From Caldimicrobium sp. (GTDB lineage: Bacteria; Desulfobacterota; Thermodesulfobacteria; Thermodesulfobacteriales; Thermodesulfobacteriaceae), in NCBI GenBank assembly GCA_025059715.1, contig JANXCE010000016.1, positions 1-43,356 on the forward strand: DNA of 43,356 nt, in the 5' to 3' direction. A program made the position numbers and the translations under genes. The notes beneath the pieces are model-generated. The model was not told the DNA's origin, did not search any database, and saw only the letters and a program-made list of their open reading frames with translations. This document shows, piece by piece, positions 1 through 43,356 of this stretch. Position 1 is the stretch's first letter; each line of letters opens with the position of its first letter.

Positions 1-1
1 A

Positions 2-480
2 CCGAGGACACCAAAGAGGAAATGCTCAAAGAGGTGGCCACAGGAGGTAATAGAATTTATCCTGAGTTACAGGAGAGAACATCCTCGCATAGGCAAGGAA
101 AAGCTTAAGCCTTTGGTGGATAGATTTTGTAGGGAGAGGGGTATAGTTTTGGTAGCAGTATCTACGATTGGAAGGATTATAGAGTATTTGAAAGAAAGGG
201 GGTTGAGTTTGCAGGAGTGAGAGTAACATTAGGAGTAAGTTTAAGGCGATAGCTCCTTTTTGAGATAAGGGGCGCGCAGAGAGACTTTGGGAGTGAGTTA
301 TTAGGGGAATTGGCAAAGGAGCCTGAGAAGGAGAGAGTGGGTATGTAGAGAGGTTTGACCGAATGTTGGAGGAGGAGTTTATTGAGTATAGGGAGTGGAT
401 GTTGAAGGATGATTTGGAGGAGTTTAACAAGTGCATAGTGGTCTTGGGAATGTATTACCTTTGGAGTGGATTTGTTATAA
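2..480 (+). pseudogene. Decayed IS481/IS3-type transposase, cut by window edge
   Basis: Seen: the + strand frame from base 2 reads a basic segment, then P-Q-E-V-I-E-F-I, a tract HPRIGKEKLKPLVD and a STIGRII-YLKERGL helix-turn-helix-like segment, ending in a stop at about 220. After a gap with no usable frame, about 325-440 encodes GYVERFDRMLEEEF followed by DDLEEFNK. Family knowledge: the first block resembles the linker before the integrase core of IS481-like transposases, and the second resembles the region after the catalytic Glu (NG.vERF.rtl.eEF). Inference: the DDE core between them has been deleted and the tail is frameshifted (no readable RPH-AL block), so this is a relic. Exact IS family is uncertain. 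Confidence 0.6.
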
Positions 481-651
481 AGTTACAAATTTTACGAGCA
501 TTCCCCTCAGTCTAAAATCCTATGGATTTATACAAGGGGTTTATTTTGAGTGAAAAGGCATTATAATATAACGAGATTTTTTCACCAGTTCAAATAGGGT
601 GAGGGAGAAATCAATACTAAGTTAGATTTTGCCCTTGAGGAAAAACAAGTA

Positions 652-1365
652 TTGCTCAAGGCTTTATATGAGCATTTAGAAGAGAGCTTTAAAAATTTTG
701 TCTTTGCCTGTGAGAGGGGATGCAATTTCTGTTGCACTAATAGACTCTTTGTGACCTCCCTTGAAGCTAAGTTTATTTTCGATGTCCTTGAAGAGAGAGA
801 TTTTCTTCTTTGGAAAGATTATTCCTTTCCCATTCCAAGAATAACTCATAATCAAACGCTATGGTTGTATTTTCAAGGAGAGGAACCTCCATTTGAGGAA
901 TTTTCTGAGTTAACCAGTTGTCCCTTTTTAACCCAATCAGGTCTATGTGCCATTTATGAAAGGCGACCTCTTATGTGCAGAATTATGGTTTCCAAGAGGC
1001 AATGCACTCCTGATAACCCGGCAGAGCCACCTAAAGAAGCCTATCTCATGGGACTCCTTGCCTTACAGATTGTAGAAAATATAGATGTGGGAGGTTTATA
1101 CGGAAATCTTTTTTTGCTTTTAAATCTTTGGAAGGATTTTTATGGGGGAGTCATAGAAGAAATTCCCCCTTACTTTTTACCTACTCATACCTTTGAGGAA
1201 CTACCTCTTCTTCCTTCAGAGAGGGAACTTCGCACCTGGGTAGGAACCCTTTACCGCAAAAAACTTAACCTGGGTTTAACCTTTAGAGAATTGTTAGACC
1301 AGATAAGAAGAGACTTTAAAAAGACTCAGAGCCTAAGTTTTTTGGAAGATATCTTTACTTCATAA
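652..1365 (+). CDS. YkgJ-type cysteine-cluster protein
   Basis: Likely a metal-binding protein of the YkgJ family (putative Zn or Fe-S cluster protein) of unknown function. The N-terminal half shows the family cysteine pattern: CERGCNFCC near residues 23-31, then a later group SCPFL...GLCAIYERRPLMCR, the usual C-x(n)-C-x-Y-x-x-RP-x-x-C signature. About 237 residues. The start is unclear: TTG at 652 is the first common start codon, but the open frame runs back to 598 with an AGGGAG-like sequence near 602-607, so an unusual upstream start is possible. The stop is followed at once by the pyrK ATG, so the gene is probably translationally coupled to pyrK. Its job in a pyrimidine operon is unknown. 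Confidence 0.8.
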   Translation: MLKALYEHLEESFKNFVFACERGCNFCCTNRLFVTSLEAKFIFDVLEERDFLLWKDYSFPIPRITHNQTLWLYFQGEEPPFEEFSELTSCPFLTQSGLCAIYERRPLMCRIMVSKRQCTPDNPAEPPKEAYLMGLLALQIVENIDVGGLYGNLFLLLNLWKDFYGGVIEEIPPYFLPTHTFEELPLLPSERELRTWVGTLYRKKLNLGLTFRELLDQIRRDFKKTQSLSFLEDIFTS

Positions 1366-2133
1366 ATGAAAAAGGCTTTAGTTATAGAAAACGAACCACT
1401 AACGGAGAGGATTGGGCTACTGTCTCTAAAAGTTGATCAGCATCTTTGCATGGCATTTAATCCTGGGCAATTTCTCAAGATAGGACTTAGCGATGGAAGA
1501 TTTGATCCTCTTTTTCCCAGACCTTTTACGGTGCATTCCCTTCAGAAAAACACACTCAGAATTCTCTATCAGGTCGTTGGGAAAGGGACGAGGGCTTTAA
1601 GGATTATAAAGGCAGGTTCCTATGTAGAGGTCTTAGCTCCTTTAGGACAGCCTTATCCAAAGGATATAGAGTTTCCTTTAGCCCTTGTGGGTGGAGGAGT
1701 TGGTGTGGCTGGCTTTGGATTTCTCCTCGAGAGACTCTCCTCTCAGAGAAGGAAAGAGACTGCTCTTTATTATGGAGCCTCTAAGAGATCTGATCTTGTT
1801 AGATTGGATTATTTCAAGAGTTTTGAGGTTCCTCTAAGGTTAGCTACAGAGGATGGCTCTCTGGGATTTAAGGGATATATCACTGACTTATTAGAGAAGG
1901 ATCTAAAAGAGAGGTGCTTTAGAACTATAATTGCCTGTGGTCCCCTGCCGATGCTAAAAAGACTTAAAGAAAGTTTAAAGGGTAGTGGTATAAAGCTCTA
2001 TCTTTCTTTAGAGAATTTTATGGCCTGTGGAACGGGTTTTTGTATGGGGTGTGTGCTACCTAAGAGAAGTGGTGGCTATGTGCACCTCTGCAAGGATGGC
2101 CCAACCCTTTTAGCGGAAGAGATAGAACTCTAA
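1366..2133 (+). CDS. pyrK: Dihydroorotate dehydrogenase electron transfer subunit
   Basis: PyrK carries FAD and a [2Fe-2S] cluster and passes electrons between PyrD and NAD in class 1B dihydroorotate dehydrogenase (de novo pyrimidine synthesis, cytoplasm). Seen: an N-terminal FAD-binding beta-barrel with the FPRPFTVH block (R-P-F/Y-T type, near residue 55), a middle nucleotide-binding domain with GGGVGVAG, and a C-terminal cysteine cluster MACGTGFCMGC plus a later C in VHLCKDGP, as expected for the PyrK 2Fe-2S site. Length of 255 residues is normal. ATG directly abuts the stop of the preceding gene, and pyrD follows after 4 bases. PyrK next to PyrD supports class 1B rather than quinone-linked class 2. 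Confidence 0.93.
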   Translation: MKKALVIENEPLTERIGLLSLKVDQHLCMAFNPGQFLKIGLSDGRFDPLFPRPFTVHSLQKNTLRILYQVVGKGTRALRIIKAGSYVEVLAPLGQPYPKDIEFPLALVGGGVGVAGFGFLLERLSSQRRKETALYYGASKRSDLVRLDYFKSFEVPLRLATEDGSLGFKGYITDLLEKDLKERCFRTIIACGPLPMLKRLKESLKGSGIKLYLSLENFMACGTGFCMGCVLPKRSGGYVHLCKDGPTLLAEEIEL

Positions 2134-2137
2134 AAGA

Positions 2138-3043
2138 TTGAAAGCTTACTCTCAAGCAATGACTTGGAAAGTGGGAAATCTTGAGTTAAAAACTCCTATA
2201 ATTATTGCCTCAGGCACTTGGGGGCTTGGAGATACCCTTCTACAGTATCTCACTCCTCAGGAGTTGACTTATGCAGTTGGAGCCCTGGTTACTAAGGGGC
2301 TGTCTCTTGAACCTATGTCTGGCAATCCTCCTCCAAGGCTTATGGAAACTCCCTGCGGATTGATAAATTCTATTGGGCTTGAAAATCCGGGAATAAAGAC
2401 CTTTCTTGAAGATTATTATCCAAGGTTAAGGGAGCTCAAGATACCCCTAATTTTTAATCTTCATGGTAATAGCGAGGAAGAATTTATTCGCTTAGCTGAA
2501 ATTTTGAGGGAGGTAGGTGAGGAGGCAATAGAGTTGAATATTTCCTGTCCCAATGTGAAGAAGGGAGGTATATCCTTTTCTCAATCTCCAGAGGTAGTTT
2601 TTGAGTTGATAAGAGGGGTAAGAAAGGTTTTTGAGGGATTTATAGCGGTAAAACTTTCTCCGGTGGGACCGGTCATGGAGACTGCCTTAGCTTGTGAATC
2701 CGCAGGAGCGGATGCTCTAACTATAGCAAACACTTATCCTGCCCTTGGAATCATCTCTTATGAACCTCTGCGGATAATCAGGGGTGGGCTCTCTGGGCCC
2801 GCTATTAAACCCCTTACTTTGAGGCTGATCACTGAAGTTTCCTCAAGGATAAAGCTTCCCATAATAGCCTCCGGGGGTGTTATGTCTGGAAAAGATGTCT
2901 TTGATTATCTTTTAATGGGAGCTTCCGCCGTTCAAATAGGAACTGCCAATTTAATTGATCCTTGGAGTCCTATAAAAATTTACGAAGAAATAAAGGAGCT
3001 TCTTAGGTCCTATGGAAGACTACTTGATAAGGGTAATACCTAA
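2138..3043 (+). CDS. pyrD: Dihydroorotate dehydrogenase catalytic subunit
   Basis: PyrD oxidises dihydroorotate to orotate with FMN. Seen: a TIM-barrel protein of about 300 residues with the class 1 blocks PIIIASGTWG, GLINSIGLENPG, LNISCPNVK (the catalytic Cys of class 1B) and the phosphate-binding PIIASGGVMSG near the C-terminus, followed by AVQIGTANL. Start: TTG at 2138 lies 4 bases after pyrK; ATG at 2159 (MTWKVGNL) is an alternative that would drop seven residues. The 3' end overlaps hslO by 32 bases in another frame, so translation is probably coupled. Confidence 0.93.
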   Translation: MKAYSQAMTWKVGNLELKTPIIIASGTWGLGDTLLQYLTPQELTYAVGALVTKGLSLEPMSGNPPPRLMETPCGLINSIGLENPGIKTFLEDYYPRLRELKIPLIFNLHGNSEEEFIRLAEILREVGEEAIELNISCPNVKKGGISFSQSPEVVFELIRGVRKVFEGFIAVKLSPVGPVMETALACESAGADALTIANTYPALGIISYEPLRIIRGGLSGPAIKPLTLRLITEVSSRIKLPIIASGGVMSGKDVFDYLLMGASAVQIGTANLIDPWSPIKIYEEIKELLRSYGRLLDKGNT

Positions 3044-3887
3044 GAACTTTAATTTTAGAGCCTTTGGAGTGATGCTGACTAAAACTGTGGAGGAGGTTAG
3101 GCAACTGCAGGGCTTGAGTCCCATAGCTACAGCTGCCTTGGGAAGAGCAATGGCAGGGGCTTGTTTGCTCTCCGCAGATCTGAAATTTGGAAGAATTTTT
3201 CTTCAAATAAGGGGAGACGGGCCTTTGGAAGAAATTCTTGCAGAGGCAACAGCCTCTGGTGCCCTAAGGGGTATGGTTAAAAATCCCGCTGTTTTTCTTC
3301 CATTAGACTCTAAAAAGTTACCGGTGGGGAAAGCGGTAGGTAAAAAGGGCTTTATCAATGTAATAAAGGATTTTGGACTAAAGGATCTATACCAAAGCTC
3401 CATTGAACTTTTAACCGGAGAAATTGCCGAAGATGTAGCCTACTATTTAACAGTTTCAGAACAAATTCCCTCCGCTTGTGCTTTAGGAGTTTTAGTAGGA
3501 AAGGAGGGAGAAGTCCTACAAGCTGGAGGTTATTTGATTCAGAAATTACCCGAAACTATTGAGGAAGAAGTGCATTATTTAGAGGAGAAACTATCAAAGC
3601 TTCCTCCCATCACTACACTTCTAAGTGAGGGACTTTCTATAGAAAGGATATTAGAGCAGATTTTTGGTGAAATTGAGATTTTAGAGAAGAGAAAGATTTA
3701 TTTTTGCTGTTCCTGCAGTGAAGGAAGAGTGGAAAGGGTTCTTATAGCCTTGGGTGAAAGGGAGCTTGAAGAAATCCTTAAAGAGGGAAAACCTGTGGAG
3801 GTAACCTGTGAATTTTGTAAAAAAGTATATCTAATACCCTTGGAGAGGATTAAAAAATTAAAGGACCTTATATCGATGAAAGGGTAA
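3012..3887 (+). CDS. hslO: Redox-regulated chaperone Hsp33
   Basis: Hsp33 is a cytoplasmic holdase activated when its zinc-binding cysteines are oxidised. Seen: 291 residues, normal for the family. The N-terminal domain is followed by a C-terminal switch with a C-x-C pair (Cys233 and Cys235, plus an extra Cys232) and a C-x-x-C pair (Cys266 and Cys269), the expected four zinc ligands. The ATG at 3012 lies inside the end of pyrD, a 32-base overlap. The gene links a pyrimidine operon with oxidative-stress protection; similar functions (KatG, Sec-peroxiredoxin) occur elsewhere in the window. Confidence 0.93.
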   Translation: MEDYLIRVIPKNFNFRAFGVMLTKTVEEVRQLQGLSPIATAALGRAMAGACLLSADLKFGRIFLQIRGDGPLEEILAEATASGALRGMVKNPAVFLPLDSKKLPVGKAVGKKGFINVIKDFGLKDLYQSSIELLTGEIAEDVAYYLTVSEQIPSACALGVLVGKEGEVLQAGGYLIQKLPETIEEEVHYLEEKLSKLPPITTLLSEGLSIERILEQIFGEIEILEKRKIYFCCSCSEGRVERVLIALGERELEEILKEGKPVEVTCEFCKKVYLIPLERIKKLKDLISMKG

Positions 3888-3945
3888 ATTAGCAAGAAGT
3901 ATAAGCCTTAACCAAAGGAGAATTATAAGTCCTTGAGGAGGAACT

Positions 3946-5016
3946 TTGAAAAGGCTTAGAATCCTCTTTGACCTTCTAAAAGATGGAGTTGATAAAGGTG
4001 TCTTTCCCGGAGCAGTGGCTGGAATTTTTAATCAGGGATCAACTTATATTATCTCTGCAGGTTATGCCTCTTACACTCCCTTTTTAGAGCCCCTGGAAGA
4101 GGATATGATTTTTGATTTAGCCTCTCTAACTAAACCCCTAGCCTTAGGCCTAACCTTGATTAACCTTATGGGGGAATCTTCCCTAATAGACCTATATAAA
4201 CCCTTAAAGGATTACCTTCCAGTTGAAGGTCCTTTGGGTGAGATCCCTCTTTTTAGATTTCTCAATCATACCTCAGGGCTTAAAGCCTGGTGCCCCTTTT
4301 ATAAAGAGAGGCCTCTCACCTTACAGAAAATTATTTATACTATCCTTAATCTTCCTTTGGAATATAAACCTGGTGAGAAATACTTATATTCAGATCTGAA
4401 TTTTTTTGTTGTTACCTACCTGTTAGAACATATATACGGAGAGCCCTTTGAGGTTCTCTTTAACAAAACAAAAGAAAAGTTGAGTTTAAAAAAAAGAGAA
4501 GTTCTTTTGTTCAATCCCCTAAGAAAGGGCATTGATCCAGAGCGAATAGTTCCTACCTCTGTGGATTGGGAAAGTGGTAAACTTTTAAGAGGCTTAGCGG
4601 AAGATGAAAACACCAGAGCGCTTTCAGGAGTGAGCGGAACTGCTGGTTTGTTCGGAAATGTCTACGGAGTATTAGCAGTGCTTAAAGTTTTGCTTGATGT
4701 TTACTGCGGTTTAAGCAATATTTTAAATCGAGAAATTTGTAGGATCTTTTTTGAGTTTGAAGATCCCTCCTCTTGTTTTACTTTAACCTTTATGAAACCC
4801 TCAAAAGAAGGGCACTCCGCTACAGGCGGAGTTTTCTCCTCAAAAACTGTAGGTCATCTTGGCTATACAGGATGTTCCTTTTTTATGGATTTGGAGAGAG
4901 GTTTAATTGTGGTTCTCTTATCTAACAGAGTGCATCCCTATAGGTGTAATGAAGCAATAAAGGAGTTTAGACCTCAGTTTCACCGATGTGTGGTTGAAGC
5001 CCTGGGAAAGGTTTGA
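3946..5016 (+). CDS. Beta-lactamase-family serine hydrolase
   Basis: Class C beta-lactamase/DD-peptidase-like fold; the physiological substrate cannot be told from sequence (esterase, peptidase or cell-wall amidase are all possible). Seen: SLTK in DLASLTKPLALG (near residue 64; Ser and Lys of the S-x-x-K motif), YSDLN near residue 146 (equivalent of Y-x-N), and HLGYTG near residue 304 (equivalent of the H/K-x-G motif). No signal peptide is obvious, so it may be cytoplasmic. 356 residues. TTG start at 3946, well spaced from a GAGGAGG sequence just upstream. Separate transcription from hslO is possible (about 58-base gap). Confidence 0.85.
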   Translation: MKRLRILFDLLKDGVDKGVFPGAVAGIFNQGSTYIISAGYASYTPFLEPLEEDMIFDLASLTKPLALGLTLINLMGESSLIDLYKPLKDYLPVEGPLGEIPLFRFLNHTSGLKAWCPFYKERPLTLQKIIYTILNLPLEYKPGEKYLYSDLNFFVVTYLLEHIYGEPFEVLFNKTKEKLSLKKREVLLFNPLRKGIDPERIVPTSVDWESGKLLRGLAEDENTRALSGVSGTAGLFGNVYGVLAVLKVLLDVYCGLSNILNREICRIFFEFEDPSSCFTLTFMKPSKEGHSATGGVFSSKTVGHLGYTGCSFFMDLERGLIVVLLSNRVHPYRCNEAIKEFRPQFHRCVVEALGKV

Positions 5017-5218
5017 AAGTGTTTTTTAATTAAAGAGGTTTTGTGATGGGATTAGAGGCCTCTTGTAGGTTTGAATTCAATTGACTTGAATTTAAAGAGA
5101 GATTGAACAAGGCTTAGGGATATGTAGATGGATTAGGAGGAAGAATTATTAGAAAAAGGAGAGATACCCCTGTATGTATAGGCAAAAGGGTAAACTTAAA
5201 ACATCTAGTGGAGGAGTT

Positions 5219-6511
5219 ATGCGAGTAATCCTAAACCAAGAGGAAATACCGAAGAAATGGTTTAACATTGTGCCCTATTTACCTGAGCCCTTACCACCAC
5301 CTTTAGATCCTAAGACAGGTAAACCTGTAGGACCTGAGAGTCTCTTAGCTATATTTCCGGAGCCCATTGTAGAGCAAGAAGTAACCGAACAAGAGTGGAT
5401 TAATATACCAGAGGAGGTATTAAAGGTCTATTCCCTATGGAGGCCCACTCCTCTAAACCGAGCAGAAAATTTAGAAAAATTCCTTGGAACTCCTGCCAAG
5501 ATTTTTTATAAATATGAGGGGGTTTCTCCTCCGGGGAGTCATAAGCCAAATACCGCGGTTGCACAGGCTTATTTTAATAAAATTTCAGGCATAAAGAGGC
5601 TTACTACTGAGACTGGTGCTGGTCAGTGGGGAAGTTCCTTGGCCTTTGCAACGCAATTCTTTGGTCTTGAATGTGAAGTATATATGGTTAGAGCAAGTTA
5701 TAAGCAAAAACCCTATCGAAGGATATTAATGGAGATTTGGAAGGCAAAGGTTATTGCCTCTCCTTCATTGGAGACTGAAGCGGGAAAAAAATTTTTAGAA
5801 GAAGATCCGGAACATCCTGGAAGTCTTGGCATTGCTATTAGTGAAGCCATTGAAAGAGCACTCCAATCAAGGGATACAAAGTATGCCTTAGGAAGCGTTT
5901 TAAATCACGTGCTTTTACATCAAACGATAATTGGGCTTGAGGCAGAAATTCAGATGCAAAAGCTTGGGCTTTATCCCGATTATGTGGTAGGTTGTGTTGG
6001 AGGAGGGAGTAATTTTGCCGGGCTTGCCTTTCCCTTCTTAAAGAGGAAGATAACTGGTGAAAAGCCCCATACAGAGTTTTGGGCGGTAGAGCCTGAAGCC
6101 TGTCCTACCCTTACCAAGGGAGAGTATCGCTATGATTTTGGAGACACGGTGGGTCTAACTCCACTGATAAAGATGTATACCCTTGGTGCAGATTTTGTGC
6201 CTCCTCCTATTCATGCAGGAGGATTGCGCTATCACGGAGATGCCCCCCTTTTGTGCCTCCTTTATCATCATGGATTTATTAAAGCCAAGGCTTACTCCCA
6301 AAGGGAGGTTTTCTCCGCAGGAACTCTCTTTGCAAGAACTGAGGGCATAGTGCCAGCTCCTGAATCGACTCATGCTATCAAAAAGGTATTGGATATTGCC
6401 TTGGAATGTAAGGAGAGAAGAGAGGAAAAGATTATCCTCTTTAACCTCTCTGGACATGGTTATTTCGATCTCTCCGCCTATGACGCCTATTTAAAGGGAG
6501 AACTTTTTTAA
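5219..6511 (+). CDS. trpB: Tryptophan synthase beta-like protein TrpB2
   Basis: PLP-dependent enzyme converting indole and serine to tryptophan, of the TrpB2 class that is longer at the N-terminus and often acts without TrpA. Seen: the [10 protein letters not shown] block with the PLP lysine, a glycine-rich [13 protein letters not shown] segment, [10 protein letters not shown] (phosphate-binding), the [10 protein letters not shown] segment typical of TrpB2, and [11 protein letters not shown] at the C-terminus. The open frame extends to 5174, but ATG at 5219 has a GGAGG five or six bases upstream and gives the usual TrpB2 N-terminus, so it is preferred (430 residues). No trpA or other trp genes are adjacent; it stands alone with about 200 bases upstream. 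Confidence 0.9.
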
Positions 6512-6529
6512 AGAGGATTCACACCTTCT

Positions 6530-6559
6530 TGAAAAATTTTGAAAAATGATTATTTAATA
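6530..6559 (+). promoter_or_regulatory. Possible promoter of rhodanese gene
   Basis: TTGAAA at about 6530 and TTTAAT at about 6554 are spaced roughly 18 bases apart, upstream of a strong AAGGAGGTG ribosome site before the ATG at 6596. Sigma-70-like, judged by eye only. Confidence 0.35.
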
Positions 6560-6595
6560 GGCAGTGTAAATTAATAACTAATAAGGAGGTGGGTT

Positions 6596-7072
6596 ATGCT
6601 AAAAAGAGTTATCTTTCTATTTTATTTCTTAATTTTTTCAAGTTTTGGTCTATCTATGGCATATGATAAAGAATTAGCCAAACGTTTTGATCAAATGTTC
6701 TCTATGATGACCCCAGAGATTATTGCCAAGAGACCCTGTCAAGTAACAACAACCCAGCTTATTGAGATGATTAAGAAAAAGGAGCCCTTTATTATTTTAG
6801 ATGTGAGAACTCCTCAGGAAACCGCCATTGTGGGAGTTACTTGGAAGGATAAACTTGAGATTCCCATGGATAAGGTGTTTAAGCCTGAAAACTTAGCTAA
6901 ATTACCCAAAGATAGAAAGATTGTAGTGGTTTGTCATACGGGAGATAGGGCAGCAGCTGTAGTAGTAGCCCTTCGAGCTATAGGCTTTGAGCAGGCCTTT
7001 CAGTTCAAAGGTGGTATTGCAGAGATGGCCAGAGAAGTTGGAAGAAGTCTGGGGCTCACCGTCTTTGAATAG
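6596..7072 (+). CDS. Exported rhodanese-like protein
   Basis: Single-domain sulfurtransferase, probably secreted to the periplasm. Seen: an N-terminal signal peptide of about 22 residues (KR, then a hydrophobic stretch ending S-M-A), a rhodanese domain with FIILDVRTPQE near residue 70, and an active-site loop VVCHTGDRAA near residue 120, matching the C-x-x-G-x-R form in which Cys carries the persulfide. 158 residues. Strong AAGGAGG ribosome site eight or so bases before the ATG. In a sulfur-metabolising organism it may handle periplasmic thiosulfate, sulfane sulfur or cyanide; this is inference. Confidence 0.88.
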   Translation: MLKRVIFLFYFLIFSSFGLSMAYDKELAKRFDQMFSMMTPEIIAKRPCQVTTTQLIEMIKKKEPFIILDVRTPQETAIVGVTWKDKLEIPMDKVFKPENLAKLPKDRKIVVVCHTGDRAAAVVVALRAIGFEQAFQFKGGIAEMAREVGRSLGLTVFE

Positions 7073-7079
7073 GCATCTA

Positions 7080-7105
7080 AAGGGGGAAATTTTCCCCCTC
7101 AGAGT
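7080..7105 (+). terminator. Hairpin after rhodanese gene
   Basis: A near-perfect inverted repeat GGGGGAAA / TTTTCCCCC at 7081-7098 lies a few bases after the rhodanese stop. The U-tract is poor (a T-rich stretch comes about 15 bases later), so it is a probable but not classic terminator. Confidence 0.5.
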
Positions 7106-7193
7106 TTAACTATTTTTCTTTTCAAATTTCTTAGGATTGGTTCCCAGAATCAAATTAGAATGTATAATTGCACCAAGAGAGAGCTAAAGGGAA

Positions 7194-7652
7194 ATGGAAT
7201 ATTTAGATCTTGTGGTTATGGACGAAAAGGGAGAAGAGGTTACTTTGCGAAGATTCTTGAGGGGTTTAACAGTAATTTATTTTTATCCAAGGGATAACAC
7301 CCCGGGTTGAACAGCGGAGGCCTTGGAATTTAATGAAAGGCTGGATGCCTTTTATGACCATGGTGTTCAGATCATAGGAATTAGTAAGGATTCTCCTGAG
7401 AGTCATAGAAAGTTTAAGGCGGAAAAGGGAATTTTATTTCCCCTGTTGAGTGATCCTAAGTTAGAGCTACATAGAGCCTTCGGAGTATTAGGAGTTAAGA
7501 GATCCCCTGGGAGGAATGTAGAGAGAGTTATCAGGAGTACCTTCATTTTGAACGAAAGCGGTGCCATAATTTGGAGTAAGAAAGGAGTTAAAGTAAAGGG
7601 ACATGGGGAAGAGGTATTACGAATTGTAAAGGGGCTTACAAAGGGAGCATAA
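7194..7652 (+). CDS. bcp: Selenocysteine-containing peroxiredoxin (BCP/PrxQ type)
   Basis: Thiol/selenol peroxidase reducing hydroperoxides. Seen: ATG at 7194 opens a frame that is continuous to TAA at 7650 except for one TGA at 7308-7310 (codon 39). The residues around it are YPRDNTPG-U-TAEA, exactly the BCP/PrxQ active-site block, whose peroxidatic Cys is replaced by the UGA codon. The downstream block with IIGISKDSPESHRKF and LLSDPKLELHRAFGV is also typical. Total 152 residues, normal for BCP. A gene caller would start the gene after the TGA and lose the active site. tRNA-Sec is encoded 5 kb away, supporting read-through as Sec. No resolving Cys is seen a few residues downstream (T40-A-E-A-L), so it is probably a 1-Cys-like enzyme. 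Confidence 0.88.
7308..7342 (+). promoter_or_regulatory. UGA Sec codon and candidate SECIS hairpin
   Basis: The TGA (7308-7310) is followed by a possible stem 7319-7324 with 7337-7342 (GGCCTT with AAGGCT, one G-U pair) and a 12-base loop, starting about nine bases after the UGA. This position suits a bacterial SECIS, which lies within the coding region just 3' of the UGA. Recognition by SelB is inferred. Confidence 0.55.
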
Positions 7653-7656
7653 ATCA

Positions 7657-9393
7657 ATGAAAATCGCTGTGCACATAACCCATGAGGCCCTATACAAAAT
7701 CGGCGGAATTGGAGAGGTATTAAATGGGCTCTGCACTTCCCAATCCTATTATAATTTTTTTGATCGAACTTTACTCTATGGCCCCCTTTTTGAATATATA
7801 GGTTCTGCTTCTACAAGACTTGGGAGAGATGGATTAGTATACTATTCCAGTAGAGATCACTATGATGCGGGGCATTTTGGGGATCTTTTTAGACCAATTC
7901 TTGAAAAATATCAAATTGAAGTAGTGTATGGGAAAAGGCGTTTGGCAAGCGAGCTCAACCCTTACAAAACAGCCAATGTGGATGTTCTGTTAGTGGATGT
8001 TACAAAAATGAAAAAAGAGCTTGTAGATCAACAGAAGTATCTTTTTTGGGAGAAATTTGGTATTCCCTCAGATAGGTATGAAAAGGAATGGGATTATGAA
8101 CAATATTTTCGTCTCAGTCTTCCCTATTTTGAGCTTATAAAAAAACTATTTCCAAGGGCTCAAAGAATCTATCATTTTAGCCACGAATACATGGGAGTGC
8201 CCTGTCTTCTAGCCTTAGAATTAGATTTGGAGTTCACTTCCGATGTCCACAAGAGGATTTTCTATGCCCATGAAGTTGCTCCAGTGAGAAGAATTATTGA
8301 AAATCATCCTGGCCATGACATTACCTTTTATAATCTATTAGAAAGAGCTAAGGGAAAGGGGATTCTTTTGGAAGATGTCTTTGGCTCCCAGATGGATTGG
8401 TATAGAACTGCTTTGGTAAAGGCTACTCAACGATTTGATAGAATCTTTGCGGTAGGAGATTGGGTAGCAGAGGAATATCTGTTTTTGGTAGGCACAGGTG
8501 AAGAAAAAGTTAAAGTGGTTTACAATGGACTTCCCCATGAGCACTTGAGTTTTGAAGAAAAAATCAAAAGTAGAGGAAAATTTGAAAGATGTTTAGACAG
8601 TAAGGGCTGTTATAGGGTGGACATAATCTTTTCTCATACTTGTAGATTAGTTAAGAGTAAGGGTATTTGGAGAGACATAATCTTACTTTCCCTATTAGAT
8701 CCCCTTTTGAAAAGTAATAATCTTACTGGAGTTTACATACTTCTTGCGTCGCAAATACCTCAGGGTAGACCACCTGAATTAGTAGAGACTATGGTAAAGG
8801 AATATGGTTGGCCCTTCAATCATCGAGTAGGCTGGCCCGACTTAGTAGGAGACGAGATCTTTATAAATAATTTAATTGAAAATTTTAACCAGAGGTCCAA
8901 GGCTATAAGAGCTATCTTCATTAATCAATATGGCTTGTCAAAGAGGAAATGTGGTATAGATTTTCCTGAAGACATTACTACCAGGGATCTTAAGCTGGCT
9001 ACCGATGTTGAATTAGGGATGTCCATTTATGAACCCTTTGGTATTTCTCATATTGAGGTTATACCCTCAGGAGGTATCCCGGTGATTTCCACATCCTGTG
9101 GTGTTTATTTCTTGTTGGAGAAGATTTTTCCAAAGGATTTTAAACCCTATTTTTCGGTGGACTTTATCCATCAAGCTAAGGATCTTCCCGACGAGATATT
9201 ATTTAGGATTAATCCTGAAAAAAGGGAGATGTTAGAGGAGCTTGCCTTAGCAGGACAATTAAGGGCACTATATAATATCATCCCAAAGAATGAGCAAGAT
9301 AGAATTAAGCTTTTTGAAGGTATGCAAAGTTATATATCCAAACTTGATTGGGATTATATAGTCAAAACTTACTTCTTTCCTGCTTTGTTATGA
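7657..9393 (+). CDS. Glycogen/starch synthase-like glycosyltransferase
   Basis: Putative GT5/GT3-like enzyme transferring glucose from ADP- or UDP-glucose to an alpha-glucan. Seen: N-terminal KIGGIGEVL (K14-x-G-G, the nucleotide-sugar binding motif of glycogen synthases), a HFSHEYMG segment in the middle, and the C-terminal block SIYEPFGISHIEVIPSGG with the E-x7-E pattern near residue 465, then PVISTSCG. 578 residues, longer than bacterial GlgA (about 480) and closer to the large archaeal/thermophile synthases. ATG at 7657 follows the peroxiredoxin by only 4 bases, so they are likely cotranscribed. Its 3' end faces the ATP-grasp gene 10 bases away. Confidence 0.82.
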   Translation: MKIAVHITHEALYKIGGIGEVLNGLCTSQSYYNFFDRTLLYGPLFEYIGSASTRLGRDGLVYYSSRDHYDAGHFGDLFRPILEKYQIEVVYGKRRLASELNPYKTANVDVLLVDVTKMKKELVDQQKYLFWEKFGIPSDRYEKEWDYEQYFRLSLPYFELIKKLFPRAQRIYHFSHEYMGVPCLLALELDLEFTSDVHKRIFYAHEVAPVRRIIENHPGHDITFYNLLERAKGKGILLEDVFGSQMDWYRTALVKATQRFDRIFAVGDWVAEEYLFLVGTGEEKVKVVYNGLPHEHLSFEEKIKSRGKFERCLDSKGCYRVDIIFSHTCRLVKSKGIWRDIILLSLLDPLLKSNNLTGVYILLASQIPQGRPPELVETMVKEYGWPFNHRVGWPDLVGDEIFINNLIENFNQRSKAIRAIFINQYGLSKRKCGIDFPEDITTRDLKLATDVELGMSIYEPFGISHIEVIPSGGIPVISTSCGVYFLLEKIFPKDFKPYFSVDFIHQAKDLPDEILFRINPEKREMLEELALAGQLRALYNIIPKNEQDRIKLFEGMQSYISKLDWDYIVKTYFFPALL

Positions 9394-9403
9394 GAAATAA
9401 AAG

Positions 9404-10189
9404 TTATAATTGCACAAAGGGACTATGGTTCAGCTTCCAATTTTCTAAATAGAGTTCCTCTATCTTTCTTTTCAGATTTTCATACTCCTCAGTCTTTATT
9501 TGAGCACCCTTTATTCCTCCGCAGAGATTAATCTCTATTAAATAGGGTCCCCTTCCTTCAATATAAGCAATATCTAAATGGGCATAGGGGAAGCCCCCTC
9601 TATTCATGACTGCCTTACAAAAGGTAAGTTCCTCGAAGGAAAGTTCATAGGGATGGGCCTTTCCTCCAAAGAAAAGATTTTGTCTAAAGTTTTTAGGGTT
9701 CTCCCTAATATAAGCTTCATAATAAAGGTCTCCTAAGAGGATAACCCGCACATCTTGCCACTGGGTATAAAAGGGTTGTAAGACAAAGGGAAAGTCTAAA
9801 AGAGGAGTCCCCGCATGATTGTAAATTTCTTCTAAATCTCTCCATAGATGGATTCCCAGTCCACAATTGGCTTGATCTTTTTTAGTTACCCATTTCTCAG
9901 GGTGAAGCCCTTTAGCCATGACTTCCAATAGGCTGAGTTTATTTCTAATGACATAGGTATGGGGTGGCATGAACTCTCCTAAGATATCTACCTGTGCACA
10001 TTTGGATTTGCTTAGTATCTGAGAGAGAAATGATGGAAAGCTTAACACACCTCTCTGTATCAAGTCAACAACAAGGGCAAAGTCCTCTTTTTTTAGAGGT
10101 AATCTTGTTAAGATGAGATCGCCACTTTTTAATTCTCTATAATATTTTTTAAAGGAGGTAAGACTTTTTATGACATAATAAGGAGGCAT
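9404..10189 (-). CDS. ATP-grasp-like protein (RimK-related)
   Basis: Probable ATP-dependent carboxylate-amine ligase; the substrate is unknown. Seen: WVTKKDQANCGLGIHL (ATP-binding Lys and glycine-rich loop), FVLQPFY plus DVRVILLGD (hinge and adenine pocket), ENPKNFRQNLFFGGK, and the metal-binding C-terminal block HLDIAYIEGRGPYLIEINLCGG. These are in the order expected for the RimK/YheC-type ATP-grasp fold. 261 residues, with a short N-terminal domain. The neighbouring zinc-ribbon gene lies 10 bases upstream in the same direction. Confidence 0.7.
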   Translation of the reverse strand: MPPYYVIKSLTSFKKYYRELKSGDLILTRLPLKKEDFALVVDLIQRGVLSFPSFLSQILSKSKCAQVDILGEFMPPHTYVIRNKLSLLEVMAKGLHPEKWVTKKDQANCGLGIHLWRDLEEIYNHAGTPLLDFPFVLQPFYTQWQDVRVILLGDLYYEAYIRENPKNFRQNLFFGGKAHPYELSFEELTFCKAVMNRGGFPYAHLDIAYIEGRGPYLIEINLCGGIKGAQIKTEEYENLKRKIEELYLENWKLNHSPFVQL

Positions 10190-10199
10190 GGAGAGATTC

Positions 10200-10466
10200 T
10201 TATTTTTTTAGAAAAGATAGATCAGAGTGACAACTGGCACAGAAAAACTTGATAGGACCCATAAGCTCTGCTTCCTCTTCGATGGGCTCTAAGGTCCCCT
10301 CAGAAGTTTGGATATAATGAATGTAAAAATTGGCATTTTCTATAATTTCGTAAAATTCTTCACTATTTCCGCAATAGGGACAGGAAAGTTTTTCTCTATG
10401 AGAGAAGTAGAGAGGTTTTTTAACTTTGATTTGATGTATTTTTCTTGTAGGCAATGTCTCTTTCAT
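10200..10466 (-). CDS. Small zinc-ribbon protein, unknown function
   Basis: 88 residues. Two C-x-x-C pairs, CPYC near residue 29 and CASC near residue 77, form a likely zinc ribbon around a charged, acidic middle segment. The ATG has a good AAAGGAG site upstream. It sits between the PEBP and ATP-grasp genes in a run of minus-strand genes. No family name can be supported. Confidence 0.7.
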   Translation of the reverse strand: MKETLPTRKIHQIKVKKPLYFSHREKLSCPYCGNSEEFYEIIENANFYIHYIQTSEGTLEPIEEEAELMGPIKFFCASCHSDLSFLKK

Positions 10467-10491
10467 CTCTTACTCCTTTACCTTTCAAAAT

Positions 10492-10959
10492 TTATCTTTC
10501 AAAATAGGCGGTAAACTCACTTTCCGCTAAAAGGTAGGGTTTGACTCCCTTTAAAATTTCTTCATAAGTTGGTTTTGAGGGTAACTTAACTTCTGGAACA
10601 TTAAGGGCAAATAATTTAAATACATAGGGATGCATTCCTGTGCCGGGTGGTGGCTGAGGTCCTCCATAACCTTTGAATCCATAGGAGTTTATTAGTTCTA
10701 TGGCTGGCGGTTTAATCCCTTCAGGGGAAGCCCCTTCGGGTAATTCTTGTAAAGTGGAAGGAATATTTATCACCACCCAATGAATCCAATTTTTAGCGAT
10801 AGGATGAATATCTACGCAGACAAGAACAAGAGACTTAGTTCCTTCAGGCACTGCAGACCACTTTAAAGGAGGAGATAAATTCTCACCAGAAGCCCCCTTC
10901 ATCACATATTTCAAGGGGATCTTGCCTCCCTTAGGAATAGCAGGGGAATGTAATTCCAT
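10492..10959 (-). CDS. YbhB/YbcL-type PEBP protein
   Basis: Phosphatidylethanolamine-binding-protein family (Raf kinase inhibitor-like); biochemical role in bacteria unknown. Seen: the family order GGKIPLKYVMKGASGENLSPPL, then LVLVCVDIHP, WIHWVVINIPS, YGGPQPPPGTGMHPYVFKLFAL, all core strands of the ligand pocket. 155 residues, normal. No signal peptide, so cytoplasmic. Good GGGAGGAAT ribosome site before ATG. Lies 12 bases downstream of the M48 protease gene. Confidence 0.92.
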   Translation of the reverse strand: MELHSPAIPKGGKIPLKYVMKGASGENLSPPLKWSAVPEGTKSLVLVCVDIHPIAKNWIHWVVINIPSTLQELPEGASPEGIKPPAIELINSYGFKGYGGPQPPPGTGMHPYVFKLFALNVPEVKLPSKPTYEEILKGVKPYLLAESEFTAYFER

Positions 10960-10971
10960 AGGATTCCTCCC

Positions 10972-12393
10972 TTAGGGTTTTCTTTTTTCCTCTTTTCTGT
11001 CAAAGAGTCTAACCTTGTTTTCCGCTTCTAAATAAATTTTAGAATTTTTTTCTAAAAAGGAAAGGGCCTTTTTGTAGTGAAAAAGGGCAGTTTTCAAGTC
11101 TCCTCTATTTTCATAATGTCTGCCAAAATAGAAATGGGACTCTCCTAATAGATCCAGCTTAGCGCAAAGAAGGGCATAGAAATAAAAAAAGTTGGGATCT
11201 TGGGAAAGAAGCTTCTCATCTTCAAGGTTTTTAAAAAGGATGTAACTTTCTCTTAGATTTCCTCTTTCAAGTAAGGTGCGCGCTAAAAGGATTTTGCGTT
11301 TAGTTTCCAAGATCTCTCTCAGAGGAGAGGTTTCAAAATTAATAGTGTTAATAAGTCTTTGGGCTTCCTCGTAATTCCCTTTGTTAAATTGAAGTTCTGC
11401 CAAATCCAAGATGAAGTAATCTTTGGAGGGTAGCATAGACAAGGCCCTCTTTAATTCCACTTCCGCTTCTTTAAAAAAGCGTGCCTGCATAAGGGTCATA
11501 GCCAGGGTATATCTAAGCCAGGGATTTTCTTTCTCCCGAAGTTGGGTCTTTAATGTGAGTATTAGGTCAGAGCTATCCTCTGAAAGGGCCCTGATTTTGG
11601 CTTTAAGTCTCTTGAAGTATAAAGGATCATTACTTAAGAGATATTGATCCTGATGGGGAATTTTGTATCTTTCAACTAAATTTAGGAGATAATTCAGCCT
11701 TTCCTGAGGAAGGGGATGAGTGAGCAAGTAGCGATAGTTTAATTCTAAGGCAAAGGAACTTTCTCGGGATAATCTTTCAAAGATTCTACTCATGGCCTGA
11801 GGGTTGAAACCTGTTTTAGTGAGAATTTCAAAGCCCAAGCGATCTGCCTCTTCTTCATCTTCTCTGCTATAGGCAAGAAGTTTCGTGTGAGCCAGGGCTG
11901 TGCCCGTAATTCCAACAATTTGTCCCGCTTGACCACCACCTAAGAGAATAGCAGCAAGGGTTGCTCCTGTAAGGGCAATCTGCATTTTTTTTGCAGTCTC
12001 AATACGCTTAGCTACATGTCGAGCTAAATTATGAGCCATCTCATGAGCTAGGATAGAGGCCAATTCATCTTCACTCTCCACATACTGAAAGATCCCGCTA
12101 TTTAGAAATATATATCCTCCAGGAACAGAAAAGGCATTGAAGGTTTTATCCTTTATTAGAAAAAATCTAAACTGGAAGGGAGAAAAGGAGACGCCCTTTT
12201 TAACTAATAGATTTCCCAGCTGATTAACATAAGCGGATGCCTCAAAATCCCGCAATATTTCTAAATTACGTGAGACCTCTTGGAGGACTTCTCTTCCAAT
12301 TTTTTCTTCTTCCTGAAGGGTAATGAGAGCAAAAAGAGGTGGCGCGGGAAGTATTAAATAAAAAGTCAGAAAAAAGACTAAAATAAGTTGCAT
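10972..12393 (-). CDS. M48 metalloprotease with TPR-like C-terminus
   Basis: BepA-like exported zinc protease, probably acting on outer-membrane or periplasmic protein quality control. Seen: signal peptide (MQLILVFFLTFYL and following), zinc motif HEMAHNLARH near residue 119, the downstream EEEADRLGFEIL segment (third zinc ligand Glu), and a C-terminal half of helical TPR-like repeats. The open frame runs back into tRNA-Sec, but only the ATG at 12393 gives a signal peptide at the N-terminus; the protein is then 473 residues. The ATG lies 13 bases after the CCA end of tRNA-Sec with no Shine-Dalgarno between, see findings. Confidence 0.9.
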   Translation of the reverse strand: MQLILVFFLTFYLILPAPPLFALITLQEEEKIGREVLQEVSRNLEILRDFEASAYVNQLGNLLVKKGVSFSPFQFRFFLIKDKTFNAFSVPGGYIFLNSGIFQYVESEDELASILAHEMAHNLARHVAKRIETAKKMQIALTGATLAAILLGGGQAGQIVGITGTALAHTKLLAYSREDEEEADRLGFEILTKTGFNPQAMSRIFERLSRESSFALELNYRYLLTHPLPQERLNYLLNLVERYKIPHQDQYLLSNDPLYFKRLKAKIRALSEDSSDLILTLKTQLREKENPWLRYTLAMTLMQARFFKEAEVELKRALSMLPSKDYFILDLAELQFNKGNYEEAQRLINTINFETSPLREILETKRKILLARTLLERGNLRESYILFKNLEDEKLLSQDPNFFYFYALLCAKLDLLGESHFYFGRHYENRGDLKTALFHYKKALSFLEKNSKIYLEAENKVRLFDRKEEKRKP

Positions 12394-12406
12394 AGTGGCA
12401 CATAAG

Positions 12407-12500
12407 TGGCGGAGGCGTATGGGAATTGAACCCATCCACTCCTTTTTGGGAGTGCACCGGGTTTGAAGCCCGGGAGAGGCACCAGCCCCCTAACGCCTCC
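12407..12500 (-). tRNA. selC: tRNA-Sec (anticodon UCA)
   Basis: Selenocysteine tRNA. Seen on the minus strand: an 8-bp acceptor stem GGAGGCGT with ACGCCTCC (longer than in ordinary tRNAs, diagnostic for Sec), a 5-bp anticodon stem CCGGG/CCCGG with a 7-base loop centred on TCA, a long variable arm (CACTCC/GGAGTG stem), a T arm TGGG-TTCAATT-CCCA, discriminator G and an encoded CCA. It lies 3' of ffs in the same direction and just 5' of the M48 gene. Confidence 0.97.
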
Positions 12501-12506
12501 TATTTA

Positions 12507-12610
12507 GGGGCTATTGGAAGGCTTATGGCACCCGGAGAGCCTGGCTACCGTTGCTTCCTTTCGGACCTGGCGGGGTTCACCAGGATCCGTCGCATAAGCC
12601 CCCAATAGCC
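12507..12610 (-). ncRNA. ffs: SRP RNA (4.5S), bacterial small type
   Basis: RNA component of the signal recognition particle. Seen on the minus strand: ends that pair (GGCTATTGG with CCAATAGCC), and the conserved apical domain with CCAGGTCCG, AAAGGAAGCA and ACGGTAGCCAGG that binds Ffh. About 104 bases. Located immediately upstream of selC. Confidence 0.95.
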
Positions 12611-12619
12611 GTATATAAA

Positions 12620-12652
12620 ATTATAATACCTTTTAAAATTTTTTCACCCCAT
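12620..12652 (-). promoter_or_regulatory. Probable promoter of ffs-selC
   Basis: A perfect TATAAT on the minus strand at 12625-12620, about 7-10 bases before the ffs 5' end; the -35 (GGTGAA-like, 17-base spacing) is weak. It would drive ffs, selC and possibly the M48 gene. Confidence 0.6.
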
Positions 12653-12659
12653 TAGTCCC

Positions 12660-13076
12660 TTAATGTCCGCCCACCTTGAGAATGCCTGAGGCAGCTACTA
12701 AAAGAATTATAATTTGTAAAAAGACTAAAAGAGAATATATAATATCTTTTTTCTTAATATAAATGAAAAGCATCCTTAAATAGCATAATATAGTTAAACC
12801 TGCTAAAAAGGCTACGGGAAGAAAGTTCAGAAAATCTCCCTTGTTTAGATTATAAATCCAGGTCCAACCCCTTTGAATGTTTGTTGTCTTTAAATATTGG
12901 TGAACATTTAATCCCCACAGGGATGGAAGCTTCTCTATGGGTATATGTGGAGGAAAGAGTTTGAATATATAAACTAAAAAGGTAAGAGTCAAAAACACAA
13001 GTCCGATTTTCATACCCCTGTCGAGAACATAAGCATAAACTAATTGTTCTTCAGAAGGCCTTACTTTACCTCTCAT
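12660..13076 (-). CDS. DUF1634-type membrane protein beside TauE/SafE
   Basis: 138 residues with three predicted membrane spans (GLVFLTLTFLVYIF, FLPVAFLAGLTILCYL and SLLVFLQIIILLVA regions). Small three-span proteins of the DUF1634 family commonly sit next to TauE/SafE permeases, and this one starts 25 bases after the permease gene with a good GAGGAGG site. Likely a partner subunit of the permease; its function is not known. Confidence 0.75.
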   Translation of the reverse strand: MRGKVRPSEEQLVYAYVLDRGMKIGLVFLTLTFLVYIFKLFPPHIPIEKLPSLWGLNVHQYLKTTNIQRGWTWIYNLNKGDFLNFLPVAFLAGLTILCYLRMLFIYIKKKDIIYSLLVFLQIIILLVAASGILKVGGH

Positions 13077-13101
13077 CTTAGCCTCCTCTTAATTATTAAG
13101 T

Positions 13102-14031
13102 TTAAGTCCAAATACCTAACCCTTTTAATAGAGCTCTTAATCCGGAAAAACTTAGCAATAAGATTACCACCCAGCGTATAAATTTAGGTTTGGCCACTGC
13201 TAATACTCTAACTCCAACAATTGAGCCAAGCATTATACCTAATATAGAGGGAACTACAATCATAGGAATTATTGCTCCACTGTTTAGATATATCCAGGCT
13301 GCAGAGGTATCAGTGATTGATAGTAAAAACTTGCTCGTAGATACCGCAACTTTTAAAGGCACACCCATCAGAAGATTTAAAACGGGAACATTGGCCCACC
13401 CAGCACCTAAACCAAACATTCCTGCCATCAACCCTATGAATACGAAGAGAGATAAGGCTAAGGGGGTATGATGCACTTTCCATTCTATTTCCTTGCCAGT
13501 GGAGGGTTCATAGTAGGTACCATAAATTTTTAAGGCTTTGGATAGAGCATCTGCCTCTTTGATCTCGGGGAATTCTGATTTTTTAGCGATGAACATAATA
13601 GCCACTATGCCAAGTATTGTAACTCCCAGTAATATATTGATAACATTCTTGGGCAGAGCAAGTCCTATCATTGCTCCCACAATAGCACTACTTGAGGCAA
13701 TCAAAGCCAGGGGGATTGTCAGTCGCAAATCTGCAAGGCCTCTTCGCAGAAGACCAGGTCCTGCAGCCAAGGAACCACAAAGAGCAACAAGGAGCCCTGC
13801 ACCTCTAACAAAGTCCAAATTAAAAGGAAAAAAACCTCCCACTATAGGCACAAAGAGCACGCCTCCGCCCACTCCTCCTAAGACTGCAATAATTCCTAAG
13901 ATAAAGGTTGCAAAGAAAAGAAGTAAGGGCCATGCCCACCAGGGTAAAAGTGAGTTTGCCCCAACTTCGTTCAGTGAAGTCTCTGCTCCCCATAGTGGAT
14001 TAAACAAAAAAAGAAGGATGGCTAAGATCAA
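13102..14031 (-). CDS. TauE/SafE-family anion permease
   Basis: Inner-membrane transporter of the sulfite/sulfonate exporter family. Seen: about eight hydrophobic spans, with two halves each containing a glycine-rich signature (GVGGGVLFVPIVGG near residue 52; GLGAGWANVPVLNL near residue 208), typical of TauE/SafE inverted repeats, and a cytoplasmic loop near 150-185. TTG start at 14031 with a GGGGAG site. An N-terminal signal-like stretch precedes the first span. Export of sulfite or a related sulfur anion would suit a sulfur-cycling anaerobe, but the substrate is inferred. Confidence 0.88.
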   Translation of the reverse strand: MILAILLFLFNPLWGAETSLNEVGANSLLPWWAWPLLLFFATFILGIIAVLGGVGGGVLFVPIVGGFFPFNLDFVRGAGLLVALCGSLAAGPGLLRRGLADLRLTIPLALIASSSAIVGAMIGLALPKNVINILLGVTILGIVAIMFIAKKSEFPEIKEADALSKALKIYGTYYEPSTGKEIEWKVHHTPLALSLFVFIGLMAGMFGLGAGWANVPVLNLLMGVPLKVAVSTSKFLLSITDTSAAWIYLNSGAIIPMIVVPSILGIMLGSIVGVRVLAVAKPKFIRWVVILLLSFSGLRALLKGLGIWT

Positions 14032-14135
14032 TACACTCCCCTCGTAGCCTCTTAAAACCTTTTACCTCCTATAGGACTTCTTAGGTAGGAAACCCTAATT
14101 CTAATTTAAATTTTTGCAATAGGTTTGTATTGAGC

Positions 14136-14471
14136 TTAGAAAGTAAGGGAGTTTTTGAAAAGGTCCTTCACATTGCCCTGTATTTTGATCTTACCCTGAA
14201 AGTAGAATCTAATAGCTCGGGAAGGATTTTCTAAGATCTTTTTCAAGGTTTCAAAATCAAGGCTTATTAAAGGAAAGCTTTTTTCAATATCTTCGGTTTC
14301 TAATATTTCTTGAGGCGTTATTAGAAATAGATATTTTGTTAAAGGGCCACAGTGGATTTCTAATAGAAAGGTCTGGGCTACTTGTTCAAGCTTATCATGA
14401 TGAGAATTTAAAAAACAAAGTATTTCTTCCTTAGAAGGGCTTAGAGAGGAGTTAAAATTCTGTGGGCACAT
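14136..14471 (-). CDS. Small protein, possible SCP2-like lipid-binding fold
   Basis: Last gene of the ATPase operon. About 111 residues from ATG 14471 (an AGGAG lies 12 bases upstream; TTG at 14504 is an alternative). The C-terminal part has IRFYFQGKIKIQGNVKDL, which resembles the lipid-pocket strands of SCP2-type sterol-carrier domains, but the match is short. It overlaps the preceding gene by 20 bases, so translational coupling is likely. Function unknown. Confidence 0.55.
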   Translation of the reverse strand: MCPQNFNSSLSPSKEEILCFLNSHHDKLEQVAQTFLLEIHCGPLTKYLFLITPQEILETEDIEKSFPLISLDFETLKKILENPSRAIRFYFQGKIKIQGNVKDLFKNSLTF

Positions 14472-14709
14472 ATATGATCTTTTCTCCTGAGGCAATTTTT
14501 TCAATAAGTTGATCTAAAGTTTTATAGGCATCCTTTTCAGATTTGAAGATACCCAGTACTGCTGGATTCATGGGCGCAGGAAGATGGGCAACAACTTTAT
14601 AGACCTCTACCTTTTTACCATGTTCCGCAATGCGAGTCTCTTCTACTGAAATGTAAACAATAAAAGAAAGATTTATGTATCGCCCGCTTCTGGTTCTTAT
14701 AAAGGACAT
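14452..14709 (-). CDS. Small unknown protein in ATPase operon
   Basis: 85 residues, beginning MSFIRTRSGRYINLSFIV. The N-terminal half looks beta-rich (RYINLSFIVYISVEE) and is followed by a short helix KSEKDAYKTLDQLIEKI. No metal motif or membrane span. Starts 3 bases after the coiled-coil gene's stop and overlaps the next gene. No family recognised. Confidence 0.6.
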   Translation of the reverse strand: MSFIRTRSGRYINLSFIVYISVEETRIAEHGKKVEVYKVVAHLPAPMNPAVLGIFKSEKDAYKTLDQLIEKIASGEKIIYVPTEF

Positions 14710-14712
14710 AAG

Positions 14713-14991
14713 TTATTTTTCTTTTCTCTCCCTTGATTTTAATACTTCTTTAGCGCCCTCAAGGGCACCTTGAGCAGCTCCTTTTAACACCTGAAAGGCC
14801 AGTTCCGCTACTTCAATAGCAGATTTACCAATTTCACTCGCTAAAGCAGTTATTCTAAAGAGTAATTCCTGGGAAGTCTCCTTAAGCTCTCTAAACGCTC
14901 TTTCTCCCTCAGTGGCCTTTAGCTTACTTTTTAATTCCTCAAGTTCTGCCTTGATTTGTTCAAGTTCTCTTTCTAAGTTTTTCTCACTCAT
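14713..14991 (-). CDS. Small coiled-coil protein in ATPase operon
   Basis: 92 residues from ATG 14991, chosen because an AAGGAGG lies just upstream; the open frame extends to 15030. Residues 4-50 form a charged heptad-rich coiled coil (Glu/Lys/Leu), followed by an Ala/Gly-rich amphipathic region (AELAFQVLKGAAQGALEGAKEVL) that could lie on a membrane, somewhat like phasins or apolipoprotein-type helices. It overlaps the end of the ATPase gene by 8 bases. Confidence 0.65.
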   Translation of the reverse strand: MSEKNLERELEQIKAELEELKSKLKATEGERAFRELKETSQELLFRITALASEIGKSAIEVAELAFQVLKGAAQGALEGAKEVLKSRERKEK

Positions 14992-17101
14992 GGTTTGTCC
15001 TCCTTGAAGATTTATTTTCAGACAATACAAAATCCCTTAAAGCCATTAGTCCTAAACCAAGGGTTCCACCATTGTTCAGAAGGGTGCTAAGGGCAGGATT
15101 AATAAGTCCTAAAACTGACAACACAAGCCCTAATCCGTTAATCAGATTATTATAAAAATAAAGTCTTGTTAATCTATCTCTTAAAGCTACTGAAAGATCA
15201 TATGAAAGCACCAAATCCCAAAGATTTGGGGTTAGGACTAAATCAGCCACTTCTAAGGCCACTTCTGCACCCTGAGCGAAGGTTATTCCTACATCCGCAA
15301 GAGTTAAAGCAGGAGAATCGTTCAGTCCATCTCCAACAAAGGCAATAACTCTACCCTCCTTTTTTAGTCTTTTCACTAACTCCGCCTTCTCTTGAGGTAG
15401 CATCCTGGCAAAATAGGTATCTATTCCCAGTTTTTTACTTAGATACATAGCTACTTGTTCGTTATCTCCTGTGCAAAGGATTAGGTCCAATTTTTTCTCT
15501 TTCAAGGTTTCAATCACATCTCTGGCTTCAGGTTTAGGGGGGTCAATAAAGGTAAGAAGACCCTTGATATGACGAGGTTTTTCCTCTTCAATCAGATATA
15601 GAACAGATTTTCCTTCGGAATGAAATTTTTCAACGAGCTCTCTTATCTCCGGAGATACCTTTATGCGCTTTTTTAGAACGAATTTAGTGCTCCCAAGAGC
15701 ATATTTTTTGTTCTCGAGTATTCCTTCAATTCCCAAACCAAGAAAATAGTTGGAGGAAAGCCTGGGAATAAGAGGGATGTTTTTTTCTTCTGCAAGAGAT
15801 GTTATAGCCTGCGCCACAGGATGTTGAATTCTCTGTTCCAGACTAGCTGCCAATTGGAGAAGTCTCTCTTCAGTGCAGTCAAAGCATACTATATCTGCTA
15901 TCTTAGGTGACCCTAAAGTCAAGGTGCCAGTCTTATCAAAAACGACAGTATCAATTTCTGCTAATTTTTCAAATTTAGCTCCACTTTTCATCAAGATATT
16001 TCTCTTGGCAAGAAAGGTTGCAGATGTTAGCACTGTCAGCGGCGTGATGAAGTGAACCCCGGTGTAAAAGTCAAAAGTTAACACAGAAGAGGCTTTTTTA
16101 AAGCCTCCATTTAAGGAAATGATGCCCAGTAAGAGAGTAGGAGCTACAAAACGGTTGGCTTCCTGTTCCGCCTTTTTCTGAAGGCGTAAGGGCTCCTTTA
16201 TACCCTCTTCAATGAGTCGAACAATACCTGCAAAAACCGTCTCTTCACCAGTTTTTTCAACCTCCACAATTATTTTCCCTTCTACTAACACGGTGCCGGC
16301 ATAAACTTTATCTCCTGGTTTTTTATGGACAGGTTTAGATTCTCCGGTGAGAGAACTTTGGTTCACTAAGGCCTCGCCCTCGCAAACCTTTCCATCAATG
16401 AGAATTTTTCTCCCTGAATAGACCACGACCTTATCTCCGGGTTTCAGGCTCTCTGGTGAAACCTCTACAATCTTTCCATCCTCAATGTAGAGATAAGCAA
16501 TGTTTTCTTTGTGATCAAAAAGGGCTTTAAGACGTGCCTCAGCTTTCTTTTCAACTAGGTCTTCCAAGTAATCACCTAAGGCAAGCAGCCAGACCATAAA
16601 ATGAGCAGAGAGTGGCTGTTTAGCTAAGATAGATAAAACTAAAGCCAAAGAGTCAAGCACATGCACATCTAAATTTCTTTCTTTAAGAGAACTAAGTCCC
16701 TTTTTAAACACTGGAAAAGAGAGCATCACGGTTAATGCCGGTAAAAACCAGCTTGAAGAACCCTTCATCATCAAATAGGGGACAAAACCAAGGGAAACCC
16801 TCTTTAGCCAGGTTGATTTGTCTTCTCTTTTTGCTCCAGGTGAAACCTTAGATAATTTTTCTAAAATGCCTTCTTCTGTTTCTTGTTCAAAAAAATTAAG
16901 AAAATCTATGAGGTCGAAGTTACTTTCATTATAATAAACGATTATTTTTCCTTTATTAGGATAATAGTTGACTTTAAAAATTCCTGGGAAGCTTTTAAGA
17001 AGCTCAACCCAGGGACCATTTAGTTTCCACTTGGTAAACACCGGAGAAGAGATCTCTAATTTACCTCTACTTAGGCGGGTTAAAGTATAGGGAAGGCCCA
17101 T
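14984..17101 (-). CDS. P1B-like P-type ATPase lacking the CPC motif
   Basis: ATP-driven membrane pump related to heavy-metal ATPases. Seen (numbering from the upstream GTG at 17107): a degenerate N-terminal HMA-like domain (residues 1-70) without C-x-x-C, TGES of the A domain (254-257), DKTGTLT with the phosphorylated Asp (391), HPVAQAI of the N domain, and GDGLNDSPAL. The transmembrane metal site before the P domain, normally CPC or a variant, reads DFYTGVHFITP: no cysteine at all. The substrate may therefore differ from Cu, Zn or Cd. Start ATG 17101 or GTG 17107; no clear ribosome site. About 705 residues. Embedded among six small genes, see findings. Confidence 0.88.
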   Translation of the reverse strand: MGLPYTLTRLSRGKLEISSPVFTKWKLNGPWVELLKSFPGIFKVNYYPNKGKIIVYYNESNFDLIDFLNFFEQETEEGILEKLSKVSPGAKREDKSTWLKRVSLGFVPYLMMKGSSSWFLPALTVMLSFPVFKKGLSSLKERNLDVHVLDSLALVLSILAKQPLSAHFMVWLLALGDYLEDLVEKKAEARLKALFDHKENIAYLYIEDGKIVEVSPESLKPGDKVVVYSGRKILIDGKVCEGEALVNQSSLTGESKPVHKKPGDKVYAGTVLVEGKIIVEVEKTGEETVFAGIVRLIEEGIKEPLRLQKKAEQEANRFVAPTLLLGIISLNGGFKKASSVLTFDFYTGVHFITPLTVLTSATFLAKRNILMKSGAKFEKLAEIDTVVFDKTGTLTLGSPKIADIVCFDCTEERLLQLAASLEQRIQHPVAQAITSLAEEKNIPLIPRLSSNYFLGLGIEGILENKKYALGSTKFVLKKRIKVSPEIRELVEKFHSEGKSVLYLIEEEKPRHIKGLLTFIDPPKPEARDVIETLKEKKLDLILCTGDNEQVAMYLSKKLGIDTYFARMLPQEKAELVKRLKKEGRVIAFVGDGLNDSPALTLADVGITFAQGAEVALEVADLVLTPNLWDLVLSYDLSVALRDRLTRLYFYNNLINGLGLVLSVLGLINPALSTLLNNGGTLGLGLMALRDFVLSENKSSRRTNHE

Positions 17102-17112
17102 AAGCACTGATT

Positions 17113-17316
17113 CTATTGAGTGGGCTTTAATTCTTTGGTTGCCTTTACTTCCAGAGCTTTTACCATGGCCTCTATTTCCTGAAGTGTCTGATGCATCCTT
17201 TGTTCCTCTCTGGTTTTGTGAATAACATATAGAATAACGAGCCCTGATAGGGCGCCTAAGGAAAAACTAAAGGGACCACTACAGATTATCTTAGTGATGA
17301 AGTTTGTTACGCCCAT
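17113..17316 (-). CDS. Single-span small membrane protein
   Basis: 67 residues: one hydrophobic span (FSFSLGALSGLVILYVI, about residues 16-32), then a charged, helical cytoplasmic tail. Strong GGAGGAGAAA site before ATG. It sits between the other membrane protein gene and the ATPase (6-base gap), so it is probably an accessory subunit. No family recognised. Confidence 0.65.
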   Translation of the reverse strand: MGVTNFITKIICSGPFSFSLGALSGLVILYVIHKTREEQRMHQTLQEIEAMVKALEVKATKELKPTQ

Positions 17317-17331
17317 ATTTTCTCCTCCCTC

Positions 17332-17655
17332 TTAGCCAAGTTGTTCTCTAATTTTTTGCAGGAGTTCCTGTTGCTTTTGTAAGATGGAGATTTTTCTCTC
17401 TACTTCCTGTCTATAAAGATGTTTTGCCTCTTCCCACAGATCTTCCCAAAATTCCTTTGCTTCATCCATTGAAGCGCTTACCCAGTGGCTAAAACCAACA
17501 AGTTCTTTCGCTCCTAATAACAGTAATGGACGCGCCTCACGACTCAAGCGATTTAGCACAACAAGAGCTCCAATAGTGCCCAAACCGTAAAGAAAGAAAG
17601 TTCCAGATATACAACTCCCAATAGCCTTACAAATTTTGAGCTCGCAGATACTCAT
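17332..17655 (-). CDS. Small membrane protein with coiled-coil tail
   Basis: 107 residues from ATG 17655: this start has AAGGAGG six bases upstream, and a longer frame (to 17673) would translate that ribosome site. N-terminal Cys-containing segment CELKICKAIGSCISG leads into a hydrophobic span (GTFFLYGLGTIGALVVL), then an amphipathic, Trp-containing helix and a Gln/Glu/Lys coiled coil at the C-terminus. Resembles small DUF5132-like proteins found near metal ATPases, though this is tentative. Confidence 0.6.
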   Translation of the reverse strand: MSICELKICKAIGSCISGTFFLYGLGTIGALVVLNRLSREARPLLLLGAKELVGFSHWVSASMDEAKEFWEDLWEEAKHLYRQEVERKISILQKQQELLQKIREQLG

Positions 17656-17669
17656 CCCAAACCTCCTTT

Positions 17670-18038
17670 TCAATGAGATTTTTTAATAAGGGGCATTATA
17701 ATTTGGGAACAAATTAAAAAACTCAAAATCCCAACCCTTGCCCCAAGAAGCCATATCGAAAGGCATAATTTAAGAAGGGGATGCTTAAGTAAAAGTTGTA
17801 AATAGTAATTTAAGTCCTGCCTATCAAATTTGATTTTCTTTCTACACTGAAAATCCCTGAGCAGAGTGTCTCCCAGACTACCTGGAATCGTCCTAATCTT
17901 CAAGGTCTTTACGCCATCTTTGTCGGATATATCCACAATTCCGGGGAAGGCCTTAATGGCGCCTTTAAAAAGTTCTTTCTCTACAAGAGTATTAAATCTG
18001 AAAAGATAGGCTCCATTGTGTTGGCTAATTTTTTCCAT
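17670..18038 (-). CDS. HMA-like domain protein with C-terminal membrane span
   Basis: First gene of the ATPase operon, 122 residues. Residues 1-60 have the beta-alpha-beta pattern and AFPGIVDISDKDGVKTLKIR block of an HMA-type metallochaperone domain but, like the ATPase's own N-terminus, have no C-x-x-C metal site. A hydrophobic segment (residues 85-115) anchors it to the membrane. It may dock with the equally degenerate N-terminal domain of the ATPase; this is inference. Confidence 0.65.
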   Translation of the reverse strand: MEKISQHNGAYLFRFNTLVEKELFKGAIKAFPGIVDISDKDGVKTLKIRTIPGSLGDTLLRDFQCRKKIKFDRQDLNYYLQLLLKHPLLKLCLSIWLLGARVGILSFLICSQIIMPLIKKSH

Positions 18039-18151
18039 AGTGCAATCTTTAGATAATTTAGCACATTAAATTGATTATGTAATATTAAAAAATCATATCA
18101 TTGAATTAATTATAGTGCAATCTTGAAAAATTTTAACACATTAGGTTGATT
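18037..18151. repeat. Two 40-bp imperfect direct repeats before ATPase operon
   Basis: 18037-18076 and 18112-18151 share 33 of 40 bases by eye; both begin ATAGTGCAATCTT and end with CACATTAxxTTGATT. They fill the intergenic region between the 18151 gene and the HMA-like gene. The copy at 18112 covers the -10/-35 region of the candidate promoter and the copy at 18037 touches the ATG of the HMA-like gene. Confidence 0.75.
18109..18137 (-). promoter_or_regulatory. Candidate promoter of ATPase operon
   Basis: Minus-strand TATAAT at 18114-18109 with a GTTAAA-like -35 seventeen bases upstream; it would give a leader of roughly 65 bases before the ATG at 18038. It overlaps the second 40-bp repeat. 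Confidence 0.45.
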
Positions 18152-18360
18152 TAAAAAATTTTAGAAATTAATCTTTCCGCTGCCTTTTCCAAAAGACCTC
18201 CTATCACAAAGGACTCAATAAGAATGTTGCGATCTTTTGCAGAAAAAAAGGTATCTCTCTCCACCCTTCTTGCTTTATAATGTTTTTTTAATATTTTTAC
18301 ATATTTTTCCTCTTCTTTATTGAGGTAACAAAGTAATGAGTCAATCTTTAGGTCATTCAT
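18151..18360 (-). CDS. Small unknown protein
   Basis: 69 residues from ATG 18360, chosen because a GGAGG lies upstream inside the longer frame that begins with GTG at 18390. Highly charged and predicted helical (LNKEEEKYVKILKKHYKARR, then ILIESFVIGGLLEKAAERLI). No motif or family recognised. Single gene between katG and the ATPase operon. Confidence 0.5.
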   Translation of the reverse strand: MNDLKIDSLLCYLNKEEEKYVKILKKHYKARRVERDTFFSAKDRNILIESFVIGGLLEKAAERLISKIF

Positions 18361-18452
18361 AGCTTCATACACCTCCAATAGGAATTTCACACGCTTTCAA
18401 TAAGTTTAGGATTTTATTTTTAAAATAAAGTTTCAAGAAGTTTAAAGAAAAG

Positions 18453-18483
18453 TTAAAAAGAAAGGAGGGAAAACCCCTCCTTT
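18453..18483 (-). terminator. Rho-independent terminator of katG
   Basis: On the minus strand a perfect 9-bp stem AAAGGAGGG / CCCTCCTTT (18483-18475 with 18469-18461), short loop, followed by a CTTTTT run. It begins about 22 bases after the katG stop. Confidence 0.88.
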
Positions 18484-18504
18484 ACTTTTGAAATTTTTGA
18501 AGAC

Positions 18505-20712
18505 TTAGATCCCCTTTACTAAGGATTTGTAGAGGGCTCTATTATTTCTCCAAAGGTCAAAGCGATCAAGATGGAGTAGCTTTGTCCAAACCTTAGCAAA
18601 GTTTCTAACAAAGAGTTCCTTTCCATCCTCTGCAGCATAAACCTCGCAGATACTTCTTAATTCTTCATGATGACCAAAAATGAGGTCTGTCCTAGTGGCA
18701 AGCCATTTACGAACCCCGCTTTTTCTATCTATGCCTTCGTAGTAATATTTATTTTCGTCTAAGGGGCGCCATACCGTAGACATATCTAACAAATTTTGGA
18801 AAAATTCTGTGGTAAGTATTCCTACTTGAGTAGTAAGGATTCCATAGGGTTCCTGTTCATAGACGATGCCTAATACCCTAAGTCCACCGTATAGAGTAAC
18901 TAATTCTGGGACACTAAGAGTTAATAATTGTGCTTTATCTATTAGGAGTTCCTCCGCTTTTACTTTTTTATTTATAGAGGGATCTTTGATGTAATTTCTA
19001 AAGCCACAAGCTATAGGTTCAAGCTGCTCCCAAAAGAAAACATCAATTTGATCCTGTTGGGCATCAACTCTTCCTGAGATAAAGGGTATTTTTATATCAA
19101 ATCCAGCTTTTTGAGCTGCGGTTTCTATTACAGCGCAACTTCCCAGAGCTAACAGATCGGAGATGGAGACCCCTTTGTCCGGAGTTCCTCTTTCCTTTTC
19201 AAAGAGGTTTTTTATCTGTTGAAGAGCTTCTATGACTTTCTTTAAGACTTCGGGTTTATTTACTATCCATTTGTTTTGAGGATACAGTCTTATTCTTGCT
19301 CCGTTTAAACCTCCTTTCCTATCGGAGTCCCGATAGGTGACTATGGCAGAAAAGGCGCAGTAGAGGATTTGAGATGGGCTTATCCCCAAATTCAAAATTT
19401 TTTCCTTAAGGTAGACTATGTCTGCCTCTTCAAGGGGTTTATAGGTGGAGCTTGGTAAGCTCTCTTGCCAGATAAAGGTCTCCTTGGGAACTTCAGGTCC
19501 TAAATAGCACTCCTTAGGTCCCATATCTCTATGTATTAGTTTAAACCAGGCTTTGGCAAAGGCTTCTTCAAATTCCTTTGGATTATTCAAGAATCTCTTG
19601 GCAATTTCTGCATATACGGGATCGAACCGCAGTGCTAAATCTGCAGTTAGCATCATGGGAGGATGTTTTTTATTTGGGTCATGGGCATCGGGTATTATGG
19701 CAGGTGCTCCTTTAGCAACCCATTGATGTTTGCCTGCTGGGCTCTTGGTAAGTTCCCATTCATAGGTAAAAAGAAACTTAAGATAGCTTAGACCGAATTT
19801 GGTGGGAGTAGCAGACCAGGCTAACTCAAAGCCGCTGGTAAAGGTATCTGGTCCCTTTCCCGAGCCCAGAGAATATTTCCATCCAAGACCCTGATTTTCT
19901 ACATCTGAGGAACTGGGATCAGGACCAAGGAATGAATCGGGGCCTGCTCCGTGACATTTGCCAAAAGCATGCCCACCGGCAATAAGAGCTACGGTCTCTT
20001 CATCGGTCATTCCCATACGAGAAAAGGCTATCCTAATCTGTTTTGCAGAGGCCACAGGGTCGGGGTTCCCCTCCGGTCCTTCGGGATTGACATAAATTAG
20101 CCCCATTTCTGTTGCAGCAAAGGGTTTTTCCAAAACTCCTTCTTTAAACCTCTCTTTACCAGTAAGCATTTCCACCTCTGGACCCCAGTCAGGACTCTCG
20201 TCAGGCTCCCAAAGATCTTCTCTTCCACCCCCAAAACCAATAGTTTTAACCCCCATGCTCTCTAAAGCAACATTACCAGCAAGAATGATCAGATCAGCCC
20301 AAGAGAGTTTTCTACCATATTTTTGTTTAATGGGCCAAAGAAGCCTAATAGCCTTGTCTAAATTAATATTATCAGGCCAATTTATTCTTGGAGGAAACCT
20401 CATTTCTCCTCTTCTTGCCCCACCCCTTCCATCATAAATCCGATAACTTCCGGCACTGTGCCAGGCCATTCGTATAAAAAGAGGACCATAATGGCCAAAA
20501 TCTGCAGGCCACCAGTCTTGAGAATTCTTCATGAGCTGTTCCAAATCTTTCTTTACTTCCTCTAAATTTAGTTTTTCGAACTCAGTAGCATAATCAAAAT
20601 CCTCTCCATAGGGATTACCTCTTGGACATTCTTGACGCAATACCTTTAAATTAAGCCTCTCCGGCCACCAATCAGTAATCCAACGTCTTCTTTTCTTTAC
20701 CTCTTCCTTCAT
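18505..20712 (-). CDS. katG: Catalase-peroxidase
   Basis: Haem enzyme decomposing hydrogen peroxide. Seen: 735 residues, normal. Distal RMAWHSAG with Arg81, Trp84 and His85; Tyr207 in GLIYVNPEG and Met233 in SRMGM, which with Trp84 form the KatG-specific Met-Tyr-Trp crosslink; proximal haem ligand His248 in IAGGHAFGKCHG. The second, inactive peroxidase-like half follows (about 420-735). GGAGGAGGAGG ribosome site before the ATG at 20712, and its own terminator. Presence in an apparent anaerobe implies transient oxygen exposure. Confidence 0.98.
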   Translation of the reverse strand: MKEEVKKRRRWITDWWPERLNLKVLRQECPRGNPYGEDFDYATEFEKLNLEEVKKDLEQLMKNSQDWWPADFGHYGPLFIRMAWHSAGSYRIYDGRGGARRGEMRFPPRINWPDNINLDKAIRLLWPIKQKYGRKLSWADLIILAGNVALESMGVKTIGFGGGREDLWEPDESPDWGPEVEMLTGKERFKEGVLEKPFAATEMGLIYVNPEGPEGNPDPVASAKQIRIAFSRMGMTDEETVALIAGGHAFGKCHGAGPDSFLGPDPSSSDVENQGLGWKYSLGSGKGPDTFTSGFELAWSATPTKFGLSYLKFLFTYEWELTKSPAGKHQWVAKGAPAIIPDAHDPNKKHPPMMLTADLALRFDPVYAEIAKRFLNNPKEFEEAFAKAWFKLIHRDMGPKECYLGPEVPKETFIWQESLPSSTYKPLEEADIVYLKEKILNLGISPSQILYCAFSAIVTYRDSDRKGGLNGARIRLYPQNKWIVNKPEVLKKVIEALQQIKNLFEKERGTPDKGVSISDLLALGSCAVIETAAQKAGFDIKIPFISGRVDAQQDQIDVFFWEQLEPIACGFRNYIKDPSINKKVKAEELLIDKAQLLTLSVPELVTLYGGLRVLGIVYEQEPYGILTTQVGILTTEFFQNLLDMSTVWRPLDENKYYYEGIDRKSGVRKWLATRTDLIFGHHEELRSICEVYAAEDGKELFVRNFAKVWTKLLHLDRFDLWRNNRALYKSLVKGI

Positions 20713-20735
20713 AGCCTCCTCCTCCTATTTTTATT

Positions 20736-20772
20736 TAATTTAAATTTACTGCTAATTTTAAATTTGTCAATC
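20736..20772 (-). promoter_or_regulatory. katG promoter with overlapping AT-rich inverted repeat
   Basis: Minus-strand TTGACA at 20770-20765 and TAAATT at 20748-20743 (16-base spacing) lie about 30-60 bases before the katG ATG. An inverted repeat of the form AATTTAAA...TTTTAAATT (about 20738-20763) spans the region between -35 and -10, a plausible operator for a peroxide-responsive regulator such as a PerR-like repressor. The regulator identity is inferred. Confidence 0.55.
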
Positions 20773-20927
20773 ATATAAACTGATACTAATTCTAAAATGT
20801 AAATAAACATGATTTATTTTCCCAACCTTTATCTCTTAGGTTAGAGTTAAAGAAAGGGTGAAAAATTCTCTACTCAGATTAAATTCCTATTTGTAGATGT
20901 TAAAAACCAATTGATTGTGAGGGGAAA

Positions 20928-21416
20928 ATGAAGACCCTGGTAGTAGGTTTAGGCAATCTTTTATTAAAGGATGAAGGGTTTGGGGTTAGAGTTATTTATT
21001 ACCTACGGGAGCGCTACATGTTTTCGGAAGAAGTTATGTTTCTTGATGGGGGCACAGGAGCTTTTTTTCTTTTGCCCTATCTTGAAGAGGCGGATAGGGT
21101 GATTTTTGTAGATGTGGTTAAGGCTGGTGGTTCTCCCGGAGAGATCTATGAAGGGACTTTAGAGGAAATAGAGGCGTTTTTGGTAGAGAGAATTTCTCTT
21201 CATGAAATCGGACTTTTTGACCTTCTTGCCATACTAAAATTTAAGGGAAAGAATTTTAGAGAAATTCATCTAATTGGTATAGAGCCAAAAGAGATAGCCA
21301 TTGGTGAAGAATTGTCAAAGTGTTTATTGGAGCGATTACCTGAGGTAGCTAAACGGGTTTTACAGAAATTATCGGAGTGGGGTATAAGTTATGAAGAGAA
21401 GGTAAGCACGGCGTAG
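20928..21416 (+). CDS. Hydrogenase maturation protease (HyaD/HybD type)
   Basis: Endopeptidase that removes the C-terminal tail of a [NiFe]-hydrogenase large subunit after nickel insertion. Seen: LVVGLGNLLLKDEGFGV at the N-terminus (Asp/Glu nickel-sensing residues), FLDGGTG, ADRVIFVDVV with Asp, and SLHEIGLFDLL (the His ligand), then GIEP. 162 residues, normal for the family. It is divergent from katG and its 3' end overlaps the end of hypF on the other strand by 28 bases. Confidence 0.93.
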   Translation: MKTLVVGLGNLLLKDEGFGVRVIYYLRERYMFSEEVMFLDGGTGAFFLLPYLEEADRVIFVDVVKAGGSPGEIYEGTLEEIEAFLVERISLHEIGLFDLLAILKFKGKNFREIHLIGIEPKEIAIGEELSKCLLERLPEVAKRVLQKLSEWGISYEEKVSTA

Positions 21417-23644
21417 TAAGCTTGTCCTAAGGAGAGACCACTATCATTTGGAGGGACCCTTTGATTAATTAGCACCTCAAAACCTTCCTTTTTGAGAAGG
21501 GCTTTACTTCTTATTAACAGTGGCTCGTTCATAAAGACTCCTCCAGAGAGAACCACCTTTCTTAAAGCCACACTTTTGGCAACTTCCCTTATTATATTTG
21601 CTAAGGCATTTATACACCTTGAGACCTTTCTGTCTAAATTTTCCTTACTTTCGATAAGCGCAACTATAAGTGGTGCCCAGTCAAAATAGAAATTTTCCTT
21701 GGAAAAGGGGTAACTATCCTCTAATGTCCAGTCATAAAGACTTTCAAGCCTGGTTGCTGCCTCTCCGCTGTAGGTGTTATAGTAGCAAATACCCAAGAGG
21801 GCAGAAATCCCATCGAGAAGTCTTCCTACTGAGGAACAAAGGGGGCTATTTATACCCTTTTTCCACATTTCTATTAAAAGGGTTAATTCATAGGCTGAAA
21901 AGGTTTTTATTAGAGGTATGTCTAAATTAGGGATCTCTTCTCCGTAAATTTCTAAGAGCAAGGAAAGGGCTACTCTTCTGGTATCCTTTACAGCTTTCTC
22001 ACCGCCTAAAAGTTTAAAGCTTCGTAAAGTGGCTACTCTTTGAAATTGAGTCCCCCTTACCAGAAGGAACTCTCCTCCCCAGACCGTGTGATCTAAACCA
22101 TAACCAGTTCCGTCCCAAGCAACACCTAATATTTCTTCTTCGGGAGGCACTTGGTTTTCTGCCATAACAGACAAGATATGGGCATGGTGATGTTGAACTC
22201 TTATAATAGGGATTCCTCTTTTCTCCTTGAGTGCTTCCGCAAACTTTGTGGACTGGTATTGGGGATGAAGGTCCACAACAATTACCTCTGGTTCAACAGA
22301 GTAAAAATTAACAAAATCTTCAAGGTATCTCTCGAAACGAGCTAACACATTGGGATTATCTAAGTCGCCGATAAAGGGGCTGATAACTATCTTTTTATCT
22401 TTAACAATAGCGAAGGTATTCCGCTCTTGAGCGCCAACTGCCAAAATTACTTTGGGAACTCGGTGCTTTAGCAAAACAGTAAGGGGCGAATAGCCTCGAG
22501 CTATTCTGATGGGAATATATTCAGAGCCTATCTTTTTGAATACAGAATCATCAAGGGGCCTGTGAATAGGTCTGTTATGAACTAAGAAGAAATCCGCTAT
22601 TCCCTTCAATTTATCAAGGGCTTCATCAGCTTTAAAGATTATGGGGTCTTTGGTGATATTTCCAGAGGTTGCAACCAGAGGAAAGTCTATTTCCGCAAAT
22701 AGAAGTCTATGAAGGGGCGTATAGCTGATAAAGACTCCTATGGAATTGAGTCCACCGGACAAAATAGAAGGAAGGGAGAAATTACCTCTCAGGATCAGAA
22801 TTGGAGAGGCTGGGCTTCTTAAAAGGGTTTCATCCTTCTCTTCGAGACTAATATATCCCTTTAGATGATCTATGTCTCTGAACATAACTGCAAGGGGTTT
22901 ATGGGGTCTAAGTTTTCTTTTACGGAGCTTAGCAACATCTTCTTCTCGGTCCGCTCTCACCAGGAGGTGAAAGCCTGTCAATCCCATGAGGGCAATAATT
23001 TTTCCTTCCTTGAGATATTGAGCGCAAACCTTGAGTGCTTCTTGGTTTTCAGCAATTTTTTCTCCCCCTTCGTTATAAAGTTCAAGGATGGGGCCACAGA
23101 AAGGACAGGCAGTTGGTTCCGCATGGAAACGTCTATCAAGGGGATTTTCGTATTCCTCTTTACAAAGCTCACACATTTCAAAGGTTTTCATGGTAGTATT
23201 TTCCCTCTCATAAGGTAGATTTTCCATTATGCTAAACCTAGGTCCGCACTGGGTGCAGGTAATAAAGGGATAGAGGTAGCGCCTGTTAGTGGGATCGAAT
23301 AGTTCCTTCAGACACTCCTCACAAACACTTAAATCTGGGAGTGGATCAAGGGCAGGTTGGTTATCACTTTCTCCCTTTGTGATCTTCAAGTCCTTAAAAT
23401 TTTGGGGTGGTATCTCGTCAATTATGAACTCTTCTATTCTTGCTAAGGGTGGTTTTATCAGAGGGATCTTTCGTAATAGAGCCTCTAAGTTCTCTTTTTC
23501 TCCTTCAAGGAGTAAAAGGACCCCCTTAGAAGTGTTAGAGATCTGTCCTTTAAGGGAGAGGCTACTAGCTATACGATACAAGGCAGGTCTAAAGCCTACT
23601 CCCTGAACTACACCTCTTATTTCTATTCTAAGGGCACTCTTCAT
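21389..23644 (-). CDS. hypF: Carbamoyltransferase HypF
   Basis: Makes the carbamoyl group from carbamoyl phosphate that becomes the CN ligands of [NiFe]-hydrogenase. Domains in order: N-terminal acylphosphatase (GVVQGVGFRP, residues about 8-90), two C4 zinc fingers (CEECLKEL...CTQCGP and CELCKEEY...CPFCGP, about 108-190), YrdC-like (about 205-390), and a Kae1/TobZ-like C-terminal domain with VQHHHAHILS and DGTGYG. About 751 residues, normal. ATG 23644 preferred over TTG 23650. It overlaps hypA's end slightly and follows hypE-hypA in one operon; hypB, C and D are not in the window. Confidence 0.96.
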   Translation of the reverse strand: MKSALRIEIRGVVQGVGFRPALYRIASSLSLKGQISNTSKGVLLLLEGEKENLEALLRKIPLIKPPLARIEEFIIDEIPPQNFKDLKITKGESDNQPALDPLPDLSVCEECLKELFDPTNRRYLYPFITCTQCGPRFSIMENLPYERENTTMKTFEMCELCKEEYENPLDRRFHAEPTACPFCGPILELYNEGGEKIAENQEALKVCAQYLKEGKIIALMGLTGFHLLVRADREEDVAKLRKRKLRPHKPLAVMFRDIDHLKGYISLEEKDETLLRSPASPILILRGNFSLPSILSGGLNSIGVFISYTPLHRLLFAEIDFPLVATSGNITKDPIIFKADEALDKLKGIADFFLVHNRPIHRPLDDSVFKKIGSEYIPIRIARGYSPLTVLLKHRVPKVILAVGAQERNTFAIVKDKKIVISPFIGDLDNPNVLARFERYLEDFVNFYSVEPEVIVVDLHPQYQSTKFAEALKEKRGIPIIRVQHHHAHILSVMAENQVPPEEEILGVAWDGTGYGLDHTVWGGEFLLVRGTQFQRVATLRSFKLLGGEKAVKDTRRVALSLLLEIYGEEIPNLDIPLIKTFSAYELTLLIEMWKKGINSPLCSSVGRLLDGISALLGICYYNTYSGEAATRLESLYDWTLEDSYPFSKENFYFDWAPLIVALIESKENLDRKVSRCINALANIIREVAKSVALRKVVLSGGVFMNEPLLIRSKALLKKEGFEVLINQRVPPNDSGLSLGQAYYAVLTFSS

Positions 23645-23981
23645 CCTCAAGCTCTATGGATTTAAGTATCACATCTAAGCCTCCGGTGATTTTCACCTCA
23701 TAGCTTCCGCAGTTGGGACAACAAGCTCTCGTTTTAACCTCTGCTACGAGGTTACACCTTTCACAGGTAATCTTTAAAGGGTCTTTCTCAAAAAGTATCT
23801 CCGCATTTTCTAAAGGCGTTTTCTCTTTAAAGGTTTCAATAACTTCTCTCAAATAAGCCTCTTCCACTCCAGAATATTCACCAATTCTTAAGATTATTTT
23901 TTTAATTTTAGGGTTAATGAAATTGTTAAGACTTTCCTCTATTTGACTTAATAGGCTTAGAAAAAGATAATACTCGTGCAT
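23628..23981 (-). CDS. hypA: Hydrogenase nickel-insertion protein HypA
   Basis: Zinc-containing nickel chaperone for [NiFe]-hydrogenase. Seen: MHEYYLF start with the nickel-binding His2, and a zinc ribbon of two C-x-x-C pairs (CERC near residue 74 and CPNC near 88). 117 residues, normal. Its ATG overlaps the stop of hypE by one base, and its end overlaps the start of hypF. Confidence 0.95.
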   Translation of the reverse strand: MHEYYLFLSLLSQIEESLNNFINPKIKKIILRIGEYSGVEEAYLREVIETFKEKTPLENAEILFEKDPLKITCERCNLVAEVKTRACCPNCGSYEVKITGGLDVILKSIELEDEECP

Positions 23982-25000
23982 TAGCAGATGCGAGGCAAGA
24001 ATTCTCCATTATTTAGTTCCATCACCCTAATTGGTCCATAGGGGCCTTTAAGGAAAACTCGAGGCTTTGAAGACCAATTTATAACCTCTCCGATGATCCG
24101 GGCCCTTTCACCAAGGGGATGACTTCTAAGTAATTCCAGGGCTTTTGGGGCTTCTCGTTTAGGAAGGGCTATGATGGCCTTGCCCTCTGAAGGCAAGTGA
24201 TAGGGCTCAAAGCCTAAGATCTCGCAAAAAACTCTTACCTGAGGCTGAAGAGGTATACTTTCTTCCTCTATTAGGATGTCCACTTTAGAAGCTTGAGCCC
24301 ATTCATAGAGCACTCCCGCAAGTCCTCCTCTGGTTGGATCTCTCATGGCATGAAGTTCTAAGTTAGCCAAAAATAGTGGCTCTAACATGGGAAACAGGGA
24401 CGCACAGTCGCTCTCCAGGTCTACTTCAAAATTAAAACCTTCCCTCTCTGCAAGAATACACACTCCGTGATCTCCTATAGGCCCTGAGAGAAGGATTACA
24501 TCTCCTGGTTTTAGGTTCCTTGCTGAAAGGCCTTTGTATATTACCTCTCCAATTCCAGAGGTATTGATAAAAATACCATCCACTGCGCCCCGGGGAACAA
24601 CCTTAGTATCACCCGTTACTATCAAAACCTCGTTTTCTCTGGAGGCTTTACTAATACTCTCTAAAATTCGCTCTAAATCTCCACTCATAAAACCTTCCTC
24701 TATAATTAAGCTAAGGGAGAGATAAAGGGGTTTTGCGCCCATAACTGCTAAGTCATTGAGGGTCCCAATTACAGAAAGTTTGCCAATATCTCCTCCCTTA
24801 AAGAACAGTGGTTTAACAGTGAAACTATCGGTAGTAAAGGCAATGGTCTTTGAAGGCAAATTAAGACAAGTTGCATCCTCTAAGGAATCTAAAAGGAAAT
24901 TACTAAGATGTTTTAAAAGGAAGTTTTTGAGAAAATTCTGGCTTTCTTCCCCTCCACCACCGACCTCAATAGTTATTCGCTCTCTTCCTGTTGAGGACAT
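23981..25000 (-). CDS. hypE: Carbamoyl dehydratase HypE
   Basis: Accepts the carbamoyl group from HypF on its C-terminal cysteine and dehydrates it to thiocyanate using ATP. Seen: PurM/AIR-synthase-like architecture with FTTDSFTVKPLFFKGGDIGKL at the N-terminus, VTGDTKVVPRGAVDG, RDPTRGGLAG, and the diagnostic C-terminal PRIC with the catalytic Cys as the last residue. 339 residues, normal. First gene of the hypEAF operon; no strong ribosome site before the ATG. Confidence 0.97.
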   Translation of the reverse strand: MSSTGRERITIEVGGGGEESQNFLKNFLLKHLSNFLLDSLEDATCLNLPSKTIAFTTDSFTVKPLFFKGGDIGKLSVIGTLNDLAVMGAKPLYLSLSLIIEEGFMSGDLERILESISKASRENEVLIVTGDTKVVPRGAVDGIFINTSGIGEVIYKGLSARNLKPGDVILLSGPIGDHGVCILAEREGFNFEVDLESDCASLFPMLEPLFLANLELHAMRDPTRGGLAGVLYEWAQASKVDILIEEESIPLQPQVRVFCEILGFEPYHLPSEGKAIIALPKREAPKALELLRSHPLGERARIIGEVINWSSKPRVFLKGPYGPIRVMELNNGEFLPRIC

Positions 25001-26017
25001 GATTTTAAATATAACTCACGGTGGTTCTATTACAATACCATTGTATGAGAACTCATTATTTGGGATCGAGTAAAATTTTTGACATAACTTTTAATATCCC
25101 CTCTTAACCGGAATTTATTACATAATGCACACAGTGTTTACCTTTCACACTCCATAGCACACCCCAATTTATCTTCTATATACTTACCTCCTATTAAATC
25201 GTTCCACCTATCTATTCCTTTTTATATTCCTCAACTCTCATCATCTCTTGGTATCCCTCTTATCTCAAAGGGCTAACCCCTCTAAATCTCTTCGTCGAAT
25301 CCTTCACACCCCTCACAATAGACTTTTCAAAATTTTTCAATCTCAGTGCGTATCTATGCAAATACACTATGCTATCTACCTGCACTTACTCTCCAGGTGC
25401 TCTCCACCTCTTTTCTGTCCTTGTATAACAAAGGGCTTAAAGCTTCTCTTTAGTTTTTCGTTCCTTAAAAGTTTCTTCTACCCTGTAAACTGTGTCTTTA
25501 AATTTTCCATAAGCTTCGTTGGTAGTCTTAAAGAATCTTCTTTAAAGGGAGATAAGTCCTCTGGAATAGGATGCATAGAGAATCCACAATTACCTTTGGC
25601 TTTTTCCTCTTTTCATTGAGAGGGCCTCCCCAAAGGAAGCAGAACTTTCTGAGAGGAAGCAGAACAAACAAAAAACTTCATGAGCTATGATTTCAAACCT
25701 CCCATTTTAGAGTTCTTGCGTTTTTCTCAAGATCTTTTATTATCGCATGCTTTATCTATCATCATGAAATCCAGTGTAGGCCTTTGCAGGTGGATAGATT
25801 TTCTCCAGTTGATCAAAGTTATCAATTAGTATTAGAGTTAACTTTCCCTCTGAGAAAGACACAAACAAAAAATTACAAAGGGTATCATATAGCTCTTCTT
25901 TAAATATTATAAAAAATCACAATCAAAAAATCTTAGAATTTGGAGATCATCTTTAAATAATTTTTAAACCTGTTATATTTAACACTTGGCAAAATTATCC
26001 TATTATAGGAGAGGAGT
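25001..26017. other. 1-kb region without intact genes
   Basis: Contains the decayed repeat copy at 25360-25629 and, between about 25633 and 25666, two copies of AGGAAGCAGAAC. The remainder (25020-25350 and 25670-26000) shows no gene I can support; long frames here are full of stops on both strands. The last 50 bases should hold the iorA promoter. Confidence 0.6.
25360..25629 (-). repeat. Decayed repeat, copy A (inverted relative to copy B)
   Basis: On the minus strand this 270-base stretch matches 37746-38012 on the plus strand at roughly 80-85 percent by eye, with small indels. Shared blocks include GTAATTGTGGATTCTCTATG, AGAAACTTTTAAGGAACGAA and GAGTAAGTGCAGGT. Frame fragments such as KPKVIVDSL and EETFKERK suggest a dead transposase, but the family is not recognised. 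In copy A the frames are interrupted. Confidence 0.7.
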
Positions 26018-27577
26018 ATGAGTAAAGTGCTTATGCTTGGAACAGATGCGGTAGCTCGGGGAGCTATTGAGGCAGGTATTTCCTATGCAGCATCTTATCC
26101 TGGAACTCCGGCTACCCAGATTTTAGAATATATTGCTAAGAATAGTTCTGTGCCCTGTGAGTGGTCCATAAACGAGAAAGTAGCCTATGAGGTGGCTTAT
26201 GGTGTAAGTCTTACAGGGCGTAGAGCACTTTGCTCTATGAAACATGTGGGATTAAATGTTGCCTCAGATCCCTTTATGACCTCAAGTTATCTTGGAGTAA
26301 GGGGCGGACTTGTTTTAGCTGTTGGAGATGACCCGGGTGCCTACTCCTCTCAAAATGAACAGGATTCACGCTTTTATGCGCGCTTTGCTAAAATCCCTTG
26401 TCTGGAGCCTTACGATGGTGAGACTGCCAAAGAATTTACTAAAATAGCCTTTGACATCTCAGAGGAACTTGGACTACCTGTGATGGTGAGAAGTCAAACC
26501 AGACTTCTTCACTGCTATAGCTCGGTCACTCTGGGGGAGATACGCCCAGAGAATCCCTTGAGTCTTAAAAAAGACCCCCCTCAGCTTATAGCTATTCCAC
26601 GCCATGTAATACCTCTTCACAAAGCATTAAATGCTAAACAAGCAAGAATCACAGAAATTCTGAAAAGATATTCCTTTAATGAGATAATATCTGGAGAGGG
26701 TAAAAGGGGAATTATTGCCTGTGGTCTTGCTTATACCTATGCTATGGAGTTAGAAGAAAACTTGCCTATTTTAAAAGTAACTGCCTATCCCATAGACGAA
26801 GCACTCCTCAGAGAGTTTGTAAAAGAGCTTGAAGAGGTAATAGTCTTAGAGGAGGGTTATCCCTTAGTTGAGGAGCGGGTAAGATGTCTTCATCCTAAGG
26901 TTCGGGGAAAACTCTCTGGAGATTTGCCTTTGGAAGGAGAGCTCGGACCTGATCCTGTATTAAGGCTCTTTGGTAAGAAGCGAAATATTCAGCCGGAAGA
27001 TACCCCTCCAAGACCTCCGGTTTTATGTCCTGGGTGTCCCCATAGAGAATTCTATAAGGCCCTCTTAGAGGCTAACCCTACCTTTGTTACAGGAGACATT
27101 GGATGTTACACCTTAGGTGCTCTTCCTCCACTTAATGCTTTGGATACCTGCTTGTGTATGGGAGCAAGTATAAGTAAAGCCATAGGCATTGCTAAACAAG
27201 GAATAAGTAGGGTTGCCGCTGTCATCGGAGATTCTACTTTCTGGCATACGGGAATTCCAGCTCTGCTTGATGCAGTTTGGAATAAGGCAAATATATTAGT
27301 TTGCATCCTTGACAATTCAGTAGTTGCTATGACTGGCCATCAACCTACCCCTCATCTTGGAATTACTGCCAAGGGTGAAGAGACTAAGGCTATCAGTATG
27401 GTCGAAATTTGCAAAGCCTGTGGAGTTGACTCAGTGATTGAGGTTGATCCCCTAAAAAAAGAGGAACTTCTGGCCGCTTTGAAAAGAGGCTTGGAGACCC
27501 CAGGAGTTCATGTTGTTATTGCCAAAAGACCCTGTGTATTAATAGCTGGAAAACTCAAAAAGGGCGAAAAATTTTAA
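26018..27577 (+). CDS. iorA: Indolepyruvate:ferredoxin oxidoreductase alpha subunit, no ferredoxin domain
   Basis: TPP enzyme oxidatively decarboxylating aryl pyruvates to aryl-acetyl-CoA with ferredoxin (reversible). Seen: N-terminal pyrimidine-binding domain (AGISYAASYPGTPATQ), then the PP domain with CPGCPHREF, GDIGCYTLGALPP, GDSTFWHTG and DNSVVAMTGHQPTP (TPP/Mg motif). 519 residues. Typical IorA is about 600 residues with a C-terminal 2[4Fe-4S] ferredoxin domain; here the protein stops after VVIAKRPC and no cysteine cluster is encoded downstream. ATG with GGAGAGGAG site. iorB is 3.6 kb away on the other strand. Confidence 0.92.
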   Translation: MSKVLMLGTDAVARGAIEAGISYAASYPGTPATQILEYIAKNSSVPCEWSINEKVAYEVAYGVSLTGRRALCSMKHVGLNVASDPFMTSSYLGVRGGLVLAVGDDPGAYSSQNEQDSRFYARFAKIPCLEPYDGETAKEFTKIAFDISEELGLPVMVRSQTRLLHCYSSVTLGEIRPENPLSLKKDPPQLIAIPRHVIPLHKALNAKQARITEILKRYSFNEIISGEGKRGIIACGLAYTYAMELEENLPILKVTAYPIDEALLREFVKELEEVIVLEEGYPLVEERVRCLHPKVRGKLSGDLPLEGELGPDPVLRLFGKKRNIQPEDTPPRPPVLCPGCPHREFYKALLEANPTFVTGDIGCYTLGALPPLNALDTCLCMGASISKAIGIAKQGISRVAAVIGDSTFWHTGIPALLDAVWNKANILVCILDNSVVAMTGHQPTPHLGITAKGEETKAISMVEICKACGVDSVIEVDPLKKEELLAALKRGLETPGVHVVIAKRPCVLIAGKLKKGEKF

Positions 27578-27650
27578 GTGTTTACCTCAAAAGTCTAACC
27601 TCTGGAGATTAAACTTTGACATAATCTATTTTTTTAGCTTGAGGCTTAGT

Positions 27651-28082
27651 TTATAGACTTTCAATATCGGTAGAACTGAATAGTTTTACACCTGCCTGTT
27701 GTAAGAGGTTTACTGTTTTATCTAAATTATCAGTTCTTAAGACCACAATTGCCTCTTCTCCACTCTTTTCTACAAAGGCATAGAGATACTCAACATTTAT
27801 ATCTCCCTCGTAAAGGATTTTCAGAACCTCTGCTAATCCACCAGGTTGATCCTTAACCCCCACAGCGATTACACTTGTTATCTTCGTTGTAAACCCTGCT
27901 TCTTCAAGGGCCTTTTTAGCAAGCTCGGGATTGTTTACAATCATCCGCAAAATTCCAAAATCTGAGGTATCGGCAATAGTAAGAGCTCTTATGTTTACTC
28001 CCTCTTTGGCTATAGCGGTTAATGCTTCGTAAAGCCTACCTTTCTTATTTTCTAAGAAGACGGAGATCTGTTTAATTTTCAT
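27651..28082 (-). CDS. Tandem ACT-domain protein (first copy)
   Basis: 143 residues containing two ACT-like ligand-binding repeats: residues 3-68 (ISVFLENKKGRLYEALTAIA) and 69-140 (VIAVGVKDQPGGLAEVLKIL). ACT pairs bind amino acids. It lies 32 bases downstream of a paaK gene, like its paralogue at 29431, so it may sense phenylalanine, tryptophan or tyrosine for the aryl-CoA/IOR pathway. That role is inferred. Confidence 0.88.
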   Translation of the reverse strand: MKIKQISVFLENKKGRLYEALTAIAKEGVNIRALTIADTSDFGILRMIVNNPELAKKALEEAGFTTKITSVIAVGVKDQPGGLAEVLKILYEGDINVEYLYAFVEKSGEEAIVVLRTDNLDKTVNLLQQAGVKLFSSTDIESL

Positions 28083-28114
28083 GACTTCTCACCTCCACTG
28101 ACCGAAACTTATGT

Positions 28115-29419
28115 TTAGTTTAATCCCCTCTTGTCAATAACTCTTTTAGCTTTGCCCTCACTCCGAGGTAAACTCTTAGGTTCAACTAAGGTGACCTTAA
28201 CCCTTATACCTACCGCTTCTTCAATTCTTTTTTCTAATTTTTTTCGCAGAGCCTCTAAGGATTTAACCTCATCAGAGAAAACCTCTTTGGAGACCTCCAC
28301 CTGCACCTCTATTTCGTCTAAATGGTGAGGTCTGGTTAAGATTATCTGATAATGGGGCTCAACACCTTGAACTTCTAAGATAGCCTTTTCTATCTGATAA
28401 GGGAAAAGCATGACTCCTCTCACCTTAATCATATCGTCGCTTCTTCCAGTAATTCTCTCAATCCTGATAAAGGTTCTACCACAGGCGCATTCTCCAGGAA
28501 TAAAGGCAGTAATATCTCTGGTTCTAAATCGTAGCATGGGAACTCCCTCTTTCGTGAGAGTAGTAAGGACCAACTCTCCCTTTTGACCCTCTGGTAGGAC
28601 TTCTCCAGTTTCAGGATCAATTATTTCTGGATAAAAATGATCTTCTTGAAGGTGAAGACCCTTTTGCAGTTGACACTCATGGGCAACTCCTGGACCTATA
28701 ATCTCGGTAAGCCCATATACATTATAGGCCTTTAGTCCAAATCTCTTTTCTATTTCTTTGCGCATCTCCTCAGTCCACATCTCAGCTCCAAAACTTCCTG
28801 CCTTCAATTTGAGGCTAGAGGGATCTATACCCATTTCATCTTGAGCATATTCTGCTAAATATAAGGCGTATGAAGGAGTGCAGCAGAGCACAGTGGTTCC
28901 AAAATCCTGCATGAGTTCTATTTGTCTACGAGTATTACCTGCAGAGGCAGGAACAATTGTTGCTCCAACAGCTAAGGCTCCGTAGTGAAATCCTAAACCT
29001 CCAGTAAATAGACCATATCCATAGGCAATTTGAATTATGTCTTCTTTGGTGACACCCATCATAACAAGAGAACGAGCCATAACCTCCTTCCATACCTCAA
29101 GATCTGCCTTGGTGTAACCCATAACTACTGGTTTGCCCGTGGTTCCACTCGAGGAGTGAATCTCCATGATCTCGCTCATTGGCACTGCAAACATTCCAAA
29201 GGGATAAACCTCTCTTAAATCCGCCTTACTGGTGAAGGGAATGTATCTAATATCTTCTAATGTTTTAATATCCTCTGGTTTTAGTCCTATCGCGTCAAAA
29301 TTTTTCCTATAATAGGGCACTCTTTCATAGGCATACCTAACTATCCTTTTAAGTCTCTCTAACTGGAGCTCTCTCAATTTCTCTTTAGATAGAGTTTCCA
29401 TATCCTTGTTCCAATACAT
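28115..29419 (-). CDS. paaK: Phenylacetate-CoA ligase (first copy)
   Basis: AMP-forming ligase activating phenylacetate or related aryl acids to the CoA thioester. Seen: [19 protein letters not shown] (P-loop-like adenylation motif near residue 88), [27 protein letters not shown] (A5-type motif near 235), and [28 protein letters not shown] with R-x-D-D-M-I-K-V-R (A8-type). 434 residues. Good AAGGAGG site. Paralogue of the 29887 gene; each is followed by an ACT gene. Confidence 0.94.
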
Positions 29420-29430
29420 GATATACCTCC

Positions 29431-29868
29431 TTATTGTTTGGTTCTTAATTGGGAGGTTTCTAAAAAATTAAAATTCTCTTCCTTTAAAAGTTCCCAAGTC
29501 CTATGGGGAGCCTCTACCTCAAAGACAAAGAAAGCTCTTTTTCTAGTCTCCACTACATATACTAGGGCGCTTTCAATGTTAATACCTTTGGCACTTATCT
29601 TTCTTACTACCTCGTATAACCCTCCTGGTCTATCTTCGAGTTCGATACCAAAGGCAGGAAGCTTAGCTACTATAAATCCTTTTTCTTTGAATTTTTCATA
29701 GGCTCTATCTACATCATCTACCAGCAATTTTATAACTCCAAAGTCTTTCACGCTGGCAATAGAAAATCCAAGAATGTTAATCATTTCGTGAGCCAAGACT
29801 TCAGTTATTTTTTCAAGTTTTCCTGGTTTGTTTTCGGCGAAAATGCTGAGTATTTCTACTATTTTCAT
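29431..29868 (-). CDS. Tandem ACT-domain protein (second copy)
   Basis: 145 residues, two ACT repeats like its paralogue at 27651 ([38 protein letters not shown]). Lies 18 bases after the second paaK and 11 bases before the first. Proposed aromatic amino acid sensor, by analogy only. Confidence 0.88.
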
Positions 29869-29886
29869 AGCCCCCTATTTCCTATC

Positions 29887-31188
29887 TCAAAGTACTCTTT
29901 TATCTATAACTCTTTTAGCCTTTCCTTCTGAGATAGGCAAGGTGCCTGGTTCAACTAACTCCACTTTAGGTCTAACTTGTAGAGCTTGCCTTAGCCTCTC
30001 TGTGATCTCCTCTCTAAGTTTAAGAATTCGCTCTATGCGCCCATCAAAAAACTCGCGATCAATCTCTACTTTTATAGTCATTTCATCGTAGCCTTCAAGA
30101 ATAATCTGATAATTTTGAGCTACTCCCTTTATACTCATCAAAACTCCCTCTATCTGCTGAGGAAAGATATTGACTCCTCTTACAATAAACATATCATCTG
30201 CTCTACCTAATATTCTGGCTATTTTTATATGAGTTCTTCCACAATGGCAGGGGCCCTCTAACAGGGTAGTAAGATCTTTAGTGCGATATCTTATTAGGGG
30301 CATAGCGGTTCTATTTAGGGTAGTCAGCACAAGCTCCCCAACTTCACCGGGATTTAAAGGTTCTCCAGTGTTAGGATTTACAACCTCTACCAAAAAGGCA
30401 TCCTCCCAAATATGTAATCCATCTTTTGCAGGGCACTCAAAACCCACACCAGGCCCTCCCATCTCGGAAAGACCGTAACAATTGTAGACCTCTACCTTTA
30501 GCATAGTCTCAATTTTTCTTCTGGTCTCTTCTGAATAGGGCTCTGCTCCTAAGTAAGCTCTTTTGAGCTTAATATCAATGCCAGGTCTTATTCCCCTCTC
30601 TTGAATAATAGTGGCCACATATAGGGCATAACTTGGTGTCATATGAATACAGGTGGTCCCAAAGGTTTGCATAAGCTCTATTTGTCTTTCGGTATTACCT
30701 GGACCCGCTGGTATAACTAACATGCCCAGCAGTTCCGCCCCATAGTGCATAACTAAAGCTCCAGTAAACAGCCCATAAGTCATGGAATTTTGCAAAATAT
30801 CACTTGCGGTAGCACCACTCATCACTAAAGAGCGTGCTATTAACTCTGCTTGAGCTTTGATATCCTCTTTACTAAAGAAGAGAGCTTTGGGCTTTCCCGT
30901 GGTCCCACTTGAGGTATGTAGACGAACCACTTTTTCCAAGGGCTCCGCCAACAGCCCAAAGGGATAGTCTACAAAGAGGTCCTCTCTCGTCGTAAAGGGA
31001 AAAAGCCTAATATCCTCTAAAGACTTTAGATTGGAGGGTTTAACTCCTGCCCTCTTAAACTTCTCTCTATAGTGAGGCACTAAATTGTAAACTTTGTTTA
31101 TTATCTTTTTTAATCTCTTAAATTGTAGCTCTTTCAGAGCATCACGACTTAGGAGCTCAATCTCAGGACGAAAGTATCTTTTCACCAA
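29887..31188 (-). CDS. paaK: Phenylacetate-CoA ligase (second copy)
   Basis: Same family as the 28115 gene with the adenylation motif [44 protein letters not shown] and the RTKDLTTL and RADDMFIVRG C-terminal motifs. About 433 residues. Start: AGGAGGG lies inside the open frame; TTG 31188 (9-base spacing) or GTG 31185 is preferred to TTG 31206, which would sit on that site. It overlaps the 3' end of iorB by some 26 bases, so coupling with iorB is likely. Confidence 0.92.
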   Translation of the reverse strand: MVKRYFRPEIELLSRDALKELQFKRLKKIINKVYNLVPHYREKFKRAGVKPSNLKSLEDIRLFPFTTREDLFVDYPFGLLAEPLEKVVRLHTSSGTTGKPKALFFSKEDIKAQAELIARSLVMSGATASDILQNSMTYGLFTGALVMHYGAELLGMLVIPAGPGNTERQIELMQTFGTTCIHMTPSYALYVATIIQERGIRPGIDIKLKRAYLGAEPYSEETRRKIETMLKVEVYNCYGLSEMGGPGVGFECPAKDGLHIWEDAFLVEVVNPNTGEPLNPGEVGELVLTTLNRTAMPLIRYRTKDLTTLLEGPCHCGRTHIKIARILGRADDMFIVRGVNIFPQQIEGVLMSIKGVAQNYQIILEGYDEMTIKVEIDREFFDGRIERILKLREEITERLRQALQVRPKVELVEPGTLPISEGKAKRVIDKRVL

Positions 31189-31756
31189 AGGCTCTTCCCT
31201 CCTCAAAGGCCTTTAAATTGAGTTCAATCATGTCGGAAGGCACTGCTTGAGCTATAGTCTCCTTCCAGTGGTCTAATTCAAAGGGCAAGAAGAGGGAAAG
31301 CACGCCTAAGAGGACAGAATTTTCAACTTTTGAACTGCCCAATCTTTGGGCAATATCTTGGGCTTTCAAAGCTAAGACCTTATATCCCTTAGCCTTAATT
31401 CTATTTAATACCTCCTTAGGATACTGCTCAGGGGATAGGGCAGGAGGCACTATTTGTTTTTGATTTAAGATCACTACTCCCTCGGGGTTAACATAATGTA
31501 AGTAACGAAGGGCTTCCATCTCCTCTAAAGCAAGCATGAGATCCCCTTCTCCAACAGGAATGGTGGGTGCAAAAACTCTCTTACCAAAACGCACTTGCCC
31601 TATGACCGAACCTCCCCTTTGAGCCATACCATGGATTTCACTCTCTTTCACCTCGTAGCCACTTTTTAGGGCACAATGAGCTATAATTCTGCTAGCTAAC
31701 ACTATACCTTGCCCACCCGTTCCAGCTAAAATAATGTTTACCACCTCTTTACTCAT
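31163..31756 (-). CDS. iorB: Indolepyruvate:ferredoxin oxidoreductase beta subunit
   Basis: Gamma-domain-like subunit of the 2-oxoacid:ferredoxin oxidoreductase family. Seen: IILAGTGGQGIVLASRII at the N-terminus, the KESEIHGMAQRGGSVIGQVRFG block, and GDLMLALEEMEALRYL. 197 residues, typical of IorB. First gene of the minus-strand set iorB-paaK-ACT-paaK-ACT; the alpha subunit is convergent at the far end. Confidence 0.94.
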   Translation of the reverse strand: MSKEVVNIILAGTGGQGIVLASRIIAHCALKSGYEVKESEIHGMAQRGGSVIGQVRFGKRVFAPTIPVGEGDLMLALEEMEALRYLHYVNPEGVVILNQKQIVPPALSPEQYPKEVLNRIKAKGYKVLALKAQDIAQRLGSSKVENSVLLGVLSLFLPFELDHWKETIAQAVPSDMIELNLKAFEEGRAFGEKILSS

Positions 31757-31879
31757 AGCTTAAAGTATCTCCTTTTCTAAATTTTAGGAGCAAATTAACA
31801 TATTTTTAGATATAAGCAAGATAGTTGTAACAAACCCTTAAAGTGACCATAAACGAGAGTTTAACCTTCTGGTTATGAA

Positions 31880-31905
31880 TCACCAATCAAGCCTTTTGAT
31901 TTTTT
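31880..31905 (+). repeat. Direct repeat flanking rpn gene, left copy
   Basis: 26 bases, TCAnCAATCAAnCCTTnTGA core, matching 33157-33182 at 22 of 26 positions. Each copy can fold as an AATCAA / TTGATT-type AT-rich hairpin followed by Ts, so they could also act as weak terminators. Confidence 0.6.
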
Positions 31906-32046
31906 GACAGGTCTTTTTTTGAGTATTAATTTCTTGCAAGTAAGTTTAAAACCGTGAGTTTACTAATGGAAATCATGTTGGGGTTTATGAAAAATGGAGT
32001 GATTTTATTAATATACTAATATGCTTCTAAAGTATTCCCGTTTGGT

Positions 32047-32985
32047 CTAATTGATTTTGTAGCCAAATTTTTGGATCACTTCCATAAGGTTTGAGGCAAG
32101 GATGAGCTCCCGGTGAAGCCTCTTTAGTTTCTCTCGGTCAGTTTCTGCCTTGATCTGCTCCTCAAGGCCCTTTGGCACTCTCCCAAGCTTTACCTCCACC
32201 ACTTCAAGCACCATTTCCTGAGCATCTTTTAAAAGTCCTTGCTGTAAACCCTGTTGTAAACCCTGTTGTAAGCCCTGCTGTAAACCCTGTTGTAAGCCCT
32301 GTTGCAAGCCTTCCTGTATCCCCTCTTTTCTCCCCACCTTCCTTCCCTCAATAAAAAAGGGATCTCTACTCTTATCAATCACTAAGGGCATCCTTGTTAC
32401 CTCCTCATATAGCTTTACTACTTCATTATAAGCATCCTTCCTCAGTCTTGCAAGCATCAAAAGCTTCATCAAAAAATCCCTTCTCTTTTCCTCCTTAAGC
32501 CTCTCAACCCTCTCCCTTAGCCTATCCCAAAAGTCTCTTTCCCTCTTACACAAAATAGCAAGCAACTGATCCTCCTCCACCTCACTCTCAAGAAGTTCCC
32601 TACAACTAATCTTTCTCATTTCCACAACCTTAACTCGGTGCTCAAGTCTTCCCAAACGATACCTTGTTCTATAGGGACACTTCTTGTCTCCTACCCAAAG
32701 TAAAACCTGTAAAGGATAGGCTCCGTATCTTTCATAGATCCTTAAGTAGAGATCAATGAGCCTTAGAGGCAAGGTGGGATCATAGGTGCTCTGAATTTCA
32801 AGGTGAATAAGGGTGCCATTTTCAAGCCTTCCTACGAAGTCTGCCTTTCTTTCTTTGGTTGTGGGGAAAATGCTTTCAAGGACTTCGGAGACCTTAGAGC
32901 AAAAGAGGATTTGGATGATTTTGAAGGGAAGTCTTTGCAGAACTTCTTTTAGAGTGCGGTCAAAGGGAAAATAAGGCTGAGCCAT
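32047..32985 (-). CDS. Rpn-family PD-(D/E)XK nuclease (transposase-like)
   Basis: Member of the recombination-promoting nuclease/putative transposase family (RpnA-related). Seen: FDRTLKEVLQRLP start, KADFVGRLENGTLIHLEIQ with the catalytic D...E-x-Q triad typical of Rpn, and a helical C-terminal region. A Gln-rich segment (about residues 225-250) consists of six LQQG units. 312 residues. The frame is intact, unlike most mobile genes in the window. It stands alone, with about 290 bases upstream of the iorB operon start and 580 bases before the glycan cluster. Confidence 0.88.
   Translation of the reverse strand: MAQPYFPFDRTLKEVLQRLPFKIIQILFCSKVSEVLESIFPTTKERKADFVGRLENGTLIHLEIQSTYDPTLPLRLIDLYLRIYERYGAYPLQVLLWVGDKKCPYRTRYRLGRLEHRVKVVEMRKISCRELLESEVEEDQLLAILCKRERDFWDRLRERVERLKEEKRRDFLMKLLMLARLRKDAYNEVVKLYEEVTRMPLVIDKSRDPFFIEGRKVGRKEGIQEGLQQGLQQGLQQGLQQGLQQGLQQGLLKDAQEMVLEVVEVKLGRVPKGLEEQIKAETDREKLKRLHRELILASNLMEVIQKFGYKIN
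32236..32312 (-). repeat. 12-bp tandem repeat inside rpn gene (LQQG)
   Basis: Six near-identical 12-base units (TTACAACAGGGT form on the minus strand) encode LQQG repeats. Unit length is a multiple of three, so copy-number changes keep the frame. Confidence 0.9.
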
Positions 32986-33065
32986 GAAGATATTTTAGTA
33001 TGTGTTTCGGGAATAGGCAATTTCTCACCTTAAGGGAGGTTGAAGCTGGGCGGTCCCCTCTTTCT

Positions 33066-33134
33066 GCAATCTCCTTTGAAGCGGGTCGGGTTGCCTTTTC
33101 CCCATGCAATCCCCTTTGAAGCGGGGCAGGTTGC
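33066..33134. repeat. Two 29-bp REP-like hairpin units
   Basis: 33066-33094 and 33106-33134 match at about 26 of 29 positions. Each begins GCAAT and ends GGTTGC, with a CCCCTTTGAAGCGGGG-type hairpin core, so the ends are also complementary. They are 11 bases apart. Such CTTTGAAG hairpins are common intergenic REP-type elements. Confidence 0.65.
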
Positions 33135-33156
33135 AACCCCTAACCCCATACAAGCC

Positions 33157-33182
33157 TCATCAATCAAACCTTGTGATTGTTT
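33157..33182 (+). repeat. Direct repeat flanking rpn gene, right copy
   Basis: Right partner of 31880-31905, 22 of 26 bases identical, in the same orientation and about 1.28 kb apart with the rpn gene between them. Confidence 0.6.
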
Positions 33183-33564
33183 AGAACAAACTATATTTTA
33201 CAAATTGACCCTCTGAAACCCACTATCCATCATATACAGCCGATGGTTGTAAATTAATCATAAAATTGTATACTTTATTTAATTAATTATTTACCCTCAC
33301 ATTAGCTCCCTTCACTTGTCAAAGAACTCTCTGTCTTCCCAATCTTTTAATTCATTTTTCAAAAAGGTCATGATACTCTCCTTGCAAATTAATGGGCCTA
33401 AGGTGCTACTTACCTATGTGCACTCTCTACTCCCCACAGCTTTTAAACCTTCCTCTTTACTTACACCAATCTACAAGACTCCCTTCCACCTGTAAACGAA
33501 TGCCTTCAGATAGGTTGAATTCTAACAAAAAGCAGAACTGCTGAGAAAGCACTAATTTTTTGAG

Positions 33565-34695
33565 TCAAGATTTTAAAAGAGCTTCGTAGTGCTTAAGCAG
33601 TTGGTTAAAGGTTTCTTCCCAGGAGAAGGCCTTATGAATAAAGGAGCTTATTTGATATCTTAGTGATGTATTTGTGGAAAGCAAAGATGCTGCCCTGTTA
33701 ATGGCTCTATGATAGTCTTCCAGTAAACTTTCCTTCTTTGAGCTTCCTTTGACTAAAAACTCCTTAAAGGGTTGGGTCTCTAAACCCATATCTTGAGCCA
33801 CAAGAACACAGCCACAGGCCTGACTCTCGACAAAGGCTAAGCCAAAGGTCTCACTATTGGATGCACTTATAAATATATCGCAACTGGCATAAAGGGTAGA
33901 AAGCTCTTCTCTATTATCTATGTAACCAAGATAAATAACATTACCTAACCTTTTTCCTATTTTCTCCACTTTGGCTCTCTCAGGCCCATCACCTACTACA
34001 AAAAGCTGATAGCTTTTAGCGTCCAATCTTTCCATAATTTTTAAAAGAAAAGAGACATTCTTCTCTGGAGATAGCCTACCCACATAAAGAAGTTTTACTA
34101 CCTTTCCATTCAAGTTATATCTTTCTGCAAAAGAGTCATCTCTCTTAGTGGGATTAAAGATATTGATATCTACTCCCAAATTTAGAGTTATGACCTTTTC
34201 CAAACCATGTTTTATAAGCTTGTCCCTTTGAGGGCGTGAGGGAGAAAAAATGAGGTCCATTCTTTTAAATTTTTTGACCAGAAAATTTTTCCACAGCCAG
34301 TCTCTAAAAAGGGGAGGAAGGTGAAATAGTGAAAAATAGAGCTCTACATCCGAATGATAAAAGCATACTTTATAAAATTTGCCTTCTTTAAATCTATCAA
34401 TTAAATGGTAAATACCCCCAAATTCAACGATGTGGGGGCATTCCATTTCTAAAATCTCTTTAATCTCTGCCAAATTTCTGAAATATCTATAACCTCCTAC
34501 CCCTGGAATGGGAACAGAGGATACCTCATAGACTTTACTATTGTATAGGTGAGAGAGTGTTTTTTTCCTACCTGGGACTATCAATATATGTTTAATTTCG
34601 GGGTAGGCGCTTAAAAATTTTGCCTTTTCTAAAAGGTATTGTCTGATACCCCCACTCTTCTTATGAAAGAAAGGGGTTATATCAATGATTTTCAT
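33565..34695 (-). CDS. Family 4 glycosyltransferase
   Basis: GT-B enzyme transferring a sugar from a nucleotide donor. Seen: N-terminal KKSGGIRQYL (G-G-I loop), LLYVGRLSPEKNVSFLL near residue 213, and the C-terminal donor block ASNSETFGLAFVESQACG near 284 (E-x7-E) typical of GT4. 376 residues. It is 12 bases downstream of the PHP-GT4 fusion gene and acts presumably in the same glycolipid or polysaccharide pathway. The sugar and acceptor are unknown. Confidence 0.88.
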   Translation of the reverse strand: MKIIDITPFFHKKSGGIRQYLLEKAKFLSAYPEIKHILIVPGRKKTLSHLYNSKVYEVSSVPIPGVGGYRYFRNLAEIKEILEMECPHIVEFGGIYHLIDRFKEGKFYKVCFYHSDVELYFSLFHLPPLFRDWLWKNFLVKKFKRMDLIFSPSRPQRDKLIKHGLEKVITLNLGVDINIFNPTKRDDSFAERYNLNGKVVKLLYVGRLSPEKNVSFLLKIMERLDAKSYQLFVVGDGPERAKVEKIGKRLGNVIYLGYIDNREELSTLYASCDIFISASNSETFGLAFVESQACGCVLVAQDMGLETQPFKEFLVKGSSKKESLLEDYHRAINRAASLLSTNTSLRYQISSFIHKAFSWEETFNQLLKHYEALLKS

Positions 34696-34707
34696 GGATC
34701 ACAATTA

Positions 34708-36927
34708 TTAGGAGAACATTATTGAATAAAGATAATTTTTGTAACTTGTAACAAGGTCAAACTTTTGAGCACTTTCTCTTGCGCTTTGAGCCATCATTTC
34801 TCTTAGGCCTTTATTTGAAAGCATAAATGAGACCTTAGAGAGAAAGTCTTCAGGGTTATTGGCAATTAAGCCATTTTTACCTTCCTCTATGTGCTCTTTA
34901 GTGGCCCCAAGATGGCTTACTATAACTGGTAAACCACTGGCCAGGGCTTCAAGCACAGCTAACCCATAGGTTTCAGTCTCCGAGGGAAAAAGAAAGAGAT
35001 CCGCGCTGGCGTATATTTTGGCAAGTTCCTCCCCACTCTTATAACCGAGAAAGTATACATTTGCGGAAGCCCTTTCTTCAAGCTCCTTTCTATAGGGCCC
35101 GTCTCCCACCAGAACAAAGGCAGCATCTGGCACATGCTTAGCGACAAAGAGAAAGGTATCTAAATTTTTTTCCTCCGAAATCCTTCCCACATACAGAACT
35201 ACAGGACAATCTTCTCTGATCCCTAAGTGCCACTTCCAATAGGTTTTATCCCTCCATTTTGGAGAAAAAAGGTCAGTATCAACTCCTCTCCTAAACACCA
35301 AGAGTTTTTCGGGATTTACGCCTCTGGCAATTAACAGATTCCTGTAATACTCCGAAGGAACAAAAAACCGGTCTGTGAGGTCAATAATCAACTTCATGGC
35401 TTTCCACACTAACTTCTCTACCTCTTCATCCATAGTGTAAATTTTGGCGTAGGTTGGTAAATCCGTATGATAAGTTGAGGTTATTTTTAACCCTAAGACA
35501 TAACCTGCAATTAATCCCATAATTCCAAGAGGTCCAGGAGTTGCAATGTGGATCTGGGTAAAGCCTTTTTTTTCCAATAACTGAAGGAGTTCAATCATGT
35601 TAGGAAAACCTAACTTCATCTCCTCGTAAAAAGGAGTGGGAATCTCAAACAAAGGTTCCAGCCTTATCATCCTCTGAGCTTCCATTTTTTCAGAGTGGCA
35701 AGTAACCAGATAAACAGGTAAGTCGTAGTTGTAAGAGAGTTCCCTTATGATTTCAGAACTCCTTGTGACCCCATTTACATAGGGATAGGTATCTACAAGG
35801 TAGGCTACCTTGGGAGTTCTTCCATTGATTATCCCCAAATCCATAGCTAATCTTTTTATTCTGTCTTCTTCCCTCTTTTGGGCATACTTTATTAAAGCGC
35901 AAAGGAAGTGAACGAAAAGTGATAGGAAGACTTCACCTAAGTGCCTGGGAGAGGAGGTCTTCCAGAGCTTAGTTATCGCCATCTTAGGTAAATTTTTAAC
36001 TACTTCCTGAAAGCTCTTTTCTTTGAGATCCTCCCCAAGGTAGCTCTCAAGTATGGTGTAAATCATAGCCTGATCGGAGCTCCTAAAAGTAGCATCAAGG
36101 AGTGCGGCAATCTCTGGAGGAATATAGTTTTTATTCTTGGCAAATTCATAGCTAACCCTTACCAGAGTTCGAAGGATTCTCTCCTCACCTAAATTCTCGG
36201 TGCCTACCTTGGTTTTGCCCTCTTTTATTCCATATAAAAGTTCTTCAATAGTTTTGGCTCCTTCTACCGCAGTCCAAGTTCTTCCCACATCAAGACCACC
36301 GTGGTCATCAGAGCCAGCGGTAAAGGATATTTTTTCCCTTTGGCGTAAAGGCTCAATGTTATATTTATTTGCCAGTTGAAAAATTCGCTCCCACCCTGAA
36401 TAGTGTCTTGCAATCGCCTCCTCTATGTATCTCACCCCGTCGCCTCTTGTTCCATTAATACCCTCCCAATTATCAAAGAGAAGCACCATTTTTTCAACTA
36501 AATTTTGAGTAATCTTGGTTCCCTCAACAGAGTAAAGGGGATGAGCAAGGGAATAGGCTAAGCCTTTATCTCTTAAAAAACGCACAAAATCATATACATT
36601 TTCCCTCAAATAAAGAAGCTCCATATGAAGCTTTTCCTCTAATCCAAATACCAAAACATGAATTTTTGCCTTTTCTTCGGGTATAAAAACAGTGTATTCA
36701 CAACTTAAAAATACCCCAGGTAAATCCCCTATTTCAAGAACTCCTTCAATAGTGTCATGATCAGTGATAGTTATAAAGGACATCCCACGGGCCCGAAGTT
36801 TCTTATAAATTTCCTTTGGATCAGTAAAACTCTCGGGGCAATTAAAGAGTTTGTTATACCAAGCGGTTTGTAAACTTGAGGCCTTAGAGTGTAGGTGAAG
36901 ATCTACTTTGGCTAAGAAGTTCTCCAT
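34708..36927 (-). CDS. PHP-domain / family 4 glycosyltransferase fusion
   Basis: 739 residues. N-terminal PHP metallo-hydrolase: VDLHLHSKAS (H-x-H metal ligands, residues 8-17), ITDHDTIEGV (near 55), SLAHPLYSVEG (near 125), AGSDDHGGLDVG (near 207). A helical linker (about 250-365) follows. The C-terminal GT4 domain starts at about 370 with YLVDTYPYVNGVTRSSEI, and has VVLYVGRISEEKNLDTFLFV and the donor-site block PSETETYGLAVLEALASG. The C-terminal half resembles mannosyl/glucosyl transferases of the MgtA/PimB group. The PHP half could be a phosphatase or phosphodiesterase trimming an intermediate; this is inferred. ATG with AAAGGAGG site; overlaps the upstream gene by 44 bases. Confidence 0.88.
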   Translation of the reverse strand: MENFLAKVDLHLHSKASSLQTAWYNKLFNCPESFTDPKEIYKKLRARGMSFITITDHDTIEGVLEIGDLPGVFLSCEYTVFIPEEKAKIHVLVFGLEEKLHMELLYLRENVYDFVRFLRDKGLAYSLAHPLYSVEGTKITQNLVEKMVLLFDNWEGINGTRGDGVRYIEEAIARHYSGWERIFQLANKYNIEPLRQREKISFTAGSDDHGGLDVGRTWTAVEGAKTIEELLYGIKEGKTKVGTENLGEERILRTLVRVSYEFAKNKNYIPPEIAALLDATFRSSDQAMIYTILESYLGEDLKEKSFQEVVKNLPKMAITKLWKTSSPRHLGEVFLSLFVHFLCALIKYAQKREEDRIKRLAMDLGIINGRTPKVAYLVDTYPYVNGVTRSSEIIRELSYNYDLPVYLVTCHSEKMEAQRMIRLEPLFEIPTPFYEEMKLGFPNMIELLQLLEKKGFTQIHIATPGPLGIMGLIAGYVLGLKITSTYHTDLPTYAKIYTMDEEVEKLVWKAMKLIIDLTDRFFVPSEYYRNLLIARGVNPEKLLVFRRGVDTDLFSPKWRDKTYWKWHLGIREDCPVVLYVGRISEEKNLDTFLFVAKHVPDAAFVLVGDGPYRKELEERASANVYFLGYKSGEELAKIYASADLFLFPSETETYGLAVLEALASGLPVIVSHLGATKEHIEEGKNGLIANNPEDFLSKVSFMLSNKGLREMMAQSARESAQKFDLVTSYKNYLYSIMFS

Positions 36928-37603
36928 AGGTTATAAACCTCCTTTCTTTTTTGGTAATCTCTAAGGTCTCTTTCCACAGCTCTATCTTTCTTTTATCTCT
37001 GAAATCAGCACAGTGCAGCGCTAAACGTAACACTGGAAAGGTCCTCCATAGGGAAAATAGAAACTTAGTAGTTTTTATGGATAAATAGGATAAGCCCCTT
37101 CTGTTGCTAAGCACTATCACAGGAGAGAAAAATCTCTGAGAAGGATTAAAAAATTTTATGTAGAACCTATAACCAATGCCTTTAAATCCCTGGTTGATAA
37201 GGGTTTCCTCTAAGTGAGCATTACCAATCCAAGCAGGTGGCACAAAAAAATGGCATTTTAAGCCAAGACCAGATACCTCCGCCTGAGCTTGACAAATTTT
37301 AAAGAGCGTTTCCTTGGAATTGGCCAAGGAAAATTCTCCTTCACCTGAAGTCCACACATACTGATGTAAAGGGGTCGATCCTTGGTGGGAATATCCATGT
37401 AGAATAAACTCCGCTTTATTCAAACTTTTTAGGACCTCAACAAAGGATCTATTTTCGTAAAGGGGACATCTCTCTTTGTAATTAGGCACTATTAAAAGGG
37501 AATAGGTCTCGATTTCATACTCTTTGCATAATCCAAGAGCCAAAAAAAATTCCTCCTCAAAATAGGGACTAACATCGTGAAGCTCAAGTATGGCCAGCGA
37601 CAT
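36884..37603 (-). CDS. DUF2334-like polysaccharide deacetylase fold
   Basis: 239 residues. N-terminal LELHDVSPYFEEEF (His-Asp of the carbohydrate esterase 4-like metal site), FILHGYSHQGS with the H-x-x-x-H pair near residue 90, and FFVPPAWIGN near residue 140 fit the DUF2334/NodB-like fold. Translationally coupled to the PHP-GT4 gene (44-base overlap). May de-N-acetylate a glycosyl-lipid intermediate; the substrate is unknown. Confidence 0.8.
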   Translation of the reverse strand: MSLAILELHDVSPYFEEEFFLALGLCKEYEIETYSLLIVPNYKERCPLYENRSFVEVLKSLNKAEFILHGYSHQGSTPLHQYVWTSGEGEFSLANSKETLFKICQAQAEVSGLGLKCHFFVPPAWIGNAHLEETLINQGFKGIGYRFYIKFFNPSQRFFSPVIVLSNRRGLSYLSIKTTKFLFSLWRTFPVLRLALHCADFRDKRKIELWKETLEITKKERRFITYGELLSQSRSSPTL

Positions 37604-38157
37604 TTGTAAGCTATTTTTAGTAAGTATCTGTTAAATGGTTATGAACGGTAAATTAAATTTCGTTTAAAGGTCTGTGTAAAATTACATAATCTTCGCCTCT
37701 TTTAGGAATGCAATAAGGGGGTAAAATCATAAATAAGTCAATTCCGGGAGCCCTCTTAATGAAAAGAGGGAAAGGCAAAAGGTAATTGTGGATTCTCTAT
37801 GTATTGTATTCTAAAAGACCTAGCTCTCTATGAGAAGATTTTTGGGGACTACTAACGAGGCTTATGTAAAGTTTAAAGACACGGTTTACGAGGTGGAAGA
37901 AACTTTTAAGGAACGAAAAATCAAGGAGAAGCTTAAGCCTTTTGTTATGCAAGGACAGAAAAGAAGTGGAGAGCACCTGAAGAGTAAGTGCAGGTCTGTA
38001 GCATAGAGTATTGTGAAGGGATATAAAGGTATATAATGGCTCGGATGGACGAGCAAAGGACTTTTGCATTTATTTATGGGCATGCTCAAATTTACCTATT
38101 GGAAATTTAAGTATAATATTTTGCTTTCTATTCCTCTTCGATATAAAAGAGGAGATT
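37604..38157. other. 554-bp intergenic region
   Basis: Holds the decayed repeat copy B (37746-38012). Near the right end a TATAAT at 38112-38117 could serve the methyltransferase gene, but no good -35 is present. No other gene can be supported. Confidence 0.5.
37746..38012 (+). repeat. Decayed repeat, copy B
   Basis: Plus-strand counterpart of copy A (25360-25629). One frame reads on for about 70 codons (TNEAYVKFKDTVYEVEETF, KERKIKEKLKPFV and GEHLKSKC blocks) from about 37829 to 38006 before a stop, which looks like a transposase fragment. No terminal repeats or intact gene. Confidence 0.7.
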
Positions 38158-39500
38158 ATGAAAATGACTAGGCACATTTCCCCCCAAAGCCAAGTAAAAC
38201 AGGCAACAATGTTTGGAACTTACGAGTTTCCATCTTATGGAGAAATCATGGAGGCCTATACTAAAGAATTTGCAAATTATATTCTTCCTAAAGGAGATAC
38301 CACTTTTGGATTTTGGATGCAAACATTGGCTGATTTAGAATTTTTAGATTTGGAATTACAGGGACTAACCGAAGAATATACAATTGATCCTATAAATAGA
38401 GTAGTTAAATTCAAGGGTAATGAGGAATTCGTGAGATTGAGAGTTGCACATCTCGAAAAGGTCAGAGGGAAAACAACTCTTTATGCTGGCTTAGTGGATA
38501 AATTTGACGACACTAATGCTTATGCCTTCCATAATCTTTATCCGTATAATGGAAAATTCTATCCAAGATTGGTAAGAACTTTAATCAATGCCTTTAAACT
38601 AAATCACAATTCTCTTATCTTTGATCCTTTCAATGGCTCCGGAACTACTACCCATGAGGCCTCTCTTATGGGAATTAAAAGCGTAGGGATTGATATTACT
38701 CCTATGGGAATTACTTTAGCTGAATTGAAAAATGATTTGCTTTTCATAGAAAAACAGAAACTTGATTTTACAACAAGTGAGTTACAGGATATCTTTGAGT
38801 TAATAAAAAGTAAAAAATGGCAACATCCAGACTCTCGAATACATAAATTAATGCTAGTTGTATACTTTGATACGGTTGATGCTTTTGTAAGAACTTCAAA
38901 ATATAATGCAAAGGGCGAGATAGGTCTTTTTATTGAAAAATTTAACTATATAAAGAATTGCTATGAAAAGACGATGGAAATTAAAGAAAAATACGGCCTT
39001 AAATTTGAATCAGCTCACATTATAGAAGGTGATATACTTGAACTAAAGAATATGAGTGAAATGAAAGAAAAGTTTGATGCCTGTATTACAAGTCCACCTT
39101 ACTATTTTTCCATAGATTATGTTGGAAAAGACAAGATTGCATATGATTACTTTGGAATAGACATAAAAAAGATTGAATCTAAGTATTTAGAATGAAAAAA
39201 ATAAACATCCAAAGGACAACTACAATGGATTACCTTCGAGGGTTGCCTTATATTATGAGGACTTAAGAGAATCTATAGAAAATATCTATTGGGCATTAAA
39301 ACCCGGTGGCAAGTTAGCAATTGTAATTGGAGATAGTACAGTTAATGGAAAAAATTTTCTACAACTCTGACAACTTAAAATTCTTTGAAGAAGTTGGATT
39401 TAAGTTCGAAAAATTAATATTCAATCCTTTGTTAGGTGTTTACAATAGGGCAATAAGAGGAGAAAGCATAATAATTTGTCATAAACCCAATAAACCATAG
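38158..39500 (+). pseudogene. DNA methyltransferase, frameshifted twice
   Basis: Amino-methyltransferase (N4-cytosine or N6-adenine) of a restriction-modification system. Seen: motif I FDPFNGSGTTTHEASLMG near residue 160 (SAM binding) and motif IV TSPPYYFSIDY near residue 317 (catalytic). The first frame ends at 39195. Continuing in another frame from about 39186 gives a clear family tail (LYYEDLRESIENIYWALKPGG, then IVIGDST), ending at a stop near 39370. A third frame carries the last 45 codons (FFEEVGFKFEKLIF to HKPNKP) to TAG 39498. Two frameshifts therefore make it probably inactive. GAGG site six bases before ATG 38158. Confidence 0.85.
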
Positions 39501-39513
39501 GGGAAAAACGAAA

Positions 39514-41115
39514 ATGGGAGTAAGAGTAATTGATTTTGTAAGGGAGATACATGATGGAATTATTGTTTTGCCAGATTTTCAAAGGAGTTTCGTTTGGGAA
39601 CCAGAAGATGTGAGAGAATTACTTGTTTCTGTTTTGGGTAACTACTTTATTGGTTCCATGTTATTGCTGGAACATCATAAGGATAATTCCCCTTTCGCTT
39701 TAAGGTTAGTTGAAGGTGTAGAAAAAATTAATAAAGATGTCAAAATGCAATCAACAGTAAAAATATTATTGGATGGTCAACAGCGAAGTTCAGCATTATT
39801 CTATGCTTTGTATGAACCAAAGATACCTTTAAAAAATAGAAAGGGTCCTTATCGATTTTATCTTGATCTGGATAAGGCACTTGAGAGGCAGTGGGATAGT
39901 GCAGTAATTGCAGTAAGCGAGAACGACAAAATAAAACAGAACGAAATAAAGAAGAACAAAAGCATTATTCCATTTAGTCTTCTTAAAGATATAGGAGAAT
40001 TAGCTAAGCAATTCAAAGATGATCCAAGATTTGATAAGATAGTCACACTGGCTAATAATTTTCAAAATTATGAAATTCATACGGTTTTCTTGCCTAGAGA
40101 TACAGATTTAGAAAAAATAGTTGAAACTTTTGAGAGAATAAATAGGACTGGAAAACCGTTGTCTATTTTCGATCTTTTAACTGCAAAATTATACAGAAAT
40201 GGTGTTAAATTAAGAGAATTGTTAGAAGACGCTAAAAAAAACTACGAGTTTTTAAAATTTATTTCGCCGGAATTTATTTTAAAGGTAATTGCTTTAATAA
40301 GAGGGAAAGAGCCAAGGCGCAAAAATATTTTTGAGTTAGACCCGCAAAATTTCAAAGAAGATTGGGAAAGAGCATGCAGAGCATTAGAAAAGGCATACAA
40401 CCGAGTTGTTGACATAAAAAATGGTTATGGTGTCTTAGATTTTAAAAAGTGGATGCCTTATACTACGATGTTAGTTCCACTTGCTGTTATGATTGATTTT
40501 ATTGAAACTAAAAGAATAAAGACATCGTTGAATTATGATAAAATAGACTGTTGGTATTGGACTGCTGTGTTTTCTAATAGATACGACCAAGCGGTAGATG
40601 CTACATCAGCAAATGACTTTAAAGCTGTTAAGGACTGGATTGAGAATAACAAAGAACCTGAGTTTATTCAGAAATTTAACTGTGAGGAAGTTAACTTAGA
40701 TGTTGATAAACAATCTTCTGCAATATATAGAGGAGTTATAAATCTGATTATACTACAAGGTGCCTATGATTTTAAAACTGGTCAGCCACCGCAATTTGAT
40801 AAAGAAAAAGTTCAAGATGACCATATATTTCCAAAGTCACGATTTTCTCAACATCCATTTGTTAATGTTGATAGTATTATTAACAAGACACTACTTACGA
40901 CAAATGTTGAAAAATCGAACAAAAAACCTTCTGAATATTTTGGTGAACTAATAAAGCTACATGGAGAGGAGAAATTAAAGTCTATACTGGAATCTCACAT
41001 CATACCCTTTGATGCTTTAGACGATTTATTGAGTGACAACATAGAAAGTTTCTTACAAAAGAGAAAAAGTGCCATAATAAAAAGTATAAGAAAGAGGCTA
41101 AGGCGTGCAAATTAG
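39514..41115 (+). CDS. DUF262/HNH (GmrSD-like) protein
   Basis: 533 residues, intact. N-terminal DUF262 (ParB/sulfiredoxin-like NTPase fold): LPDFQRSFVWEP near residue 20 and KILLDGQQRSSAL near 85 (the DGQQR nucleotide motif), RINRTGKPLSIFDL near 208. C-terminal DUF1524-type HNH nuclease: VQDDHIFPKSRF near 432 (D-H and metal site), followed by NKTLLTTNVEKSNKKPSEYF. This is the architecture of GmrSD type IV enzymes that cut modified DNA, here fused in one chain. It sits between the broken methyltransferase and broken nuclease, 13 bases after the former. Could be the nuclease of a modification-dependent system or a partner of the RM pair. Confidence 0.9.
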   Translation: MGVRVIDFVREIHDGIIVLPDFQRSFVWEPEDVRELLVSVLGNYFIGSMLLLEHHKDNSPFALRLVEGVEKINKDVKMQSTVKILLDGQQRSSALFYALYEPKIPLKNRKGPYRFYLDLDKALERQWDSAVIAVSENDKIKQNEIKKNKSIIPFSLLKDIGELAKQFKDDPRFDKIVTLANNFQNYEIHTVFLPRDTDLEKIVETFERINRTGKPLSIFDLLTAKLYRNGVKLRELLEDAKKNYEFLKFISPEFILKVIALIRGKEPRRKNIFELDPQNFKEDWERACRALEKAYNRVVDIKNGYGVLDFKKWMPYTTMLVPLAVMIDFIETKRIKTSLNYDKIDCWYWTAVFSNRYDQAVDATSANDFKAVKDWIENNKEPEFIQKFNCEEVNLDVDKQSSAIYRGVINLIILQGAYDFKTGQPPQFDKEKVQDDHIFPKSRFSQHPFVNVDSIINKTLLTTNVEKSNKKPSEYFGELIKLHGEEKLKSILESHIIPFDALDDLLSDNIESFLQKRKSAIIKSIRKRLRRAN

Positions 41116-41170
41116 AAGATTACTTATTTGTCCATAGCCACGAAACGAAATAAAAAAGGGTCTAAAAAGA

Positions 41171-42105
41171 ATGTATTTGAAAAGAGTACAAGAAATGTTT
41201 AAAAGAAGTCTTAATATGGAATCAATTTTTAATATTTTTGATGAGGTTTTTCATGGATTATCTCACATATCTCTTGTAAGTGAAAACTTGTATAGTTTTT
41301 ATGAATTATTATAGACAATAACATCTAATTACCAAGACAGTCAGGCAGCAAGAGGAAATCTTGTTGCTAAACTTTTAGAGGAATTAGGAGAATCAGAAAA
41401 AAAGGGAGTTTGAATTTGCTTTAATGAAACTTCCTCAATGGTTGGGGCAAACCATCGAATTAGAAGAGTCTGAGCTAACAAAACTAAAATTTGACATTGT
41501 TCATAAAAGCGGAGATAATCTTGCTTTTTGTGAATTGAAGATGAATGTTTATTCTAGGTGTACTGTAGGAAGGGTTGAATTTATGGAAAAGTTTAACAAA
41601 TTCACAAAGTTGATTATAGGAAATCAATCTTTTAGAAATTGTATTAAGAATTTTGGTATAAGCAATATTTTTCTAATAGGGGGAGTTCTGTTTAATATTT
41701 AAGGGGAGCCTGCAATAAGACAAAAAGATGAAGAATGGAGTATTTGCTATAATGGTTTAGTAAGAGGTAAAAACGATATAATCAAAACTCTTAAGGATAG
41801 AAATATTCAATATACACTTGATGAAAAAGAACTATCTGAGGGGGCATTTTTTATTGAATTTGAAGCTGATAGTATAAAGATAAACATAATTGCTGTATAT
41901 GGAAATGAAGTTATTAAAAGCCTTTTTGTAGGAGAGCAAAAATATAATATTGAGCACTTCAAAAAAACAGCTGGAGGAGATGTTATATGATGACCTATGG
42001 TTAGGATAGATAATTGCAATCAGTGAAAGAGCATTATTGGATCAAAATTTTAAGAGAAACAAAAAATTAAACAATTATGTAATCTCAATCTTAAAAAATA
42101 AGTGA
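41171..42105 (+). pseudogene. Broken PD-(D/E)XK restriction endonuclease
   Basis: Reconstructed across frames it is about 310 residues. Frame 1 begins MYLKRVQEMFKRSL at 41171 and has an in-frame TAG at 41312; after a shift around an A-tract near 41400 the frame at 41424 reads MKLPQWLGQTIELEE, then FDIVHKSGDNLAFCELKMN, a good D...E-L-K nuclease site; TAA at 41700; continues IRQKDEEWSICYNG to TGA 41988; a further shift and TAG 42007 precede ALLDQNFKRNKKLNNYVIS to TGA 42103. At least four lesions. Position beside a methyltransferase and the D-ELK motif support a type II-like endonuclease; specificity unknown. Confidence 0.7.
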
Positions 42106-42654
42106 AATTTTATTGAAAATCAAAGAATTTCAATCAAGTAGGAATAGTGAAACATTGGCAAAGGTTACGGATAGCATAATTGAAATGATAAAGGAATATG
42201 ATAAGAATTTACTACATATAAGACCTGTTCTTGCAGAGATAATAATGAGGTCATCTGGTGAAGATTATGATATAAAAGATTATGTCGCAGACATTATCCA
42301 ATTTTTATCCTGCAAGGAGGTCGTTAATTATCTTATAACCTGCGATTTTTAGGTGATAGATTTGACCTGTGCGACCGTGTTTACAGACGAGGCGTCCATC
42401 CATCTGCGAATATTTAGTAGCTTGTTTAATAATTATCATTTTCTTCCATAAGGGCAATCCATTCTTCTTAATACAATTTTTCATAAAGTATGGCAATAAT
42501 GGTGTATAAAAGATAAAAGACATACAATTATTGTAAAGGTTTGTTTTTATCCCAAATTTGTCGATACAACTTTAAGTATGAAAAAAGATAATTTATTTTC
42601 CTCTTTCTTAATACTTTAAGCTTTAAGAAGTATTATCCTTTCTATCCTTCTTTC

Positions 42655-42687
42655 TCTACAATTTATCTACAATTTATCTACAATTTA
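42655..42687. repeat. Three tandem 11-bp repeats
   Basis: TCTACAATTTA repeated three times without interruption; the flanks CTCTAC and GTAGAG are also complementary. Too short to call an origin or array. Confidence 0.85.
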
Positions 42688-42918
42688 AGTAGAGCTCATC
42701 CCCCTGAACTTCAATTGATTCTTACCTCTTTGCCTTCGCGAAAAATACCACCTCCCCCTTACCCTGCTTTATCTATGTATTCTAAATTAAGATCTTCCTT
42801 CTATGTCAACATCTTTCACACAACATCGTCTCACCGATTCGTGAGGTATCTTTAAACATAGCCTCTAAGCATGCCTCACTACTTTCCCTAACTCGCCTCC
42901 CTTTTTTGGACCAATTAA

Positions 42919-43089
42919 ATGTTAGGGTTGAAACCTAAAATAAACATAAATTAAATCCTCTCTGAAGTTAAGTTCAAGCCTTTAGTAAGTCCTATTAAAA
43001 AGTGGGGAATAGAGGAGGAAGTAATTCCTCCTGGGGAGACCTACAACAATGGGCACATAGAGAGTTTTCATAAAAACAAACCCTAACAT
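42919..43089 (+). mobile_element. Internally deleted IS481/IS3-like element with inverted ends
   Basis: An exact 11-base inverted repeat, ATGTTAGGGTT at 42919-42929 and AACCCTAACAT at 43079-43089, bounds 171 bases; ends TGTTAG/CTAACA suit IS ends. Inside, plus-strand 42961-43086 reads 41 codons with KKWGIEEEVIPPG and ETYNNGHIESFHKNKP and a stop, the region after the catalytic motif of IS3/IS481-type integrases. The rest of the transposase is missing, so it is a nonautonomous remnant. No clean target duplication seen. Confidence 0.6.
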
Positions 43090-43146
43090 TTTAATGGCCT
43101 AAAATTTGGGGGCATCCTTTGCCCTTTTTTTCGTAATAAATGTGTT

Positions 43147-43356
43147 TCAGGCAAGCACTCCAAGTGCAAACCAGGAATTACTTACCCCAAACTCCCCTGT
43201 GGGCATATAATCCATTTCAAAGCCACTTTTTAGCTGCTTAATTACCCTTTCTATCTTTGCCCTTTCGTTGTATCTCCATACAACCCCCTCTGCTTCAACT
43301 TTAAGATTCGTCGCTATAAAGTGGTATCTACAACCTCCGCTGAATAAGGCTAATTG
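43147..43356 (-). pseudogene. IS1380/IS4-like transposase fragment
   Basis: Minus-strand frame from the window edge reads 69 codons: YHFIATNL, then VVWRYNERAKIERVIKQLK (the Y-x-x-R-x-x-x-E-x-x-I-K-x-L-K signature of the DDE C-terminal region), GFEMDYMPTGEF and NSWFALGVLA, ending TGA at 43149-43147. The frame continues N-T-F-I-T-K after the TGA where family members have AYN, so the TGA looks like a nonsense change. Partial at the window edge. Confidence 0.75.

Follow-up and report, generated by a model that had tools for sequence, protein, structure and literature searches.

A Conserved Eight-Gene Membrane Cassette with Pho-Box Promoters Built around a P1B-6-Related ATPase in Thermodesulfobacteriaceae

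We describe a cassette of eight genes, conserved in five Thermodesulfobacteriaceae genomes, in which a P-type ATPase with an unusual transmembrane site is encoded together with small membrane, coiled-coil and SCP2-fold proteins and is preceded by promoters that carry the Pho box of pstS. It was found on a stretch of DNA of 43,356 nucleotides (the window) from Caldimicrobium sp., a thermophilic sulfur bacterium; it proves genuine and conserved, and it tells more than the original description suggested. The Pho-box promoters and an eighth gene, p8, both overlooked in the original prediction, are the best clue to function. Our best explanation, which we hold to be about evenly balanced between right and wrong, is that the cassette encodes a Pho-induced membrane platform of the ferrosome/PacL type that would pump a hard cation (Mg, Mn, Ca or Fe).

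Results

Gene Content and Conservation. The tightly packed seven-gene operon that had been proposed for the minus strand was recovered in full, with all seven open reading frames, p1 to p7, lying nearly back-to-back at 14136-18038 and with overlaps between p4 and p5 and between p6 and p7 (Table 1). Just upstream of p1 lies p8, which had been missed and is part of the cassette; its conserved motif is ERDTFxxxxDRxxxIESxVxGGxxE. Alignment of orthologues led us to revise four starts, those of p2 (ATG 17655, replacing TTG 17673), p4 (ATG 17101), p5 (ATG 14991) and p7 (ATG 14471). No metal-sensor gene is found in the cassette. The same alignment places an invariant Cys in or beside the membrane span of each of p1 (C110, within the span), p2 (C15) and p3 (C12; alignment numbering), while the Cys of the ATPase site is gone.

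Table 1. Features of the cassette in the window
Feature	Start	End	Strand	Description
Pho box upstream of p8	18416	18457	-	four 11-bp direct repeats TTTAACTTTTC TTTAAACTTCT TGAAACTTTAT TTTAAAAATAA
p8	18151	18360	-	~69 aa (79 aa from GTG 18390), family unassigned
p1	17670	18038	-	122 aa, weakly HMA_2-like domain and C-terminal membrane span
p2	17332	17655	-	107 aa, Glu-rich helix following a membrane span; PacL/DUF6110-like scaffold
p3	17113	17316	-	67 aa, short membrane span and coiled coil
p4	14984	17101	-	705 aa, P1B-6-related P-type ATPase, HMA_2-like N-terminus
p5	14713	14991	-	92 aa, coiled coil, then Ala/Gly-rich helix
p6	14452	14709	-	85 aa, predicted alpha/beta protein
p7	14136	14471	-	111 aa, SCP2-fold lipid-binding-type protein

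Five of the 41 genomes sampled from the order carry the variant ATPase, and all five belong to the Thermodesulfobacteriaceae: the genome of the window (G000, a 1.84 Mb draft), G289, G305, G313 and G306, the last four with ATPases that are 80%, 75%, 52% and 49% identical, respectively, to the window copy. Beyond these five, the best ATPase match in a wider sample of the phylum reaches 37% identity and belongs to another type. Our genome searches were centred on this phylum, and one scan of all genome contigs reached close relatives only. The order p1-p7 is identical in all five cassette genomes while the flanking genes differ, and p8 accompanies the cassette in 5/5; in G306 its place is the far end of the cassette, where it lies detached and on the opposite strand, with a Pho box of its own retained. 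Co-occurrence of the small families across genomes had been suggested as a check, and since the gene set is conserved with the ATPase in each of the five genomes the view that the accessory proteins are dedicated to it is borne out. Purifying selection acts on all eight genes (pN/pS 0.08-0.47), with p7 the least conserved member. Within the phylum sample p6 occurs in the cassette genomes only, as does p8 with the exception of one marginal match, and a search of PLSDB for plasmid carriage of p6 returned zero matches. Two further matters could be settled from the alignments and neighborhoods. The G313 ATPase is not a pseudogene, its frame being open for 693 aa and the flagged TAA being its own stop codon, and the genes for TauE, a 138-aa membrane protein and KatG are not cassette members, their presence varying between cassette genomes. 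The catalase-peroxidase (KatG-type) gene, at 18505-20712, adjoins the cassette in the window and in G289 and does not do so in G305.

The ATPase and Its Transmembrane Site. The p4 protein passes the curated heavy-metal P1B model TIGR01525 with 436.7 bits (cut-off 346.25), and the P-type catalytic motifs TGES, DKTGT, HP, TGDN and GDGxND are intact and invariant in the five orthologues. A P-type ATPase tree had been recommended at the outset, and in the maximum-likelihood tree that we computed, which is midpoint rooted and has a long stem, the variants form the sister clade of P1B-6 and lie outside the P1B-6 clade itself, with support of 100/98 for the joint clade and 97/92 for P1B-6 without the variants. 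As had been described, the ATPase has no CPC and its TM4 reads DFYTGVHFITP (D344-F-Y-T347-G). TM6 contains N676-N677 where P1B-6 proteins have HN, a pair known as a feature of P1B6 (PMC9374683). The site alignment separates the two groups cleanly: D[YF]xC in TM4 and HN in TM6 are found in 25/25 P1B-6 proteins and 0/5 variants, and D[FY][YH]T and NN in all five variants. Column by column, the changes from P1B-6 to variant are Cys to Thr in TM4, His to Asn in TM6 and Ser to Tyr or His. The TM4 Asp is invariant and kept in 5/5 variants, two of which have a His beside it, and the polar transmembrane residues T347, N676, N677 and N654 (TM5) are likewise invariant in the five orthologues. Because neither the site residues nor the position in the tree are those of P1B-6, we label these ATPases P1B-6-related rather than P1B-6 members.

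The N-terminus of p4 matches HMA_2 (hhalign 95.8%) and, as originally noted, lacks CxxC. This absence had been read as a sign of novelty, a reading that we reject: none of the 25 canonical P1B-6 ATPases inspected has CxxC in its N-terminal domain, so that its loss carries no meaning. Nor does the cassette stand as an isolated new family, since it is homologous to P1B-6 loci and the pump, like the scaffold-like proteins beside it, is related to platforms of the P1B-6/PacL type. The step from ligand loss to a non-standard substrate remains reasonable because the transmembrane site has lost a Cys and a His kept by every member of the nearest class that we examined, although the baseline for the loss is this one Cys and one His and not CPC. 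The substrate would probably be an ion bound through oxygen, as Asp and Thr of TM4, Asn of TM5 and the paired Asn of TM6 could offer oxygen ligands in comparison to the sulfur and imidazole of P1B-6. We infer the substrate from ligand loss alone, and the specificity of a P-type ATPase cannot be safely deduced from motifs.

Accessory Proteins. Both p2 and p3 have counterparts in canonical P1B-6 loci. For p2 the equivalent small membrane protein of such a locus is matched with an hmmsearch E of 1e-19 (in a small local set) and an hhalign probability of 98%, and there is a weaker match, through intermediates, to DUF6110-like proteins. Proteins of the DUF6110 family have been described as resembling PacL, with genes that usually accompany those of P1B6 pumps, and the role of PacL is scaffolding (PMC9374683, PMC13043812). 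The p2 protein has the features of such a scaffold, namely one transmembrane span with a small-residue motif that includes an invariant G, a Glu/Ala-rich cytosolic helix and a P1B ATPase as neighbor. The counterpart of p3 is a protein of 68-72 aa (hmmsearch E 4.5e-5, hhalign 78%). Pfam links neither p2 nor p3 directly to DUF1490 or DUF6110, and both lack the C-terminal metal-binding motif.

The description of p1 as an HMA-like domain with a membrane span stands with respect to the span, while the HMA assignment is weak, with an hhalign value of 15% against the HMA_2+TM proteins of canonical P1B-6 loci. Seven of the eight aligned canonical proteins of this kind carry a His pair in their membrane part that p1 lacks. 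A His pair is also reported for the ferrosome cytochrome FezC (PMC10979944), to which the canonical proteins may correspond. Set against ferrosome clusters, with the Fez proteins compared by description, the cassette contains a related ATPase and a scaffold-like protein, and the heme-type His pair is absent from p1. In some canonical loci FeoA genes lie beside the P1B-6 gene. The genome of the window also contains, on a short contig, a canonical P1B-6 cluster (C39, 3887-7014, locus L035), made up of a DYSC/HN ATPase, two HMA_2 proteins, and PacL-like and short TM proteins, that was not found in the other genomes of the order that were searched. The GC content of C39 agrees with that of G000; with a contamination figure of 4.8% for this metagenome-assembled genome the cluster may be foreign.

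For the remaining four proteins, p5, p6, p7 and p8, the canonical P1B-6 loci examined offer no counterpart. The structure of p6 is predicted with confidence (pLDDT 91.8), and nothing was matched in Pfam or NCBIfam or, below 0.3, in a Foldseek search of PDB folds. The assignment of the last gene, p7, as SCP2-like is supported by Pfam SCP2 (22.7 bits, cut-off 21.3), by matches of 5/5 orthologues to the SCP2 family (E up to 0.5) and by Foldseek, which returns UbiJ-SCP2 and other SCP2 structures at E of about 1e-4. This SCP2 fold is the sole pointer to lipid in the cassette.

Promoters. The first sign of a Pho box was the sequence TTTAACATT, which in the relatives of the window recurs as direct repeats of 11 bp ahead of p1 and p8. 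A PHO box is known as a pair of 11-nt direct repeats, with a consensus that differs from species to species (PMC4415409). The pattern matches the genome of the window in two places, one of them directly upstream of pstS; this gene belongs to a pstSCAB-phoU operon in which an OmpR-type response regulator is also encoded. A longer pattern was then applied genome-wide, allowing up to 3 mismatches and with the reversed pattern as control. In G289 and G305 it finds two sites per genome, at pstS and p1 only, and the reversed control finds none. In G313 it marks a handful of further sites besides p1, p8 and pstS, and in G128 it occurs at pstS and at an EAL gene; the G000 counterpart of this EAL gene lies inside the pst operon, two genes before the OmpR-type response regulator. 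A matrix trained on six pstS promoters only, applied to 214 kb of strand positions, ranks four cassette promoters directly after pstS, those of p8 in G289, G305 and the window and that of p1 in G305. With a score of 21.3 the p8 box is the best site of the 43 kb window, where the next unrelated one reaches 9.9, and 0/2000 dinucleotide shuffles equal it.

In 6/6 pstS promoters and in the G128 EAL promoter the last 11-mer is followed, at a distance of exactly 5 nt, by a TAnnnT hexamer, and the same 5-nt spacing to the -10 is found in 9/10 cassette promoters (5/5 for p8, with that of G305 one unit further on, and 4/5 for p1), including the -10-like TAAACT of the window p8 promoter. The cassette promoters have 11-bp direct repeats at -35 distance in common with pstS, as expected for a Pho regulon. 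A Pho box adjoins the p1 start codon in 4/5 orthologues, and because the window p1 promoter, the exception, has lost its box, the genome of the window retains one at p8 only. Since the hexamer is very near the ATG in those four p1 promoters, the p1 transcripts of these relatives are probably leaderless. A TIGR02136-type PstS is present in 9/41 genomes of the order and all five cassette genomes are among the nine, an overlap whose chance probability would be about 2e-4 for independent genomes, an assumption that does not hold here.

Several other sites were noted along the way. In the p8-p1 gap of the window (18039-18150), where the four relatives have their Pho box, there is an imperfect direct repeat of ~40 bp, TAATGTGYTAAA...AAGATTGCACTAT, with a sigma-70-like promoter, TTGCAC-17-TATGAT, inside it. 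Pho-box-like sites near glycogen debranching enzyme genes in G306 (C218:1288, L107) and G313 (C9:26828, L112) hint at a possible link between phosphate control and the use of glycogen. In G313 (C49:3896-3933, L115) overlapping Pho-box-like sites lie upstream of the gene for a protein that is predicted to be secreted, may be porin-like and has no Pfam match. In the pst operon (L095 8213-10034) EAL-domain genes sit between phoU and the OmpR-type response regulator, which suggests a tie between c-di-GMP and phosphate signaling.

Discussion

The computed support for a Pho-induced cation-pumping platform consists of the homology of pump and scaffold, the conserved gene set, the intact catalytic motifs, the replacement of Cys by Thr and of His by Asn, and the pstS-like Pho boxes. 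The cassette appears to share descent with both the P1B-6 (FezB/ferrosome-type) and the PacL/DUF6110-type metal efflux platforms. Because the metal-gripping residues have been lost and the control DNA is like that of phosphate-starvation genes, a different ion is probably moved, at low phosphate. In the mechanism that we envision scarcity of phosphate would lead PhoB to induce the operon together with p8, and the PacL-like p2 and p3 would cluster the pump in the membrane. Driven by ATP, the pump would take a hard, oxygen-liganded cation from the cytosol, Mg2+, Mn2+ or Ca2+, or perhaps Fe2+ bound at a hard site, and deliver it either to the cell exterior or to a ferrosome-like compartment, with p7 (SCP2) and p5 (coiled coil) serving the lipid environment of the platform. 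As phosphate falls less Mg2+, Mn2+ and Fe2+ would be bound by phosphate compounds, so that export or storage in a compartment would be sensible; pumping would relieve the excess of free cation expected as phosphate, RNA and ATP drop. A more ambitious version, which we think improbable, has the ATPase compartment as a ferrosome-like organelle for phosphate economy, with a hard cation (Mg, Ca or Mn) accumulating along with phosphate or polyphosphate as counter-ion. Were it true, it would be a phosphate-storage organelle distinct from both ferrosomes and acidocalcisomes.

The identity of the ion can be argued differently, and a conventional ferrosome-type iron (or manganese) pump, with a site built from Asp, Thr, Asn, Tyr or His, is unlikely yet the foremost competitor. 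The nearest relatives are P1B-6 pumps, some adjoining FeoA genes, the TM4 Asp is retained, with a His beside it in two variants, and Pho control would mirror iron phosphate chemistry, low phosphate freeing Fe2+ for storage or expulsion. In addition, ferrosomes have been described as iron stores and FezB as a putative ferrous-iron transporter (PMC10979944, PMC12574912). Against such a pump speak the disappearance of the Cys and His that are present in 25/25 P1B-6 sequences and a p1 that has no His pair of the canonical HMA_2+TM kind. The loss of every canonical soft ligand might also mean that the ATPase no longer transports at all and has become an ATP-driven structural or signaling part. We consider this very unlikely, because the catalytic motifs and the new polar residues T347, N676, N677 and N654 are invariant in five orthologues, suggesting a site that has been re-tooled rather than one in decay.

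That same absence of soft ligands, the SCP2 fold of p7 and the Pho promoters would all fit a lipid-handling or membrane-remodeling machine, at work when phospholipid is cut back in phosphate starvation, in which p7 carries lipid and the ATPase flips it. The ATPase, however, is clearly a P1B relative and neither P4 nor P5, the cassette has no lipid-synthesis gene, and p7 is its least conserved member, leaving the lipid machine a long way from probable. There is finally the matter of the regulator itself. Sites spaced by 11 bp are common to OmpR-family regulators, and a different member of this family with a similar repeat might bind the cassette promoters, in which case control would not be by phosphate. 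With a box of the same kind, at the same spacing, upstream of pstS in six genomes, and again at the G128 EAL gene whose G000 counterpart is in the pst operon near the OmpR-type response regulator, we view this as distinctly remote.

Relation to Known Systems. With P1B-6, taken to include FezB (the ferrosome protein that we presume to be a P1B-6 ATPase), the cassette ATPase shares its closest clade, an HMA_2 N-terminus without CxxC, the TM4 Asp and a TM6 Asn, and the loci share HMA_2 and PacL-like neighbors. The cassette differs by Thr in place of the TM4 Cys, Asn in place of the TM6 His, a p1 without the His pair, four added genes (p5-p8) and Pho control. The C. difficile fez genes have been described as Fur-repressed (PMC12574912), whereas the cassette carries Pho boxes. 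The combination of a P1B ATPase with small proteins that have one membrane span and a Glu-rich helix recurs with the DUF6110 proteins and, in Mycobacterium tuberculosis, in the PacL1-CtpC zinc efflux platform; CtpC, however, has the CPC (PMC9374683) that p4 lacks, and p2 and p3 differ in having neither the C-terminal metal-binding motif nor a direct DUF1490/DUF6110 Pfam match. The p7 protein has the fold of UbiJ and other SCP2 proteins but is short, is without a catalytic partner and sits in a transporter operon. With the pstSCAB-phoU genes of the Pho regulon the cassette shares direct 11-bp repeats and the fixed 5-nt spacing to the -10 seen at pstS. We know of no P1B-related platform in any Pho regulon, and no Pho-controlled P1B-type platform was found in the literature that we searched. 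The present one would tie membrane platforms of the ferrosome/PacL type to phosphate economy.

P1B-6 pumps have been called poorly characterized, with an undefined substrate (PMC9374683, PMC6884021). A sister clade in which the exchange of Cys and His for Thr and Asn, the lack of a heme-type His pair in the partner protein, the gain of an SCP2 protein and Pho promoters occur together amounts to a natural experiment on substrate choice in this family. The platform appears to be of the known P1B-6/ferrosome/PacL kind, set apart by its unusual ion site and an unexpected link to phosphate control.
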